Shown here: positions 1-64,000 of the stretch, in pieces
Numbering within the stretch: the first letter of the stretch is position 1
Layout of the letters: each line of letters begins with the position of its first letter
NCBI GenBank assembly: GCA_944388045.1
Contig: CALXHG010000004.1
Location: 1-64,000 of the forward strand
Reading direction: 5' to 3'
Length of the DNA stretch: 64,000 nt
Source of the DNA: an uncultured Clostridia bacterium
GTDB taxonomy: Bacteria; Bacillota; Clostridia; TANB77; CAG-508
The notes under the pieces: generated by a model
The model's database searches: none
Seen by the model: the letters and a program-made list of their open reading frames with translations, nothing else
What the model was told of the DNA's origin: nothing
Position numbers and translations under genes: made by a program

Positions 1-121
1 AAAATTAATTTAAGAAATTCTAAATTTCCTCCAATCGTATTCAAAATTTATTTATTATTAATATATCAAAATTTCTCGCTGAACTGGAACTACAATTTAA
101 TAAAAAAGTTTTTGAATTAAT

Positions 122-150
122 TTGATTTTTTTTTGCAAAGATTATATAAT
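122..150 (+). promoter_or_regulatory. Sigma-A-type promoter for the DUF362 gene
   Basis: TTGATT at 122-127 and TATAAT at 145-150 are separated by 17 bases and lie about 85 bases upstream of the first start codon. The preceding 120 bases hold no gene that I can see. The assignment rests on sequence match alone. Confidence 0.6.
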
Positions 151-234
151 TAAAACCACAAAGTAAATTTTCAAATTATAGTTAAAAATTTATAATTAAT
201 AAAATCTTTTAGAAAGAAAGGAAGGATTATAAAA

Positions 235-1110
235 ATGGAAAAATCAAAAGTTTATTTTACAAAAGAGATTACTCCAGAATCAATAGTAAAAATGTATGAG
301 GAATTAGGAGTAAAATTACAAGGAAATGTAGCAGTAAAACTACATTCAGGAGAGCAAGGAAATCAAAATTATTTAAGACCAGAATTTGTACAAAAAATTG
401 TAGAACATGTAAAAGGAACAGTTGTAGAATGTAATACAGCATATGAAGGACAAAGAAATTCTACAGAAAAACACAAAAAATTAATAGAAAACCATGGATG
501 GAATAAATATTTTAAAGTAGATTTAATGGATGCAGAAGGACCAGATTTAGTATTAGAAATTCCAAATGGAAAAGTAATTAAACAAGATTTTGTTGGAAAA
601 AATTTAACTAAATATGATTCTATGCTAGTTTTATCACATTTTAAAGGACATCCAATGGGAGGATATGGAGGAGCATTAAAACAATTATCAATAGGTATTG
701 CTTCTTCAGAAGGAAAATCTTGGATACACTCTGCTGGATGGAGTAAAGACCAAACAAAAATATGGGATAATCTACCAGAACAAAATAAATTTTTAGAATC
801 TATGGCAGATGCTGCATCAGCAGTTCATAATTATTTTAAAGGAAATATTGTATATATAAATGTTATGAAAAATTTATCAGTAGATTGTGATTGTTGTGCT
901 GTAGCAGAAGACCCATGTATGCAAGATGTAGGCGTTTTAGCAAGTTTAGACCCAATTGCAATTGACCAAGCTTGTATAGATTTAGTATATAATTCTAATG
1001 ATTCAGGAAAAAATCATTTTATAGAAAGACAAAATGGTATTCATACAATAGAAGCTGCTGAAGAACTTGGATTTGGAACAAGAGAATATGAATTAATAAA
1101 TGTAGATTAA
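235..1110 (+). CDS. DUF362 domain-containing protein
   Basis: This 291-residue soluble protein matches the DUF362 family: an N-terminal VYFTK segment, a central SHFKGHPMGGYGGALKQ glycine-rich stretch (about residues 138-154) and a cysteine cluster CDCCAVAEDPC (about residues 217-227). Many DUF362 proteins carry a ferredoxin-like 4Fe-4S domain. Here no CxxCxxC ferredoxin repeat is present, so the cysteine cluster is the only possible metal site. No biochemical reaction is established for the family. The start is supported by the GAAAGGAAGG ribosome-binding site just upstream. It has its own promoter and no close partner downstream, so context does not indicate a role. Confidence 0.85.
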   Translation: MEKSKVYFTKEITPESIVKMYEELGVKLQGNVAVKLHSGEQGNQNYLRPEFVQKIVEHVKGTVVECNTAYEGQRNSTEKHKKLIENHGWNKYFKVDLMDAEGPDLVLEIPNGKVIKQDFVGKNLTKYDSMLVLSHFKGHPMGGYGGALKQLSIGIASSEGKSWIHSAGWSKDQTKIWDNLPEQNKFLESMADAASAVHNYFKGNIVYINVMKNLSVDCDCCAVAEDPCMQDVGVLASLDPIAIDQACIDLVYNSNDSGKNHFIERQNGIHTIEAAEELGFGTREYELINVD

Positions 1111-1275
1111 TTAAATATTAATATATTAGTTACAGTTTAATGAGAATTTTAGATATATAAATAATTTCATAAATTTATCAAAGAACTGTAACATATACTA
1201 TAATAAAAAATAGTAATTAATTGACTAATTTTTATATTTAAAGTATAATAAGACCAACATTTTAATAAAATTTAA

Positions 1276-1322
1276 GGAAAGGAGAGTATGATTAGTTAAA
1301 TTTATCATACATAAAAAATATG
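1276..1322 (+). promoter_or_regulatory. SD-hairpin-AUG start region with three-codon decoy ORF
   Basis: The only strong Shine-Dalgarno (AAAGGAG, 1278-1284) lies about 35 bases before the ATG at 1320. Between them is an inverted repeat, GTATGAT (1286-1292) and ATCATAC (1304-1310), with an 11-base loop. Inside the 5' arm an ATG at 1288 opens a mini-ORF, ATG ATT AGT TAA. Folding the hairpin leaves about 10 bases between SD and ATG, a normal spacing. The same layout occurs before nusB, the prepilin peptidase gene and pilC. Confidence 0.6.
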
Positions 1323-2189
1323 CGTAACTTTTTAAAAGGAATAATAGTTGGAATAGGTGGAATAGCACCAGGATTAAGTGGAAGTGTATTATTAGTAATT
1401 TTAGGACTTTATCAAAAAACAATAAATGCAATAGGAACAATTTTTAAAGATTTTAAGAAAAATGTAGCTTTTTTATTTCCATTATTTTTAGGTTTTGGTG
1501 TAGGAGTAATAATATTTAGCAAAATTGTAGATTTTTTATTAGAAAATTATGAAATGTATACAAGATTCACATTTTTAGGTCTTGTTTTAGGAACAATTCC
1601 ATTATTTTATAAAGAAGTAAAAAAAGAAGGATTTAATAAAAAATATTACATAGTAATGTTAATATCTGCAATAGCAGGAATAGCACTATTTTCATTAAAT
1701 AAAGATTTATTCCCTGTAATAACAGATCCAAACTTATTCCAATCAGTATTATTAGGATTTGCAGTAGCAGGTTCATCAATTGTACCTGGAGTAGATAGTG
1801 CAGTTATATTATCAACATTAGGATTATATGAATTATATGTTGGTTCAATTGCAGACTTTAATTTAGCAATATTAATACCAGCAGCATTTGGATTAGGAAT
1901 AGGTGTATTAGTTATATCTTTCTTAATGAATAAATTATTAAGTAAATTTTATACAGTAACATTTTCTATAATATTTGGACTATTTTTATCAATAATACCA
2001 AATGTATTAAATAGTAGTTGTGTTTTAGGATTTAACATGAGTTCTGTATTTGCAATTATATTAGTAATAATTGGGTTTATATTCTCATACTTCCTTGGAG
2101 ATGTAAAAAATAATATTGCAAAAATTAAAGCACTTACAAAAAAAGTAAAAAGGTTAAAAGAGAATAATAATACAGATAATGTAAATTAA
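1320..2189 (+). CDS. DUF368 membrane protein, probable undecaprenyl-phosphate flippase (PopT family)
   Basis: This 289-residue polytopic membrane protein has the DUF368 signature GIGGIAPGLSGS near the N-terminus (residues 12-23). A related half-repeat, AGSSIVPGVDSA, appears near residues 150-161, as expected for an internally duplicated transporter. DUF368 proteins have been reported to move undecaprenyl phosphate back across the cytoplasmic membrane, recycling the lipid carrier for wall polymers. Hydrophobic segments fill most of the protein, and the last 30 residues are lysine-rich and cytoplasmic-looking. ATG 1320 is chosen because an in-frame TAG at 1293 blocks longer ATG starts; its ribosome-binding site is displaced by a hairpin. 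A lost base in the leader, giving a longer N-terminus, cannot be excluded. The next gene makes polyprenyl diphosphates, a related pathway. Confidence 0.8.
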   Translation: MRNFLKGIIVGIGGIAPGLSGSVLLVILGLYQKTINAIGTIFKDFKKNVAFLFPLFLGFGVGVIIFSKIVDFLLENYEMYTRFTFLGLVLGTIPLFYKEVKKEGFNKKYYIVMLISAIAGIALFSLNKDLFPVITDPNLFQSVLLGFAVAGSSIVPGVDSAVILSTLGLYELYVGSIADFNLAILIPAAFGLGIGVLVISFLMNKLLSKFYTVTFSIIFGLFLSIIPNVLNSSCVLGFNMSSVFAIILVIIGFIFSYFLGDVKNNIAKIKALTKKVKRLKENNNTDNVN

Positions 2190-2327
2190 TAAAAATATCA
2201 AATGATAATATATATTATTAAAAATAATACAATAAAAATGTAATGTAAAAAACTCATATTTTGAAGATAATATAATAACAAAAATATTTTCTTATAATTT
2301 ATACCTTGAGAAAGGGATGTAATAAAA

Positions 2328-3209
2328 ATGGAATTTAAAGAACAATTAAAAAAGTACCAAGAAATTGTAAATAAAGAATTAGAAGAATACTTAAAAAAAG
2401 AAGAATGTCCAGAAAAAGTACTAAATGATTCTGTAGAATATAGTTTAATGGCAGGAGGAAAAAGGCTAAGAGCAATATTAGTTTTAGTTGTATATAAAAT
2501 GTTTAAAAACGATTTTACAGAAGCTATGCCATATGCGATAGCATTAGAAATGATACATAATTTTTCATTAATACATGATGACTTACCAGAAGTAGATAAT
2601 GATGATTTTAGACACGGAAAACCAACAAATCATAAGAAATTTAATCATCCAACAGCACTGCTTGCAGGAGATTTATTATTTAATCAAGCATATGTGGTAA
2701 TTAGTGAAGATTTAAAAAATAGCAATAATTTGCAAAATAAATTAAGAGTATTTAATGAATTTTCAAAAGCAGTTGAAAGAATGATTTGCGGAGAATATTT
2801 AGATACAGAATTAGAAGGTCAAAATATTTCAACAGAAATGCTTCAATATATACATGAAAATAAAACAGGAGCATTATTAAAGCTTAGTGTAAGAATGGGT
2901 GCAATTCTTGCAAATGCAAGTGAAGAAGATATTAAAAATTTATCAGAATTTGCAGAAAAAATTGGTTTAGCATTTCAAATAAAAGATGATATTTTATCAG
3001 AAGAAGGAAATCCAGAAATTACTGGAAAACCTGTAGGAAATGATAAAGAACATCATAAATGCACATATGTTTCTACTTTTGGACTACAAGGAGCAAAAAG
3101 TAAATTAGAAGAAATTACTAAAGAAGCAGTAGAAATAGTTGAAGCTTATGGAGATAAATCAAAATTCTTAAAAGAGCTTGCAATTTATATAAAAGATAGA
3201 AATAAATAA
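2328..3209 (+). CDS. ispA: Polyprenyl synthetase (farnesyl/geranylgeranyl diphosphate synthase type)
   Basis: This 293-residue enzyme joins isopentenyl diphosphate units into C15-C20 prenyl diphosphates, precursors of quinones and of undecaprenyl carriers. Visible motifs are AGGKRLRA (residues about 43-50), the first aspartate-rich motif DDLPEVDND followed by RHGKPTNH, KTGALL, and a second aspartate-rich region, QIKDDILSEEGN (about 219-230). In typical members the second motif reads DDILD; here the last aspartate is replaced by serine, and the arginine pair before GKPT is RH rather than RR. Length is normal for the bacterial short-chain class. The start follows GAAAGGGATG. The family call is firm; chain length cannot be read from sequence alone. 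Confidence 0.85.
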   Translation: MEFKEQLKKYQEIVNKELEEYLKKEECPEKVLNDSVEYSLMAGGKRLRAILVLVVYKMFKNDFTEAMPYAIALEMIHNFSLIHDDLPEVDNDDFRHGKPTNHKKFNHPTALLAGDLLFNQAYVVISEDLKNSNNLQNKLRVFNEFSKAVERMICGEYLDTELEGQNISTEMLQYIHENKTGALLKLSVRMGAILANASEEDIKNLSEFAEKIGLAFQIKDDILSEEGNPEITGKPVGNDKEHHKCTYVSTFGLQGAKSKLEEITKEAVEIVEAYGDKSKFLKELAIYIKDRNK

Positions 3210-3342
3210 ATGAATAGAAAAAAGTGATTTTTCACTAAGTTTCATATTATTTCTTTTGAAAATAAAATTTTTATATTTTAAATTATATTTTCCTTTTAAG
3301 CCTAAGTAATTTAAAGTTTTATATTGCGTCCTAATTAAATAA

Positions 3343-3376
3343 AAGAGGCGGGTACTAGTTTGTACCCGTCTCTTTA
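3343..3376 (-). terminator. Terminator of the foreign gene at 3.4-3.8 kb
   Basis: AGAGGCGGGTAC (3344-3355) and GTACCCGTCTCT (3362-3373) form a 12-base stem with one mismatch-type wobble and a six-base loop. Read on the minus strand it is followed by TTTTATTT, a classic intrinsic terminator for the gene ending at 3403. Confidence 0.8.
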
Positions 3377-3402
3377 AAATAAGAGGTCAACCTCCTTTTT
3401 GG

Positions 3403-3828
3403 CTAAGCATATTTTAACATGAAGTTAGAGGTGTCTGAAGTATCTTCACTTCTTGCGGAAAGGATGATGCCTACTTTAGCTCCTTTATGACCTGAGATAA
3501 TACCCCAGGGCAGATTGGCTTGTTTGGCATAAAGTTCGGCTTCTTTTGTGTCCGAACAGATTGCCAGAACATCAGTGCTTTCCTTAAGCAAGTCAGTGAT
3601 GCTTGCTTTGCGTTTGTTCAAAACGTGTTTGAACTTATAAAAGTCAAGCGAGATGTTATACCCAATAACAAATACTTTATCATCCTTTCTTTGAATTTGA
3701 ATAAACATTCCACTATCGTCTTTTACATAGACGATTTCGTTTTCGTTCCACTCCTCATCTAAGAAGAGAAAAGGAACAGAAACAAACCGAAAAGGCAAGA
3801 CTTTTCTGCGAACAGAAAGTTTTAACAT
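3403..3828 (-). CDS. Uncharacterised 141-aa protein with foreign base composition
   Basis: I do not recognise this gene. It encodes a soluble protein that starts MLKLSVRRK, contains a lysine/aspartate-rich middle and ends in a segment reading AICSDTKEAELYAKQ, then PWGIISGHKGAKVG, then a serine/threonine-rich tail. No signal peptide or membrane segment is visible. The reading frame is clear: GGAGGT sits just before the ATG, a sigma-A-type promoter lies upstream on the same strand, and a strong terminator follows. Its codons use markedly more G and C than all neighbouring genes (for example GCC, CTG, AAG), which suggests recent transfer. It resembles in size and layout the other foreign gene at 33.7-34.1 kb, although the two proteins do not look alike. 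Confidence 0.75.
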   Translation of the reverse strand: MLKLSVRRKVLPFRFVSVPFLFLDEEWNENEIVYVKDDSGMFIQIQRKDDKVFVIGYNISLDFYKFKHVLNKRKASITDLLKESTDVLAICSDTKEAELYAKQANLPWGIISGHKGAKVGIILSARSEDTSDTSNFMLKYA

Positions 3829-3879
3829 GATGTGACCTCCTACTTTAGTTGTACTGTGTTTAAAATCGAACTAACTTAT

Positions 3880-3908
3880 ATTATACTACAATTTTTGGAA
3901 AAAATCAA
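3880..3908 (-). promoter_or_regulatory. Promoter of the foreign gene
   Basis: On the minus strand TTGATT (3908-3903) and TATAAT (3885-3880) are separated by 17 bases and lie about 50 bases upstream of the ATG at 3828. The gene therefore appears to be an independent transcription unit. Confidence 0.65.
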
Positions 3909-3951
3909 CAAATTTTATGTAAATTACATATTCGTATTATTAAAGATTGCG

Positions 3952-4166
3952 AAAAAGAAAAGTTAATATATAAATTTTTAAAGATATTAACGCTCGAATG
4001 AAATGAAAATTAGAATTCATTAGACTTTCGAATGAGGGATGTTCACGGTACTCGAGTTTACGAGAGGGTCGGAGTGAAAGAGGCTCATGAGAAAGTCTTA
4101 TGAATTCTTTTTGAATGTAATGAGCAGGAGATATCTTTAAAAATTTATATATTAACTTTTCTTTTT
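3952..4166. repeat. 215-bp palindromic element with perfect 36-bp inverted ends
   Basis: Bases 3952-3987 and 4131-4166 are perfect 36-base inverted repeats (outer ends AAAAAGAAAAG and CTTTTCTTTTT). The 143-base interior is itself imperfectly palindromic: AGAATTCATTAGACTTTC near 4010 pairs with GAAAGTCTTATGAATTC near 4091. The centre is less AT-rich than the surroundings. It contains no ORF of note. The layout fits a non-autonomous transposon (MITE-like) or a long RNA hairpin; I see no clear target-site duplication. It fills the gap between the foreign gene and the DUF3794 gene. Confidence 0.75.
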
Positions 4167-4285
4167 AATTTTATAAAATTTCATAATAAGTAATAAAAAT
4201 TAACTACATATCATATAAATTAATAAATAAAAATTAGATAAATAAAAATAAATTATAAAATTTTATCTAAACAATGAAAAAATTA

Positions 4286-4320
4286 TAGGAGGTCATAGTT
4301 AAGAAACAAATTTATAACTA
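4286..4320 (+). promoter_or_regulatory. Upstream SD-like sequence plus hairpin before the DUF3794 gene
   Basis: AGGAGG (4287-4292) is followed at once by ATAGTTA and, after an 11-base loop, TAACTAT. The layout resembles the SD-hairpin leaders of nusB and pilC, but no start codon follows at the right distance. A second ribosome-binding site (GAAAGGAATG) serves the actual ATG at 4353. It may be a remnant or a leader structure. Confidence 0.35.
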
Positions 4321-4352
4321 TAAAAACCTTCGAGAAAGGAATGGAATTTATT

Positions 4353-5894
4353 ATGAAAATAACAAAAGAAACTGTAAAGATTAATAAAGTAATTTGCGAG
4401 AAAAAAGAAAATATCAATGTACAAGGAGACATGATTGTACCAGATGCAAAACCAGACATATTAAACACAATAAACTCAACAGGAAATATAAGCATATACA
4501 AAAAAGAAATAAATGAAGGAAAAATAAGAATAGACGGAAATATATTAACATATATAATGTATCTAGCAGATGACGAAAAAAACAGTATAAGAGGGTTAAA
4601 TACAACACTTGATTTTTCTGAAACAATAGTTATTCCAGAATTGCAAATAGGAATGAGTGTTGAAATAAATCCAATAATAAAATTAATTGAATGTAAAGTA
4701 TTAAATGGAAGAAAAATTGGTATAAAGGCAAATGTGGAAATAAGACTAAAAGTTTGTTCAAAAGAAGAAACAGAAATTGTAACAAATGTTAAAGATGAAA
4801 ATATTCAAGTTTTAAGTCAAAATAAAATAATAAGTTCATTATTAGGTGAAGGAATAACTAAAACATATGTAAAAGAAAATATATCAATTCCTACAAATGA
4901 TAATTTAGCAGAGATTTTAGGATGTACAATTAATTTAGTAGATAAAGATATAAAAATTAGTTATAACAAAATACTTGCAAAATCAGAAGTAGAATTAAAA
5001 ATTATTTATTTAACTGAAGATGGAAGAATAACCTCATGTATAGGAAAAGTTCCATTAGTAGGATTTATAGATATTCAAAACATAAAAGAAGAAAATATAT
5101 GTGATATATGTTATTTAATAAAAAATGTGATAATAAAACCTAATCAAATAGAAGAACATTCTGTTTATTTAGAAATGGAAGTAGAAATAAGTTGTGAATG
5201 TTATGAAGAAAAAGAAGTAAGTGTAATAGAAGATATGTATTGCCCTGGAGAAAAAATAAATTTCGATTTAAAAAAAATAATTACTGCTTCAAATAGAAAA
5301 ATAAAAGATAATTTATGCCAAATAAGAGAAAAAGTTAATTTACCAGAGATAGGTAATGGAGAAATTATAAATTCATCAGTAGAAGCAAATATAACAAAAG
5401 AAAATAGATTAAATGGAAAATTAGTAATTGAAGGTGAATTAGAAATTAATGTTATATTTCTAGATATATCAAGTGTTGGAATTAATACAAAAAAATTTGA
5501 AATTCCATTTGAACAATCTATTGATGATATTGACAATAATTGTAAAACTAATACAGAGATAGAAATAGCAATGCAAGAAATAATTAATCAAGGAGGAAGT
5601 TTATCTATAAATATAGATTTAAAATTAAAAACAACAACATATATAGAAACAGCCATACCAGCAATAAATAACATAACAGAAGAAGAAATGGATGATATGG
5701 AAGATTATAGTGTTATTATTTATGTTGTTAAACCAAATGATACATTATGGAAGATTGCAAAAAGATATGGAAGTACAATAGATGATATAGTAAGAGTAAA
5801 TGGAATTGAAAGGCCAGAAAAAATAAATGTTGGCGAAAAAATATATATTCCACAATATGTATTAAAAAGAGCAAAAGAGCCAATTGTAATATAA
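4353..5894 (+). CDS. SPOCS (DUF3794) and LysM domain protein, probable spore-envelope protein
   Basis: The 513-residue product begins with about 430 residues of DUF3794/SPOCS-type beta-rich repeats (VPDAKPDIL near residues 30-38 is characteristic). It ends with one LysM domain (about residues 458-502: NDTLWKIAKRYGS, VNGIERPEKINVGEKIYIPQ) that should bind peptidoglycan. No signal peptide is present, consistent with a protein made in the mother cell that assembles on the forespore surface; SafA and SpoVID are functional analogues. ATG 4353 is preferred over the in-frame ATG at 4341 because the latter overlaps the ribosome-binding site GAAAGGAATG. yunB follows after one base, so the two are surely cotranscribed. 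Confidence 0.85.
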   Translation: MKITKETVKINKVICEKKENINVQGDMIVPDAKPDILNTINSTGNISIYKKEINEGKIRIDGNILTYIMYLADDEKNSIRGLNTTLDFSETIVIPELQIGMSVEINPIIKLIECKVLNGRKIGIKANVEIRLKVCSKEETEIVTNVKDENIQVLSQNKIISSLLGEGITKTYVKENISIPTNDNLAEILGCTINLVDKDIKISYNKILAKSEVELKIIYLTEDGRITSCIGKVPLVGFIDIQNIKEENICDICYLIKNVIIKPNQIEEHSVYLEMEVEISCECYEEKEVSVIEDMYCPGEKINFDLKKIITASNRKIKDNLCQIREKVNLPEIGNGEIINSSVEANITKENRLNGKLVIEGELEINVIFLDISSVGINTKKFEIPFEQSIDDIDNNCKTNTEIEIAMQEIINQGGSLSINIDLKLKTTTYIETAIPAINNITEEEMDDMEDYSVIIYVVKPNDTLWKIAKRYGSTIDDIVRVNGIERPEKINVGEKIYIPQYVLKRAKEPIVI

Positions 5895-5895
5895 A

Positions 5896-6615
5896 ATGGG
5901 AAAAATATATTCAAGAAGAAGGTTTATAGTAAAGCCTTTTATATTCAAAAGTAAAAATTCAAAACAAAGTAAACTAAAGAAAAAAATAATAAAATTTGTA
6001 ACATTAGTTTTTATAATTGGATATGGTTTTAAAACAACCTTAGAATATATTCAACCAGTATATGAAACATTATGTAATGAAAAAGCAAAATCTGTTGCCA
6101 CAATAATAACAAATCAGCAATCAACAATTTTTATGAACAAATATCAATATGAAGAGTTATTTACTGTAGAAAAAGATACAAAAGGAAATGTTACATTAAT
6201 AAAATCTAATGTAACACCAATAAACAATTTAATTTCTGATTTAACAGAAAATATACAACATGAATTTGATAATATCAAATCAGAAAAAATAGAAATAACA
6301 TTAGGAAATCTTACAGGAAATTATTTACTATCAGGATTTGGACCTAAAATTCCAATTAATGTAGAAATGACAGGAACAGTTGATACAGAAGTTAAAAGTG
6401 AATTTATATCAAAAGGAATAAATCAAACATTACATAGAGTGTATGTTGTATTTGATTGTAAAATGTCTGTTGTAACACCTATGAAAAATTATTCACAAAA
6501 TATTATAAATCAATTTATAATTGCAGAAAATGTAATAGTTGGAAACATACCAGATTCATATTATAATTTAGAAGGCTTGGAAGATCCACTAGATTCACTA
6601 AACTTAATGAAATAA
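5896..6615 (+). CDS. yunB: Sporulation protein YunB
   Basis: This 239-residue protein has a basic N-terminus, one membrane segment (about residues 34-50, FVTLVFIIGYGF) and an outward domain with the family signature LLSGFGPKIPI (about residues 138-148). The segment EFISKGINQTLHRVYV follows. YunB is expressed under mother-cell control during sporulation in Bacillus, and its precise action is unknown. The ATG lies one base after the stop of the DUF3794-LysM gene, so translation is probably coupled; no separate ribosome-binding site is obvious. Length is normal for the family. A strong terminator follows. Confidence 0.88.
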   Translation: MGKIYSRRRFIVKPFIFKSKNSKQSKLKKKIIKFVTLVFIIGYGFKTTLEYIQPVYETLCNEKAKSVATIITNQQSTIFMNKYQYEELFTVEKDTKGNVTLIKSNVTPINNLISDLTENIQHEFDNIKSEKIEITLGNLTGNYLLSGFGPKIPINVEMTGTVDTEVKSEFISKGINQTLHRVYVVFDCKMSVVTPMKNYSQNIINQFIIAENVIVGNIPDSYYNLEGLEDPLDSLNLMK

Positions 6616-6667
6616 AGTAAAAAAGTGCGAGGCTGCTGAAAAAGTAGCTAAAAATTAGCTCTCAAAA

Positions 6668-6709
6668 AATCGTGAATTGGAAAATATTTTTTCTAATTCA
6701 CGATTTTTA
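6668..6709 (+). terminator. Terminator after yunB
   Basis: ATCGTGAATTGGAAAA and TTTTCTAATTCACGAT form a 16-base stem with one mismatch and a short loop, followed by TTTTTAT. It ends the DUF3794-yunB unit. Confidence 0.85.
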
Positions 6710-6752
6710 TGTTGAAAAATAGTAAAATATGATATAATTAGCATAGTTGGAC

Positions 6753-6797
6753 CAAAAAGGGACCGACCCCAATGACGTTGGGGTCGGTCCCTTTTTG
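6753..6797. repeat. Single GGGGTCGGTCCC palindrome (P1)
   Basis: CAAAAAGGGACCGACCCCAA (6753-6772) and its exact complement (6778-6797) flank the five-base loop TGACG, giving a perfect 20-base stem. The right side ends in CCCTTTTTGTGCCTTTTTGTG, so it could also terminate transcription. It is the minimal form of the repeat found at 37.6, 43.9, 45.3 and 52.1 kb. The rest of the 6616-6921 gap holds only the yunB terminator. Confidence 0.85.
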
Positions 6798-6921
6798 TGC
6801 CTTTTTGTGAAAATGTTATGAACATATAAAATATCTAAAAATGTACGCTATTGTTCCTCTTGATAAATTATAAAAAATATAATAAAATAAAAAAACAAGA
6901 AAGGAGTAGATTAAATAAAAT

Positions 6922-8295
6922 ATGGCAAAAGCAAAAACAATATTTGTATGTAGTGAATGTGGATATGAATCACCAAAATGGTTAGGAAAATGTCCAGCAT
7001 GTAATTGTTGGAACACATTTTATGAACAAAAAGTAGAAAAATATTCAGAAGAAAATAAGATAGAAAAAAAGATAAATAATACACCAAAACCTTTAAATAC
7101 ATTTATAGGAAAAGAAGAGAATAGAACATCTACAGGATATGAAGAATTAGATAGAGTATTAGGTGGAGGGCTTGTAAAAGGCTCTTTAATATTACTTGGA
7201 GGAGAGCCAGGAATAGGAAAATCAACACTTATACTCCAATTATGCCAAAAAGTACAAGGAGAAGGAAAAGTATTATATGTATCTGGAGAAGAATCTGCAG
7301 AACAGATTAAATTAAGAGCTGATAGACTAAATATAAATAATGAAGATTTATTATTTTTAGGAGAAACAGACATAGATATTGTAAAAGAAGCAATACAACA
7401 AACAAATCCTAAACTTGTTATAATAGATTCTATACAAACAATGTATTCAGATGAAATAACTGCTGCAGCAGGTAGTGTAAGTCAAGTAAGAGAAATAACA
7501 TCTCAAATAATGAGAATATGTAAGGCAAATCAAATTACAACAATAATAATTGGACATGTTACAAAAGAAGGGAATATTGCAGGTCCTAGAGTGTTAGAAC
7601 ATATGGTAGATACAGTTCTTTACTTAGAGGGAGAAAGATATAATACATATAGAATTTTAAGAGCAGTAAAAAATAGATTTGGCTCAACAAATGAAATAGG
7701 GATGTTCGAAATGAAGCAAGAGGGAATGTGTGAAGTAAAAAATCCATCAGATATATTAATTACAGAAAGAGCTGATAATCCGTCAGGTTCTTGTGTTGTA
7801 GCAAGTATGGAAGGGACAAGACCTATTTTAGTAGAAATGCAAGCATTAACATCACAATCTGTATTTGGAATACCAAAAAGAACAGCAAATGGTTTAGATT
7901 ATAATAGATTAGCAGTATTAATTGCGGTAATAGAAAAAAGAGCAGGACTAGCTTTAGGAGGACAAGATGTATATTTAAATATAGCAGGAGGAATGAAGCT
8001 AACAGAGCCAGCAGCAGATTTAGGAATTATAGCAACAGTAGCATCAGCATATAAAAATATACCAATTCCACAAGATACAGTTGTTATGGGAGAAGTTGGG
8101 CTAACAGGAGAAGTAAGAAGAATAAACTTTATAGAAAAAAGATTAATAGAAGCAGAAAAATTAGGTTTTAAAAGATGTATAATTCCAGAAAACAATAAAA
8201 AAAGCTTGAAAAATAAATTTAAATTAGATATAATAGGCGTATCAAATATAGGTGAAGCATTAAAAAAATTGGGTATAAAAAATAGTAGAGAATAA
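6922..8295 (+). CDS. radA: DNA repair ATPase RadA
   Basis: The 457-residue RadA (Sms) is a RecA-like branch-migration motor in recombinational repair. The full domain order is present: zinc finger CSECGYESPKWLGKCPAC (residues 10-27), Walker A GGEPGIGKST (about 93-102), RadA motif KNRFGSTNEIG (about 251-261) and a Lon-protease-like C-terminal domain (from about residue 290). The start follows AAAGGAG with a rather long spacer of about 16 bases. disA follows after a 137-base gap made largely of a tandem repeat; the radA-disA order is also seen in Bacillus. Confidence 0.97.
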   Translation: MAKAKTIFVCSECGYESPKWLGKCPACNCWNTFYEQKVEKYSEENKIEKKINNTPKPLNTFIGKEENRTSTGYEELDRVLGGGLVKGSLILLGGEPGIGKSTLILQLCQKVQGEGKVLYVSGEESAEQIKLRADRLNINNEDLLFLGETDIDIVKEAIQQTNPKLVIIDSIQTMYSDEITAAAGSVSQVREITSQIMRICKANQITTIIIGHVTKEGNIAGPRVLEHMVDTVLYLEGERYNTYRILRAVKNRFGSTNEIGMFEMKQEGMCEVKNPSDILITERADNPSGSCVVASMEGTRPILVEMQALTSQSVFGIPKRTANGLDYNRLAVLIAVIEKRAGLALGGQDVYLNIAGGMKLTEPAADLGIIATVASAYKNIPIPQDTVVMGEVGLTGEVRRINFIEKRLIEAEKLGFKRCIIPENNKKSLKNKFKLDIIGVSNIGEALKKLGIKNSRE

Positions 8296-8418
8296 AAGCT
8301 TATAATTATAAGAAAAAGCACAAAAACTAGAGATAAAACAGTAGAAAATAAAAGTTTATAATTATAAGAAAAAACACAAAAACTAGGGATAAAAACAATA
8401 GAGAATAAAAGCTTTAAA
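8291..8418 (+). repeat. 56-bp tandem repeat between radA and disA
   Basis: Units beginning AATAAAAG start at 8291, 8347 and 8404, spaced 56 and 57 bases; two are nearly complete and the third is truncated at the disA ribosome-binding site. Each complete unit contains the palindrome CTTATAATTATAAG or a one-base variant. The repeat starts in the last codons of radA. Confidence 0.8.
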
Positions 8419-8432
8419 AGGAGAAAAGGCAA

Positions 8433-9503
8433 ATGAGACAAATAAAAGAAGACCCTATTACAGAAGTATTAAAAAAAATAGCACCAGGAACGCCAATAAG
8501 AGAAGGATTAGACAATATATTAAAAGCAAGAACAGGAGCATTATTATTAATAACAGATAAACAAGAAGTTATAAACGAAATTGTAGATGGAGGATTTCAT
8601 ATAAATGAAGAATATTCATCATCAAAATTATATGAATTAGCCAAAATGGATGGAGCAATAGTATTAAGTGGAGACATGAAAAAAATATTATTTGCAAATG
8701 CACAACTAATACCATCAAATCAAATACCATCTTTAGAAACAGGAACAAGACATAAAACAGCAGAAAGAACTGCAAAACAAACAGGAGAACTAGTAATAAG
8801 CATATCACAAAGAAGAAATATAATAACAATCTTTAAAGAAAATAGTAGATATATATTAGAAGACACAGATATTGTATTAAGTAAAGCGAATCAAGCAGTA
8901 CAAACACTAGAAAAATACAGAAAAGTATATGATAATAAACTAAATATATTAAATGAGTATGAAATAAATGATATAGTTACATTAGATGATGTACTTTCTG
9001 TTATACAAAGAGCAGAAATGGTAATGAAAATAGTAGAAGAAATAAAGAAAAAAATATATGAATTAGGTGATGATGGCAGATTAGTAAATATGCAATTAGA
9101 GGAACTAATTGGAGGACTAGAAAAAGAAGAAATTCAGATAATAAAAGATTATATAGTTTCAGATGCTACTCCAGAAGATGTAATAGAACAATTACAAAAT
9201 TTAAGTCATGAAGAATTAATTAAGCAAACAACAATTGCTAAAATATTAGGATATGAAAGTTTTGAAAATTATGAAGATTTAGCAGTATATCCAAGAGGAT
9301 ATAGAATATTAAATAAAATACCAAGAATGCCAAATACTATAATAGAAAATTTAATAAAAGCATTTAAATCTTTTCAACATATACTTGCAGCAGAAACAAG
9401 TGACTTAGATAAAGTAGATGGAATTGGAGAAGTAAGAGCAGAAGCAATAAAACAATATTTAAGAAAAATGCAAGAACAATTTGCATTTGATAATTATATT
9501 TAA
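8433..9503 (+). CDS. disA: DNA-integrity scanning diadenylate cyclase DisA
   Basis: The 356-residue enzyme makes cyclic di-AMP from two ATP and slows when it meets branched DNA, linking genome integrity to sporulation and wall homeostasis. The DAC domain shows MDGAIVLS (about residues 71-78) and GTRHKTAER (about 103-111; the usual RHR is RHK here). A helical linker follows, then C-terminal helix-hairpin-helix DNA-binding motifs (LDKVDGIGEVRAEAIKQ, about 328-344). AAGGAG precedes the ATG. RadA, encoded just upstream, is a known functional partner of DisA in Bacillus. Confidence 0.96.
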   Translation: MRQIKEDPITEVLKKIAPGTPIREGLDNILKARTGALLLITDKQEVINEIVDGGFHINEEYSSSKLYELAKMDGAIVLSGDMKKILFANAQLIPSNQIPSLETGTRHKTAERTAKQTGELVISISQRRNIITIFKENSRYILEDTDIVLSKANQAVQTLEKYRKVYDNKLNILNEYEINDIVTLDDVLSVIQRAEMVMKIVEEIKKKIYELGDDGRLVNMQLEELIGGLEKEEIQIIKDYIVSDATPEDVIEQLQNLSHEELIKQTTIAKILGYESFENYEDLAVYPRGYRILNKIPRMPNTIIENLIKAFKSFQHILAAETSDLDKVDGIGEVRAEAIKQYLRKMQEQFAFDNYI

Positions 9504-9710
9504 AGACATTAAAATAAAAAATCAATAAAATTTTAATAAATAGTTATTTTAAGAACATTATCTAATTGCAGATGAAATATAGCACATTAGCCAATGCGGC
9601 ATGAAACAATAATTAAATATTTATAGAAAATTATATAAATATATTGTATAAAAAATTTTTTTAATATATAATAATTTTGATTTATAAAAAACAAAAGGAA
9701 GGATAAGAAC

Positions 9711-10544
9711 ATGAAAAAATTTTCTAACATTTTAACAATAATAGCATTAATAATTATATTAGTATTAATAGGAACAGTATCTTATGGATATTATAAAAAA
9801 GTAACAATGGAAGTAAAAAATCCAATAGTAACAATGGAAGTACAAGATTATGGAGTAATAAAATTAGAATTATATCCAGAAGAAGCACCAGAAGCAGTAG
9901 CTAATTTTATAGCATTAGCTCAAAACGGATTTTATAATGGATTAAAATTCCACAGAGTAGTAAAAGACTTTATGATACAAGGTGGAGACAAAAATGGAGA
10001 TGGAACAGGAGAACCACAATTAAGTGATTTAGGACTAGTTGGAGAAGATGATGCAAATAATAGAACATATTGTATAACTGGAGAATTTCTTGCAAATGGA
10101 TATGAAAATACATTAAAAAATGAAGAAGGAACAATATCAATGGCAAGAGCAGATTATACATCATATTCATCACAATTAACAACAGAAAGTTATAATTCTG
10201 CAGGTTCACAATTTTTTATAAATACAGTTGATAATTCATCTCTTGATGGAAGTTATGCTGTATTTGGAAAAGTAATTGAAGGAATGGATGTTGTACATGC
10301 AATAGAAAATGTTGAAGTAAAAGCAGCAGAAGATGAAACAGCAGAAAATGAGGAATCAACAGAATCAAAAAGCACAGAATCTCAAGCAGAAGTAAGTACA
10401 CCAGTTACAGATGTAATAATATCAAATGTATCTGTAGAAACATATGGAATTGATTATGGTATGCCAGAAACTTTAGAACCATTTGATTATTATAATTGGA
10501 TATATCAAACTTATGGAATAAACTTACAACAATCTTTAAATTAA
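9711..10544 (+). CDS. Membrane-anchored cyclophilin-type peptidyl-prolyl isomerase
   Basis: The 277-residue protein has an N-terminal membrane anchor (about residues 8-27) and a cyclophilin domain (about 40-205). The family core is visible: GVIKLELYPEEAPEAVANF, FYNGLKFHRVVKDFMIQGG and GSQFFINT. A glutamate/serine/threonine-rich insert (about 203-227) and a C-terminal segment follow. It probably speeds proline isomerisation of proteins emerging from the Sec system outside the membrane. The catalytic arginine (FHRVV) is present. AAAGGAAGG precedes the ATG. The upstream gap of about 200 bases shows no other feature that I can support. Confidence 0.92.
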   Translation: MKKFSNILTIIALIIILVLIGTVSYGYYKKVTMEVKNPIVTMEVQDYGVIKLELYPEEAPEAVANFIALAQNGFYNGLKFHRVVKDFMIQGGDKNGDGTGEPQLSDLGLVGEDDANNRTYCITGEFLANGYENTLKNEEGTISMARADYTSYSSQLTTESYNSAGSQFFINTVDNSSLDGSYAVFGKVIEGMDVVHAIENVEVKAAEDETAENEESTESKSTESQAEVSTPVTDVIISNVSVETYGIDYGMPETLEPFDYYNWIYQTYGINLQQSLN

Positions 10545-10595
10545 AAAATAATATAACTAAAATAATAGATAGAATTTATTAGTAAAATAATAAAA

Positions 10596-10634
10596 AGGTT
10601 TATAGGTATATCCTTTATAAAAAACCTAAATTAA
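10596..10634 (+). promoter_or_regulatory. Conserved AGGTTTATAGG leader hairpin, copy 1
   Basis: AGGTTTATAGG, loop TATAT, CC, then TTTATAAAAAACCT can fold as a hairpin closed by AGGTTT/AAACCT, followed by AAATT. A second copy with the same core and same loop length (TAAAT) lies at 40274-40307. Both stand shortly upstream of a small gene of unknown function, so this may be a shared RNA control element. Confidence 0.5.
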
Positions 10635-10656
10635 TATATGAGGAAAACTAATAAAA

Positions 10657-10836
10657 ATGAGTAAAGAAGATAAAAAATTAGAAGTTGTAGATGGTGATGG
10701 TTCTACATTAAATATTTCTCCAGTGTATAATCATATAAAAGATGTAAAACCAAAAGGAAAAAGAAATGACCAAAAAATAATTGTTCCAAATGAAAAAAAG
10801 ATATCTAAAAAAATAACAAAAAAATCAAAAAAATAA
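10657..10836 (+). CDS. 59-aa lysine-rich hypothetical protein
   Basis: This short ORF starts MSKEDKKLEVVDGDG and ends in a run of lysines (KKITKKSKK). It has a plausible ribosome-binding site, AGGAAAA, about 11 bases upstream, and codon use like its neighbours. It is strongly basic at its C-terminus and has no membrane segment or signal peptide. I do not recognise a family. It could bind nucleic acid, but that is only a guess from charge. It lies in the gap between the cyclophilin and BspA-like genes and is preceded by the conserved AGGTTTATAGG hairpin. Confidence 0.6.
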   Translation: MSKEDKKLEVVDGDGSTLNISPVYNHIKDVKPKGKRNDQKIIVPNEKKISKKITKKSKK

Positions 10837-10934
10837 GCAATAAAAATGTATCCATGAAAATAAATTAAGTAATTAAATTTTCTTGAATACATTTTTGTGT
10901 ATGTAACTAAAGAGAACAAAAGGGGGAGAAGATT

Positions 10935-13900
10935 TTGAAATTAAAAATAAAGAACTACAATATAATTCTTTTGTTTCTTTTGGTAGCTTCAACAATATTG
11001 ATGGGAATTGGATATGCAGCAATAAATTCTGTAACTGGAGAAATAAATGTAACAGTATCAGCAGAAGCACAAGAAGGAGTATTTATAACAGACATTGAAC
11101 TAGTAAGTGAAGTTGATGCAGATACAGGAATATCAAATATAAACAATTATATAGGTACAACAATGAATAGTACAGTAGCACTTTCTACAACAAATCCAAA
11201 TTCAGAAATAGTGTATAAAGTAACAGTATATAATAGAGGAGACCAAAGTTCTACATATTTAGGAGCATTATATGACGAAGAATTTTATGATAACTTAGGA
11301 ATAGTTTTTGAAGTAGAAGGAATTTCTGTAGAAGATGAGATTGCACCAAAAGAAACAAAAGAATTTACAATAAAATTTAAATATAAAGATGGAGTAATAC
11401 CAGAAAGTAATATATTAAATTCATATATAAACTTTAAGTTTGGAAATCCAAATAGATTGATGTTAGCTAATCAAAATGATGGAACATATTTAAACAGTGG
11501 AATAGCAAGAGAACAAATAGAAAATATAAGGTTTGTATATGGAGAATTACCAAATGAAGGAGTAATATCATTTTTTGATGCATCAGAAAAAGGAAATGAA
11601 AGCATATGGGGCTATTATACAGACACAGATGGAAATGGAATGTATGAGCTAACATTTACAAGTACAGAACCAATTTATGCAAATATAAATTCAGGTTACT
11701 TATTCTATGATTTACTAAATGTGAAAACAATAAATTTTGATAATTTTTCAACCAAAGGAACAACAAATATGCAAGCAATGTTTGCATTAAGTGAAGAAAA
11801 TTATTGGGAATATAAAGATATGCTACTGGAAGAAATAATAGGGTTAGAAAAGTTTGATACAAGTCAAGTAACAGATATGGGATGGATGTTTTATGGCTGT
11901 GGTCTTCTAAAAAACTTAAATTTGAGTAGTTTTAATACAAGTCAAGTAACAAATATGATTAGTATGTTTGACTCTTGTTATACTTTATCCAATATAGATT
12001 TAAGTAGTTTTGATACAAGTAAGGTAGTAGATATGAGTTTTATGTTCGCTTATTGTAGAAATTTAATAAATTTAAATTCAAGTAGTTTCAACACAAGTAA
12101 TGTAGTAACAATGGAGTCGATGTTTGATAATTGTCAATCAATAACCAATATAGATGTAAGTACATTTGACACAAGTAATGTAACAGATATGAGCTATATG
12201 TTTTACAACTGTGAAAGTATTTCAAATATAGATTTAAGTAATTTTGATACAAGTCAGGCAATTACATTAGAAGCAATGTTCAGCGGATGTATTTCTGTAA
12301 AAGATTTAGATGTAACAAAATTTGATACGAGAAATGTTACTAACATGGACGAAATGTTTTGTTATTGTAAAGAATTAACAAGTATTGATGTAAGTAATTT
12401 TAATACAGAAAATGTATCGAAAATGAATTATATGTTTTCGGGAGATAATAATACGGGTTATATGAAGTTAAAAGAAATAAAAGGATTAGAAAATTTTGAT
12501 ACAAGTAAAGTAACTTTAATGTATGCTATGTTTTGGAATTGCCCAGAATTAATACAATTAGATTTAAGTAATTTTAATACATCAAAAGTAACGGATATGA
12601 GCAGAATGTTTGGATGTAATGGTACAGCAATGAAATTAGAAAAAATATATGTAAGTGAATATGATGAATCAACAAATACAGGTTGGACAACCAAAAGTGT
12701 TACAAATTCAGAATATATGTTTACAAACTGTACAAGTTTAGTAGGAGGATTTGGAACTGTATTTGATTCATCACATATAGACAAAGAATATGCAAGAATA
12801 GATAAATATGGAGAACCAGGCTACTTAACAAATAAAAATCCTGTAGAAAACAGATTAAAATACTCTAATTATCAATCATCAACTTTTATGGATAGTGGAG
12901 TAGAAAAAAGCAAAATTGAAACAGTAAGCTTTAAATATGGAGAAGTACCTAGTGAAGGAGTTATATCACAATTTGATGCCTCAGAAAAACAAGATGGAAG
13001 TATAACAGGATATTATACAGACACAGATGGTAATAATTTATATGAATTAACATTTGTAAGTAAAGACACAATTTATGCAAATATAAACTCTAGTAATTTA
13101 TTTAGAGGATTAACAAAATTAAAAAGTATTGATTTTGAAAACTTCAACACAAAAGGAACAAGTGATATGTCTTATATGTTTGTTGGATGCAATGAATTAA
13201 CAGTTTTAGATGTAAGTAATTTTAACACAAGTAATGTTACTAATATGGAAGTAATGTTTGGTGGATTAAGTGTAACAAATTTAGACTTAAGTAATTTTGA
13301 CACAAGAAACGTAACGAATATGGGTTCTATGTTTGAAGGTTGTAGAAATTTGACAAATCTAAATTTAAGTAGTTTTGATACAAGTCAAGTAACAGATATG
13401 AGCTATATGTTTAATCGATGTGCTTCAATATCAAAATTAGATATAAGTACTTTTGAAACAGGTAATGTAACTGTTATGTTTCGCATGTTTACAAGTTGCT
13501 CAAATTTGCAAAGTTTAGATGTAAGTAATTTTGATACAAGTAATGTAACTAATATGTCTTTTATGTTTGCAAGTTGCTCAAACTTGCAAAGCATAGATGT
13601 AAGTAATTTTGATACAAGTAATGTTACTATGATGACTGGAATGTTTGGAACAGTAACTATGAATGGAGAAATAATGTCTATAACAGAAATCAAAGGACTA
13701 GAAAACTTTAAAACAAATAAAGTAACTGACATGGGAGGGATGTTTGCTAATTGTATTAATTTGAAGTATATAGATATAAGTAATTTCGATACAGAAAACT
13801 TAAAAAGTGCAGAATTTATGTTTATAAATTGCAGAAATATAACAGAATTAAATTTAAAGAACTTTAGAACAGATAATGCAGGTTATATAGATGGTTTATT

Positions 13901-14210
13901 TATGGGATGCTCTTCACTAAAAGAGATAGATATAAGTAGCTTTAATACAAGCAAAGTACAATACACTAATTATATGTTTGATGGTTGCACAAATCTAAAA
14001 ACAATATATGTAAGTGAATATGATGAGACAACAGATACTGGCTGGACAACAAAAAATGTTGTAAATTCAGATAGAATGTTTACAGGTTGTACAAGTCTAG
14101 TAGGAGGAAATGGAACAGTATTTGATTCTACGCATATAGATGCAACATATGCTAGAATAGATAAAGCAGGAGAACCAGGATATTTTACAAATATAAATGA
14201 TAAACAATAA
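10935..14210 (+). CDS. BspA-like DUF285 repeat surface protein with SipW-type leader
   Basis: The 1091-residue protein starts at a TTG behind AGGGGGAG. It has a membrane/leader segment ending GIGYAAINS (about residues 24-32), the pattern processed by SipW-type signal peptidases. A beta-rich TasA/camelysin-like domain follows (about 33-170). Two long arrays of about 24-residue DUF285 repeats then follow (core: FDTSNVTDMSYMF), roughly residues 180-633 and 640-1090. Each array ends with the same cap (TGWTTK, then CTSLVGG, then GEPGY), so the whole array module has been duplicated. BspA-type repeats are surface adhesins in gut and oral bacteria. No LPXTG motif or C-terminal anchor is present, so attachment probably runs through the fibre made with the genes downstream. 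Confidence 0.88.
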   Translation: MKLKIKNYNIILLFLLVASTILMGIGYAAINSVTGEINVTVSAEAQEGVFITDIELVSEVDADTGISNINNYIGTTMNSTVALSTTNPNSEIVYKVTVYNRGDQSSTYLGALYDEEFYDNLGIVFEVEGISVEDEIAPKETKEFTIKFKYKDGVIPESNILNSYINFKFGNPNRLMLANQNDGTYLNSGIAREQIENIRFVYGELPNEGVISFFDASEKGNESIWGYYTDTDGNGMYELTFTSTEPIYANINSGYLFYDLLNVKTINFDNFSTKGTTNMQAMFALSEENYWEYKDMLLEEIIGLEKFDTSQVTDMGWMFYGCGLLKNLNLSSFNTSQVTNMISMFDSCYTLSNIDLSSFDTSKVVDMSFMFAYCRNLINLNSSSFNTSNVVTMESMFDNCQSITNIDVSTFDTSNVTDMSYMFYNCESISNIDLSNFDTSQAITLEAMFSGCISVKDLDVTKFDTRNVTNMDEMFCYCKELTSIDVSNFNTENVSKMNYMFSGDNNTGYMKLKEIKGLENFDTSKVTLMYAMFWNCPELIQLDLSNFNTSKVTDMSRMFGCNGTAMKLEKIYVSEYDESTNTGWTTKSVTNSEYMFTNCTSLVGGFGTVFDSSHIDKEYARIDKYGEPGYLTNKNPVENRLKYSNYQSSTFMDSGVEKSKIETVSFKYGEVPSEGVISQFDASEKQDGSITGYYTDTDGNNLYELTFVSKDTIYANINSSNLFRGLTKLKSIDFENFNTKGTSDMSYMFVGCNELTVLDVSNFNTSNVTNMEVMFGGLSVTNLDLSNFDTRNVTNMGSMFEGCRNLTNLNLSSFDTSQVTDMSYMFNRCASISKLDISTFETGNVTVMFRMFTSCSNLQSLDVSNFDTSNVTNMSFMFASCSNLQSIDVSNFDTSNVTMMTGMFGTVTMNGEIMSITEIKGLENFKTNKVTDMGGMFANCINLKYIDISNFDTENLKSAEFMFINCRNITELNLKNFRTDNAGYIDGLFMGCSSLKEIDISSFNTSKVQYTNYMFDGCTNLKTIYVSEYDETTDTGWTTKNVVNSDRMFTGCTSLVGGNGTVFDSTHIDATYARIDKAGEPGYFTNINDKQ

Positions 14211-14231
14211 ATATAAATAATAAAAAGATAA

Positions 14232-14261
14232 GGTAGTGTAAATAAAAAAATTTACACTACC
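14232..14261. terminator. Hairpin between the BspA-like and signal peptidase genes
   Basis: GGTAGTGTAAAT (14232-14243) and ATTTACACTACC (14250-14261) form a perfect 12-base stem. No T-run follows on the plus strand, so it may only attenuate or stabilise message rather than end it. Confidence 0.5.
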
Positions 14262-14292
14262 CAAAGATAAAATTAAAAAAGAGAGGAAACAT

Positions 14293-15423
14293 ATGAAAAA
14301 AGATAAAAGATTAATAATATTTGAAGTAATATTATTATTAATAATAATATCAGCAATGTTTTTTAATAAAATAATAACAAGACAAATTTTAGCAATAATA
14401 TTATTAATTTATACGATTTTAAATAAAGTACTTGTCAAAAATGATAAAATAGGTTATTCTAATAGTAGAAATTTTACAATAATGTTAACAATAATTGGAC
14501 TAGTATATGTAGGCTTTTTATATTTCTTAGGAATATTTGCAGGCTTTTATCGTTCTACAGTACAATTAACATTATGGTCAATAGCCAATTATATAATACC
14601 ATTTATAATTATTATAATATCATCAGAAATAACAAGAAAAAATTTATTATTAAGAGAAAACAAGATATCACAATATATAATAGTTATAGCAATGGTAATG
14701 TTAGATGTTGTAATAAATACAAATATATATAATTTAGATAGTGTAAATGACTATTTTACTCTAGTAACTTTTATAATTATAACATCAATAGCAAACAACA
14801 TATTTTTTAATTACAGTGTAAAAAAATTCAGAAATGCAACAGCTATAATAATATATAAAATAATAACAACATTATATATGTATTTTATACCAATAACACC
14901 AGATATATACATATTTTTAGAATCAGTATTTAAACTAATATTACCATATATTATGTATGCAATTGTACAAACATTTTATGGAAAAAAAGAGGAAATAATT
15001 TCAACAAAACATAAAAGAAGAGATACTGTAATTTTAATAATAAGTATAATAATAATAGTTCTAATAATAATGTTAGTATCATGCAAATTTAAATTTGGAG
15101 CATTAGTAGTAGGTTCAGCAAGTATGACAGGAACAATAAATAAAGGAGATATTATTATATATGAAAAATATGAAGAAGAAGAACAAGTAAAAGTAGGAAG
15201 TGTTATAGTATTCAATAATGATGACACAAAAATTATACACAGAATAATAGACAAAAAAACAGTAGGAGGAAAACTAATATATTACACACAAGGAGATGCT
15301 AATCAAACTAAAGATGAAGGCTATAGAGTATATGAAGATATATATGGACAAGTAAAATTAAGAATACCATATATAGGTTATTTTACATTATGGATTAATG
15401 ATTTGTTGGGAGGAAGTAAATAA
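14293..15423 (+). CDS. SipW-type signal peptidase I with multi-pass N-terminal domain
   Basis: The C-terminal 120 residues are an archaeal/ER-type signal peptidase: catalytic serine in GSASMTGTI (about residues 273-281), histidine in IIHRIID (about 314-320) replacing the usual lysine, and YTQGDAN (about 330-336). The first 240 residues hold about six membrane segments, much longer than a minimal SipW. The expected substrates are encoded on either side: both the BspA-like protein and the TasA-like protein carry GIGYA leaders. The ATG follows GAGAGGAAA. The next gene overlaps it by one base, so they are one operon. Confidence 0.88.
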   Translation: MKKDKRLIIFEVILLLIIISAMFFNKIITRQILAIILLIYTILNKVLVKNDKIGYSNSRNFTIMLTIIGLVYVGFLYFLGIFAGFYRSTVQLTLWSIANYIIPFIIIIISSEITRKNLLLRENKISQYIIVIAMVMLDVVINTNIYNLDSVNDYFTLVTFIIITSIANNIFFNYSVKKFRNATAIIIYKIITTLYMYFIPITPDIYIFLESVFKLILPYIMYAIVQTFYGKKEEIISTKHKRRDTVILIISIIIIVLIIMLVSCKFKFGALVVGSASMTGTINKGDIIIYEKYEEEEQVKVGSVIVFNNDDTKIIHRIIDKKTVGGKLIYYTQGDANQTKDEGYRVYEDIYGQVKLRIPYIGYFTLWINDLLGGSK

Positions 15424-16538
15424 TGGAAAAGAATAGTCAAGAGAAGAAAATATTAAGACATCAAAGAAAAAGACGAAATAACAAAATAAAACTTGGCTTA
15501 AGTAGTATTATATTAATAGTTTTAGGAGCACTAATAATTTTAAGCTATTTTAAAACAAATACAAACGAGTATAATAAATATACCGAAAATGCAAATGTAA
15601 ATTATGATGTAGAATTAAAGCAAAATGATTATTATCCAGAAGATTATGAATTCGAAAATAATACATTAATAGCAACACTAATAAATAATTTAAATATAAA
15701 TTTTAATTATAATTTAAAATTAGAAGAAAAACAGGAATATACATATAGTTATAAAATAACAGCAAAAACAAAAGTACAAAGTGAAGATGATAGTACAACA
15801 ATATATGAAACAACAGATGAATTAGTAAATAAAGAAGAGCAAACTTCTAATTCAGAAAATTTAAATATAATTGAAAATATAAAAATAAATTATGATGAAT
15901 ATAATGATAAAATTAGTAAATTTGTAAAACTTTACAGTTTAAACGAAACTAATAATATGCTAGAATTGAATATGGAAGTTAAAATAATAAACAAATATGA
16001 TGGAACACAAATAAATAAAGAAAAAAATGTAATGACATTAACTATACCATTAACAACAAAAACTGTAAATATTAGTATAGGACAAAATGTAATACAAGAC
16101 GAAGGGCAAATACTATCAAAAAAAGGTGAATATTCACAAGAAGATGTAAAATATTTGTTAGTAATTGGAATAATAATAGAATTAATTGGAATTTTAATTT
16201 TTATAAAATTTATAAAATACTTATTTGAAACAAGAAGTGCAGAAACAATGTATGACCAACAATTAAAAATGATATTGTTTAATTATAAGAATTTTATACA
16301 GCAAACAAACAATAAAGTAAATGAGAATGATTATAAAGTAATACAAATAAATACATTTAATGAAATGATTGGATTAAGAGATACAATACAATCACCAATA
16401 TTAATGTATACAGTAGAAAATGAAAGAAAAACATATTTTACAATAATAAAAGATGGACTATTATATAAATATATATTAGGTTCTAATGAAATAAGAGAAG
16501 AACTAAGAAAAATTGCAGCACAAAAAAAGAAAAAATAA
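15423..16538 (+). CDS. DUF5305 family membrane protein
   Basis: This 371-residue protein has a basic N-terminus, a membrane segment (about residues 26-44), an extracellular domain of about 195 residues rich in asparagine and glutamate, and a second membrane segment (about 242-264). A cytoplasmic tail of about 105 residues follows. The arrangement and the position directly behind a SipW-type peptidase match DUF5305 proteins, whose function is unknown. The ATG overlaps the stop codon of the peptidase gene (TAATG). It may help assemble or hold the surface fibre; this is inferred from context only. Confidence 0.75.
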   Translation: MEKNSQEKKILRHQRKRRNNKIKLGLSSIILIVLGALIILSYFKTNTNEYNKYTENANVNYDVELKQNDYYPEDYEFENNTLIATLINNLNINFNYNLKLEEKQEYTYSYKITAKTKVQSEDDSTTIYETTDELVNKEEQTSNSENLNIIENIKINYDEYNDKISKFVKLYSLNETNNMLELNMEVKIINKYDGTQINKEKNVMTLTIPLTTKTVNISIGQNVIQDEGQILSKKGEYSQEDVKYLLVIGIIIELIGILIFIKFIKYLFETRSAETMYDQQLKMILFNYKNFIQQTNNKVNENDYKVIQINTFNEMIGLRDTIQSPILMYTVENERKTYFTIIKDGLLYKYILGSNEIREELRKIAAQKKKK

Positions 16539-16618
16539 AATTAAAAATTGAAAAAATTTTAGTATAAAAACAAACTAAATAAAAATATAGAACAATTACA
16601 ACAATTTTACTAACTTTG

Positions 16619-16652
16619 ATAAATATACATACACCAAAAAGTGTATATTTAT
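16619..16652. terminator. AT-rich hairpin upstream of the TasA-like gene
   Basis: ATAAATATACA (16619-16629) and TGTATATTTAT (16642-16652) are perfect 11-base inverted repeats. The structure probably ends the DUF5305 message, although the stem is weak and the T-run short. Confidence 0.5.
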
Positions 16653-16725
16653 TTATATATAAACTAAGGTTTTATAAATTTTTAAAATTTGTAAAAAAAC
16701 CAAAGATAAAAGGGAGGTGAAGAAC

Positions 16726-17238
16726 ATGAATCAAAATTCAGGAAAAACAAAAACAATAATATGGGTAACATTATTATTAGCTGTTGTAGTAATAGGAATT
16801 GGATATGCAACAATATCAGCAACAAACTTAAATATTTCTGGTACAGCTTCAGCAACAGGAGATACAACAGACTTTGTTGTAAAATTTGATGATTCTGTTG
16901 AAATAGCTACAGCTGGACAAGGTACAACATCAGGAGATATTGTAAATGATACTACTGCTACAATGACTGTAGAAGGATTATCAGCAGCTGGTGAAAAAGC
17001 ATCTGCTACATATACTATAAAAAATGAAAGTCAAGCTTTATCAGCAGATTTAACAGCACAAGCAAGTATAACAAATACAGAATACTTTGATATAAGCTAT
17101 TCTTTTGGTAAGACATCAATAGATACAGGAGATACTACAACATTAACAGTTACTGTAACATTAAAGAAAACAGTAATTGAAGATTTAGACCCTGCAGACT
17201 TAACAGTTACAATTACAGCAACACCAAAACAACCATAG
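16726..17238 (+). CDS. TasA/camelysin-like fibre protein with SipW-dependent leader
   Basis: The 170-residue protein has a leader ending VIGIGYATISATNLNISG (about residues 24-41) and a beta-rich, threonine/alanine-rich mature part with few lysines. This matches small SipW-dependent fibre subunits related to TasA and camelysin. The true ATG at 16726 follows GGGAGGTG; the in-frame GTG at 16717 is inside that ribosome-binding site. The gene ends a cluster with the BspA-like adhesin, the SipW-type peptidase and DUF5305, so the four probably build one surface structure. Codons such as GCT/ACT are a little more frequent than in neighbours, as expected for a highly expressed protein. Confidence 0.8.
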   Translation: MNQNSGKTKTIIWVTLLLAVVVIGIGYATISATNLNISGTASATGDTTDFVVKFDDSVEIATAGQGTTSGDIVNDTTATMTVEGLSAAGEKASATYTIKNESQALSADLTAQASITNTEYFDISYSFGKTSIDTGDTTTLTVTVTLKKTVIEDLDPADLTVTITATPKQP

Positions 17239-17254
17239 TAATAATAAAAATAAG

Positions 17255-17284
17255 AGCAATACTAATAAGTATTGCTTTTAATTT
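17255..17284 (+). terminator. Terminator after the TasA-like gene
   Basis: AGCAATACT (17255-17263), loop AATA, AGTATTGCT (17268-17276), then TTTAATTTT. This is a good intrinsic terminator closing the surface-fibre cluster. Confidence 0.85.
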
Positions 17285-17296
17285 TGCCTAAAATAC

Positions 17297-17325
17297 TTGA
17301 CGTAAAATGGATAAGAGTATATAAT
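17297..17325 (+). promoter_or_regulatory. Promoter for proS
   Basis: TTGACG (17297-17302) and TATAAT (17320-17325) with a 17-base spacer lie about 80 bases before the proS start, directly after a terminator. Confidence 0.8.
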
Positions 17326-17403
17326 GTAAAATATTGAAATATAAGATATAAAATTATTTATTTAATAAAAATATACACCTTAAAGAAAGGAATAGAAGTT
17401 TTT

Positions 17404-18705
17404 ATGAGAACATCAAAAATGGGAATGAAAAATATAAAATTAAGCAATTTAGATGAAATGTATCCAGCACAAGATATATTAATGCAAACAGGACAAATAA
17501 AACAATATGGAAGTGGAGTATATGCATATGATAATATACCACTAAAAGTACAAGACAATATAGAAGAAATAATAAAAAAGAATTTTAATAAATCAGATTA
17601 TATAGAAGTACAAATGCCAATAATTCAATTAGATGAAATATGGAAAAGATCTGGTAGATATGACCAATATTTAGAAGAAGGAGTTACAATGATTTCAGAA
17701 ACAGATAAAGGAACATACTGTTTAGCTCCAACAGCAGAAGAAGCAATAACAATATTTTCAGAAAACAGAATAACTTCTCATAAACAAATGCCAGTAGGTT
17801 TTTACCAAATTGGACCAAAATTTAGAAATGAAATAAGAAATAGAGGATATTTACTTAGAGGAAAAGAATTTTTAATGTTTGATTTATACACATTTGATAA
17901 AGATGAAGAATCAATGTTAAAAAATTATAATAAAGTAAAAGAAACATATTTTAAAACATTTAAAGAAATTGGGCTAGATATTGTTGCAGTTGCCGCTAAT
18001 AATGGAACAATGGGTGGAAATAACTCAGAAGAAATTATGGCATTATCAAAAATTGGAGAAGACACAATTTTATATGATGAACAAACAAATCAAGGATTAA
18101 ATGTAGAAGTATTAGAAAAAGAAGATGCTGAGAACTATTTAAAAGAAAATTATAATATTGAAAATATAAAAAATCTAAAAGAACAAAAAGCATGTGAATT
18201 AGGACATATATTTGCATTAGGAACAAAATATTCAGAATCAATGGACATTAAATTTATAGATGACCAAAATAATCGTAAACCTTTTTATATGGGATGTTAT
18301 GGAATAGGAGTAAGCAGAGTATTAGGTTTAATTTATGAAAACAATATTATTAAAGAAAATGGAAATGTTGTAGGATATTCTCTACCATTATCAGTAACAC
18401 CATATTATTTATATATTATAAGTAATGATAAAAAAGTAGATGTAGCAGAAAAATTATATAATCAATTTTTAGACAAAGATGTAGAAGTTATATTAGATGA
18501 TGTAAAAGGCTCTATAGGAGAGAAAATAAGAAAAGCAAAAATATTAGGAATTCCATATATAGCAATAATGGGAAATAATACAGAAGACGGATTTGTTGAA
18601 ATAGAAAGAACAAAAGATGGAGAAAAAAAGACTATGAAAATAGAAGAAGTAATAGAAAAAATTAAAGAAATGAAAGATACAAAAAAAGATATTAATTTAG
18701 AATAA
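17404..18705 (+). CDS. proS: Prolyl-tRNA synthetase without the editing insertion
   Basis: This class II synthetase charges tRNA-Pro. The N-terminus MRTSKMG is typical. Motif 2 reads FRNEIRNRGYLLRGKEFLMF (about residues 141-160) and motif 3 GCYGIGVSRVLGL (about 298-310), followed by an HGTP anticodon-binding domain (about 335-430). At 433 residues it is about 130 shorter than usual bacterial ProRS. The stretch between motif 2 and ACELGHIFALGTKYS has only a short connector where the roughly 180-residue INS editing domain normally sits, so misacylated Ala-tRNA-Pro cannot be cleared in cis. A usually conserved THEE site reads TAEE. It could be the sole ProRS or a second copy. Confidence 0.9.
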   Translation: MRTSKMGMKNIKLSNLDEMYPAQDILMQTGQIKQYGSGVYAYDNIPLKVQDNIEEIIKKNFNKSDYIEVQMPIIQLDEIWKRSGRYDQYLEEGVTMISETDKGTYCLAPTAEEAITIFSENRITSHKQMPVGFYQIGPKFRNEIRNRGYLLRGKEFLMFDLYTFDKDEESMLKNYNKVKETYFKTFKEIGLDIVAVAANNGTMGGNNSEEIMALSKIGEDTILYDEQTNQGLNVEVLEKEDAENYLKENYNIENIKNLKEQKACELGHIFALGTKYSESMDIKFIDDQNNRKPFYMGCYGIGVSRVLGLIYENNIIKENGNVVGYSLPLSVTPYYLYIISNDKKVDVAEKLYNQFLDKDVEVILDDVKGSIGEKIRKAKILGIPYIAIMGNNTEDGFVEIERTKDGEKKTMKIEEVIEKIKEMKDTKKDINLE

Positions 18706-18814
18706 TTTAAAGATTTAAACTGATTTTAAGGTCTAAATTGAAAATGTGTTAGATTTTTTAGTAATAAATTTAATTTTAACTAATATGGTATGGTCTTGTG
18801 AGAGGAAGTAAAAA

Positions 18815-19369
18815 ATGGAAAAGGAAAAATTAGAGCAAATTATAGAAGCAATGTTATTTTCAGCAGGTAGAGTAGTAACAGAAAAAGAACTAATGGTAAC
18901 ATTAGAAATAAGTAGAGACAAAATTCATGAAATTATTAGTGATATGCAAAGAAAATATGAAGATAGAGGGTTACAAATTATAAAAGTAGAAGAAGGATAC
19001 CAACTATGTAGTAAACCAGAATTTTATAAATATATATACCCAATAATAGATAATAGAACAAAACCTAATTTATCTAATGCAGCATTAGAAACACTAGCAA
19101 TAATTGCATATAACCAAAGAGCTACAAGACCAGAAATAGATGCTATTAGAGGAGTAAGTTCTGATGCAACAATTTATAAATTATTAGAATATGGATTAAT
19201 AGAAGATGCAGGAAAAGCTGATTTACCAGGAAGACCAACCACATATAAAACAACTCCAGAATTTTTAAAAATGTTTGGTTATTCAGATTTAAGTAAACTA
19301 CCTAAATTACCAAAATACAAATTAGATTCTAATAGACAAATTGTAATTGATGACTTATTAGAAGAATAA
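18815..19369 (+). CDS. scpB: Segregation and condensation protein B
   Basis: The 184-residue ScpB is the winged-helix kleisin-associated partner of SMC-ScpA in chromosome condensation. Visible features are the N-terminal IEAMLFSAGR, the central LSNAALETLAIIAYNQ (about residues 87-102), RPEIDAIRGV (108-117) and GLIEDAGKADLPGRPTTY (about 127-144). Length is normal. AGAGGAAG precedes the ATG. scpA, often directly upstream, is not in the window. Confidence 0.96.
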   Translation: MEKEKLEQIIEAMLFSAGRVVTEKELMVTLEISRDKIHEIISDMQRKYEDRGLQIIKVEEGYQLCSKPEFYKYIYPIIDNRTKPNLSNAALETLAIIAYNQRATRPEIDAIRGVSSDATIYKLLEYGLIEDAGKADLPGRPTTYKTTPEFLKMFGYSDLSKLPKLPKYKLDSNRQIVIDDLLEE

Positions 19370-19477
19370 AAATTTAAATAAATATAAAAAAATAGTTGTA
19401 AAAAAATCCAAAAATTGATATACTTATAAAAGCAAGAGTATATCTTGAATAAAAATAAGAAAGGAAAGTGTGTAATT

Positions 19478-19930
19478 ATGGAAGAAAACAATCAAAACAA
19501 TGAACCAAATGTACCAATTGAAGAAATTGATGAAGGAAACAATGGTATAAAAATTGCAAATGATGTAATATCTGTAATTGCTGGAATTGCAGTAGCTGAA
19601 GTTCAAGGAGTTGCAAGTATGGCAGGAGGATTTGCAGATGGAATTACACAAGTATTTAGTGGAAAGAAAAATTACAGTAAAGGTATAAAAGTAGAAGCTG
19701 ATGACAAAGATGTTAAAATAGATGTAAACATAATTGTAGAATATGGCTCTAGAATACCAGATGTAGCATATGAAATACAAAAAAGAGTAAAAAAATCAGT
19801 TGAAAATATGACAGGACTTAGAGTAGAAGAAGTAAATGTACATGTACAAGGAGTAAAAACAGAAAAAGAAACAGAAGAAAAAGATGAACCAAAAGAAGAA
19901 ACAAATGAAGATATAGGAATGCAACAATAG
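19478..19930 (+). CDS. Asp23/Gls24 family envelope stress protein
   Basis: The 150-residue cytoplasmic protein carries one Asp23 domain (about residues 18-125): IANDVISVIAGIAVAEVQGV, then a glycine-rich loop, then VNVHVQGV. The tail is acidic. In Gram-positive bacteria such proteins coat the inner face of the membrane through the anchor AmaP, which is encoded next. ATG 19478 follows GAAAGGAAAG at normal spacing and is preferred over the in-frame start at 19445, which lacks such a site. In Bacillus the homologue YqhY lies beside nusB, the same neighbourhood as here. Confidence 0.92.
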   Translation: MEENNQNNEPNVPIEEIDEGNNGIKIANDVISVIAGIAVAEVQGVASMAGGFADGITQVFSGKKNYSKGIKVEADDKDVKIDVNIIVEYGSRIPDVAYEIQKRVKKSVENMTGLRVEEVNVHVQGVKTEKETEEKDEPKEETNEDIGMQQ

Positions 19931-19944
19931 AAGATTCTAAAGAT

Positions 19945-20079
19945 AGGCATGAAAGAAGGAAATATCAAAACTGAATCATGCCTTTTTATAATACAATAGG
20001 AAAATATAATTTTCCTATTGTATAAAAAGCTACAATTGCTAGCCCTTTGAGTTTTTTTCCTTTTAGTCGAAAACTCAAA
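19945..20079 (+). terminator. Three stacked stem-loops between asp23 and amaP
   Basis: First, AGGCATGA (19945-19952) pairs with TCATGCCT (19976-19983) and is followed by TTTTT, a terminator. Second, 15 perfect bases, ATACAATAGGAAAAT (19991-20005) with ATTTTCCTATTGTAT (20009-20023). Third, TTTGAGTTTT (20046-20055) with AAAACTCAAA (20070-20079), flanked by CCC and GGG. The amaP ribosome-binding site follows about 25 bases later. The first ends the asp23 message, at least partly; the other two look like a structured leader for amaP. Confidence 0.7.
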
Positions 20080-20118
20080 TCGGGTGAGAACAAATTAAGA
20101 AAAAAAGGAGTAAAAATA

Positions 20119-20682
20119 ATGAAATTATTAGAAAGAATTGTATTAGTAGTTTATTCATATATAATATTATTACTAGCAGTAATGTTGTGTTTATTAATTT
20201 TTAGATGGATGCCATTTGATGTTGCAACAAATATTCTTGAAAATTTAGTAGAAGAAGAAACTTTATCAAAAGTTACATTAGTTGTATCTGCTATATGCAT
20301 GTTACTTTCTTTAAAATGTATATTTTTTGATTCTCATTCTAAAGAAATCGAAAAAGAATCAAATGGAATTTTACTAAAAAACGAAAATGGACAACTTTTA
20401 ATAACAAAAGAAACATTAGATAATATGGTAAAATCAGTTGTATATGGATTTGATAGTATACAAGAATGTACACCTAAAATATCAGTAAATGATAATAATG
20501 AAATATCAATAACATTACAAATAGTAATAGATAATAATAATGTAATATTAAAAGATTTAGCAAGTAATTTACAAACAAGAGTAAAAGAAGAATTGAAAAA
20601 AACATCAGATTTAGATGTAAAAGAAGTAAATATAAAAGTTATTGATTTAAACAAAAAAGAGAAAAATACAAAAGCTGAATAA
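20119..20682 (+). CDS. amaP: Alkaline shock response membrane anchor protein AmaP
   Basis: This 187-residue protein has two N-terminal membrane segments (about residues 7-29 and 53-73) and a cytoplasmic Asp23-like domain (about 90-180). It is the membrane anchor that recruits Asp23/Gls24 proteins. ATG 20119 follows AAAAAAGGAG; the longer in-frame start at 20047 would run through the leader hairpin and lacks a ribosome-binding site. Neighbours asp23 and DUF2273 form the usual trio. It probably has its own promoter or partial read-through, because a terminator stands between it and asp23. Confidence 0.88.
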   Translation: MKLLERIVLVVYSYIILLLAVMLCLLIFRWMPFDVATNILENLVEEETLSKVTLVVSAICMLLSLKCIFFDSHSKEIEKESNGILLKNENGQLLITKETLDNMVKSVVYGFDSIQECTPKISVNDNNEISITLQIVIDNNNVILKDLASNLQTRVKEELKKTSDLDVKEVNIKVIDLNKKEKNTKAE

Positions 20683-20764
20683 TAAAACTTAAAAATAAAG
20701 AGAAAAGATTAAAAATAAATCTTTTCCAACCAAATTTTAGCATTAGGAAGGAATGAGATTAATT

Positions 20765-20968
20765 ATGGATGGATTCAAAAATTTTATAACAAAATATATG
20801 GGGGCAATTATAGGTATAATTGTAGCAATACTAATTTTATGTACAAAATTATATGATTTTATTATAGGCTGTGTTGTTATTATATTAGGAGCTTTTATAG
20901 GAAATTATGTACAACAAAACAAATATGTTGTTAAAGAAAAATTAAAAAACTTTATTGATAGATTATAA
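20765..20968 (+). CDS. DUF2273 small membrane protein
   Basis: The 67-residue protein has two hydrophobic segments (about residues 12-31 and 34-50, including GAIIGIIVAILILCTKLYDF), typical of DUF2273. It is regularly encoded with asp23 and amaP and probably sits in the same membrane complex. ATG 20765 is chosen because the in-frame ATG at 20753 overlaps the ribosome-binding site AGGAAGGAA. A short inverted repeat, AAAAGATT and AATCTTTT, lies between amaP and this gene. Confidence 0.85.
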   Translation: MDGFKNFITKYMGAIIGIIVAILILCTKLYDFIIGCVVIILGAFIGNYVQQNKYVVKEKLKNFIDRL

Positions 20969-20985
20969 AATATTAAGATTATATA

Positions 20986-21024
20986 GAAGGGAGAATGTTA
21001 GTAAAACTAACATATAAAAAAATG
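20986..21024 (+). promoter_or_regulatory. SD-hairpin-AUG start region of nusB
   Basis: AAGGGAG (20987-20993) is followed after one base by ATGTTAG (20995-21001), loop TAAAA and CTAACAT (21007-21013), then eight bases and ATG 21022. Folding leaves nine bases between SD and start codon. The ATG in the 5' arm is in frame with nusB and would add nine residues, but it stands only one base from the SD. It is the cleanest of four such leaders in the window. Confidence 0.65.
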
Positions 21025-21426
21025 AAAAGATCAGCAATTAGAGAACTTGCATTCAAATTAATTTATAGTATAGAACTTCAAAAAGCAGAAGATATTGATG
21101 AACAAATAGAATTATATTTTGAATGTGAAAATATAGTGGAAAATGATGCAAAAGAATATATAATAGATGCAATAAAAGGTATAAATGAACATAAAGAAGA
21201 AATTAATGAACTAATTAGAAAAAATCTAAAAGCTGACTGGTCTTTAGAAAGAATTTCTAAAATAGATTATAGTATATTAAAACTTGCTATTTATGAAATT
21301 AAATATAAAGAAATTCCATTTAAAGTTGCAATTAATGAAGCTTTAGAAATAGCTAAAAAATATGGAGAAGCAACTTCCAAAAACTTTGTAAATGGTATAT
21401 TAGCAAGTATTGTTAAAGAACAATAA
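21022..21426 (+). CDS. nusB: Transcription antitermination factor NusB
   Basis: The helical protein (134 residues from ATG 21022) binds boxA RNA with S10 during rRNA antitermination. The family N-terminus is [17 protein letters not shown]; the C-terminal signature is [16 protein letters not shown] (about residues 82-97), with [17 protein letters not shown] and FVNGILASI after it. I place the start at 21022, since MKRSAIRE aligns with typical NusB beginnings. The upstream in-frame ATG at 20995 adds MLVKLTYKK and lies in a hairpin. It is followed by xseA, the order seen in Bacillus apart from missing folD. Confidence 0.93.
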
Positions 21427-21526
21427 AAATAGAATTAAATAAACAATTTTTATTTTGTTTGTTTTAATTAGATTTTTTTAGATACATAAAACAAACTAAA
21501 ATGTAACAATTTCTGTGGAGGTACTA

Positions 21527-22714
21527 ATGAAATATAATGCAGTAACTGTAACACAATTAAATAAATATTTAAAAGATAGATTTGATGAAGATGAAAATTT
21601 AAATGCAATACTTGTAAAAGGGGAAATATCTAATTTTAAAAATCATTATACAGGTCATTTATATTTTACATTAAAAGATGAAACATCATTAATAAAATGC
21701 ATAATGTTCAAAAGTTATGCAGAAAAGTTACAATTTAAACCAAAAGATGGAATGAAAGTTATGGTATTTGGAACTGTTTCTGTATTTGAAAGAGATGGTG
21801 TTTATCAAATTTATTCTAAAAATATGATTGAAGATGGAATTGGAGATTTACACGAAAAATTTGAACAATTAAAAGCTAAATTAGAAGAAGAAGGTTTATT
21901 TGATGCACAACATAAAAAGCCAATACCAATGTTTCCTAAAGTTATAGGTGTACTTACTTCTCAAACTGGTGCAGTTATTAGAGATATTATTAATGTATCT
22001 AGCAGAAGAAATCCAAATGTATATATAAGATTATTACCTGTTCCAGTACAAGGACCAGGGGCAGGAGAGCAAATTGCAGAAAAAATAAAAATTATGAATG
22101 ACAAAAAATTAGCAGATGTTTTAATAATAGGTAGAGGTGGTGGCTCTTTAGAAGACTTATGGCCATTTAATGAAGAAATTGTAGCAAGAGCTATTTATAA
22201 TTCAGAAATACCTATTATTTCTGCAGTTGGGCATGAAACAGATTTTACAATAGCAGATTTTGTGGCAGATTTAAGAGCACCAACACCATCTGCAGCAGCT
22301 GAATTAGCTGTTCCAGATATTTTTGAATTAAAACAAAAAATACAAAATTATCAAAATAGATATAGAATAGCTCTAAAAAAGAAATTAGAAGTTATGAAAC
22401 TTAGACTTGAAAAAATAATGAAATCACGTGCATTTACAGACCCAAAAAGAAAGATATTAGACAATTCTATTTTATTAGATAATTTAGTAAAAAGACTAGA
22501 AAAAACAATTAAAGATTTACAAAATACCAAAACTAATAAATATAAAGAATTAATTGCTAAATTAGATACATTAAGCCCTTTAAAAACATTAGTTAGAGGT
22601 TATAGTTTAACAGAAAAAGATGGTAAAATTGTAAAAAGTGTAAAACAAATTAATAAAAAGGATATTATATCAATTAGATTTACTGATGGAAAAAAAGAAG
22701 CCCAAATATTATAA
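21527..22714 (+). CDS. xseA: Exodeoxyribonuclease VII large subunit
   Basis: The 395-residue XseA, with XseB, degrades single-stranded DNA. It has an N-terminal OB fold (about residues 5-100; ILVKGEISNFKNHYTGHLYF), the catalytic domain (VIGRGGGSLEDLWPFNEE; SAVGHETDFTIADFVADLRA, about residues 231-250) and a long C-terminal coiled coil. ATG 21527 follows GTGGAGGT; the GTG at 21515 is part of that site. No xseB is visible downstream, where it usually lies; the small subunit must be elsewhere or too divergent to see. Confidence 0.96.
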   Translation: MKYNAVTVTQLNKYLKDRFDEDENLNAILVKGEISNFKNHYTGHLYFTLKDETSLIKCIMFKSYAEKLQFKPKDGMKVMVFGTVSVFERDGVYQIYSKNMIEDGIGDLHEKFEQLKAKLEEEGLFDAQHKKPIPMFPKVIGVLTSQTGAVIRDIINVSSRRNPNVYIRLLPVPVQGPGAGEQIAEKIKIMNDKKLADVLIIGRGGGSLEDLWPFNEEIVARAIYNSEIPIISAVGHETDFTIADFVADLRAPTPSAAAELAVPDIFELKQKIQNYQNRYRIALKKKLEVMKLRLEKIMKSRAFTDPKRKILDNSILLDNLVKRLEKTIKDLQNTKTNKYKELIAKLDTLSPLKTLVRGYSLTEKDGKIVKSVKQINKKDIISIRFTDGKKEAQIL

Positions 22715-22840
22715 AAATATAATTTTTAAAATAAATAAAGATATGATTTTTTAATGAATAAAAATATAATTTTTAAAACAAATAAAGATATGATTTTTTA
22801 ATGAATAAAAATATAATTTTTAAAATAAATAAAAATGTAT
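22711..22840 (+). repeat. 47-bp tandem repeat after xseA
   Basis: Units beginning ATAAAAATATAATTTTTAAA start at 22711, 22758 and 22805, an exact 47-base period. The first unit begins in the xseA stop codon. Two full copies and a partial third are present. Only sporadic base differences separate the copies, so the expansion is recent. Confidence 0.85.
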
Positions 22841-22870
22841 TTTTTTGTACTTAAGAAAGGAAGAATTAAA

Positions 22871-23383
22871 ATGGGAATTAGGGAGAAACAAAATTTTTTA
22901 ACAATAATTATAATTATATCAATTATAGCTATTATAGTAATTTTATCTTATATTATTTATCCTGAACTCGTAAAAAAACAAGTAGATGAAAATATTAATA
23001 ATGGAACAGAAAGTACTACAGAAGTTAAAACAGAAAATACAACACCAGTAACAGAAAGTACACAATCAACAGAAAGTACAGAAAACACACAATCTACACA
23101 AACAACTCAAACACTTCCTACAGAAAATACTGAAAATACAACAGCTACAGTAGGTCAAGAAGAGATTGATAGCCAACAAGACAGTACAGGTAATGAAACT
23201 AAATCTAAAGAAGAAAGAGCTATCGAATTAGCAAAAAAAGAATGGGGAGAAACAGACACAAGTGTTGACTATACAATAGAACAAAAAGATGGAAATAAAT
23301 ATTATATATCTGTAAAAAAAGGTACAATAGTTCAATTATGGTATGAAGTAGATACAGAAAATTGGACAATATCACAATATTAA
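22871..23383 (+). CDS. Membrane-anchored protein with Thr/Ser/Glu-rich linker
   Basis: The 170-residue protein has one N-terminal membrane segment (about residues 9-32), a low-complexity linker dominated by threonine, serine, glutamate and glutamine (about 38-118), and a small C-terminal domain. That domain starts ERAIELAKKEWGE and ends WYEVDTENWTISQY, and resembles PepSY-like modules. It is probably exposed outside the membrane on a flexible stalk. ATG 22871 follows GAAAGGAAG. The function is unknown. It is flanked on both sides by AT-rich tandem repeats. Confidence 0.75.
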   Translation: MGIREKQNFLTIIIIISIIAIIVILSYIIYPELVKKQVDENINNGTESTTEVKTENTTPVTESTQSTESTENTQSTQTTQTLPTENTENTTATVGQEEIDSQQDSTGNETKSKEERAIELAKKEWGETDTSVDYTIEQKDGNKYYISVKKGTIVQLWYEVDTENWTISQY

Positions 23384-23400
23384 AAAATAAATTTTAAATA

Positions 23401-23525
23401 ATTATTATATATTTTAAAAGATGTATAATAAAAAAATTATTATATATTTTAAGAGATGTATAATTAAAAAAATATTATATATTTTAAAAGAAGTATAATT
23501 AAAAAATTATTATATATTTAAATAT
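23401..23525 (+). repeat. 35-bp tandem repeat before the ylbF-like gene
   Basis: The core TATTATATATTTT recurs at 23403, 23438, 23473 and 23508, a strict 35-base period over four units with few substitutions. No hairpin or ORF is apparent. The same period is seen in an unrelated repeat at 40.7 kb. Confidence 0.8.
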
Positions 23526-23578
23526 ATATAAAAAAATATAATTAATTTGAAATGAATTTAGAAAGGAATGAAATTTTA

Positions 23579-23914
23579 ATGAAAGTATATGACTTAGCAA
23601 ATGAATTAGCACAAGAAATAAAACAATCTCAAGAATATGTTACATTTAAAACTGCAAAAGAGGCAATAAACTTAAATTTAGAATTAAAAAATAAAATAGA
23701 CGAATTTGAAAAAGCTAGATATGAAGCACAAATAATAGCATTACAAACAGGAAAAGATGATGATAATAAAATGAAACATGTTCAAGAATTGTATGGAGAA
23801 CTAATTCAAAATGAAGAGGCAAGTAAATATTTTGATGCAGAAATAAGATTTAATGTTTTAATTGCTGATGTAAACAAAATAATTGGAGAAACCGTACAAG
23901 ATTTATTAAAATAA
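23579..23914 (+). CDS. YlbF/YmcA family protein
   Basis: The 111-residue, mainly helical protein fits the YlbF/YmcA family, whose Bacillus members form a complex that stimulates RNA processing by RNase Y and affects sporulation, competence and biofilm genes. It starts MKVYDLANELAQEIKQSQEY; ELKNKIDEFEKARYEAQ is the central helix (about residues 38-54). ATG 23579 follows GAAAGGAATG; the in-frame ATG at 23552 has no such site. Which member (YlbF, YmcA or another) cannot be decided from sequence by eye. Confidence 0.8.
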   Translation: MKVYDLANELAQEIKQSQEYVTFKTAKEAINLNLELKNKIDEFEKARYEAQIIALQTGKDDDNKMKHVQELYGELIQNEEASKYFDAEIRFNVLIADVNKIIGETVQDLLK

Positions 23915-24070
23915 AAATTAAAATTTCAATTTAAATATAGAATTACAATAAAAATTAAGTTTATATATTTTAAATTAAAATATATATTTAAAAAAATAAT
24001 TATTTCTTCAAATTAAAGGTAGACAAAAAACAAATAATAACAATGAAATAACATATAAAAAGGATAAAAA

Positions 24071-24757
24071 ATGGAATTAATAATTATAATAATATCAATT
24101 ATTTCTATAATTATTTTAAATATTTTAATGTCATCTAATATAAAAAAGATGAAAGAAATAGCAACAAATGAAAAATTAAATAAATTAACAGAAAAATATC
24201 CATCAAATATAGAAATATGTAAAGAATTATTAGAAAAAGTAGATAATAAAAATGTAAAAATAGAAGAAAATGTTAATTCTGAAACAACATTATATATTGC
24301 AATTTCAAATAAAATATTAATAGGAAATATGCACAATAGTTTTACAAGAATACAAACAATTGCACATGAATGTTTACATTCTGTACAAGATAGAAAACTA
24401 CTAATTTTTAATTTTGTATTTTCCAATATATATTTTTTATATTATATAATTTGTTGCATTTTAATAATATTAAAATACTTACCAAATGAATTATTATTTT
24501 TGAATATTTTTTTAATTCTAAGTTTTATTTACTATACGATTAGAATATTTTTAGAAAATGATGCAATGATTAAAGCAGAATATTTAGCAAAACAATATTT
24601 AGAAGAAAAAAATATATCAAATAAAATAGAAATAAAAGAAATTGTAAAAGGATTTAAAGATTTAAATAAAGAGATTATAAAGTCAACAAATGTTAATTTA
24701 TTTACTAAAATTATGACAAAAGTTGTAATTTTTAATCTTCTGGCATTGATTTTTTAA
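24071..24757 (+). CDS. Membrane zinc metallopeptidase-like protein (YugP-like)
   Basis: The 228-residue protein has an N-terminal membrane segment (residues 2-19), an HExxH zinc site in IAHECLHSVQ (about residues 97-106), two further membrane segments (about 113-135 and 140-160) and a C-terminal hydrophobic end. This order resembles the YugP family of neutral zinc metallopeptidases, but with HECLH in place of the usual HEVGH. A glutamate-containing segment, LENDAMIKAEYLAKQYL (about 159-175), may supply the third ligand. Substrate is unknown. The ribosome-binding site is weak (AAAAAGGATA). Confidence 0.7.
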   Translation: MELIIIIISIISIIILNILMSSNIKKMKEIATNEKLNKLTEKYPSNIEICKELLEKVDNKNVKIEENVNSETTLYIAISNKILIGNMHNSFTRIQTIAHECLHSVQDRKLLIFNFVFSNIYFLYYIICCILIILKYLPNELLFLNIFLILSFIYYTIRIFLENDAMIKAEYLAKQYLEEKNISNKIEIKEIVKGFKDLNKEIIKSTNVNLFTKIMTKVVIFNLLALIF

Positions 24758-24871
24758 TAAATTTATGTTAAAATAACCAAGTACAAGCAAAAAAGCAAAA
24801 TAAAATGTTTTTATTTTTTAACACCAAAAGGTATAAAAATAGAATAAAAAAACTGTTAGGAGGAATACTAA

Positions 24872-25120
24872 ATGCAAATAGTAAAAATAATATTAATAGT
24901 AGTAGATTTAATAATATGTGTTGCATTAACAATACTAGCTATGATTCAATCTAAAGAAGATGCAGGACTATCTTCAACAATAACAGGTTCTTCTTCAAAT
25001 AATTTTTTCGAAAAAAATAAAGGTAGAACAAAAGAAGGAAAACAAAAAAAATGGTCTATTATTTTAGGAATAGCATTTGTTATTGTAACAATTGCACTTT
25101 CTATTATTTATATAGCATAG
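24872..25120 (+). CDS. secG: Preprotein translocase subunit SecG
   Basis: This 82-residue protein has two membrane segments (about residues 4-25 and 60-80) separated by the family loop IQSKEDAGLSSTITGSSSNN (about 25-44). SecG associates with SecYE and aids protein export. TAGGAGGAAT precedes the ATG. It is followed by a terminator and then rnr, the secG-rnr order typical of Firmicutes. Confidence 0.95.
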   Translation: MQIVKIILIVVDLIICVALTILAMIQSKEDAGLSSTITGSSSNNFFEKNKGRTKEGKQKKWSIILGIAFVIVTIALSIIYIA

Positions 25121-25126
25121 TATTTT

Positions 25127-25159
25127 AAGCGGTTCACTAAAAAGAGTCGCTTTTTATTT
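25127..25159 (+). terminator. Terminator after secG
   Basis: AAGCGGTTC (25127-25135) pairs with GAGTCGCTT (25144-25152), including two G-U pairs, and is followed by TTTATTTTT. rnr starts 31 bases later, so read-through or an overlapping promoter is needed for rnr. Confidence 0.75.
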
Positions 25160-25189
25160 TTATACAATAAGAAAGGAAATAAATAAAAG

Positions 25190-27202
25190 ATGGAAAATTT
25201 AATAGGCATATATAGAAAAAATCAAAAAGGTTTTGGATTTGTAAAATTAGAAAATCAAGAAGAGGAAATATTTATATCAAGAGACAATTGTATGAATGCA
25301 CTAAATGGAGACACAGTAGAAATAAAAATAATAGGAGAAAAACAAGAAAATCCAAATTTAAGATTTAACCAAAACGAGAATTTAAAAAAACAAAAAACAG
25401 GCAATATTAGTGATGATATAAGTAAAGGAAGCAAAAAGCAAGAAGGAAAAATAATAAAAATAATAAGACATGAAAAAGATACTATTGTAGGAACATTCCA
25501 AAAAAACAGAAATTTTGGATTTGTAGTTCCAGATGACAAAAATTTTGGAACAGACATATTTATTTCCAAAAACAATTGGGGAAAAGCAAGAAACAAGCAT
25601 AAAGTTTTAGTAAAAATACTAAAATATCCAGAAAGAGGAAAAAATGCAGAAGGAAAAATTATAGAAGTACTTGGTGGAGTAAATCAAGCAGGGGTAGATA
25701 TGTTATCTTTAATAAAACAATATGAACTACCAGCTGAATTTCCAGAAGAAGTTGTAAATGAAGCAAAAGCATTTGGAAATAAAATAGATAATTTAGACAT
25801 AAAAAACAGAAAAGACTTACGTAATGACATAATATTTACAATAGATGGAGAAGATGCAAAAGATTTAGATGATGCAATACATGTAGAAAAACTAGAAAAT
25901 GGAAATTATAAATTAGATGTTCATATTGCAGATGTTAGTTATTATGTAAGAGAAAAAACAGAATTAGATAAAGAAGCATATTTAAGAGGAACAAGTATTT
26001 ACATGTTAGGAAGAGTTATTCCAATGTTACCAAGAGAACTTTCTAATGGAATTTGCAGTTTAAATGCAGGAGAAGATAGATATACTTTATCATGTTCAAT
26101 GGAAATTACTCCAAAAGCCAAAATAGTATCTTCTGATATATATAAAGGAATTATAAGAGTAACAGAAAGAATGAGTTATACAGATGTACAAAAAATATTA
26201 GATAGATCAGATAAAGAAGTATTAAAAAAATATGAAAAATACATTTCACATTTTGACTTAATGGCAGAACTAGCAACAATACTAAAAAATAAAAGGCAAG
26301 AAAATGGATATTTAAATTTAGATATACCAGAAAGCAAGATAACACTAGATATAAATGGATATGCAATAAATGTAGAAAAATACCAAACATATTTTGCAAA
26401 TGAAATAATAGAACAATTTATGCTAATAGCAAATGAAACAGTAGCAGAAAAATTTTATTGGTTACAAGCACCATTTATTTACAGAAATCACGAAGCACCA
26501 GATGTAGACAAAGTAAAAGAATTAAATAAAATGTTATATAATTTTGGTTATAAAATAAAAATATCAAAAGAAGAAATAATTTATCCAACAGAATTTTCTA
26601 AAATATTAGAAGATGTAAAAGGCAAAGACGAAGAAAAAGTAGTATCAAATATAATATTAAGAACTTTAAGAGTTGCAAAATATGAAGCAATAAATAAAGG
26701 TCATTTTGGAATAGCCAGCAAATACTATTGCCATTTTACTTCACCAATTAGAAGATACCCAGATTTGTTTATACACAGAATAATATCAAAATATTTAGAA
26801 GATGATTACATGGTAAAAGATTTCTGGAAAAAGAAATATGAAAAAAGGGCAGAAAAGAGAGCAGAAAATTGTTCAGAAAGAGAAAGAACGGCAACAAAAG
26901 TAGAAAGAGAAGCAGAAGATATTAAAAAAGCTGAATATATGGAAAATAAAATTGGAGAAGAATATAATGGAATTATATCATCTGTTACAAATTTTGGTAT
27001 TTTCGTAGAGTTAGACAATACTATAGAAGGTCTAATTAGATACGAAAAACTTGGAGATGAATATTTTATTTATAATGAAGAAAGAAAAGAAGCAATAGGA
27101 GAAAATTCTCATAAAATTTATAAAATAGGAGATAAAGTTAAAATTAGAGTTGCAAATGCAAATAAACTATTAAGACAAATAGATTTTGAAATTGTAGAAT
27201 AA
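25190..27202 (+). CDS. rnr: Ribonuclease R
   Basis: The 670-residue 3'-5' exoribonuclease degrades structured RNA and takes part in trans-translation. Two cold-shock-type domains (KGFGFVKLENQEEEIFISRD, residues 14-33; NFGFVVPDDKNFGTDIFIS, about 105-123) precede the RNB catalytic domain with TIDGEDAKDLDDAIHVE (about 218-234). A C-terminal S1 domain (about 590-668; YNGIISSVTNFGIFVELD) follows. The long lysine-rich tail of some RNase R proteins is absent. The start has AGAAAGGAAA upstream. smpB, the usual neighbour, is not found here. Confidence 0.96.
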   Translation: MENLIGIYRKNQKGFGFVKLENQEEEIFISRDNCMNALNGDTVEIKIIGEKQENPNLRFNQNENLKKQKTGNISDDISKGSKKQEGKIIKIIRHEKDTIVGTFQKNRNFGFVVPDDKNFGTDIFISKNNWGKARNKHKVLVKILKYPERGKNAEGKIIEVLGGVNQAGVDMLSLIKQYELPAEFPEEVVNEAKAFGNKIDNLDIKNRKDLRNDIIFTIDGEDAKDLDDAIHVEKLENGNYKLDVHIADVSYYVREKTELDKEAYLRGTSIYMLGRVIPMLPRELSNGICSLNAGEDRYTLSCSMEITPKAKIVSSDIYKGIIRVTERMSYTDVQKILDRSDKEVLKKYEKYISHFDLMAELATILKNKRQENGYLNLDIPESKITLDINGYAINVEKYQTYFANEIIEQFMLIANETVAEKFYWLQAPFIYRNHEAPDVDKVKELNKMLYNFGYKIKISKEEIIYPTEFSKILEDVKGKDEEKVVSNIILRTLRVAKYEAINKGHFGIASKYYCHFTSPIRRYPDLFIHRIISKYLEDDYMVKDFWKKKYEKRAEKRAENCSERERTATKVEREAEDIKKAEYMENKIGEEYNGIISSVTNFGIFVELDNTIEGLIRYEKLGDEYFIYNEERKEAIGENSHKIYKIGDKVKIRVANANKLLRQIDFEIVE

Positions 27203-27206
27203 GAAC

Positions 27207-27237
27207 AAAAAAGAAAATCTTTGATTTTCTTTTTTAA
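27207..27237 (+). terminator. Terminator after rnr
   Basis: AAAAAAGAAAATC (27207-27219), loop TTT and GATTTTCTTTTTT (27223-27235) form a 13-base perfect stem with a built-in T-run, five bases after the rnr stop. Confidence 0.85.
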
Positions 27238-27247
27238 AAACAATAGC

Positions 27248-27287
27248 AGGCTTTGAAATGCTATAAACATATAACATTTCAAAGCCT
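27248..27287. terminator. Second hairpin between rnr and mazF
   Basis: AGGCTTTGAAATG (27248-27260) and CATTTCAAAGCCT (27275-27287) are perfect 13-base inverted repeats. It stands between the convergent rnr and mazEF units and may serve both. Confidence 0.55.
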
Positions 27288-27361
27288 ACTTTAAAAATTA
27301 CAAAATTTTCTTTACAAAGTTTTTTTATAAAGCTAAATTCTTTAAAAATTTATATAAAAAA

Positions 27362-27695
27362 TTATATTAAATATTCTATTTCAGAATAAACAACATCAAT
27401 GACATTTTCTAATATATCTTTTGGCAATTCTTCTATTACTTGATATGTTCTACTGTTTAAATCTAATGCCTTTAAATGTTCGCATAATATTACTCCAGTT
27501 GTTTTGGTTCTATCATCTAATGGAATGTGTAAAGGAAAGTTATTATTTGTATTAGTAATAGGGCAAACAATAGATAATTTAGTTTTTTCATTAAATATAT
27601 TATTACTTATTACAACTGCTGGTCTATATCTAGCTTGTTCATGCCCGCTTTTGTGGATTAAAATTAAGTTTTATAATAGATCCTTGTTTTACCAT
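27362..27695 (-). pseudogene. mazF: mazF toxin, broken by a one-base deletion
   Basis: Read from ATG 27695 the frame gives MVKQGSIIKLNFNPQK and then stops at a TGA two codons later. Shifting the frame at the four-base run at 27649-27652 (AAAA on the coding strand) restores a full MazF/PemK domain: SGHEQARYRPAVVISN, then SIVCPITNTNNNFPLHI and LDDRTKTTGVILCEHLKAL, ending EIEYLI with a stop at 27362-27364. One missing A in this run explains the break. MazF is a sequence-specific mRNA interferase. The start overlaps the mazE stop (ATGGTAA). Either the toxin has been inactivated or the base is a sequence error; slippage in the A-run is a third possibility. Confidence 0.85.
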
Positions 27696-27934
27696 ATTTC
27701 TTCTCCTTTTGGTTCTCCCCAGTCAATCTTTTCTGGTTCATAATTTCTTTTATAATTTTTAAACAATTCCTTTATATTTTTTCTTTTTCTGTCTTTTGTT
27801 TTTTCTATAATTAATTTACCATTATCTACTTTAATTTCAATTTGTTCATTTTCAGACCAGTTTACACTATCTAATAACATTTTAGGTATTCTGATTCCTT
27901 GACTATTTCCCCATTTTTGAATAGTAGTTGTCAT
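27689..27934 (-). CDS. mazE: MazE-type antitoxin (AbrB/SpoVT fold)
   Basis: The 81-residue protein has a swapped-hairpin DNA-binding domain (residues 1-46; TTTIQKWGNSQGIRIPK) and a charged C-terminal tail (about 50-81) that should bind and block MazF. ATG 27934 follows AAAGGAGTTGATTAAA; the upstream in-frame start at 27961 lies in the promoter. The last codons overlap the mazF start, as is usual in these operons. The antitoxin is intact although its toxin is frameshifted. Confidence 0.9.
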   Translation of the reverse strand: MTTTIQKWGNSQGIRIPKMLLDSVNWSENEQIEIKVDNGKLIIEKTKDRKRKNIKELFKNYKRNYEPEKIDWGEPKGEEIW

Positions 27935-27951
27935 TTTAATCAACTCCTTTC

Positions 27952-27989
27952 GTATATACATAGTATATACTATTTAAAAAAAAAGTCAA
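27952..27989 (-). promoter_or_regulatory. mazEF promoter with palindromic operator
   Basis: On the minus strand TTGACT (27989-27984), a 16-base spacer and TATACT (27967-27962) precede mazE. The -10 region lies in the palindrome ATAGTATATACTAT, with a further GTATATAC next to it. This fits MazE-MazF autorepression. Confidence 0.7.
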
Positions 27990-28135
27990 TATAAATTATA
28001 AAATATAACAAAATTTTTTTATATTCTTGAAATTTTATTTTTATAGTGATATATTAAAGATGTTTAAATTTATTAAATATATTCATAATATATATAATAA
28101 ATTTAATTTTCAAAAGAGGAAAGGAACTTAAGAAA

Positions 28136-30748
28136 ATGGCAAATGAAAAAAAAGAAGATGTAAACATTAACAAAATCTATGGAAAATTATGTCATGAATC
28201 AAAAGAAGAATTTATTTCAAAATATCAAGTAAATGAAAATGGTTTAACAGATGCACAAGTATTTGAGAGACGTCAAAAATATGGATATAATGAGGTAACA
28301 CAAAATAAACCAAAAAAGTGGTATCATTACTTTTTAGAAAGTCTATTTACACCATTTAATAGTATATTAATAGGAATTGCATTTGTATTATGCTACACAG
28401 ATATATATTTAGCAGAAAATCCTAATTATGCAAATATTATAGTAATATGTGTTCTAGTTATAGTAAGTACACTGTTAGACTTTATTTCTGAATATAGGTC
28501 AAACAAATCAGCAGAAAAATTAAAACAATTAGTTGCAACAACTGCAACAGTTATAAGAAATGGAGAAAAACAAAAAGTTCCATTTAAAGAATTAGTAGTA
28601 GGAGATATAATAAGCCTTTCTGCAGGAGATATGATACCGGCAGATTTAAGAATTATAGAATCTAAAGATTTATATGTTGGACAATCTAGTTTAACAGGAG
28701 AATCTGATGCTGTAAAAAAAGTAGAAGAAACAGAATTAGACCCAAATGAAAAAATTGATAGCATATCAGATATAGATACTATATGTTTTATGGGAACAAA
28801 TGTTATTAGTGGTAGTGCAAAAGGTGTTGTAGCATTAACATCTGATGACACCTATTTTGGAAAAATAGCACATACATTAACAAGTGGAAAACCAAAAACA
28901 ATATTCCAAAAAAATATAGAAAATATAAGTAAACTTCTAATTAGATTTATGCTTATTTTAATACCTATAGTATTTATATTTACAGTACAAAAACATAGTA
29001 TTATAACATCATTTACATTTGCTGTAGCAATTGCAATATGTATTACACCTTTGCTACTTCCAGTAATTTTATCAACAAGTTTATCTAAAGGTGCATTAAA
29101 AATGTCCAAAAAGAAAACAATTGTAAAAAAATTGGATTCTATACAAAATTTTGGAGCAATGAATGTTTTATGTACAGATAAAACAGGTACTCTAACAGAA
29201 GATAAAATAGTTTTAGAAAAATATTTAGACATAACAGGTAATACAGATTTAAATGTTTTAAAATATACATTTTTAAATTCATATTATCAAACAGGTTTAA
29301 GAAGTAATATTGATGAAGCAGTAATAAAACATGTTAATGAACATGGAATTGGAGAATATGCTTCTCAATTTAAAAAAGTTGACGAAATTCCATTTGACTT
29401 TTCAAGACGTCGCTTATCTGTTATTGTAAGTGATGGAAACAAAAATCAAATGGTTACAAAAGGAGCACTAGAAGAAATATTAAGTATATCAACAATGGTT
29501 GAATATCAAGGGCAAATAACACCTATAACAAATGCAATAAAAGACAATTTACATGAGTTTACAAAAGAATTAAATAAACAGGGCTTACGTGTAATAGCTG
29601 TTTGCAAAAAAGATGTACCACTTGAACATGAGCATTTTGTTGTATCAGATGAAAAAAATATGGTATTAATAGGTTTTATAGGATTTTTAGATCCTCCAAA
29701 AGAAAGTGCAAAATCTTCTATAGAACAATTAAACAAAAATGGTATTAGAGTAGTTGTTTTAACAGGAGATAATGTAGAAATTACAAGATGTATTTGTGAT
29801 AAAGTAAATATTAAATCTAAAGTTATTGCAACAGGTAGCCAAATAGATAGACTTTCTGATAATGCTTTAAGAAGATTAATAAAAAGATGTAATATATTTG
29901 CTAAACTTTCTCCTATACAAAAAGCTCGTATAGTAAGACTTTTAAAAGCAAATGGTAATACAGTTGGATATATGGGAGATGGTATTAATGATAGTCCATC
30001 ATTAATAAATTCTGATGTTGGAATATCTGTTGATACAGCTGTGGATATAGCAAAAGAATCTGCAGATATAATTTTACTAGAAAAAGATTTACACATTTTA
30101 CTTGACGCAGTAAAAGAAGGACGTCATACTTTTGCAAATTTAATGAAATATATAAAACTTGCTGCAAGTTTTAACTTTGGAGAAGTTATATCTGTAATAA
30201 TTGCTAGTATATTTTTACCATTCTTACCAGAAACACCTATACAATTACTAGTTGAAGGTCTTTTATATGATTTTGGACAATTAACTTTACCTTTAGATAA
30301 TGTTGATGAGGAATATTTAACAAAACCTAAATCTTTTAATATAAAACAATTAAAAAACTTTATGTTATTTATGGGACCTTTAAGCTCAATATTTGACTTA
30401 ATTGTATTTGCGATTGTTTGGTATACTTTTGGAATTCATGAAGTTGCAGTATTCCAAAGTATATGGTTCTCTTATAGTGTAGTATCTAACTTAGTTGGAT
30501 TACATGTTATTAGAACAGCTAAAGTACCATTTAAAGAAAGTCATGCATCAAAAGCAGTATATGCTTCATCTATTGCTTTAAGCATAATAGCAATGATATT
30601 CCCATTCACATTTATAGGAAAAGCAATAGGTCTTGCACCTTTAGCACCTATACATTTTACAGTAATTATTGGTGTACCAATTTTATATTGTATTGTAGCA
30701 GTATTTGCTAAAAAATTCTATATTAAAAAATATGGAGAGTGGATCTAA
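28136..30748 (+). CDS. P-type ATPase, magnesium-translocating (MgtA-like)
   Basis: The 870-residue pump has all P-type landmarks: actuator motif SLTGESDAV (about residues 184-192), phosphorylation site CTDKTGTLTEDKIVLEKY (about 345-362), nucleotide-binding FDFSRRRLSVIV (about 422-433) and hinge GYMGDGINDSPSL (about 612-624). It also has ten expected membrane segments. LTEDKIVLE after the DKTGT and the C-terminal LLYDFGQLTLP match the MgtA/MgtB group, importers of Mg2+, rather than Ca2+ pumps. The N-terminus is cytoplasmic and charged. GAGGAAAGGAAC precedes the ATG. No Mg2+ riboswitch is visible in the short upstream gap. Confidence 0.88.
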   Translation: MANEKKEDVNINKIYGKLCHESKEEFISKYQVNENGLTDAQVFERRQKYGYNEVTQNKPKKWYHYFLESLFTPFNSILIGIAFVLCYTDIYLAENPNYANIIVICVLVIVSTLLDFISEYRSNKSAEKLKQLVATTATVIRNGEKQKVPFKELVVGDIISLSAGDMIPADLRIIESKDLYVGQSSLTGESDAVKKVEETELDPNEKIDSISDIDTICFMGTNVISGSAKGVVALTSDDTYFGKIAHTLTSGKPKTIFQKNIENISKLLIRFMLILIPIVFIFTVQKHSIITSFTFAVAIAICITPLLLPVILSTSLSKGALKMSKKKTIVKKLDSIQNFGAMNVLCTDKTGTLTEDKIVLEKYLDITGNTDLNVLKYTFLNSYYQTGLRSNIDEAVIKHVNEHGIGEYASQFKKVDEIPFDFSRRRLSVIVSDGNKNQMVTKGALEEILSISTMVEYQGQITPITNAIKDNLHEFTKELNKQGLRVIAVCKKDVPLEHEHFVVSDEKNMVLIGFIGFLDPPKESAKSSIEQLNKNGIRVVVLTGDNVEITRCICDKVNIKSKVIATGSQIDRLSDNALRRLIKRCNIFAKLSPIQKARIVRLLKANGNTVGYMGDGINDSPSLINSDVGISVDTAVDIAKESADIILLEKDLHILLDAVKEGRHTFANLMKYIKLAASFNFGEVISVIIASIFLPFLPETPIQLLVEGLLYDFGQLTLPLDNVDEEYLTKPKSFNIKQLKNFMLFMGPLSSIFDLIVFAIVWYTFGIHEVAVFQSIWFSYSVVSNLVGLHVIRTAKVPFKESHASKAVYASSIALSIIAMIFPFTFIGKAIGLAPLAPIHFTVIIGVPILYCIVAVFAKKFYIKKYGEWI

Positions 30749-30771
30749 TAATATTAATTAGGACAGAAATA

Positions 30772-30799
30772 TTGACAAAAATATATCATATTATATAAT
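30772..30799 (+). promoter_or_regulatory. Promoter for adhE
   Basis: TTGACA (30772-30777) and TATAAT (30794-30799) with a 16-base spacer lie about 80 bases upstream of adhE. No clear Rex-type site could be identified. Confidence 0.75.
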
Positions 30800-30880
30800 G
30801 TAATGGATAAACTAAAGATATAAGCTAGTTCAAAAAATACATATTTTAGGACAAAAGCTTATGGAAAGGAATGAAGATAA

Positions 30881-33490
30881 ATGGAAAATCAAAACCCTGA
30901 AGAAGAAATAAGAGTTAGACAAATGATAGATGAATTAATGAGAAAAGCGAAAATAGCATCACAAGAATATTTAAAATTAGACCAACAAACAGTTGATAAT
31001 ATTACAAAAGCAATGTCAATGGCAGGTCTTGAACATCATATGGAACTAGCCAAAATGGCAGTAGAAGAAACAGGAAGAGGAATATATGAAGATAAAATAA
31101 CAAAAAACATGTTTGCAACAGAATATATATATCACAGTATTAAACATGAAAAAACAGTAGGAATTATAGAAGAAAATAGTGAAGATGGATATGTAGAAAT
31201 AGCTGAGCCTATAGGAATTATAGCAGGAGTTACACCTGTAACAAATCCTACATCAACAACAATGTTTAAATCAATTATTTCTGCAAAAACAAGAAATGTT
31301 ATTGTATTTGGATTCCATCCATCAGCACAAAAATGTAGTGTCCAAGCTGCAACAATAATGAGAGATGCTGCAATAAAAGCAGGAGCTCCAGAAAATTGTA
31401 TATTATGGATAGAAGAACCATCTATATTAGCAACAAGAACATTAATGAACCATCCAGATGTTAATTTAATATTAGCAACAGGTGGAACTGGAATGGTAAA
31501 ATCTGCATATTCATGTGGAAAACCTGCATTAGGTGTAGGTCCAGGAAATGTACCATGTTATATAGATAAAACTGCAAAATTACAAACATCAGTAAATGAT
31601 TTAGTAATGTCAAAATCTTTTGATAATGGTATGATATGTGCATCTGAGCAAGCAGTTATAGTAGATAGGGATATATACCAAGAATTTGAAAAATTAATGA
31701 GAGAAGCTGGATGTTATTTTGTAAATCCAGAGGAAAAAGAAAAATTAAAAAATAGTATGTTTGCATTAAATGAAGATGGATATAAATTAAAATCTCATGT
31801 TCCAGGACAAAGCCCAGCTACAATTGCAAGAGAAGCGGGATTCGAAATACCAGAAGATACAAAAGTATTAGTAGTATATGAAGATGGAATAGGTAGAGAA
31901 TATCCATTCTCAAAAGAAAAACTAAGTCCAGTATTAACATATTATATAGTAAATGATTCAGAAGAAGGAATAAAAAAAGCAGAACAATTACTAGAATTTG
32001 GTGGATTAGGACATTCTGCAGTAATTCATTCAGAAGACAGAGAAACAATATTAAAATTCTCAAAAACAATGAAAGCAGGAAGAATCATTGTAAATTCTCC
32101 ATCAACACATGGTGCAATAGGAGACATATATAATACAAATATGCCATCATTAACACTTGGATGTGGTTCATTTGGAGGAAATTCTACAACTGCAAATGTA
32201 TCAAGTGTTAACTTAATAAACATTAAAAGAGTAGCAAAAAGGAGAGTTAATATGCAATGGTTTAAAGTTCCAGAAAAAATATACTTTGAAGCTGGTTCAA
32301 TATCATATCTTGAAAAAATGCCAAATATAGAAAGAGCATTTATAGTTACAGACCCAGGAATGGTAAAATTAGGATATGTAGATAGAATATTATATCACTT
32401 AAGAAAAAGAGAAAAACATGTACATTGCGAAATTTTTAGCGAAGTAGAATCAGACCCATCATTTGAAACAGTAAATAAAGGTTTATCTGCAATGAACATA
32501 TTTAAACCAGATGTTATTATAGCATTAGGTGGTGGAAGTGCAATAGATGCTGCAAAAGGTATGTGGTTATTTTATGAAAATCCAGATGCAGACCCAGAAG
32601 GTCTAAAATTAAAATTTATGGACATACGTAAACGTACTTATAAATTTCCTAAAATGGGCTCAAAAGCGAAAATGGTTGCAATCCCAACTACTTCTGGAAC
32701 AGGTTCAGAAGTAACTTCATTTGCAGTAATAACAGATAAAGTTAGAAATAAAAAATATCCACTTGCAGATTATGAATTAACACCAGATGTTGCAATAGTA
32801 GACCCAGATTTAGTTATGAGTTTACCAAAATCTGTAACAGCAGATACTGGAATGGATGTTTTAACACATGCATTAGAAGCATATGTATCTGTTATGGCAT
32901 CAGATTATACAGACGGATTATCAGAAAAAGCTGTAGAGTTAGTAGATAAATATTTAATACAAGCATATGAACATGGAGATGACAAAATTGCAAGGGAGAA
33001 AATGCATAATGCTAGTACAATTGCAGGAATGTCATTTACAAATGCATTTTTAGGAGTATGTCATTCAATGGCTCATAAAATAGGCGCAGAATTCCACTTA
33101 CCACATGGTAGAATAAATGCAATTTTACTTCCTTATGTAATTAGATATAATGCAACAAAACCAACTAAATTTGTTTCTTGGCCTAAATATGAATTCTATA
33201 TTGCAGATGAAAAATATGCAATAGTGGCTAAAAAACTAGGACTTAAAGCAGATACTGTAGAAGAGGGAGTTAATTCTTTAATTACTGAAGTTCAAAAATT
33301 AAATGAAAAATTAAATATTCCTAAATCATTTAAAGATGCAGGATTAGATGAAAAAGAATTTTTAGCAAAAGTGGATTTATTAGCAGATAGAGCTTTTGAA
33401 GATCAATGTACAACAGCAAACCCTAGAGTACCTCTTGTTTCTGAAATAAAACAAATGCTATTAGATAGTTATTATGGAAAAGAAGTTTAG
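30881..33490 (+). CDS. adhE: Bifunctional acetaldehyde-CoA/alcohol dehydrogenase
   Basis: The 869-residue enzyme reduces acetyl-CoA to ethanol in two NADH-dependent steps, regenerating NAD+ in fermentation. The N-terminal aldehyde dehydrogenase half contains the active-site cysteine in DNGMICASEQ (about residue 252). The C-terminal iron-dependent alcohol dehydrogenase half has GGGSAIDAAKGMW and the metal histidines in CHSMAHKIGAEFHLPHGRIN (about 728-747). AdhE forms filaments (spirosomes) in other species. GAAAGGAATG precedes the ATG. The last 18 codons have been duplicated immediately downstream of the stop. Confidence 0.97.
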   Translation: MENQNPEEEIRVRQMIDELMRKAKIASQEYLKLDQQTVDNITKAMSMAGLEHHMELAKMAVEETGRGIYEDKITKNMFATEYIYHSIKHEKTVGIIEENSEDGYVEIAEPIGIIAGVTPVTNPTSTTMFKSIISAKTRNVIVFGFHPSAQKCSVQAATIMRDAAIKAGAPENCILWIEEPSILATRTLMNHPDVNLILATGGTGMVKSAYSCGKPALGVGPGNVPCYIDKTAKLQTSVNDLVMSKSFDNGMICASEQAVIVDRDIYQEFEKLMREAGCYFVNPEEKEKLKNSMFALNEDGYKLKSHVPGQSPATIAREAGFEIPEDTKVLVVYEDGIGREYPFSKEKLSPVLTYYIVNDSEEGIKKAEQLLEFGGLGHSAVIHSEDRETILKFSKTMKAGRIIVNSPSTHGAIGDIYNTNMPSLTLGCGSFGGNSTTANVSSVNLINIKRVAKRRVNMQWFKVPEKIYFEAGSISYLEKMPNIERAFIVTDPGMVKLGYVDRILYHLRKREKHVHCEIFSEVESDPSFETVNKGLSAMNIFKPDVIIALGGGSAIDAAKGMWLFYENPDADPEGLKLKFMDIRKRTYKFPKMGSKAKMVAIPTTSGTGSEVTSFAVITDKVRNKKYPLADYELTPDVAIVDPDLVMSLPKSVTADTGMDVLTHALEAYVSVMASDYTDGLSEKAVELVDKYLIQAYEHGDDKIAREKMHNASTIAGMSFTNAFLGVCHSMAHKIGAEFHLPHGRINAILLPYVIRYNATKPTKFVSWPKYEFYIADEKYAIVAKKLGLKADTVEEGVNSLITEVQKLNEKLNIPKSFKDAGLDEKEFLAKVDLLADRAFEDQCTTANPRVPLVSEIKQMLLDSYYGKEV

Positions 33491-33575
33491 TTATGAGAAT
33501 TTCTAATTTCTGAAATAAAACAAATGCTATTAGATAGTTATTATGGAAAAAAAGTTTAGTTATAAGAAATTCTAA
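33438..33575 (+). repeat. 69-bp tandem duplication of the adhE 3' end
   Basis: The segment starting TTTCTGAAATAAAACAAATG at 33438 recurs at 33507 with only a few differences (for example GAAAAG to GAAAAA). The unit of 69 bases includes the final 18 adhE codons, the stop and about 15 bases beyond. The second copy lies after the stop and is not translated as part of adhE. Confidence 0.9.
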
Positions 33576-33598
33576 TAATGTACATTAAAAATATTAAT

Positions 33599-33672
33599 TT
33601 TACAGAATATAATATATGTGCTAAAATAATATTGTAAGTTAACCAATTATGGTAATCAAATTTGATTGCCAC
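33599..33672 (+). promoter_or_regulatory. Promoter and palindromic site before the foreign lipoprotein gene
   Basis: TTTACA (33599-33604) and TAAAAT (33622-33627) with a 17-base spacer form a possible promoter. Just downstream, TGGTAATCAAATTTGATTGCCA (33651-33672) is a near-perfect palindrome and could be an operator. Confidence 0.5.
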
Positions 33673-33694
33673 AAAAATCAAGAGAGGTAACGTT

Positions 33695-34123
33695 ATGAAA
33701 AAGATGAAACTGTTCGCCACCATCATTGCCATCGTTTGCACCACTTCTGCCCTTAGTGGTTGTGGTATTTTCCGGAAGGACAAAGAGCATGCCATTATCG
33801 AAGTGTCCAATGAGGCTGGAGAAGCCTACATTGATACTTCGTACAATGGTTTGGGAATGACCTGGACCGGGGAAAAGGCTGCTCTTAATGGAGCTTTGGA
33901 GATGCAATTAAAGGAAGGTGAAAAGGTTCGCATTCACTTCTGCTGCGATTCTTGTGGACACGACGAAAGGTGTGTTATTGAGGCACCTTTTGCTAAGATG
34001 TTCAAGTGCGACTGCCCTGAAGACGGAGGAGAAAACGACACAGCAAAGGAGTACTACGCAGTACTCGCAGAAATTGCCGACGAGGCTGACAAAAAAGCAG
34101 AGGATAAGGAGGACCAAAAGTAA
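33695..34123 (+). CDS. Small lipoprotein with foreign base composition
   Basis: The 142-residue product has a lipoprotein signal (MKKMKLFATIIAI, then lipobox LSGC with the modified cysteine at about residue 22). The mature part has paired cysteines (CCDSCGHDERC, about residues 79-89; KCDCPEDGG, about 101-109) that suggest a metal or disulfide site, and the tail is very acidic and lysine-rich. I do not recognise a family. Codons are strikingly GC-richer than neighbours (GCC, ACC, ATC), as in the foreign gene at 3.4 kb. AGAGAGGTAA precedes the ATG; the in-frame start at 33662 falls in the palindrome. It is a self-contained unit with its own promoter-like site and terminator, placed between adhE and a broken cysteine desulfurase. 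Confidence 0.8.
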   Translation: MKKMKLFATIIAIVCTTSALSGCGIFRKDKEHAIIEVSNEAGEAYIDTSYNGLGMTWTGEKAALNGALEMQLKEGEKVRIHFCCDSCGHDERCVIEAPFAKMFKCDCPEDGGENDTAKEYYAVLAEIADEADKKAEDKEDQK

Positions 34124-34138
34124 ATAACTAATCTTTAT

Positions 34139-34166
34139 AGCCGTGGATGTTGTAACATCCACGGCT
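34139..34166. terminator. Bidirectional terminator-like hairpin
   Basis: AGCCGTGGATG (34139-34149), loop TTGTAA and CATCCACGGCT (34156-34166): an 11-base perfect stem between two convergent genes. T-runs are weak on both sides. Confidence 0.75.
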
Positions 34167-34170
34167 TAAA

Positions 34171-35311
34171 TTATATAATAAATTTTTTTAATATACTAAC
34201 AAAATAATCAATTTCTTCAAAAGTATTAAAATCACAAAAGGAAGTTCTTATAGCGGAATTAATAAATTCATTTGGAACATTAATTGCTTTTAAAACATGA
34301 GAAGGATTTGCATTACAGTGTTGGCATGAAGAGCAAGCAGAACCTGCAGAAACACAAATATTTTTTTCATCTAATTTTAAAATTAAATCAGAAGAATTCA
34401 AATTTAAAAACGAAACATTCAAATTCCCGAGGAAGTCTATTTTCCAAAGAACCATTAATTCGATATTTTCCTTTAAAATTATTTTCTAAACATTTTAAAT
34501 AATAATTTCTTAATTTTAAAAGATATTGCATATGAGAATTTAAGTTTTTTTGTGAAATTTCACATGCTTTGCCTAAACCAACAATTTCAGCAACATTTTC
34601 TGTACCTGCTCTTTTATTATTTTCTTGATGTCCGCCATTCACAAAAGAAATAAAATCAATATCTTTTTTTACATAAAGTGCTCCAATCCCTTTTGGTGCA
34701 TGAATTTTATGACCTGAAAGTGAAAGAGAATCTATTTGCATATTTTTTACATCAATTAAACAATTACCAACTGCTTGAACTGCATCTGTGTGAAAAATAA
34801 TATTATATTTATGGGCTATTTTTGCAACTTCTTTAATAGGTTGAATAGTTCCAATTTCGTTATTAGCAAACATTATACTTATTAATATTGTAGTTGGTCT
34901 AATTGAATTTTCTAATTCTTTTAAATTTATAAAACCATCAGAATTAACAGGTATATAAGTTATATCAAAACCTTGAGTTTCTAAGAACTTACAAGTTTCT
35001 AAAATCGCAGGATGTTCGATTTTAGAAGTAATAATATGATTGCCTTTATTTTTATTTGCATATGCAAATCCTTTTAAAGCAGTATTATCACTCTCAGTGC
35101 CACAACTTGTAAAATATATTTCATCTGGCTCACAATTAAGTAAAGAAGCAACTTGTTTTCTAGATTTTTCAATAGCATTTTTTGAAATTTTTCCAATTTT
35201 ATATAAAGAAGAAGCATTACCATAGTTTGTACTTAAATATGGTAACATTTCATTAAAAACTTCACTTTTTATTTTTGTTGTTGCAGCATTATCAAAATAG
35301 ATAGTATTCAT
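34171..35311 (-). pseudogene. Cysteine desulfurase (NifS/IscS-like), frameshifted
   Basis: From ATG 35311 the frame gives a PLP-dependent cysteine desulfurase: IYFDNAATTKI, FTSCGTESDNTALKG, the lysine in SLSGHKIHAPKG, then NRLP. The frame is lost near 34427-34431 at the CCTCGGGAAT stretch and continues in another frame as NLNVSFLNLNSSDL with the active-site cysteine loop SAGSACSSCQHC, ending at 34171. One extra base accounts for it. The enzyme normally takes sulfur from cysteine for Fe-S or tRNA thiolation. No scaffold partner is adjacent. Decay or sequence error are equally possible. Confidence 0.85.
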
Positions 35312-35452
35312 AATTTTCCATTTCACCCCCAATTTATTATATGAAAAAAAAGAAAAAAGTTTCAAAACAAACAAAAGTTCTAAATAAGCTATTTTCTAAG
35401 GAGAACAAATTTTTTGTTTATAAAATTTTTTCAAAAAATTTACAAAAAGTAC

Positions 35453-35514
35453 TTGAAAAAAAACAAAAAATATATTATTATTTATACATAGTGGTGAAAA
35501 GTGGAGCGAAGTGG
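35453..35514 (+). promoter_or_regulatory. mraZ promoter with three MraZ-type boxes
   Basis: TTGAAA (35453-35458) and TATTAT (35476-35481) with a 17-base spacer form the promoter. Downstream, GTGG occurs at 35491, 35501 and 35511, exactly 10 bases apart. MraZ proteins bind short G-rich direct repeats with this period in front of their own gene, so this is probably the autoregulatory operator. Confidence 0.75.
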
Positions 35515-35541
35515 TAGAAAAGTAGAAAGGAGAACATCCAA

Positions 35542-35967
35542 ATGTTAATTGGTGAATATGAGCATTCCCTAGATGCTAAAGGCAGATTAATAATGCCATC
35601 AAAATTAAGAATAGATATAGGAGAATCATTTATAATCACAAAAGGATTAGACGGATGTTTATTTGTATTTTCACAAAATGAATGGAACAACTTCGAAACA
35701 AAACTAAAAACACTACCACTATCAGACAAAAATGCCAGAAACTTTGTAAGATTTTTCTTATCAGGAGCAACAGTATGTGAAATAGACAAACAAGGAAGAT
35801 TTTTAATACCAGCAAATTTAAGAGAATCAGCAAAATTAGATAAAGATGCAATGATTGTTGGAGTAGGAACAAGACTAGAAATATGGAACAAAGAAATTTG
35901 GCAAAAATGTGAAGAAAATATATCTGCAGATGAAATTGCAGAAAATATGACAATGTTAGGAATTTAA
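35542..35967 (+). CDS. mraZ: Transcriptional regulator MraZ
   Basis: The 141-residue protein has two SpoVT/AbrB-like half-domains: [20 protein letters not shown] (residues 4-23) and [17 protein letters not shown] (about 76-92). It is a ring-forming regulator of the division and cell wall cluster, usually repressing its own operon. GAAAGGAGAAC precedes the ATG, and the three GTGG boxes lie between promoter and start. rsmH follows after 16 bases. Confidence 0.96.
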
Positions 35968-35983
35968 TAGTGAGGTGCTAAAA

Positions 35984-36913
35984 TTGGAATTTAAACATAA
36001 ACCAGTACTATTAGAAGAAACTATTGAAGGACTAAAGATAAAAGAAGATGGAATTTATGTAGATGGAACACTAGGAGGAGCTGGACACAGTAAAGAAATA
36101 TTAAAAAGACTATCTTCAAAAGGAATTTTAATAGGAATAGATAGAGATGAAGAAGCACTTAAAGCAGGAAAAGAGAATTTAAAAGAATATTCAAATGTAA
36201 AATTTGTACATGGAAATCATGATGAAATAGAAAAAATTTTACAAGATTTAAATATAGAAAAAGTAGATGGAATATTATTAGATTTAGGAGTATCATCATA
36301 TCAATTAGACGAAAGAAACAGGGGATTTAGTTATTTAGGTAATAATGAATTAGATATGAGGATGGACAAAACTCAAAGTTTAACTGCGAAAAAAGTCGTA
36401 AATTCATATTCAGAGGAAGAATTAGCCGATATAATATATCAATATGGAGAAGAAAGATTTTCAAGACAAATAGCCAAAAATATTTGTATAGAAAGAAAAA
36501 ATAAAGAAATAGAAACAACAGAAGAATTAGTTAATATAATAGAAAAATCAATACCAGCATTTGCAAAAAAAGACGGACATCCTGCCAAGAGAACATTTCA
36601 AGCAATTAGAATAGAAGTAAATAATGAAATAAAACCATTATATAATACAGTTAGAAAATGTATAGAACTTTTAAAAAGTGGTGGAAGATTATGTATTATT
36701 ACATTCCATTCATTAGAAGATAGAGCAGTAAAAAATGCGTTTGTAGATGCTCAAGGAAAATGTACATGTCCTAAAGATTTACCATATTGTGTATGTGGGG
36801 CAAAATCTGAAGGAAAAATTATAAATAAAAAACCAATAATTGCTACAGAGGAAGAACAAGAGGAAAATTCAAGAGCCAAAAGTGCTAAACTTAGAATTTT
36901 CGAAAAAAAGTAA
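35984..36913 (+). CDS. rsmH: 16S rRNA m4C1402 methyltransferase RsmH
   Basis: The 309-residue SAM-dependent enzyme methylates C1402 of 16S rRNA. It shows HKPVLLEE near the N-terminus, [15 protein letters not shown] (about residues 27-41), [20 protein letters not shown] and, near the end, [13 protein letters not shown] choose TTG 35984 because GTGAGGTG lies seven bases before it and the resulting N-terminus ([10 protein letters not shown]) fits the family; the GTG at 35975 lies in the ribosome-binding site. It belongs to the mraZ operon. Confidence 0.95.
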
Positions 36914-37045
36914 TTTTTATAAAAGCTGAAAATGATATGATTCTTATCTAAATATAATAATAAAGTTTTATAAAAGAATAAAATTAAAAAAAATTGATTT
37001 ATATATTAAATTCATGATAAAACACAAAAGAAGGAGGTGAGTAAT

Positions 37046-37564
37046 ATGCCAAGAAGTTTATATCAATATGAGACAAGTCCAAGAAAAATTGAGCCAGAAT
37101 ATGAGCCAGTTAGAAAAAAAGCAACTAATAAAAAAAGAAATATTTCTATTCAAAAAAGGACTGTAAAAACAAAATATCAACTTCAAAGAGAAAAGAAAAA
37201 AGTTGAGAGAAAAAATCATGCAAAACAAATATTAATTGTTTTATCTTTGTTTGGCATGTTACTTGCTGTAAGTTATAGAGAGATTCACATAATGGAAATG
37301 TTTAATAATAAGAAAGATATGGAAAATCAATTGGCTCTTATTGAAAAAGAAAATGGACAAGTAGAAAAAGATATAAGAAGCCAAGAAAGCAAATTAGATT
37401 GGAACACTATAAAACAAAAAGCAACTAATGAGCTAGGAATGAGGGAAGCTACTAAGATTAATGTAGAGCTAAAAAGAGCAGATAATGTGGAAAAAGAAGA
37501 AAAATTAATAAAAGAAGATGATACCAGTCTTTTAGAAAAAATCGTTGAAAAATTAATCAAATAA
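37046..37564 (+). CDS. FtsL-like cell division protein
   Basis: The 172-residue bitopic protein has a basic cytoplasmic N-terminus of about 60 residues and one membrane segment (about residues 61-76). An extracellular helical/coiled-coil segment (about 82-130) ends in the KATNELGM motif (about 129-136) common in FtsL/DivIC proteins. It follows mraZ-rsmH, where ftsL normally sits. ATG 37046 comes after GGAGGTGA; the GTG at 37037 lies in that site. The penicillin-binding protein gene that usually follows is absent: a palindromic repeat begins seven bases after the stop. Confidence 0.8.
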   Translation: MPRSLYQYETSPRKIEPEYEPVRKKATNKKRNISIQKRTVKTKYQLQREKKKVERKNHAKQILIVLSLFGMLLAVSYREIHIMEMFNNKKDMENQLALIEKENGQVEKDIRSQESKLDWNTIKQKATNELGMREATKINVELKRADNVEKEEKLIKEDDTSLLEKIVEKLIK

Positions 37565-37570
37565 TCATAA

Positions 37571-37741
37571 TTTGGGGTCGGTCCTTTTTCGTGTTGGGGT
37601 CGGTCCCTTTTTGTGTTGGGGTCGGTCCCTTTTTGTGTTAGGGTCGGTCCCTTTTTCGTGTTGGGACCGACCCTAACACAAAAAGGGACCGACCCTAACA
37701 CAAAAAGGGACCGACCCCAACACAAAAAGGGACCGACCCCA
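37571..37741. repeat. 170-bp GGGGTCGGTCCC palindrome array (P2)
   Basis: Four forward units (GGGGTCGGTCCCTTTTTGTG and close variants, spaced 22-23 bases) are followed by four inverted units, giving one long near-perfect palindrome. It begins seven bases after the ftsL stop and ends seven bases before the stop of the convergent HD-GYP gene. The T-runs in both directions make it a likely bidirectional terminator. It has no core like P3-P5. Confidence 0.9.
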
Positions 37742-37747
37742 GTTAAA

Positions 37748-38704
37748 CTATACTTTTAAATTTTTGATAATTTTTATTTCATCAAATAATTTATTTAAAT
37801 GTTTATTTTTTTCATTATAAGAAAACAACAAATCATTATAAATATCAGATATTTTTTCAATAGGTTCATTTTTATTTAAATATAATTTAATATATTCTGT
37901 ATAATATTCATAATCTTTTTCTTTTTTGGCTGAATCACGTTTTTTTACAAGAGAATTTATTTTCTCAAATCTTTTTATTTCATCTTTTAGATAATCAATA
38001 TAATTCATTAAACAAGATATTTCATAATTAGTATCATCAATTACAACACTAATTAGCTTTTTTACAATTTTTTTATTGTTTTTTCCTTCTTTTGAATATT
38101 TTGTGTTTTGAGGTGCATTTGAAGAAGGTTTTGTATTTTCTATAATTATTTTTAAAGAATCTGATATATCAATATGAGATTTATATTGTCTTTTGCTTAC
38201 TAAGGCGTCAAATTCATCTGCAACACGTATTATTTGTGCTTCATAAGGAATGTCTGGTTTGGTCAAACCTTGAGGATATCCAGAACCATCTAAAGCCTCA
38301 TGATGGTAATAAGGACCAGCAGAGTATGGTTTTAGTTGTTTGTCTGTTTGACATAGATTATAACCTAATGTTGTATGTGTTTTTATTATATTAAATTCTT
38401 CGTCTGTTAAAGCTCCATTTTTTTGTAAGACTTCTTGTGGTATAAACATTTTTCCAATATCATGAATATATGCACATGTAACACAATATTCTGTAAACCC
38501 TTTTGGAAGATGAAGTTTTCTACATAAGTTATATGTTATTGTTGCAACATTTTCTGAATGTTTTCTTGTAAATAAATCTAAATGATTTAATAAATCTAAT
38601 TCGTATCTTATAGAAGAATTTAAATTTGAAGCTTTTAAGTAAGTATTATCATAAAAATCTATAGTATTATTTTTTTTGATTTTCTCGTATTCGAAATCAT
38701 CCAT
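37748..38704 (-). CDS. HD-GYP-type phosphohydrolase
   Basis: The 318-residue soluble protein has an HD domain (about residues 48-170) with YIHDIGKMFIP, the HHE motif in YYHHEALDGSGYP and RVADEFDALVS. The GYP-like signature DGSGYPQGL suggests a cyclic di-GMP phosphodiesterase. The C-terminal half (about 200-318) is helical and charged, without a recognised domain. No sensor or membrane segment is attached, so the signal input is unknown. GAAAGGAATT precedes the ATG. It diverges from the Spo0A-type promoter region upstream. Confidence 0.88.
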   Translation of the reverse strand: MDDFEYEKIKKNNTIDFYDNTYLKASNLNSSIRYELDLLNHLDLFTRKHSENVATITYNLCRKLHLPKGFTEYCVTCAYIHDIGKMFIPQEVLQKNGALTDEEFNIIKTHTTLGYNLCQTDKQLKPYSAGPYYHHEALDGSGYPQGLTKPDIPYEAQIIRVADEFDALVSKRQYKSHIDISDSLKIIIENTKPSSNAPQNTKYSKEGKNNKKIVKKLISVVIDDTNYEISCLMNYIDYLKDEIKRFEKINSLVKKRDSAKKEKDYEYYTEYIKLYLNKNEPIEKISDIYNDLLFSYNEKNKHLNKLFDEIKIIKNLKV

Positions 38705-38946
38705 AAAAAATTAATTCCTTTCTTTTTTGCTTAATGTTTATTTAAAAGTAAATTAACACTTAAGAAATTCTAAAATAATAATAACATTAATTTATAAAAT
38801 CTTCAATATTTTATGAAAAATAATAGAAAAAACAGTAATAAGAAAAAATAATATGAAAACAATAATAAGAAAAATAATAAGAAGAAAGATAATTTTAGAA
38901 AGAAAAATAAAGTTTTGGGCAAAAACTTTTACTAAGTATAAATTAC

Positions 38947-39002
38947 TGTCGAATAATGTCGATGAAAAAATGTTGACAAAATTGAACCAATAATGTTAAT
39001 AT
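38947..39002 (+). promoter_or_regulatory. Sigma-A promoter with two Spo0A-like boxes
   Basis: TGTCGAA (38947-38953) matches the Spo0A box and TGTCGAT (38957-38963) is one base off, with a 10-base period. TTGACA (38973-38978) and TAATAT (38997-39002) with an 18-base spacer follow. The first gene downstream is the sortase at 39331, about 330 bases away, across a tandem repeat. The 38.7-39.3 kb gap otherwise holds AT-rich low-complexity sequence. Confidence 0.6.
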
Positions 39003-39132
39003 ATAAAAAATTATAATTAAGTTAATTCCAAAGATTTGATTCTTTATAAATTTTAAGTCAAAGAAAAAATAATATAATCTATATAATAAAAGACTATTAA
39101 ATAAGTAAAATAATAGTTAATACACAAATCTA

Positions 39133-39290
39133 TATGAAATTATTAAATCAATAAAATAAAAAATAATACATAAAATTATATGAAATTATTAAATCCATAA
39201 AATAAAAAACAATACATAAAATTATATGAAATTATTAAATCCATAAAATAAAAATCAATGAACAAATTTATATAAAAGTATTAAATCTAT
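39133..39290 (+). repeat. 46-bp tandem repeat before the sortase gene
   Basis: TATGAAATTATTAAAT recurs at 39133, 39179 and 39225 with a degenerate fourth copy at 39271, an exact 46-base period. The array lies in what would be the 5' leader of the sortase message. Confidence 0.85.
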
Positions 39291-39330
39291 AAAAATCATA
39301 ATAAAAAATATATAAAGGAGAATGTAATAA

Positions 39331-40041
39331 ATGGAGAAAAATAAGAACACAAGCTTTTTTTCTGTTGTATTTTTTTTATCTGTTATTTGTTTCGTGGTTA
39401 TTCAAATTTTTATAAGTAAATATCATTTAAAATTAAAATCTAATACAGAAATAGGAAAAGAAATTCTTAGAAAAAACACACAAAGTTTTTTAGATGAAGA
39501 AATAAGTAAAAAAAGTAATGTTGAAACAAACAATGAAAGCAATTCAAATAATAATGATGAAATAAATGAAGAAGATTCAGATTATTCTGAAATAAGTAAT
39601 TCATATAAAAATTCAAATAATGTTAAAGAAATTAATACAGAAAAAACAATAACAAATGTGAGATGGCAAATTAAAATTCCTAAAATCAATTTAATTGCAA
39701 ACATTCAAGAAGGTACAGATAAAGAAACTTTAAATAAATATGTAGGTCATTTTGAAGAAACACAAAAAGAAGAGGGGAACATTGGGCTTGCAGGACATAA
39801 TAGAGGATATGAAGTAAATTATTTTGCAAGATTAAGAGAATTGCAAAAAGGAGACAAAATAATATATCAATATAATAATTATAAAAAAACATATGAAGTT
39901 ATTAGAATTTTAATTATAAAAGATACAAACTGGGAAGTCTTAGAGAATACAGAAGAAAATATATTAACACTTATAACTTGTGTAGAAAATGAGCCAGAAT
40001 ATAGAAGATGTGTACAAGCAGAGGAATTAATTGAAAAATGA
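39331..40041 (+). CDS. Sortase (class D-like)
   Basis: The 236-residue transpeptidase has an N-terminal membrane anchor (about residues 9-29), an asparagine/glutamate-rich stalk (about 55-105) and a sortase domain. Catalytic residues are visible: histidine in GLAGHNRGYEVNYF (about residues 151-164), cysteine in LTLITC (about 214-219) and arginine in EPEYRRC. Sortases link surface proteins to the wall through LPXTG-like signals. No substrate with such a signal is seen in this window. The subclass is uncertain. TAAAGGAGAATG precedes the ATG. Confidence 0.88.
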   Translation: MEKNKNTSFFSVVFFLSVICFVVIQIFISKYHLKLKSNTEIGKEILRKNTQSFLDEEISKKSNVETNNESNSNNNDEINEEDSDYSEISNSYKNSNNVKEINTEKTITNVRWQIKIPKINLIANIQEGTDKETLNKYVGHFEETQKEEGNIGLAGHNRGYEVNYFARLRELQKGDKIIYQYNNYKKTYEVIRILIIKDTNWEVLENTEENILTLITCVENEPEYRRCVQAEELIEK

Positions 40042-40273
40042 TTATTTATAATATAGATTTTGTATAAAGTATATATAAATGGGAAAAATTAGAATATAAG
40101 AAATATTAATTATAAAATATAAAATATAAAATATAAAATATTTAATATTTAATACCTATTATTAAAAGCAATTTCTAATTTTCAATTGCAAATTTAATAA
40201 TGAAAGTAAATTAAATATAAAATAAACTAAATATAAAAATTTTTGAAAATATTATATTATTACAAAAAAGTAC

Positions 40274-40307
40274 AGGTTTATAGGTAAATCCATAAAACCT
40301 AAATTTT
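40274..40307 (+). promoter_or_regulatory. Conserved AGGTTTATAGG leader hairpin, copy 2
   Basis: AGGTTTATAGG, loop TAAAT, CC, ATAAAACCT and AAATT repeat the plan of the element at 10596-10634. It lies 19 bases before the start of the small membrane protein gene at 40326. Shared sequence covers both stem and flank, so chance similarity is less likely. Confidence 0.5.
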
Positions 40308-40325
40308 AAAAGAAGGATTAATTAT

Positions 40326-40670
40326 ATGATAGAATCAAGTAATATGAAAAATATGGTTATATTAAAAAATTTACCATCAAATATGGTAGAAGAAGCGATA
40401 ATTATATTTAAAAAGTCTCAAAAAGTTAAAGAAAAAGAAGTAATAGATAAATTACATAAAATGGACACAGGTACAAAAGAAACAAAATCTAAAGAATTTA
40501 TTTTAAAAGAAGCGGAAATGCTGGTAAATGATTATATAAAAAAAATAGAAACAAATAAAAAAACAAATATTCTTGATAGAAATATAGGAGATAAATATAT
40601 TTTCTTAAAAAAATATAGTATTGTTATAACAATACTATTTATAATAAGTTTTATAATAAACTTTATCTAA
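40326..40670 (+). CDS. Hypothetical protein with C-terminal membrane anchor
   Basis: The 114-residue product is lysine- and glutamate-rich with one hydrophobic C-terminal segment (about residues 95-113, YSIVITILFIISFIINFI), suggesting a tail-anchored protein facing the cytoplasm. I do not recognise a family. GAAGGATT precedes the ATG, and codon use is like the neighbours. It sits between a sortase and the spoIVF pair, next to the conserved AGGTTTATAGG hairpin and a tandem repeat. Confidence 0.6.
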   Translation: MIESSNMKNMVILKNLPSNMVEEAIIIFKKSQKVKEKEVIDKLHKMDTGTKETKSKEFILKEAEMLVNDYIKKIETNKKTNILDRNIGDKYIFLKKYSIVITILFIISFIINFI

Positions 40671-40696
40671 ATGATAATAAGAAGTTTATAATATAT

Positions 40697-40860
40697 TTTA
40701 TCTAAAAGATAACAAAAAATTTAAAATACAGTTTATCTAAAAGATAACAAAAAATTTAAAATACAGTTTATCTAAAAGATAACAAAAAATTTAAAATACA
40801 ATTTATCTAAAAGATAACAAAAAATTTATAATACAATTTATCTAAGCGATAATAAAAAAC
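40697..40860 (+). repeat. 35-bp tandem repeat with internal hairpin
   Basis: TTTATCTAAAAGATAA recurs at 40697, 40732, 40767, 40802 and, altered, at 40837: a 35-base period. Each unit contains TTATCT-AAA-AGATAA, a small hairpin, and the inverted halves are conserved better than the linker. The array fills most of the gap between the tail-anchored protein gene and the terminator at 40.9 kb. Confidence 0.85.
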
Positions 40861-40880
40861 TTTATCAAAAATAATAACAT

Positions 40881-40935
40881 AAAAACTTTGAAATTGCATA
40901 AATATTTAAAAAATGCAAATTTCAAAGTTTTTTAT
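40881..40935 (+). terminator. Strong terminator upstream of spoIVFA
   Basis: AAAAACTTTGAAATTGCAT (40881-40899) and ATGCAAATTTCAAAGTTTTT (40913-40932) pair with one bulged base, followed by TATT. It ends the sortase-side transcription unit. Confidence 0.85.
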
Positions 40936-41041
40936 TATATAAGAAACTTTATAAAATTTTTGCTATATAACACAAAATAAAGTTTAATATTTAAAACTTT
41001 ACTTTTTAGAGAAAATATATTTATACTGAAAGGAAGAATTT

Positions 41042-42106
41042 ATGGAGAAAATATCTGTTGAAGAAAGAATAAGAAGAGCAGAAGAAAGATATTATAAAAC
41101 AAAAGAAAATATAAATAGAACAGAAAATAGTAAATATTGTACTAAAGATTTAGAAAAAAATATAAATAATCAAAATCTAAATTTTAAAGATATAAATAAT
41201 AAAATAAAAAAGAAAATATATAAAAAATTGATAGTAAATATTTGTATTTGCTTAATAATTTATGGTGCTTTTTATCAAATTACTTCAAATCAAAATATGT
41301 TTTCTCAAGATTTTACCAATAAAGCAAAGGAAATATTAGATAAAGATATCAACTTTGTACATATGTTTTCTATGTTAAGAAGTAATATGAACACATTTTT
41401 TAATCAATTAGAAAATCAAAACAATGATATTGAAAAAAATACAAATAATGAAAATCAGAATACAGAAAATAGTTCTAATAATGAAAATTCAAATAATAGT
41501 ACAGATAATAATTCAGCAAATTTACAAAATAATGAATCAGAAAATATACAGAATAATAATGAAAATATAGGTGGTGCGATAGAAGAGGTAAATAACATAG
41601 ATGGAACAGAACAAGAGGCAAGTAATATTGCAGAAACAACAAATGAACAGACAGAAAACAATGAACAAACAGTAGAATTAAGCCAAATGGAAAAAGATGC
41701 AAATTATATAAAAGAAAATATAAGTATTATAAAACCGGTAAATGGAACAATAAGTTCAAAATATGGCTTAAGAAATCCAACAACTCCATCAGTACCAAAA
41801 AATCATAAAGGAACTGATATTGCTGCAGTTGTAGGTACAAAGATAATATCTGCAACTGATGGAAAAGTAATATTAAAATCATCTGAAGGTGATTATGGAA
41901 AACATTTAAAAATACAAACAGGTGAAGTTGTACTGGTTTATGCACATTGTAATGACTTATATGTAGATGAAGGAGAAGAAATAAAACAAGGGCAAGAAAT
42001 AGCAGAAGTAGGGTCAACGGGAAACACAACAGGACCACATTTACACTTTGAAATAAGATATCAAAATAGATATGTTGATCCAGAAATGATATTAAATTTA
42101 TCATAA
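41042..42106 (+). CDS. SpoIVFA-like M23 domain protein
   Basis: The 354-residue protein has a charged helical cytoplasmic N-terminus (about residues 1-60), one membrane segment (about 62-80), a long asparagine/glutamine/glutamate-rich linker (about 125-215) and a C-terminal LytM/M23 domain (about 232-352). The metal motifs NHKGTDIA and GPHLHFEIR are kept. Its place directly before an M50 protease matches spoIVFA-spoIVFB. SpoIVFA holds and inhibits the SpoIVFB protease that activates pro-sigma-K in the mother cell. In Bacillus the M23 domain is degenerate; here the residues look intact. GAAAGGAAG precedes the ATG. Confidence 0.82.
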   Translation: MEKISVEERIRRAEERYYKTKENINRTENSKYCTKDLEKNINNQNLNFKDINNKIKKKIYKKLIVNICICLIIYGAFYQITSNQNMFSQDFTNKAKEILDKDINFVHMFSMLRSNMNTFFNQLENQNNDIEKNTNNENQNTENSSNNENSNNSTDNNSANLQNNESENIQNNNENIGGAIEEVNNIDGTEQEASNIAETTNEQTENNEQTVELSQMEKDANYIKENISIIKPVNGTISSKYGLRNPTTPSVPKNHKGTDIAAVVGTKIISATDGKVILKSSEGDYGKHLKIQTGEVVLVYAHCNDLYVDEGEEIKQGQEIAEVGSTGNTTGPHLHFEIRYQNRYVDPEMILNLS

Positions 42107-42158
42107 ACTATTTTAAATAAACAAAATTAAGTGAAAAATATATTTATAGGAGGAAAAA

Positions 42159-42812
42159 TTGAGAATCAGGATAGATTTAAAGATAATAGTGTTTTTGGTT
42201 TTGTTTTGGCTTACAAATCAAATAGACATATATTTAACAATAATCTTTTTTTGTATTATTCATGAATTAGGACATTTGCTAACAGGACTAGCATTAAATT
42301 TAAAACCAGAAAGCATAGAAATTATGCCATATGGTTTATCTGCAAAATTAAAGATAAATCCAAGTGATTTAAATAAAAAAATAAGAAAAGGAAATTTTTT
42401 AGAAGTAAAAAAAATTATAGTATCATTAGCAGGTCCAATTGTAAGTTTTTTATTAGTAATTATTTTTGCATATATAGACCCTATTTATATTACAAAACAA
42501 GATGCAGTGTATTCAAATATACTTATATTAATATTTAATTTAATACCATTATATCCATTAGATGGAGGAAGAATAGTTAAAAGTACTTTACATATTATAT
42601 ATGGAAATAAATTTGCAAAAAAAGTTGTGTATATAATGTCTAACATAATTATGGTAATATTATCATTTATTTTTAGTATTGCAGTATTTTATTTTCAAAA
42701 TATAGCATATTTTTTAATATGTGTTTTATTATGGTGTATAACTTTAGAAGAAAATAAAAAGTATCGAAATTATATTAAAATTTATGATTATCTTGATGAA
42801 TATAAAAACTAA
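42159..42812 (+). CDS. spoIVFB: SpoIVFB-like site-2 (M50) protease
   Basis: The 217-residue intramembrane metalloprotease has about six membrane segments. The zinc site FCIIHELGHLLTG lies at about residues 31-43 and the third ligand is in NLIPLYPLDGGRI (about 126-138). SpoIVFB cleaves pro-sigma-K at the forespore membrane late in sporulation. The C-terminal CBS domain of Bacillus SpoIVFB is absent, so the protein is shorter. The start is TTG 42159 directly after AGGAGG. The preceding gene encodes the probable SpoIVFA partner. Confidence 0.85.
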   Translation: MRIRIDLKIIVFLVLFWLTNQIDIYLTIIFFCIIHELGHLLTGLALNLKPESIEIMPYGLSAKLKINPSDLNKKIRKGNFLEVKKIIVSLAGPIVSFLLVIIFAYIDPIYITKQDAVYSNILILIFNLIPLYPLDGGRIVKSTLHIIYGNKFAKKVVYIMSNIIMVILSFIFSIAVFYFQNIAYFLICVLLWCITLEENKKYRNYIKIYDYLDEYKN

Positions 42813-42948
42813 GTTATGGGCAAAATCTTATAAGATAACAATTATAAAAAAGGGAATGAAATAATAAAGAAATAAAATTTAGTTTAAAGAAATAATTGAA
42901 ACATTATGTCCCTTTTGAACCTAGCAAGAAAGGAAGGTGAGTTTACCT

Positions 42949-43884
42949 ATGTATAATTTTAGAACGGATTTAGCCTTAGAAAGAAAAGATATTTATCAAA
43001 AAGCCAATAAATTGAATGAAATAGAAGGAGTTGAATGTGAAGAAAGTAAAATTGATGAAAATATTAGAATATCAAAAGTAAAAATTACAAATAAAAATGG
43101 TGAAGATGCATTAGGAAAAGCAATTGGAAATTATATAACAATTGATGTAAAAAATTTAAAAATAGCAGAAGAAGAAGAAATACAAAAAGCTTCAGAAGTT
43201 GTTACAAATGAATTAAAAGAAATATTAAAACTTCATATAGATAAACAGGGAGAAGTACTAGTTGTTGGATTAGGAAATATTTATGTAACACCAGATGCTT
43301 TAGGTCCAAAAGTAATAAACGAAATTGATGTTACAAGACATTTAATAAATTACTTACCACAATATGTTGAAGAAGGAACAAGAGCAGTTAGTGCTATTGC
43401 TCCAGGTGTATTAGGAACAACAGGTATAGAAACTGTTGAAATATTAAGGGGTATAGTTCAAAATATAAAACCAAAATTAATAATTGTAATAGATGCATTA
43501 GCATCTAGAAGTATTGATAGAATTAGTAGTACAATACAAATTTCTGATACTGGAATAGTTCCAGGTGCTGGAGTAGGAAATACAAGACAAGAAATTAGTG
43601 AAAAAAGTCTTGGAATTCCTGTTATCTCTATGGGAATCCCAACTGTTGTAGAATTGGCAACTCTTGTTTCTGATGGGATAGATATTTTTATTGATAGGTT
43701 ACAAGAGAGAGCAGAGTCAAATGAATATTTAAATCAATTACAAAAACAGGATAAATATGAAGAAGTTAAGGAAGCTTTAAATGTGGGAGAATATAATATG
43801 ATAGTAACTCCTAAAGAAATAGATGATTTAATTGAAAATATGAAAGATATTGTTGCCAGAGGAATTAATTTTGCTGTAAATTAA
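42949..43884 (+). CDS. gpr: Germination protease Gpr
   Basis: The 311-residue protease degrades small acid-soluble spore proteins at germination. It starts MYNFRTDLALE, where FRTDLA(L/I)E is the conserved sequence around the processing site. VVGLGNIYVTPDALGP (about residues 104-119), AIAPGVLGTTGIET and the segment IVIDALASR follow. ATG 42949 comes after GGAAGGTGA; the GTG at 42937 lies in that site. The usual neighbour spoIIP is absent; a palindromic repeat begins within ten bases of the stop. Confidence 0.95.
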   Translation: MYNFRTDLALERKDIYQKANKLNEIEGVECEESKIDENIRISKVKITNKNGEDALGKAIGNYITIDVKNLKIAEEEEIQKASEVVTNELKEILKLHIDKQGEVLVVGLGNIYVTPDALGPKVINEIDVTRHLINYLPQYVEEGTRAVSAIAPGVLGTTGIETVEILRGIVQNIKPKLIIVIDALASRSIDRISSTIQISDTGIVPGAGVGNTRQEISEKSLGIPVISMGIPTVVELATLVSDGIDIFIDRLQERAESNEYLNQLQKQDKYEEVKEALNVGEYNMIVTPKEIDDLIENMKDIVARGINFAVN

Positions 43885-43892
43885 TTAGATGA

Positions 43893-44257
43893 TTGGGGTC
43901 GGTTTCTTTTTCGTCTGGGGTGGCTACTGGGGTCGGTCCCTTTTTGTGCTTGTCGTTGGCTACTGGGGTCGGTCCCTTTTTTGATTGGGGTCGGTCCTAA
44001 ATCATACCATTATATAATTGTTTTTTATACCTTGTGTGACGCAACCTACAAAAGAATTTTAATATGTAGGTTGCTCCAAATCGCATTCGCTCCGCTCATT
44101 TGGTCGCTTACGCGGTATTACAAAATACTTTATATATTGGTATGATTTAGGACCGACCCCCATCAAAAAAGGGACCGACCCCAGTAGCCAACGACAAGCA
44201 CAAAAAGGGACCGACCCCAGTAGCCAACAACAAGCACAAAAAGAAACTAACCCCAGC
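43893..44257. repeat. GGGGTCGGTCCC palindromic element with core (P3, chimeric)
   Basis: Inverted arms made of GGGGTCGGTCCC units and GGCTACT linkers flank a core at 43998-44149. The core has outer ends TAAATCATACC/GGTATGATTTA, a hairpin CAACCTAC/GTAGGTTG (44041-44074) and a second, CCAAAT/ATTTGG (44077-44103). Its left core arm (ATTATATAATTG) is of the P5 type and its right arm (ACTTTATATATTGG) complements the P4 left arm, so the two no longer pair fully. The element fills the gap between the convergent gpr and ytxC genes. There is no transposase. Confidence 0.85.
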
Positions 44258-44259
44258 CA

Positions 44260-45123
44260 TCAATTAGATTTAAAAGTATTCAAATTTTTATATAAGTTGC
44301 ATATATTACAATCATTACAGACATTAATGCGATTTTCAAAAATCAATTTAAGAGTATTAATAAATTCAAAGTTTTTGATATTTGAGGTTGGCAAATGCAA
44401 AAATATTTTTTCTGGTAATAAATTAAGAATAGTATTTAAAACATAATCGTTTTCTGAAAAAGAAATATCAGATAAATATTTTGTATCTAAAATATTCTTG
44501 TTAATTTTAATTATATTCAAATCTTTGTCTAATAGAGTAATTCCAAAATCAGAAGAAATTATATGAATAATAGGAGTTAAAGCAGATTGTGTATTTATAT
44601 ATAATTTTAATAAAGATACAAATTCTAAATATTCTTTTTCTATAATAAATTCATTAACAGAGAAATCTATTAATTCATTTAATAAATTTCTGTAATTATT
44701 TAATCTAAAATTAATAAATCCAGTCAAAATAATTGATTTATGTGTTGAAATATAATTATAAAAATCTTCAAATAGTAAAAGCTGTCTATTAGTAAAAGAA
44801 AATTCGCTATCATCACATATATTTTCTTCACACAAATTTTGAATTTTTTTTAATTCATAATTTTCAAAATAAAAATAATTTGAAAATAAAATATTTTTTA
44901 TGATATTATTTTCAAAATGTTCTATTACTAAATAACTAAAAATTGTAGCAAGTTTAGTGTAAAATAGTTCTGTATCTATACCTTTATAGTGAATTATTAT
45001 GTTTTTATAATGTTTGAATTCATTACATGAATAAAAAACATTTAACATATTAAAATTTTTAAATTCGTTTTGTAAATAACTTAATAATTCTTCATTATTT
45101 GTTTTTATACATAATGAATTCAT
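44260..45123 (-). CDS. YtxC-like putative sporulation protein
   Basis: The 287-residue protein is rich in isoleucine, asparagine and phenylalanine, with no signal peptide. The central block FINFRLNNYRNLLNELID (about residues 137-154) followed by FIIEKEYLEFVSLLKLYI matches the YtxC family, and it ends in a cysteine cluster, CNDCNICNLY (about 270-279). YtxC is conserved in endospore formers, function unknown. GAAAGGATT lies upstream of the ATG. Palindromic elements P3 and P4 flank the gene on both sides, so it sits between two repeats. The family call is moderately sure. Confidence 0.7.
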   Translation of the reverse strand: MNSLCIKTNNEELLSYLQNEFKNFNMLNVFYSCNEFKHYKNIIIHYKGIDTELFYTKLATIFSYLVIEHFENNIIKNILFSNYFYFENYELKKIQNLCEENICDDSEFSFTNRQLLLFEDFYNYISTHKSIILTGFINFRLNNYRNLLNELIDFSVNEFIIEKEYLEFVSLLKLYINTQSALTPIIHIISSDFGITLLDKDLNIIKINKNILDTKYLSDISFSENDYVLNTILNLLPEKIFLHLPTSNIKNFEFINTLKLIFENRINVCNDCNICNLYKNLNTFKSN

Positions 45124-45326
45124 TACATAATCCTTTCTTGTAATATACTTTTATAAATCTATAAAATTTAAAACAAATTTTATAAACTATTAGTTTAAAA
45201 TAATCTGATATATTTTTATATTGTTTTGTATAGTATTTACTAAAAAATAAAATTTATACAATTACTATGATATAATATTCAAATAATAAAAAAAGGTGAG
45301 AGGGTGCAACAAATTTTTCTTGTTAG

Positions 45327-45658
45327 GTTTGACTTTGCTAGGGGTGGCTATTGGGGTTGATCCCTTTTTTGGCTGGGGTCGGTCCCTTTTTGTGCTGGGG
45401 TCGGTCCTAAATCATACCAATATATAAAGTATTTTTTATACCTTGTGTGACGCAACCTACAAAAGAATTTTAATATGTAGGTTGCTCCAAATCGCATTCG
45501 CTCCGCTCATTTGGTCGCTTACGAGGTATTACAAAATACTTTATATAATGGTATGATTTAGGACCGACCCCAACAACAAAAGGGACCGACCCCAGCACAA
45601 AAAGGGACCGACCCCAACAACAAAAAGGACCGACCCTAATAGCAAGGGTCGACCCAAA
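45327..45658. repeat. GGGGTCGGTCCC palindromic element with core (P4)
   Basis: The same plan as P3: inverted GGTCGGTCC arms and a core at 45408-45560 with the CAACCTAC/GTAGGTTG and CCAAAT/ATTTGG hairpins. Both core arms carry the AAAGTATTTT version and pair with each other. The right end stops about ten bases from the stop codon of the GH57 gene. The remaining 45124-45326 stretch is AT-rich with no feature that I can support. Confidence 0.85.
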
Positions 45659-45667
45659 TTTTAAGAT

Positions 45668-47257
45668 TTATAATTTAGTATAAATATGATAATCGATTTC
45701 TGGAAATACACAATCTTTTTTTTCAATATCTGTTAGGAAATTTGAATCAATTTTTCCATTTTTAATTTGATTATACAATTTTGTAAATCTACCAATATGA
45801 TTTACAATACGTTTTTTAGCATAATCAACCATAGTACCATTTGTTATGATAAATAACCAATCACTACTTTGAGCAAGTAATAATTCACGAGCTGCCTGAT
45901 TTAAAGCTTTTTTTACAATACCTGTGGCATCAGGATAATTTGTTGCAAGTTCAATCATTCTTGAACCAGCTTTATGAAGATGTCTATGTGCATAATCATT
46001 TGTTGGATTTAACCAAACACCACTATATCCATTTGCTCCCCAACTAGAACGACATGGTTGACAAACTTGAATATTTGGATATCTATCTATATATTCAGAA
46101 GGTGTAATTAATTCAAAATTACATTCATCATAATAAATCTTTTTAAATAATATATATAACCAATATGGTCCTTCATACCACCAATGACCATATAATTCTG
46201 CATCATAAGGACATAAAATAATAGGTGGTACATTCATATATTTTGAAGCATTTTCAATTTGCTCAGTTCTAGAATTTAAGAAATGACCAGCTTGTCTTTC
46301 TGCTGAATCTTTTGCCCACTGTATATCATAAACATCCTTTTGCTCTGTTTTTCCTGTTATTCTATAATAACGTATACCAGTATGTACACGCACACCATTA
46401 TGAGCAATATAAGGTTTTATATAATCATAATCTGCATCATAACCAATATCTCTGTAAAATTCCCTGTAATTAAAATCTCCTGGATAACCATTTATAGAAC
46501 TCCATACTTGTTGAGATGATGTAATATCACGTCCAAAACAGGTTAACCCTCCAGGAGAGGTAATAGGAGCACATGTTCCATATATGGGTGTTGGATCTGC
46601 GTATAAAACTCCGTGAGATTCAACAATTGCATATTCTATGCCAAATTCTTTTAAATATTTATCAGCCTCTGGAATATAACCACATTCAGGAAGCCAAATT
46701 CCACGAGGTTTTCTTTTAAAATATTTTTCATATGTTTGCACACCAACTGCAATTTGAGCTCTAACAGTTTCTTCATCAACATATAATATTGGAAAATATC
46801 CATGTGTAGCTCCACATGTTATTATTTCTAAAACTCCAATATCTTGGAAATGTTTAAATTTTTCTATTAAATTACAATTACATTCATCTCTAAAGAAATG
46901 TAAATCACTAGTATACCTATCATAATAATAATGTGATAATTTATTAATTCTGTCATCTCCAGCAGTTCTTTTTATTTCTTTTTCTGATAATTCTATTAAT
47001 TTTTCTAGATAATTAATATATTTCTTTTGTAATAACTTATTATCTAACATAGAAAGAAGAGGAGGAGTCATTGACATTGTAATTCTAAAATTAACTCCTT
47101 CATCTACAAGTTTTTGAAAGTTGTGTAATAGTGGTATATATGTTTCTGAGATTGCTTCATATAACCATGACTCTTCAAGATAATCATCACTTTCTGGATG
47201 ATGAATAAATGGAAGATGTGCATGTAATACGAAACTTACATATCCTTTTTTCTGCAT
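45668..47257 (-). CDS. GH57 family 1,4-alpha-glucan branching enzyme (AmyC/DUF1957 type)
   Basis: The 529-residue enzyme should introduce alpha-1,6 branches into an alpha-glucan such as glycogen. The GH57 hallmark HAHLPF is at residues 12-17. The nucleophile glutamate lies in GIWLPECGYIPEAD (about E191) and the acid/base aspartate in PYDAELYGHWWYEGP (about D352); a DUF1957 helical C-terminus follows. ATG 47257 is preferred because GAAAGGAATT lies before it; the ATG at 47278 would place that site inside the gene. It probably forms one operon with the DUF4912 gene upstream, although a hairpin lies between. Confidence 0.9.
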   Translation of the reverse strand: MQKKGYVSFVLHAHLPFIHHPESDDYLEESWLYEAISETYIPLLHNFQKLVDEGVNFRITMSMTPPLLSMLDNKLLQKKYINYLEKLIELSEKEIKRTAGDDRINKLSHYYYDRYTSDLHFFRDECNCNLIEKFKHFQDIGVLEIITCGATHGYFPILYVDEETVRAQIAVGVQTYEKYFKRKPRGIWLPECGYIPEADKYLKEFGIEYAIVESHGVLYADPTPIYGTCAPITSPGGLTCFGRDITSSQQVWSSINGYPGDFNYREFYRDIGYDADYDYIKPYIAHNGVRVHTGIRYYRITGKTEQKDVYDIQWAKDSAERQAGHFLNSRTEQIENASKYMNVPPIILCPYDAELYGHWWYEGPYWLYILFKKIYYDECNFELITPSEYIDRYPNIQVCQPCRSSWGANGYSGVWLNPTNDYAHRHLHKAGSRMIELATNYPDATGIVKKALNQAARELLLAQSSDWLFIITNGTMVDYAKKRIVNHIGRFTKLYNQIKNGKIDSNFLTDIEKKDCVFPEIDYHIYTKL

Positions 47258-47283
47258 TTTTAGTTCAATTCCTTTCATTATAT

Positions 47284-47312
47284 AAGTCGTAGGAAAGTCC
47301 TACGACTTTTTT
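47284..47312. terminator. Hairpin between the DUF4912 and GH57 genes
   Basis: AAGTCGTAGGA (47284-47294) and TCCTACGACTT (47298-47308) form an 11-base stem. The T-run (TTTTTT) follows on the plus strand, opposite to both genes, so it is at most a weak attenuator for them. Confidence 0.6.
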
Positions 47313-47391
47313 CATAATATTCTATTATTTTGTTAACTAATATGTTTTTGTAAAATTATTATTTTAAGTATCATTAATTAAAAAATATAAT

Positions 47392-48612
47392 TTAACTATG
47401 TGGCATTCTGCTTGAAGATAATCCACCAGAAGAAGAGTTAGAACGTGTAACAAGAACTGATAAGTCGTCATTTTTATAAATTGCTGTATACAATCCTTCT
47501 AAAATTTCATTACTTACATATGGTAATTCTGCTTTATCTATTAAAGGAAGATTTTTTATAATGTCAAATAATGAGATATTGTTTTCTTGTTTTGTTTTAA
47601 CATTTCTATATTTAATTGTATTGTTTTCATTTGTTTTAAATAATATATGGTCATTAGGTAATTCTATAGCATTTGATGAAGAAACAAATAAATAGTCATT
47701 TTTGAATTTTTCTCTAATATTTTTTAAATGATTTATTTTTTCTTTTACTAATTCTGCTTTATTTTCTTCTGTTAAATTTTCAGTATTATCTACAGTAATT
47801 TCCTCTTGTTCATTAATATTAAAATGATTTATTAATTTTCTTCCTAATTCTACTCTGTAATGACATTTACTATCATTTACTCTTAGGTACCAACTATTTG
47901 CGAAATCATTAATGATTACTTCAAAACTATAATTCATTGTGTCATTATGAACAATTAAAACAGGGTATGTTATATTAAAGAAGTCTTCTCCAAATTGTTT
48001 AATATAATTTTCTCTATCTTTATCTGAAATATCCCAATATACAAAAAGGGTATTTGGTGTTTGATAAAGTATTTTTACAATTGTTTCATTGTATCTAAAA
48101 GGTAAATCATAATGTTCTAAAACTGTTACTGGTTCAGTTTTTTTCTTAGTTTTCTTTAAGGAAGTGGTTTTTACTGACTTTGTGTTTCTGTTTTTATAAG
48201 AAGTTTTTGAACTTTTAGTTTTAGAAATATTAATATCTTTTTTGCTTTTTTCATTTGAAATTGCTTTGCTTTTTGAGGTTGATTTTGATGAAGCTTTTCT
48301 TTTATTAGGCTCTTTTGCATCAGTACTTTTCTTTAAGTTTGCTTTTGCTACTTGTTTTTGTACTATTTCTTTTTTGGCAACTTCTTTTTTTGCATTTTCA
48401 TCCTTAGGTTTTGAACCAATAATTTTTTTTGAAGCTTCTTTAATTGTTTCTGCAAATTTTACTGCAAATTCTTTTGCTGTAGAATTCTTTTTTGATTGTG
48501 TAGATATTTCTTTATTTGACTTTTTTTCATTTTTAACTACATTTTTTTCTGTGTTTTTGTTTGTTTCTTTTATTTTTTTCTCTTTTTTAGTTTCATTTGT
48601 TTTTGATGGCAT
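47392..48612 (-). CDS. DUF4912 domain protein with lysine-rich N-terminus
   Basis: The 406-residue protein has a very basic low-complexity N-terminal half (about residues 1-155, repeated lysine, serine and threonine). A DUF4912 domain follows (about 165-280: ILYQTPNTLFVYWDISDKDR, then SWYLRVNDSKCHYRVELG). DUF4912 proteins often stand beside GH57 glucan enzymes, as here, and may bind carbohydrate; the family has no proven role. The lysine-rich part resembles a nucleic-acid or polyanion-binding tail. AGGAGGAG precedes the ATG. The C-terminus is serine-rich. Confidence 0.82.
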   Translation of the reverse strand: MPSKTNETKKEKKIKETNKNTEKNVVKNEKKSNKEISTQSKKNSTAKEFAVKFAETIKEASKKIIGSKPKDENAKKEVAKKEIVQKQVAKANLKKSTDAKEPNKRKASSKSTSKSKAISNEKSKKDINISKTKSSKTSYKNRNTKSVKTTSLKKTKKKTEPVTVLEHYDLPFRYNETIVKILYQTPNTLFVYWDISDKDRENYIKQFGEDFFNITYPVLIVHNDTMNYSFEVIINDFANSWYLRVNDSKCHYRVELGRKLINHFNINEQEEITVDNTENLTEENKAELVKEKINHLKNIREKFKNDYLFVSSSNAIELPNDHILFKTNENNTIKYRNVKTKQENNISLFDIIKNLPLIDKAELPYVSNEILEGLYTAIYKNDDLSVLVTRSNSSSGGLSSSRMPHS

Positions 48613-48772
48613 TTTTCTCCTCCTATGTAAAACTTTTTTCTATATCTTATACTAAAAATAAAATAAATTCAAGGGAATTTGAAAATTTAAGTAAAAATAT
48701 TTTAAAATATAAATGAAAATATATTTTTATTAAATTTTTGCTAGAAACTTTAATGAATTAATCAAAAATAAA

Positions 48773-48896
48773 GGAACTGCTCGGAAACATTTTGGAGATG
48801 CAGGCACAAAGCCAAGTAGCAATACAAAGCTTTAAAGCGTAATTCTTTTCGTAAAAAGAAAAATATTTCTTTCCCTCGCAAGAGGGGTCTTTTTAT
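48773..48896 (+). ncRNA. Possible structured RNA ending in a terminator
   Basis: This stretch is less AT-rich than its surroundings. It contains GGCACAAAGCC, the palindrome GCTTTAAAGC, a TTCTTTT/AAAAGAA pairing and finally CCCTCGCAAGAGGG followed by TCTTTTT (48873-48894), a strong terminator. No ORF with a ribosome-binding site lies in it. It could be a small RNA or a riboswitch-like leader, but matches to known classes are not convincing. A hairpin at 48898-48923 (ATAAGTAAAGT/ACTTTGCTTAT) follows. Confidence 0.4.
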
Positions 48897-48988
48897 ACAT
48901 AAGTAAAGTTATACTTTGCTTATGAGAAATAATAAAAATTTACAGGAAAGCATGAAAAAATTGAAATAGTGAAAATTCAAAAAAACTA

Positions 48989-49017
48989 TTGACAAACCTT
49001 TGTCAGTATAGTATAAT
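48989..49017 (+). promoter_or_regulatory. infC operon promoter
   Basis: TTGACA (48989-48994), a 17-base spacer and TATAAT (49012-49017): a consensus sigma-A promoter about 330 bases upstream of infC. Confidence 0.9.
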
Positions 49018-49023
49018 AATTAA

Positions 49024-49330
49024 CGTTACAAGAAGAAGTTATCCACTTCTCACCTTATCTATGTGGAAAAAGGTTAGAAAAATAGATTTATATATAATAT
49101 TACTTTTGAAAATAATTTTAATTAACAAATAATATTTATTAATTAATGTTATATTATAAAAAAATTTAAAAGTACATATTATTGTGTGAATTTTGACTTG
49201 TAACAAAGTCAAATTTTTTGTTTTTATAAGAAAAAAGAACAAATTTTAAATGTATAAATTAGTTTAAATTTTACATTAAAAAGTTTTCTTATTTCATATT
49301 TATAAGAATAAAAGTTAGGTATTTAAATTA
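49024..49330 (+). promoter_or_regulatory. infC-rpmI-rplT leader with attenuator (L20-leader-like)
   Basis: About 310 bases separate promoter and infC. The 5' part contains GAAGTTATCCACTTC and CCAC/GTGG pairings (49034-49071). Later, TTTGACTT (49192-49199) pairs with AAGTCAAA (49206-49213), followed by TTTTTTGTTTTT, a terminator ahead of the genes. In Bacillus this operon is controlled by L20 binding to such a leader, causing premature termination. Placement and plan fit; I cannot confirm the L20 site by eye. Confidence 0.6.
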
Positions 49331-49347
49331 TCTAGGAGGTGTTTTAT

Positions 49348-49860
49348 ATAAAACAAGAATTACCAATAAATGGTCAAATTAGAGCAAAAGAAGTTCAATT
49401 AATAGGAGAAAACGGAGAAAAGTTAGGTGTACAACCAATTTCTAAAGCATTAGAAATCGCAGAAGACAAAAAATTAGACCTAGTATTAGTTTCACCAAAT
49501 GCACAAGTTCCAGTTTGTAAAATAATGAATTATGGAAAATACAAATTTGAACAAGCCAAAAAAGAAAAAGAAGCAAAAAAGAAACAAAAAGTGCAAGAAA
49601 CTAAAGAATTAAGAATAACTCCAAATATTGAAGAACATGATTTTGGATTTAAAGCAAAAAATGCAAGAAAATTCATAGAAGATGGAAATAAAGTAAAAAT
49701 AACAGTACGTTTTAGAGGAAGAGAATTAAACAATGTAAAAATGGGAGAGAATGTACTAAATGAATTTATTTCTGCATTAAGTGATATTGCAGTTGTTGAA
49801 AAAAGTCCAAAACTAGAAGGAAAAAACATGTTCACTATACTAGCTAAAAAAGCTAATTAA
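49348..49860 (+). CDS. infC: Translation initiation factor IF-3, AUA start codon
   Basis: The 170-residue IF-3 keeps ribosomal subunits apart and checks start codons. It has the N-domain ([18 protein letters not shown]), the linker [20 protein letters not shown] (about residues 67-86) and the C-domain ending [14 protein letters not shown]. No ATG, GTG or TTG gives both a normal N-terminus and proper spacing. ATA 49348 lies eight bases after AGGAGG and yields [19 protein letters not shown] at 49339 overlaps the ribosome-binding site. A non-canonical start (AUU in E. coli and Bacillus) is the known basis for IF-3 autoregulation. Confidence 0.9.
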
Positions 49861-49900
49861 AGCTTATAATATAAAAAAACAATTGAAAGGAGCAATTACA

Positions 49901-50104
49901 ATGCCAAAATTAAAAACAAATAAAGCTGCTAAAAAAAGATATTCATTAACAGCTACAGGTAAAGTAAAAAGAACAACAGCTAATAGAAGACACTTATTAG
50001 CAAATAAAACAAAAAGACAAAAAATGTCTAGCAGATGTCCAAAAGCATATGCAGATAAAACATGTGAAAATACAATAAAAAAATTATTACCATATGGTAA
50101 CTAG
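49901..50104 (+). CDS. rpmI: 50S ribosomal protein bL35
   Basis: The 67-residue basic protein begins [14 protein letters not shown] and contains [20 protein letters not shown] (about residues 16-35) and LLPYGN at the end, as expected for bL35. ATG 49901 follows GAAAGGAG; the longer start at 49883 includes that site. It is the second gene of the infC operon. Confidence 0.97.
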
Positions 50105-50124
50105 AATTTAAGGAGGGAATAATA

Positions 50125-50475
50125 ATGGCAAGAGTAAAATCAGCAATGACAACAAGAGCAAGACATAAAAAAGTATTAAAACAAGCAAAAGGATATTATG
50201 GTGCAAAACATTATAGATTTAGAAATGCAAATCAAGCAGTATTAAAATCATTATCATATGCATATGTTGGAAGAAAAGATAGAAAAAGTGATTTCAGAAA
50301 ATTATGGATAGCAAGAATTAATGCTGCAGCAAGAATGAATGGAACAACATATAGTAAATTAATATCAGGATTAAAAAAAGCAAATGTAACAATTAATAGA
50401 AAAATGTTATCAGAAATTGCTATAAATGATCCAAAAGCATTTACAGAAATTGCTACAATAGCAAAAAATGCTTAA
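50125..50475 (+). CDS. rplT: 50S ribosomal protein bL20
   Basis: The 116-residue protein has the bL20 N-terminal extension [20 protein letters not shown] (residues 1-20) and [20 protein letters not shown]-like core (here [19 protein letters not shown]). bL20 nucleates 50S assembly and, in Bacillus, represses its own operon through the leader. AAGGAGGGAAT precedes the ATG. Confidence 0.97.
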
Positions 50476-50490
50476 TTTAAATAAAAAGAG

Positions 50491-50530
50491 AGGAGGTCTT
50501 TATTTGAAATAAAATCAGATAAGACCTCTT
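50491..50530 (+). terminator. Hairpin after rplT
   Basis: GAGGTCTT (50493-50500) and AAGACCTC (50521-50528) pair across a 20-base AT-rich loop, followed by TTTG. It probably ends the ribosomal operon; guaB starts 24 bases later. Confidence 0.6.
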
Positions 50531-50553
50531 TGTGTCTTAGAAAGGAAGTTTAA

Positions 50554-52062
50554 ATGGCAAAAATATTAGAAGATATATCTAGAACATTTAATGAATTTTT
50601 ATTATTACCAAATTTAACAGATGAAAGATGTATACCATCAAATGTATCATTAAAAACACCACTTGTAAAATTCAAAAAAGGAGAAACACCAAAATATTCT
50701 GCAAACATACCAATGGTTTCTGCAATAATGCAATCAGTATCAGGAGAAGAAATGGGAATAGCATTAGCAAGAGAAGGAGGAGTTGCATTTATATTTGGAT
50801 CACAATCTATAGAATCTCAAGCTAAAATGGTTTATCATGTAAAAAAACACAAAGCAGGCTTTGTAATAAGTGATTCAAATGTAAAAAGTGGAACAACATT
50901 AAAAGAAGTTATAGACTTAGTTAAAGAAACAGGACATTCAACAGTAATGATAACAGAAGATGGAACATCAAACGGAAAATTTTTAGGATTAGTAACAGAT
51001 AAAGATTACAGAATTTCCAGAGATGATATGAATGCACCAATTGATAATTTTATGACACCAAAAGAAAATGTTGTATGGGCAGAAGAAGGAATAGGATTAG
51101 CTGAAGCAAATGACATTATATGGGAAAAGAAAAAAGAATGTTTACCAATATTAACAAAAGAAGGAAACTTAAAATATTTAGTATTTAGAAAAGATTATGA
51201 AGAAAGAAAAAATAATCCAAATTCTTTACTAGACGAAAATAAAAGATACATAGTAGGAGCTGGAATTAATACAAGAGATTATGAAGAAAGAATACCTGCT
51301 TTAGTAAATGCAGGAGTAGATATATTATGTATAGACTCATCAGATGGATATTCTGTATGGCAAAAAAATACAATACAATTTGTAAGAGAAAAATATGGAG
51401 ATTCTGTAAAAATAGGTGCAGGAAATGTAGTTGATTCAGAAGGATTTAGATATTTAGCAGAAGCAGGAGCTGATTTTATAAAAGTTGGAGTTGGAGGAGG
51501 CTCTATATGTATAACAAGAGAAACAAAAGGGATTGGTAGAGGACAAGCAAGTAGTTTAATTGATGTTGTATCTGCACGTGATAAATATTTTGAAGAAACT
51601 GGAATTTATATTCCAATATGTTCTGATGGAGGAATAGTACATGACCATCATATAACAATTGCATTAGCATTAGGAGCAGATTTTGTAATGATGGGACGTT
51701 ATTTTGCTAGATTTGATGAAAGCCCAACAAGAGTTGTTAGAATAGATAATAACTTTGTTAAAGAATACTGGGGAGAAGGTTCAAATAGAGCAAGAAATTG
51801 GCAAAGATATGACATGGGAGGAGACAAAAAATTATCTTTTGAAGAAGGTGTTGATTCATATATTCCATATGCAGGACCATTAAAAGACAATTTAGAAATA
51901 ACAATTTCAAAAATAAAATCAACTATGTGTAATTGTGGTGCAATTACAATAAAGGAATTACATGAAAAAGCAAGACTTACACTAGTATCAAATGTAAGTA
52001 TTGCAGAAGGTAAAGCACATGATGTAATACTAAAAGAAGTTGATAGTCAATACAAAAATTAA
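50554..52062 (+). CDS. guaB: IMP dehydrogenase
   Basis: The 502-residue enzyme oxidises IMP to XMP, the rate-limiting step of GMP synthesis. It has a TIM-barrel with two CBS domains inserted (about residues 95-220). The active-site loop [20 protein letters not shown] (about 311-330) holds the catalytic cysteine. [28 protein letters not shown] and the flap sequence [12 protein letters not shown] follow. The N-terminus differs somewhat from the classical GuaB, as seen in several Clostridia. GAAAGGAAG precedes the ATG. The P5 palindrome starts within ten bases of its stop. Confidence 0.93.
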
Positions 52063-52065
52063 TAT

Positions 52066-52394
52066 ATTAGGGTCGGTCCTTTTTGGCTGGGGGTTGGCTA
52101 CTGGGGTCGGTCCCTTTTTCGTTTGGGGTCGGTCCTAAATCATATCATTATATAATTGTTTTTTATACCTTGTGTGTCGCAACCTATAAAAGAATTTTAA
52201 TATGTAGGTTGCTCCAAATCGCATTCGCTTCGCTCATTTGGTCGCTTACGCGGTATTGCAAAACAATTATATAATGGTATGATTTAGGACCGACCCCAAA
52301 CGAAAAAGGGACCGACCCCAGTAGCCAACGCCAAGCACAAAAAGGGACCGACCCCAGTAGCCAACCCCCAGCCAAAAAGGACCGACCCTAATAA
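52066..52394. repeat. GGGGTCGGTCCC palindromic element with core (P5)
   Basis: This has the same architecture as P3 and P4, with the core at 52136-52286. Both core arms carry the AATTGTTTT version (ATTATATAATTG and CAATTATATAAT) and pair with each other. The CAACCTAT/GTAGGTTG and CCAAAT/ATTTGG hairpins carry a few substitutions relative to P4. It fills the gap between the convergent guaB and spoVAE genes, four bases after one stop and twelve before the other. Small ORFs inside it are by-products of the repeat. Confidence 0.85.
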
Positions 52395-52405
52395 GTAATT
52401 AGATA

Positions 52406-52792
52406 TTACTCTTTTTTCATTTTAGGCTTTGATATTAGAGAAGCTATATATCCAAAGAATACAGCTGCAGCAATACCGCCAGCAGAAGCAGTAATACCAC
52501 CAGTAAAAGCACCAATCAGCCCAAATTCTTTAACTCCCTTAATAGCACCTTTTGCCAAATTATATCCAAAACCTGTAAGAGGAACAGTTGCACCAGCACC
52601 AGCAAAATCTACTATATATTGATATATACCAAGACCACCAAGTATAACACCTGTTGTGACAAATAGTACTAAAATTCGAGCAGGTGTTAACTTTGTTTTG
52701 TCAATTAAAATTTGACCTATAACACAAATTGCACCACCTGTAACAAAACATTTTAATAATTGTAACCAATCTATATTTTGTAACCAATCCAT
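52406..52792 (-). CDS. spoVAE: Stage V sporulation protein AE (SpoVAEb)
   Basis: The 128-residue membrane protein has four hydrophobic segments and the SpoVA signature FAGAGATVPLTGFGYNLAKG (about residues 63-82). With SpoVAC and SpoVAD it forms the channel complex that loads dipicolinic acid into spores and releases it at germination. GAAAGGATT precedes the ATG. It is the last gene of a minus-strand spoVAC-D-E operon. Confidence 0.94.
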   Translation of the reverse strand: MDWLQNIDWLQLLKCFVTGGAICVIGQILIDKTKLTPARILVLFVTTGVILGGLGIYQYIVDFAGAGATVPLTGFGYNLAKGAIKGVKEFGLIGAFTGGITASAGGIAAAVFFGYIASLISKPKMKKE

Positions 52793-52974
52793 AAAAATTC
52801 AATCCTTTCTAGAGTTTTTTATAAATATAATAGAAATTATATAAAGCCATAATAAATAAAATATTTTCTAAAATATAACAAAAATTTTATAGTGTAACAT
52901 AGTAAATAATATATTATTTTATAAGAATAATTGTAATTCTATAAAAAATACAATAAATAAATTATTTTTTTAAA

Positions 52975-53976
52975 TTATAATTCTATACTAATTGCATGAG
53001 CAATTCCAGGAATTGATTCTCCCTGTTGAGATGATGTAGAATTCATTAAAGCACCAGTAGCAATTAATAACAATCTTTTTAATTTTTTCTCTTGGAACAG
53101 CTTGTAAAAATAGCCAGAAAAAACAGAGGCACAACAACCACAACCACTTCCGCCAGAGTGAGTGTCTTGTTTATCTTTATCAAAAATCATAACACCACAA
53201 TCATTATAATTTGATTTTATATTATAACCTTTGTCTGCAGAAAGATCTATTAATATATCTTTTCCAATATAACCTAAATCTCCTGTAATAATTGCATCAT
53301 AATAACTTGGTGAACGACCAGTATCTTTAAAATGACAAATCAAAGTATCTAATGCTGCAGGTGCCATAGCAGCCCCCATATTATTTGCATCTTTAATTCC
53401 CATATCTACAATTTTACCACTTGTAATATGTGTAACGCGAGGTCCATTTCCCGTTTTTGACAAAATTGCAGTTCCTGCACCAGTAACTGTCCATTGCGAA
53501 GTTTGAGGACGTTGATTTCCAAGTTCTAAAGGAAATCTAAATTGTTTTTCAGCACTACAAAAATGGCTAGAGGCAGCACATATTGCATTTTTTGCACAAG
53601 CTTCTACAATAATTGCACTTAAACTTAATCCTTCAACAAAAGTAGAACATGCCCCAAAAATTCCTAAAAAAGGAATGTTTAATCCTCTTAAACCAAAACT
53701 AGAGGAAATACATTGATTTAATAAATCTCCAGCAAAACAATAATCAATTTCTGAAGAAGGAATTCCAGATTTAGAAATACATAAATTTACAGTTTCTTTT
53801 ATTATTTTACTCTCTGATTTTTCCCATGTTTTTTCACCCCAAAATTCATCTTCTAGACATTTGTCAAAATATTGTGCTAAAGGACCGTTTGATTCTTTTG
53901 GTCCAACAATAGAAGCTGTAGAAGTAATAACTGGAGGATTATTAAATTTGATAGTTTGACATCCTAATTTTTCCAT
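52975..53976 (-). CDS. spoVAD: Stage V sporulation protein AD
   Basis: The 333-residue SpoVAD has a thiolase-like fold and binds dipicolinic acid. Visible signatures are PPVITSTASIVGPKE (about residues 13-27), DYCFAGDLLNQ, GIFGACSTFVEGLSL (about 104-118) and HSGGSGCGCCASVF (about 273-286). ATG 53976 is chosen because GAAAGGAAAT lies before it; the in-frame ATG at 54000 is upstream of that site. It is followed by spoVAE after 182 bases that hold no recognisable feature. Confidence 0.95.
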   Translation of the reverse strand: MEKLGCQTIKFNNPPVITSTASIVGPKESNGPLAQYFDKCLEDEFWGEKTWEKSESKIIKETVNLCISKSGIPSSEIDYCFAGDLLNQCISSSFGLRGLNIPFLGIFGACSTFVEGLSLSAIIVEACAKNAICAASSHFCSAEKQFRFPLELGNQRPQTSQWTVTGAGTAILSKTGNGPRVTHITSGKIVDMGIKDANNMGAAMAPAALDTLICHFKDTGRSPSYYDAIITGDLGYIGKDILIDLSADKGYNIKSNYNDCGVMIFDKDKQDTHSGGSGCGCCASVFSGYFYKLFQEKKLKRLLLIATGALMNSTSSQQGESIPGIAHAISIEL

Positions 53977-54012
53977 AATTTTAAAATTTCCTTTCATCAT
54001 AAAAAATATTTC

Positions 54013-54477
54013 TTAAACTAAAGTAATTGCTTGAGTATTAAATATTAAGTAAATAATTCCAACAATAATAGAAGCAGAAATACCAAAAACTAAAACAGGT
54101 CCTGCAACAGTAAACATTTTACCTCCAACTCCCATAATATAACCTTCAGATTTATATTCCATAGCTGGTGAAACAACAGAATTTGCAAATCCTGTAATTG
54201 GAACTAAAGACCCTGCACCTGCAAATTTTCCAATTTTGTTAAAAACATTAAGTCCTGTTAAAAATGCACTAATTCCAATTAATATTATTGAAACGATTGT
54301 TCCAGATACATCTTGTGAAAGACCTCTACTTTTACATATATTTAGTATAATTTGTCCAATTGTGCAAATTAATCCACCAACCCAAAATGCATTAAAACAG
54401 TTTTTTAAAATAGGGGAATTTGGTGACTTTTTATTAACATATTCTTGATATTCTTTTTGAGAATCTAATGGTTTCAT
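54013..54477 (-). CDS. spoVAC: Stage V sporulation protein AC
   Basis: The 154-residue membrane protein has about five hydrophobic segments and the SpoVA signature FAGAGSLVPITGFANSVVSP (about residues 81-100), plus EYKSEGYIMGVGGKMF after it. SpoVAC behaves as a mechanosensitive channel in other spore formers. ATG 54477 follows GAAAGGAATG; the in-frame ATG at 54486 overlaps that site. It heads the operon. A forespore (sigma-G) promoter is expected, but I could not fix one with confidence. Confidence 0.95.
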   Translation of the reverse strand: MKPLDSQKEYQEYVNKKSPNSPILKNCFNAFWVGGLICTIGQIILNICKSRGLSQDVSGTIVSIILIGISAFLTGLNVFNKIGKFAGAGSLVPITGFANSVVSPAMEYKSEGYIMGVGGKMFTVAGPVLVFGISASIIVGIIYLIFNTQAITLV

Positions 54478-54689
54478 AAAATTCATTCCTTTCTAAACAT
54501 TTTTAATAAAAATATTATTAACATATTTTTGACATTTTTTTGAAAATTTAATTAGTTAATAAAATTTATCCATTTCTTAGTAATTTTAGTAAAGAATTGT
54601 TATTAAAACAAAAATTATACTTTAATAATATCTAATATTTATTGATTAATATTTTTTACTAGTATTACCAAAATCTAGTAGTTTATGCA

Positions 54690-54809
54690 GTGTAATATTA
54701 AAATAATATTAAAGAAATATTACAACGTTATTACAATATTGTTACAAATAAAACAATTGTATTACACTTTATCGAAATATATTGACTTTTGACGTAAAAA
54801 AGATAAAAT
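54690..54809 (+). promoter_or_regulatory. Pilus operon promoter region with repeated ATTACA boxes
   Basis: TTGACT (54782-54787), 16-base spacer and TAAAAT (54804-54809) precede pilMN. Upstream, ATTACA recurs (about 54719, 54730, 54761, with TTACAAA at 54742), and GTGTAATA (54690-54697) is inverted at 54760-54767 as TATTACAC. This may be a binding region for a regulator. The remaining part of the 54478-54842 gap is AT-rich with no gene. Confidence 0.5.
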
Positions 54810-54842
54810 TAAAGTAAATGTGAAAATAGTAAGGAGAATAAA

Positions 54843-56486
54843 ATGGCTGAAAATTTGGGATTATATATTTGTAAAGGGTTAATTAAATATGCAAAAGTCT
54901 CTAAAGAAAAAGACAATATCAAAGTTGAGTCATTTGGAGTAAAATTCTATTCAGATACAGATATTTCTTCATCTATAGATCAAATTATTCAGGAAACTAA
55001 TAGTGCAAATATTCCAATAAGTGTAAATTTAACTGATGAAACATATCAGTATTTTAGTATGTTTGCACAATTAAGTAAAAAAGATTTGGAAAGGGCTGTA
55101 AGACTAGAGTTTGAAGCTTATTGTACAGAAAAAGGATATAATGCAAATTCTTTTGATATAAAATTTGCTTTTGTCGATGATATTAGTGACATAGAGAAAA
55201 TTAAGGTTATAAATATTTGTGAAAATAAAGTAGATTTAAATAAAACAAAAGATATGTTTGCTGGCAAAAAACTTGATTCTATATTGCCAGTACCAATGAT
55301 TTTGCCAAATTTAATTAGTCTTAATGAAAAAGAGAATATTCTAATTGTTAATATGGAAGACAAAACAACAATTACTACAATGTATGGAGAAACAGTAAAT
55401 GATATACAAGTATTTGATTTTGGTAGTGATGAGATATTAGAGAAAATAGAACAATTTGAAAATTCATATACAAAATCATATGAAATTTTACAAAATACAA
55501 CAATATATACAAGTGATACACAAGTATTACCAGATGAAGAAAATGAAAGTGACAAATATTTAGATGATATTATTCCAACAATATATAATATTGTTGCAGC
55601 AGTACAAGGTGTAATAAGTGAGAGCTTAGACAAAATCACAAAAGTATATATAACAGGTACTTTATCAAATATTAATAATATAGATTTATATTTTCAAGAA
55701 TATTTAGTTGATATAAAATGTGAAGTATTAAAACCTTATTTTATACAAAATTTTAAAGATGTAAATATTAAAGAATATGTAGAAGTTAATTCTGCTATAT
55801 CATTAGCTTTACAAGGTATAGAACCAACTTTAAAAGGAATTAACTTTAAACAAGTACAATTAAAAGATAAATTTAATGTTACAACAGACATATTGTCTAA
55901 GAGAAATAAAGGTGTTAAAGGAAAAAATGGAGGAAAATCTTCTTTAAAATTAGGATTAGACAGTTTTAAAACAGAAATGAGTAAAAGTGAATTTTCTGTT
56001 TTTAGAATGTGTTTAGCATTATTTATTTTTATAATAGTATATGTAATTTTTTCATCTATATTAATGAAACAGATTGAAGACAAGGAAACAGAAGTTAAAT
56101 CATTAACAGCATCTATTCAGAATGAAATTACTAAAGTTTCTACAGATACTTCAAAAATAAATAGCAAATCAACAGAATATTCAACATTAATAGAACAATT
56201 AAATACTATAAATGATAAAATTAGTGAGGTTAATGAAAATAGAGATTTAATACCAAATTTATTAAATCAAATTATGACAGTTATTGATGAAAGTGTGCAA
56301 ATAACATCTATTTCTAACCCTACAGGAAAACATATAATTATTGAAGCTCAATCACCAAAATATCCTGGATTAGGATATTTCAAGAGAAAATTACAAATTA
56401 ATGGTATTCTTCAAAATGTAGTATCAGGAAGTGGAATTAAGCAAGGTGATTTTGTAACTGTAACGATAGAAGGTGATTTACCATGA
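54843..56486 (+). CDS. PilM-PilN fusion, type IV pilus assembly
   Basis: The 547-residue protein joins two parts. Residues 1 to about 345 are an actin-like PilM domain (NLGLYICKGLIKYAKVS, VYITGTLSNINNIDLYFQEY, SAISLALQGI). After a basic linker comes a membrane segment (about residues 387-408), a coiled coil (about 410-465) and a PilN-type periplasmic-like domain. PilM and PilN are normally separate proteins linking the motor to the inner-membrane complex. AAGGAGAAT precedes the ATG. The pilO-like gene overlaps its stop by four bases. Confidence 0.8.
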   Translation: MAENLGLYICKGLIKYAKVSKEKDNIKVESFGVKFYSDTDISSSIDQIIQETNSANIPISVNLTDETYQYFSMFAQLSKKDLERAVRLEFEAYCTEKGYNANSFDIKFAFVDDISDIEKIKVINICENKVDLNKTKDMFAGKKLDSILPVPMILPNLISLNEKENILIVNMEDKTTITTMYGETVNDIQVFDFGSDEILEKIEQFENSYTKSYEILQNTTIYTSDTQVLPDEENESDKYLDDIIPTIYNIVAAVQGVISESLDKITKVYITGTLSNINNIDLYFQEYLVDIKCEVLKPYFIQNFKDVNIKEYVEVNSAISLALQGIEPTLKGINFKQVQLKDKFNVTTDILSKRNKGVKGKNGGKSSLKLGLDSFKTEMSKSEFSVFRMCLALFIFIIVYVIFSSILMKQIEDKETEVKSLTASIQNEITKVSTDTSKINSKSTEYSTLIEQLNTINDKISEVNENRDLIPNLLNQIMTVIDESVQITSISNPTGKHIIIEAQSPKYPGLGYFKRKLQINGILQNVVSGSGIKQGDFVTVTIEGDLP

Positions 56487-57301
56487 GAAAATTATTATTA
56501 TATTTAATAGCATTATTATTACTGGCAGGAGCTGTTTTGATAGTAATTAGAGGAATAGCACTTGGACCTATTACAATATATAGTTTTTTAGAAATTTCTG
56601 CAGAAAATACAGCATTAGAAAAATTAATAGATACAGCAGTTAAAACCAAAGATGTAAAATATTCAGATGCTTTAAATCAACAAAAACAAGCATATGATAC
56701 ATTAATAAACGAAAAAGCAAGTTATCAACAATTATTAGAACTAGGTGTAGACGAAAATGGTATTCCATTAAGTAAAATTCAAGAATATGAAATAGAAAAA
56801 ATTTGGATTACACTTGGAAATTATGCAGATAAACAAGGTGTTGATTTGAGAATGGATATTTCAGTAAATAATAGTGTGGCAAAAACATATGATTTGAACT
56901 TTACTGTTGTTGGTGAATATATACAAATTGCAGATTTCTTATATGATATACAAAGAGATAATACTTTAGTATTTAATATTGAGAATTTTAAATTAGTTTT
57001 AAGTGAACAAGTTACAGAGACAATTACAGATGGTGAAGAAACAAACTCTGAGGATACAGCTGAAGAATCAGAAAATGCAACAAATGAAGAAACAACAGAA
57101 GTAACAAGCTATAAACTTGCAGCAACTTTTGTATGTAAAGATATAAGATTAAATATAGTAGACCCTGTTCCAGAAGATACTACAGATGGAGAAAATGCAG
57201 AAGAAACAGAGGAAAGTGGTACAGAAGAAACTGAGGAAAGTGGTACAGAAGAAACAAACAAAGAAGATGAGGAAAATAGTACTGAGGAAGATGATGCGTA
57301 A
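56483..57301 (+). CDS. PilO-like pilus assembly protein
   Basis: The 272-residue bitopic protein has an N-terminal membrane segment (about residues 2-25), a coiled-coil stretch (about 50-75) and a PilO-like ferredoxin-fold domain (about 95-210; GVDLRMDISVNNSVAKTYDL). The tail is highly acidic with a duplicated ESGTEET unit (from about residue 235). It probably pairs with PilN in the inner-membrane ring. The ATG overlaps the previous stop (ATGA), so translation is coupled. The tail is unusual for PilO. Confidence 0.72.
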   Translation: MRKLLLYLIALLLLAGAVLIVIRGIALGPITIYSFLEISAENTALEKLIDTAVKTKDVKYSDALNQQKQAYDTLINEKASYQQLLELGVDENGIPLSKIQEYEIEKIWITLGNYADKQGVDLRMDISVNNSVAKTYDLNFTVVGEYIQIADFLYDIQRDNTLVFNIENFKLVLSEQVTETITDGEETNSEDTAEESENATNEETTEVTSYKLAATFVCKDIRLNIVDPVPEDTTDGENAEETEESGTEETEESGTEETNKEDEENSTEEDDA

Positions 57302-57335
57302 ATTGTAAAAACTATAAAAAAGGAAAGGAGCAATT

Positions 57336-57776
57336 ATGGCAAAAGTAATTATTAGAGAAATAATAATTTCATTACTAATATGTTTAGCTGTAATATTAGG
57401 ATTAAGTGCTTTATTTTATAAGTTTATTCCAAATAATAAAATTGTACCTGAAAGAGTTACATATAAAGTAAGTGATGATGTTAAAGAAGAAATTGGAACA
57501 GATGTACAAGATACAGAAGATTTAATAATTAAAACTTATGAAATAACAGCTAGTGATTTAGAGGGATATGAAAAAACAGAACAATATAAACCAGGTAAAG
57601 CAAATCCATTTGCTCCTGTTTCAATAGAAGATGAAACAACTGCTGAAGGTGGAAACTCTTCTAATGGAGGAAATATAACAGGAGAATCAGTAGGAGGAAA
57701 TTCTACTGGAAATTCTGGAAGTAATAATAGTAATAAAGGTGGAGGCTCATTATTTGAAACAGGAAATAGCAAATAA
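57336..57776 (+). CDS. PilP-like small pilus accessory protein
   Basis: The 146-residue protein has one N-terminal membrane segment (about residues 7-29), a short outward region with KPGKANPFAPVS (about 86-97) reminiscent of the PilP NPF motif, and a glycine/asparagine/serine-rich tail (about 105-140). The family call is tentative and rests on that motif and on gene order after pilO. GAAAGGAG precedes the ATG. Confidence 0.55.
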   Translation: MAKVIIREIIISLLICLAVILGLSALFYKFIPNNKIVPERVTYKVSDDVKEEIGTDVQDTEDLIIKTYEITASDLEGYEKTEQYKPGKANPFAPVSIEDETTAEGGNSSNGGNITGESVGGNSTGNSGSNNSNKGGGSLFETGNSK

Positions 57777-57852
57777 ATCACTTTATTATAAACATGTTAT
57801 TAAAATACTTATATAAAATTATTTTAACATAAGAAAAGAAGGGAGTGATAAT

Positions 57853-58506
57853 TTGGTGAAGCAAAATAAAGGTATTTCATTAATTAAGCTAGTTATTATT
57901 GTAGTTGCAATTATAATTGCAATTGAACTTCTTATCCTTATAGTAAGCAAAATAAAACAAAGTCAAAATGAAACAGAAGAAGGAGAATTTGTCAACACAT
58001 CTACTATGGATGAGGAACAAAAAATAATTTCTAATATAGAAAGTTCATTTTCTAAAATAAGAGATGAATTTCTTATAAAAAAGGCAACAATTAATGAATA
58101 TCAACCAAGCTATACTTATATAGATACAGATAGTTTAGAAAAAGGAACAGCTTTTGATTTAAAAAACATTATTGTTTCTGAGCTTGGGGAAAATGTTATA
58201 GATGAATCAAAAGATAAAATGTCAGAGGTAAATCTAGATTCTTTCAAATTAGAAGAAGGTGGATTTATAGACATTGAAAATGGATATCATGTGTATTTAA
58301 GTAATGGGGAAAATGAAGGCGAAAAATTTATAACAATTGTATATAAAGATGATACATTTAACCATGGAATGGCTTATTATGATACAGAAAATAATTTAGT
58401 ATCAGATATTACATATGGAACTTATCCAATTTTAGTTGCTCAAATAAGATTAACTACAGAGGATGTAAGTTATTATTTAGAGCCAATTCAAAGTGTAATA
58501 GAATAA
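57853..58506 (+). CDS. Pseudopilin-like protein, lysine at +5
   Basis: The 217-residue protein has a short basic leader, KQNKG, then ISLIKLVIIVVAIIIAIELL: a class III prepilin peptidase site after glycine. The fifth mature residue is lysine, not the usual glutamate. The outward domain is acidic and ends YLEPIQSVIE, similar to the major pilin end (VEPIKTV). The start is TTG 57853 or GTG 57856 behind GAAGGGAG. It is probably a minor pilin. Confidence 0.75.
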   Translation: MVKQNKGISLIKLVIIVVAIIIAIELLILIVSKIKQSQNETEEGEFVNTSTMDEEQKIISNIESSFSKIRDEFLIKKATINEYQPSYTYIDTDSLEKGTAFDLKNIIVSELGENVIDESKDKMSEVNLDSFKLEEGGFIDIENGYHVYLSNGENEGEKFITIVYKDDTFNHGMAYYDTENNLVSDITYGTYPILVAQIRLTTEDVSYYLEPIQSVIE

Positions 58507-58538
58507 AATTTAAAATAAAAGAAAGGATTTGAAAAATT

Positions 58539-59144
58539 ATGAAAAAAAATCAATATGGTGTAACATTAATTTCATTAGTTGTTACAATAGTAGTTATGTT
58601 AATAATTGCAGGAGCTGCAATTGCAACTTTAGGAGGAGACAATGGTATTATTACAAATGCTCAAAGATCTAGAGCAGGAACTTCAGAAGCAGAAGTAGTT
58701 GAAAAAATTGGTATGGCATACAATAATATAAGATCAAAAGCATCATCAAATATGGCAATAGAAGTTGGATACAAACCATCTGTTCATGTTGAAGAATATT
58801 TAGATGGAATTAAATCAGATATTGGAGCAGATGATGTAAACATTATAGAAACAGATCCAGATGGTGATTTAAAAGCTGATCCAGAAGATTTTGCAGAAGG
58901 AAAATACAATGTATATATAGATTATACAACTGCAAATAAACCTGTAATTGTAATTGTTTATACAGATGCTACATTCTATCAACCAGTTCCAACAAGTGCA
59001 ACAACATATCCAGTTGCAACAACAGCTACTACAGTAGAATATCCAATAGATAACCAATATGCTATATTAGTAGCTCAAATTGAGTTTACAACAAGTTCTG
59101 TAAAATATGTAGAACCAATAAAAACAGTATTAAAAACTAACTAA
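58539..59144 (+). CDS. Major pilin candidate
   Basis: The 201-residue protein has the leader MKKNQYG and the mature N-terminus VTLISLVVTIVVMLIIAGAA, with serine at position +5 where classical type IV pilins have glutamate. The globular domain (about residues 55-200) contains proline/threonine-rich loops (PVPTSATTYPVATTATT). Its end, LVAQIEFTTSSVKYVEPIK, parallels that of the preceding pseudopilin, indicating duplication. GAAAGGATT precedes the ATG and a terminator follows, as usual for an abundantly made subunit. Confidence 0.8.
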   Translation: MKKNQYGVTLISLVVTIVVMLIIAGAAIATLGGDNGIITNAQRSRAGTSEAEVVEKIGMAYNNIRSKASSNMAIEVGYKPSVHVEEYLDGIKSDIGADDVNIIETDPDGDLKADPEDFAEGKYNVYIDYTTANKPVIVIVYTDATFYQPVPTSATTYPVATTATTVEYPIDNQYAILVAQIEFTTSSVKYVEPIKTVLKTN

Positions 59145-59152
59145 TTTAGACA

Positions 59153-59185
59153 TCAGGCATATACAAATTAAGTATATGCCTGAAT
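59153..59185 (+). terminator. Hairpin after the major pilin gene
   Basis: TCAGGCATATAC (59153-59164) and GTATATGCCTGA (59172-59183) form a perfect 12-base stem with a seven-base loop. The weak T-run suggests partial termination, which would leave less message for the downstream genes than for the pilin. Confidence 0.7.
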
Positions 59186-59222
59186 TAATACTAAATATTT
59201 AAAATAATAAATATACTAAAAA

Positions 59223-59266
59223 TAGGGGGTATGTTAGCTTAATAAAGTTAACAGAACAAAAAAATG
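59223..59266 (+). promoter_or_regulatory. SD-hairpin-AUG start region of the prepilin peptidase gene
   Basis: AGGGGGT (59224-59230) abuts ATGTTAGC; TGTTAGC (59232-59238) pairs with GTTAACA (59247-59253) with one G-U pair, and ATG 59264 follows ten bases later. The ATG in the 5' arm opens ATG TTA GCT TAA, a three-codon mini-ORF. Folding brings the SD to about 12 bases from the start. Confidence 0.6.
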
Positions 59267-60067
59267 AACATATTATTATATGCAATAATCTTTATTAGTG
59301 GAGCTATGTTTGGAAGTTTTTATACATTAGCAGTATATAGAATACCAAAAAATATTGATATTGTAAAAAAACACTCATATTGTCCTAATTGTAATCATAA
59401 ATTAGGAATATTTGACTTAATTCCAATAGTTAGCTATATATTTTTAGGTGGAAAATGTAGATATTGTAAACAAAAAATAAGACCAAGATATTTAATAATA
59501 GAAATAATTAGTGGAATAATGTTTATTCTTCTTGCCAATTTATTAAAAATAAATGTATATACATTAAATTTGCAAAAAATTATATTATTTGGATTTATGA
59601 TATTATATTTTACAGCTGTTATTTTAATTTCCGCAATAGATAAAGAATATAAGGTTATTAATAAAAAGGTTCTTGCATATGGAATAATCATATCTCTTAT
59701 GTATATGATATATCTATACATAATAGAACCTACTAGTATTTATAGATATGCTATATATTTAGCTATATATATTATTTTAATGTCCACAGATACATTTTTA
59801 CTTAGAAAATATGCTGATGAGAATTATTTAATAAATTTAGATTTATTTTTGACTGTTATAATAATGTTTGTAGATTATAAAATTTCATTAATAATATTTA
59901 CTCTTTTTGTAATAGAAATTTTAATTCATATTACAATTAGAAAGATTACTAAATCTAAAACAGGAAATAAACCAATAAAAATTGATGAATTTCCTTTAGG
60001 GTTTTATTTGGGAGCAAGTAACATTATAACTATATTTACAATAAGTATAATAAACTTATTTATTTAG
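59264..60067 (+). CDS. Prepilin peptidase (PilD, A24 family)
   Basis: The 267-residue polytopic aspartic protease has the N-terminal zinc/cysteine domain CPNC...CRYC (residues about 43-70) and the first catalytic aspartate in SAIDKEYKVINKKV (about 125-138). The second catalytic aspartate, normally in GxGD, is not in canonical context; D in LINLDLFLTV (about 190-199) is the best candidate. It should remove the short leaders of the pilins encoded on either side and may methylate them. Its start region has the hairpin leader described above. Confidence 0.88.
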   Translation: MNILLYAIIFISGAMFGSFYTLAVYRIPKNIDIVKKHSYCPNCNHKLGIFDLIPIVSYIFLGGKCRYCKQKIRPRYLIIEIISGIMFILLANLLKINVYTLNLQKIILFGFMILYFTAVILISAIDKEYKVINKKVLAYGIIISLMYMIYLYIIEPTSIYRYAIYLAIYIILMSTDTFLLRKYADENYLINLDLFLTVIIMFVDYKISLIIFTLFVIEILIHITIRKITKSKTGNKPIKIDEFPLGFYLGASNIITIFTISIINLFI

Positions 60068-60142
60068 ACTAAATGTAAAAAATTATTATAAAAAATCAAT
60101 TATTTTTACTGAATTTGTGCATAAGGAAGGAATGTTAATAAA

Positions 60143-60562
60143 ATGAAAATTCTTAAATCAAATCGAGGAGTATCTTTAGTAACATTAATTATATATTTAC
60201 TTGCGGTAACAGCTACTGTTGCAATTATTACAAGAATTTCTGCATATTTTTACCAAAATGTAGATCAAACAACAGAAGATACAGTTTCTAATTCTGAATT
60301 TATAAGATTTAATACTTTTTTTACTAAAGAAATAAATACAGAAAAAAATTATGTTAAAGATATAGATGAAGGGGGAACATATATTATTTTTGAAAAATCT
60401 AATCATCAATATACATATTTAAATAATGCAATATATATGGATTATATAAAAATATGCTCAAATATTGATAATTGTGTATTTTCTATGACAGATAGTAAAA
60501 CAGTAAGAGTGGATATAATTATCAATAATAAATCATATGTAAATGTGTATAGAATTATATAG
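60143..60562 (+). CDS. Minor pseudopilin
   Basis: The 139-residue protein has leader MKILKSNRG and mature start VSLVTLIIYLLAVTATVAII, again without glutamate at +5 (threonine instead). The small outer domain includes two nearby cysteines (ICSNIDNC, about residues 109-116) that could form a disulfide. It resembles PilW/PilX-type minor pilins in size and position. GGAAGGAATG precedes the ATG. Confidence 0.75.
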   Translation: MKILKSNRGVSLVTLIIYLLAVTATVAIITRISAYFYQNVDQTTEDTVSNSEFIRFNTFFTKEINTEKNYVKDIDEGGTYIIFEKSNHQYTYLNNAIYMDYIKICSNIDNCVFSMTDSKTVRVDIIINNKSYVNVYRII

Positions 60563-60584
60563 ACAAAAGAAAGGAATGGTAGAC

Positions 60585-62222
60585 ATGGAATTTAAAAGAC
60601 GTCAACCAATTGGAATAGAACTAATTAAAAGGGGATTAGTTACAGAGGCAGATGTTCAAAGAGCTTTATTAGAACAAAAGAAAAGTCCAAATAGAAAACT
60701 TGGCGAAATAATTAAAGATATGAATGTTTGTGATTCTAAAGCTTTAATACAAGCAATTGGTGAAGTAATAGGGGTAAAAGGAATAATATTAAGTGAAGAT
60801 TCTTTAAAAATAGATATGTTATCTTATATATCTCTAGAAATGGCAAAAAGATATAAAGCAATTCCATTTGACCTTGAAGATGATAAAATAAAAGTATGTT
60901 TTGCTGATACTACTGATAAAAGAATTTTTGAAGCGATTAGAATGTTAATGATGAATAAAGGTTTAGTTATAGACCCATATGTTACATATACTGATATTAT
61001 TGAAGATATTTTAAATAATATGGGAGGTTCTTCTAAAGTTGATGTTAAAGATATAGGAAATGAATCTAATATAACTGAATTAGTTGATTCTATAATAAAA
61101 ACAGGAATGAACAAAAGAGCAAGTGATATTCATATAGAGCCTCAAAAAGATCAAATAAGAGTAAGATATAGAATAGATGGAGAATTATTTATTGCAACTA
61201 CAATTCCTATAAATAAGTTACCACAAGTTGTAGGTAGACTAAAAGCTATTTCAAATATGCATCAAGAAAAACAGGAATCACAAGATGGTAGAATATTAGC
61301 ATATGAAGATTATAATATACGTGTATCTTCACAAAGAAATGTTTATGGAGAAAAATTTGTATTAAGACTTTTAAAGAAAAATAATAGTATTAAAAGCATA
61401 TTTGAGTTAGGATATCCAGGTACGCCAGAAGAATTAGACAAAAGTGTTAATAAAAGAAATAGTATTACAGTAATTGCTGCACCAACTGGAGAAGGAAAAA
61501 CAACATCATTATATAGTATATTAGATTATTTAAATAAACCAAATATAAATATAACAACAATTGAAGATCCCGTAGAAATTCGTATGGAAGGTCTAAACCA
61601 AATAGAAATTGATGCAAAATCAACTTTTGCAAGCAATTTAAGAACAATTTTAAGACAAGACCCTGATATTATATTAGTAGGAGAAATTAGAGATAAAGAA
61701 ACTGCAGAAATTGCAATGCAAGCTGGACAAACAGGTCATTATGTATTATCTACAATACATACAATAGATGCAATAGAAGTTATAACCAGATTAAGAAAAA
61801 TAGGAGTTTCAGATTATGATATAGCAAGTACATTGGCTACTGCTATATCTCAAAGACTTGTTAGAAGAATTTGTCCTTATTGTAGAAAAACTAGAGCTTT
61901 TACAGAAGAAGAGAAGAAAATAATGCTAACAATTGAAAATAGATATGGAGTTAATTTTGATTTAAAAGGTAAAAAAACATATACACCAGTTGGATGTAAA
62001 AAATGTAATGACTCAGGATTTCTGGGAAGAATTGGTGTTTTCGAAATTCTTAATATAGATGATGAAATTAAAGAAATGATTATGAATGGAGCATCAAGTT
62101 TAGAGATAAGAAGACAGGCATTAAAAGGTAGTTATAAACCATTAGTAGTTGATGGTTTGAGAAAAGTTACAGATGGTGTTACTACACTAGAAGAACTTAA
62201 TAGAAAATTATTAATTTTTTAG
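60585..62222 (+). CDS. pilB: Type IV pilus extension ATPase PilB
   Basis: The 545-residue motor has an N-terminal MshEN domain (GIELIKRGLVTEADVQRALL, about residues 9-28). Its RecA-like domain has Walker A APTGEGKTTS (about 298-307; more often GPTGSGKT), Walker B ILVGEIRD and the His box TGHYVLSTIHT. A C-terminal four-cysteine zinc site (CPYC...CKKC) follows. It powers pilus assembly. MshEN domains in some homologues bind cyclic di-GMP, and an HD-GYP protein is encoded in this window. ATG 60585 follows GAAAGGAATGG; in-frame ATGs at 60543 and 60576 are not supported by spacing. Confidence 0.93.
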   Translation: MEFKRRQPIGIELIKRGLVTEADVQRALLEQKKSPNRKLGEIIKDMNVCDSKALIQAIGEVIGVKGIILSEDSLKIDMLSYISLEMAKRYKAIPFDLEDDKIKVCFADTTDKRIFEAIRMLMMNKGLVIDPYVTYTDIIEDILNNMGGSSKVDVKDIGNESNITELVDSIIKTGMNKRASDIHIEPQKDQIRVRYRIDGELFIATTIPINKLPQVVGRLKAISNMHQEKQESQDGRILAYEDYNIRVSSQRNVYGEKFVLRLLKKNNSIKSIFELGYPGTPEELDKSVNKRNSITVIAAPTGEGKTTSLYSILDYLNKPNINITTIEDPVEIRMEGLNQIEIDAKSTFASNLRTILRQDPDIILVGEIRDKETAEIAMQAGQTGHYVLSTIHTIDAIEVITRLRKIGVSDYDIASTLATAISQRLVRRICPYCRKTRAFTEEEKKIMLTIENRYGVNFDLKGKKTYTPVGCKKCNDSGFLGRIGVFEILNIDDEIKEMIMNGASSLEIRRQALKGSYKPLVVDGLRKVTDGVTTLEELNRKLLIF

Positions 62223-62283
62223 TATAATATTAAAAAATTAAAATACATTTATTACTTAATTTTTAGAAAGGATTGAATTTATT

Positions 62284-63387
62284 ATGGTTAATTTTGATAA
62301 AATAATTAAGGCTGCAATTGAAAAAGATGCCTCTGATATACATTTAGTTGCTGGACAACAACCAATGTTCAGAATAAAAAAAGCACTAATTGCATATGAA
62401 GACGAAAAAAAATTAAAAGATGAAGATATGTTTGAAATATGTGATTACATTATAAATGGAAATACAGCAAAAGCTGAAGCTTTTGAGCAAACTAGAAAAT
62501 TAGATACATCATATGTATGTGATGGAACACGTTTAAGGGTTAACATATCATTTGCTGATGAAGTTCCTGTATTTACAATGAGAATTATAAAAAATGATTT
62601 ACCACCATATGAAGCACTAGGTGTTCCTGATGTAGTTAGAAGAATGACATATCAACCACAAGGATTAATATTAGTTACAGGAAAGACAAACTCTGGTAAA
62701 TCAACAACTTTAAATGCTTTAGTAAATCATATTAATGAAACACAAAATAAGAAAATATTATCACTAGAAAGTCCGATAGAATATATGCATAAATCAAAAA
62801 CATCATTAATAATTCAAAAAGAAGTAGGTAGTGGAAGAGATTGTTTAACATATCATGATGGTGTAAAAAATGCATTAAGAGAAGATTGTGATATATTAGT
62901 AATAGGAGAGATTAGAGATAAAATTACAATGGAAGCAGCTATAGAAATGGCAGAATCTGGACACTTAGTAATTGGAACTTTACATACAAAATCTTGTGCA
63001 GAGACTATAGACAGAATGGTAAACTTTTATGAAGTAAGAGACCAAGCACAAATCAAATATTTATTATCTTCATTATTAAAACTTGTAATATCTCAAAGAC
63101 TATTATTAGGTGCAGAAGATAAATTAGTTTTAGTTCCAGAAGTTATGGTAGTTGATAATGTAGTTTCAGGAGTTATAAGAAAAGAGAAAATTAGTGTAGC
63201 AGAAATTGAAGATGCTATTCAAAGTGGAGCTGAAAAGGGTAGTGTAAGTTTAGTAACATCACTAGCTAGCCTATTTCTTGATAATAAAATTACATTAGAT
63301 CAAGCAAAAGCACAAATAGAGGAAAAGAATTATGAAATTTTAAATAGAACAGTTATGCAATTAAGAATAAAAAGAGGCAGAAGATAA
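62284..63387 (+). CDS. pilT: Type IV pilus retraction ATPase PilT
   Basis: The 367-residue hexameric ATPase has a PAS-like N-domain with DASDIHLVAGQQPMFRI (about residues 15-31), Walker A GKTNSGKSTT (more often GPTGSGKST), Walker B ILVIGEIRD and the His box SGHLVIGTLHT. The segment SQRLL follows at about residues 273-277. It drives pilus retraction and twitching. GAAAGGATT precedes the ATG. A separate retraction motor argues for a dynamic type IV pilus rather than only a secretion pseudopilus. Confidence 0.93.
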   Translation: MVNFDKIIKAAIEKDASDIHLVAGQQPMFRIKKALIAYEDEKKLKDEDMFEICDYIINGNTAKAEAFEQTRKLDTSYVCDGTRLRVNISFADEVPVFTMRIIKNDLPPYEALGVPDVVRRMTYQPQGLILVTGKTNSGKSTTLNALVNHINETQNKKILSLESPIEYMHKSKTSLIIQKEVGSGRDCLTYHDGVKNALREDCDILVIGEIRDKITMEAAIEMAESGHLVIGTLHTKSCAETIDRMVNFYEVRDQAQIKYLLSSLLKLVISQRLLLGAEDKLVLVPEVMVVDNVVSGVIRKEKISVAEIEDAIQSGAEKGSVSLVTSLASLFLDNKITLDQAKAQIEEKNYEILNRTVMQLRIKRGRR

Positions 63388-63392
63388 TTTTA

Positions 63393-63437
63393 TGAAAGGA
63401 GAAAATGTTAGTTTTTACTAATATTTAGAATACTATG
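63393..63437 (+). promoter_or_regulatory. SD-hairpin-AUG start region of pilC
   Basis: AAAGGAG (63395-63401) precedes ATGTTAGT (63405-63412), loop TTTT and ACTAATAT (63417-63424), an eight-base stem with one G-U pair. ATG 63435 follows ten bases later. The ATG in the 5' arm opens a seven-codon mini-ORF ending in TAG. Linear SD-ATG distance is 33 bases; folded it is about 13. Confidence 0.6.
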
Positions 63438-64000
63438 GCAATATTTGTATATAAAGGTATAACTGACAAAGGATTAATTGTAAAAAATAGAGTTGAAGAA
63501 GAAAGTAAACAAAAATTAATGGAAAGACTTAAAGAAAATAAAATTACACCAATTGACATTGTAAAAGTAAGTATAGCTTCTTCAAATAAAAATAAAAAAA
63601 GAAAAAATATTAATAATTCAAAAGACATATTAAAAGATGTTAATACTGCAAAATTTACAACAGCAAAAAAAAATCAGAGTAAAATACAAAACAATAGAAC
63701 AATAGAAAGAATTTCTATGTACTTAGAAGCAACTAAGAAAATAACAACAAAAGATGTAATTGTATTTACACAAAACTTCTATTTACTAAAAAAAGCGAAT
63801 TTTAATAATATACATGCATTAACAACAATAATAGAGTGTACAGAAAATTTGTCTTTTAAGGGTATATTAGAAGATATTTTAGCAGGTCTTGAAGCTGGAC
63901 AATTTATGTATACAACAATGGAATACTATTCAAATGTTTTTCCATTTATATATATAAATATGGTTAAAGTTGGAGAACTTTCTGGTTCATTAACAACTTC
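63435..64000 (+). CDS. pilC: Type IV pilus inner-membrane platform protein PilC, partial
   Basis: The open frame runs from ATG 63435 to the window edge (188 complete codons) without a stop. It starts MAIFVYKGITDKGLIVKNRV, has a lysine/asparagine-rich insert (about residues 50-85) and then the GspF domain: VIVFTQNFYLLKKA, LEDILAGLEAGQFMYTTMEY, and MVKVGELSGSL at the edge. PilC/GspF anchors the motor ATPases. The gene completes the pilB-pilT-pilC set. Confidence 0.9.
   Translation, partial: MAIFVYKGITDKGLIVKNRVEEESKQKLMERLKENKITPIDIVKVSIASSNKNKKRKNINNSKDILKDVNTAKFTTAKKNQSKIQNNRTIERISMYLEATKKITTKDVIVFTQNFYLLKKANFNNIHALTTIIECTENLSFKGILEDILAGLEAGQFMYTTMEYYSNVFPFIYINMVKVGELSGSLTT

Follow-up and report, generated by a model that had tools for sequence, protein, structure and literature searches.

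Four genes on the forward strand of the 64,000-nt stretch of DNA analysed here (the window) are preceded by leaders of one common layout. They encode a DUF368 family/PopT-like polyprenyl-phosphate transporter (1320..2189; start 9 nt 3' of the hairpin), NusB (21022..21426; 8 nt 3'), a protein that the original prediction called a prepilin peptidase (59264..60067; 10 nt 3') and a PilC/GspF family protein whose gene extends beyond the window end (63435..64000; 8 nt 3'). The nusB assignment lies over the family cut-off (TIGR01951, E=7e-37), the DUF368 product matches NCBIfam PopT under the curated cut-off (E=1.5e-30), the pilC product matches GspF/PilC models under theirs (E=1e-52 to 1e-37), and the family search returned no NCBIfam match for the gene at 59264..60067. 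Homologs of NusB and of the prepilin peptidase were matched in 58/59 and 52/59 genomes, respectively; in the majority of both, and in the closest PopT/DUF368 homologs, the alignment begins at residue 1, which is why we take the post-hairpin ATGs to be the real starts. Behind a related leader, IF-1 homologs likewise have their residue 1 at the ATG that follows the hairpin.

On inspection of the sequence, all four leaders consist of a strong SD, 1–2 nt, a hairpin with a stem of 7–10 bp, 8–10 mostly A-rich nt and the AUG, which lies 28–35 nt from the SD core, as the original prediction had described. Before the DUF368 gene, the core GGAG (1281..1284, within GGAAAGGAG) is followed in the SD/start gap by GTATGAT-11 nt-ATCATAC (1286..1310; predicted fold −6.1 kcal/mol), a stem outside the ATGTTAG class. 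The other gaps hold ATGTTAGT-AAA-ACTAACAT at nusB (core GGAG, 20990..20993; hairpin 20995..21013, −6.5 kcal/mol), TGTTAGCTT-AATA-AAGTTAACA with one G-U pair at the prepilin peptidase gene (core GGGGG, 59225..59229; hairpin 59232..59253, −8.5 kcal/mol) and AAATGTTAGT-TTTT-ACTAATATTT, also with one G-U pair, at pilC (core GGAG in GAAAGGAG, 63398..63401; hairpin 63403..63426, −7.6 kcal/mol); all lie on the forward strand. In the predicted folds of all four, SD and AUG are unpaired and about 9–12 nt stay unpaired between them, which agrees with the proposal that folding would restore a workable SD-AUG distance. These leaders do not fit the usual design of a thermometer, because the SD is free rather than sequestered in the predicted fold. 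No Rfam family reached its gathering score in the window, and at 59100-59330 there were chance-level matches only.

Leaders of this geometry are far more frequent in the genome than chance would give. With mechanical gene calls, the gap between GGAG and the first ATG, measured over 900 ORFs, peaks at 5–10 nt, is nearly empty at 14–23 nt and shows a second bump at ~24–43 nt. Of 116 genes whose sole SD lies at 19–46 nt, 13 reached a hairpin score (the analysis's own measure) of at least 18, vs 0.13 expected from dinucleotide shuffles; at score 14 the numbers were 19 vs 1.9. In the congener G166, the same comparison over 43 far-SD genes gave 7 vs 0.08 (score at least 18) and 14 vs 0.45 (score 14), rates biased upward since this genome was picked for its many pattern matches and match-bearing stretches were fetched deliberately. 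Across 3-kb ortholog loci of congeners not picked for hairpins, 3 vs 0.40 were found at score 14 (one of the 3 being the window's own leader), so hairpin density is lower in most species; three genera belonging to other families of the order (about 265 kb) yielded no far-SD leader at score 14. The far-SD stems of the window's own genome are often unrelated to one another (TAAGTTAGCTC, AAGTTATATTTA, TATAGTTTTTTC, TATGGATAA and others), so the geometry recurs as well as the sequence. Outside the window (contig C4 of the own genome, ~103435-108138), three neighbouring fatty-acid-synthesis-like genes, judged by eye to be fabZ-, accC- and fabI-like, have SD-hairpin-AUG leaders with unrelated stems.

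The sequence-similar family that the original prediction proposed is larger than claimed. The pattern GGAG-N1-7-TGTTAG-N2-8-CTAACA has about 106 matches in 49 of 211 congeneric genomes, vs 2 for a reversed pattern, 9 for swapped arms (three in one genome) and 3 for scrambled arms in the same scan, and the search for further copies with a simple pattern added two cases in the own genome to those of the window. When a stricter pattern was run against 84,980 species, about 75 of 80 loci among the matches listed belonged to uncultured Clostridia or Clostridium MAGs; those listed in Paenibacillus, Calothrix, Prolixibacteraceae, Bacillus and Serratia show no gene start past the hairpin and look like chance. 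Two more matches (L183 and L317) were set aside as coding, since in both a long ORF truly begins at the arm ATG. Among the distinct matches read, a gene start lies 3' of the hairpin in 86/96, loops span 4–8 nt (8 being the pattern's upper bound), and the distances are mostly 3–5 nt from GGAG to TGTTAG and 9–13 nt from CTAACA to the start. The SD lies >20 nt from the AUG (23–39 nt in nearly all fetched leaders), and SD and start are mostly unpaired in the predicted folds. The extended SD GAAAGGAG is found in 43/72 AAGGAG hairpin leaders vs 19/122 normal AAGGAG leaders, the normal set coming from the own genome only.

The genes behind these leaders are varied: 82 leaders precede 64 different protein families, mostly housekeeping, including infA (IF-1), nusB, frr (ribosome recycling factor), def (peptide deformylase), mutL, rnc (RNase III) and relA/spoT. 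This breadth argues against a regulon-type reading of the shared switch that had been suggested. A role for the arm ATGs as decoys fares no better. In the window, they do open short frames as predicted (3, 3 and 7 codons, with the nusB ATG in frame), and an arm ATG stands in most TGTTAG-class hairpins, 66/82 of the frames terminating before the gene start, as would be expected if ribosomes started at the arm ATG, translated a mini-ORF and reinitiated at the gene. We nevertheless regard such leader-peptide reinitiation as highly improbable: the 82 arm ATGs fall in the three frames 33/28/21, with 7 fused in frame, they lie only about 1–5 nt from GGAG vs 5–10 nt in normal genes, and many geometrically equal hairpins of the own genome contain no ATG at all.

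Position is specific, with 12 of 14 TGTTAG/CTAACA palindromes lying within SD-AUG gaps (own genome 3/4, G166 9/10). A REP or mobile palindrome spread through intergenic DNA does not match this distribution. That a small mobile or duplicated palindrome is merely tolerated in the gap would suit its patchiness among relatives and the dominance of one stem class, but seems very improbable to us given that copies are nearly missing outside SD-AUG gaps, loops and flanks have diverged and the same slot holds unrelated stems. Scarcely credible is the notion that TGTTAG-Nx-CTAACA is a repressor site in the DNA overlapping the leaders by accident. The same half-sites, mostly with N6 (N5–7), do occur upstream of a DtxR/MntR-like regulator gene in many congeners, but the leaders combine spacers of 4–8 nt with a fixed SD/AUG slot, some G-U pairs and an extended SD, and share their geometry with non-TGTTAG stems; a DtxR/MntR-type operator with fixed half-site spacing at promoters was likewise rejected, the leader spacers being variable and lying between SD and AUG. 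At the regulator gene itself (L265, L274-L276, L280, L281, L287, L288), TGTTAG-N5-7-CTAACA lies between promoter-like sequence and the SD, and is likely an autoregulatory DNA operator that shares the hairpin half-sites.

Comparison among orthologs bears out one part of the original expectation of compensatory stem changes: pairs are preserved in homologs that have the hairpin, but most congener orthologs have normal SD spacing and no hairpin, from which it follows that no gene requires one. In a match-selected sample, the hairpin is common to 38/104 ortholog pairs at ≥80% identity and to 4–8% below that identity. Wherever stems are shared between orthologs, pairing is retained. Specifically, the 59223 leader reads TGTTAGCTTAATAAAGTTAACA here and TGTTAGCTTATAAGCTAACA in the sister species G099, where the hairpin TGTTAGCT-TATA-AGCTAACA occupies the same site as that at 59232..59253 and differs by a G-U to G-C change and a loop indel; an outer pair is T-A in G166 vs C-G in L339, and the outer pairs of the MANN gene leaders compared are A-T, G-C and G-U. 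At four IF-1 loci, the stem is constant while loops and linkers vary. Over the leaders of the TGTTAG/CTAACA pattern, pairing beyond the core is enriched at outer position −2 (59% vs 43% permuted) and marginally at inner +1, and outer −3 and inner +2 pairs are not enriched over permuted ones; covariation within the core is little testable, as the search pattern itself fixed it. Where stems are not shared, they differ entirely, e.g., TAAGTCCT/AGGGCTTA here and ATGTTAG/CTAACAT in G009 for CtpA-like orthologs, or the quite different stems of the orthologous genes at L316 and on C2 of the own genome; independent gain accounts for such cases as well as replacement does.

From geometry, recurrence and predicted folds, we conclude that the window leaders are probably split (accommodated) translation initiation regions, in which the hairpin folds away extra spacer. 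The ribosome would pair with the SD, often in its extended form (GAAAGGAG), and an AUG at 25–38 nt would be too far for initiation unless the RNA were folded; a local hairpin 1–4 nt past the SD would fold the surplus away, leaving about 9–14 nt unpaired, a distance compatible with initiation. Formation of the hairpin in vivo, and a gain in initiation at the real AUG from its folding, are inferences on our part. Spacing alone leaves the recurrence of one stem sequence and orientation unexplained, and the recurrence of ATGTTAG/CTAACAT, mostly in one orientation, plus the extended SD imply a preference beyond spacing, with ribosome contact, folding kinetics or a trans-acting factor as possible candidates. 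In one congener, G143, three SD-proximal hairpins have the swapped arms CTAACA..TGTTAG (C2:38422, C18:17584, C32:6989) and none has the usual orientation, so stems may be lineage-specific.

The same recurrence of stem sequence and orientation on unrelated genes is what would be expected if the hairpin were primarily a site for a trans-acting factor (an RNA-binding protein, an RNase or a small RNA) modulating the translation or decay of numerous mRNAs, with bridging a secondary matter. Retention of the stem in orthologs with altered loops and linkers (the infA group, mutL) and an SD-adjacent position that fits a roadblock or cleavage site point the same way. Against it, many leaders have the same geometry with unrelated stems, loop sequence and length are free, the downstream genes form no obvious regulon and no candidate factor was found, and we judge this reading unlikely. 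A genus-specific post-transcriptional system is a speculation that we entertain with some doubt: the SD-AUGUUAG/CUAACAU module would be read by a factor of its own or by a ribosome feature peculiar to the lineage, dozens of housekeeping genes in each genome would have their translation set in this way, and modules would be gained and lost rapidly between species. Our preferred reading remains the accommodated initiation region.

Several other features were noted. A second leader element, AAGGTTTATAGGTAAAtCCTT..TAAAAACCTAAAT, lies at 10599-10630 (+) and 40277-40303 (+) of the window and has 36 copies in the 1.57 Mb of the own genome, immediately 5' of the SD at unrelated genes (which look clpC-, cysS-, fab-cluster-, def-, mutL- and mfd-like by eye). 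With a P1 of AAGG/CCTT that varies in step and a P2 of TAGGT/ACCTA, it looks like an H-type pseudoknot resembling PreQ1-I, against which it scores 11.3 bits (gathering score 39). In the own genome, orthologs of four hairpin-leader genes have this element (4/48 vs 7/302, p=0.05), but the signal for swapping between hairpin and pseudoknot-like leaders is too weak to claim. A strong palindrome, CAGGCATATAC..GTATATGCCTG, lies at 59155-59182, just past the gene upstream of the prepilin peptidase gene; congeners carry GCCATACGCACAC..GTGTGTATGGC and other stems at this site, so the pairing is kept, and it is perhaps a terminator or processing hairpin within a pilus operon. The motif GGGGTCGGT, in GGGGTCGGTCCCTTTTTGTG contexts, forms many tandem and inverted copies at 6770-6780, 37574-37740, 43895-44218, 45375-45615 and 52103-52355. 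Outside the window (G000, contig C3:81697, +), a 1109-aa ORF for a UvrD/PcrA-like helicase, apparently with an intein-like insertion (CLVGDTEIQT...YFANNICVHNC), also has an SD-hairpin-AUG leader.

An arrangement described chiefly for two genes of phage T4 thus appears to be common among the leaders of one bacterial lineage, a genus of uncultured gut Clostridia. Bacterial gene finders and RBS calculators rest on SD-AUG spacing rules that roughly 1.5–4.5% of the examined genes here would break, with wrong starts or weak RBS scores as possible consequences, and the many natural variants allow structured spacers, extended SDs and stem sequence to be tested as influences on initiation. Our literature search, which left most subscription journals outside it, found no description of a bacterial family of such leaders.

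Among known systems, REP palindromes are similarly short, recurrent and present in several copies per genome; they are extragenic repeats, whereas the copies here vary in their loops and seldom lie outside SD-AUG gaps (PMC3733652). The split ribosome binding site of E. coli thrS, as far as it is described where cited in PMC3936740, also places structured RNA between ribosome contact regions, but with large upstream structures and standby regions rather than a hairpin of 6–12 bp between SD and AUG. The closest parallels are T4 genes 38 and 25, in which SD and AUG are brought closer by folding (from 22 to 5 nt in gene 38, from 27 to 11 nt in gene 25) and hairpin-destabilising mutations lower initiation, the gene 25 arrangement being confined to close T-even phages (PMC3014915). 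Like these, the leaders here have a far SD (22–27 nt in T4, with 5–11 nt restored by folding), a hairpin confined between SD and AUG, an SD and AUG that are unpaired in the predicted folds, and pairing kept among hairpin-bearing relatives. Unlike these single phage genes, they stand before many unrelated chromosomal genes of a bacterial genus, and they add a recurrent stem sequence and, often, an extended SD.
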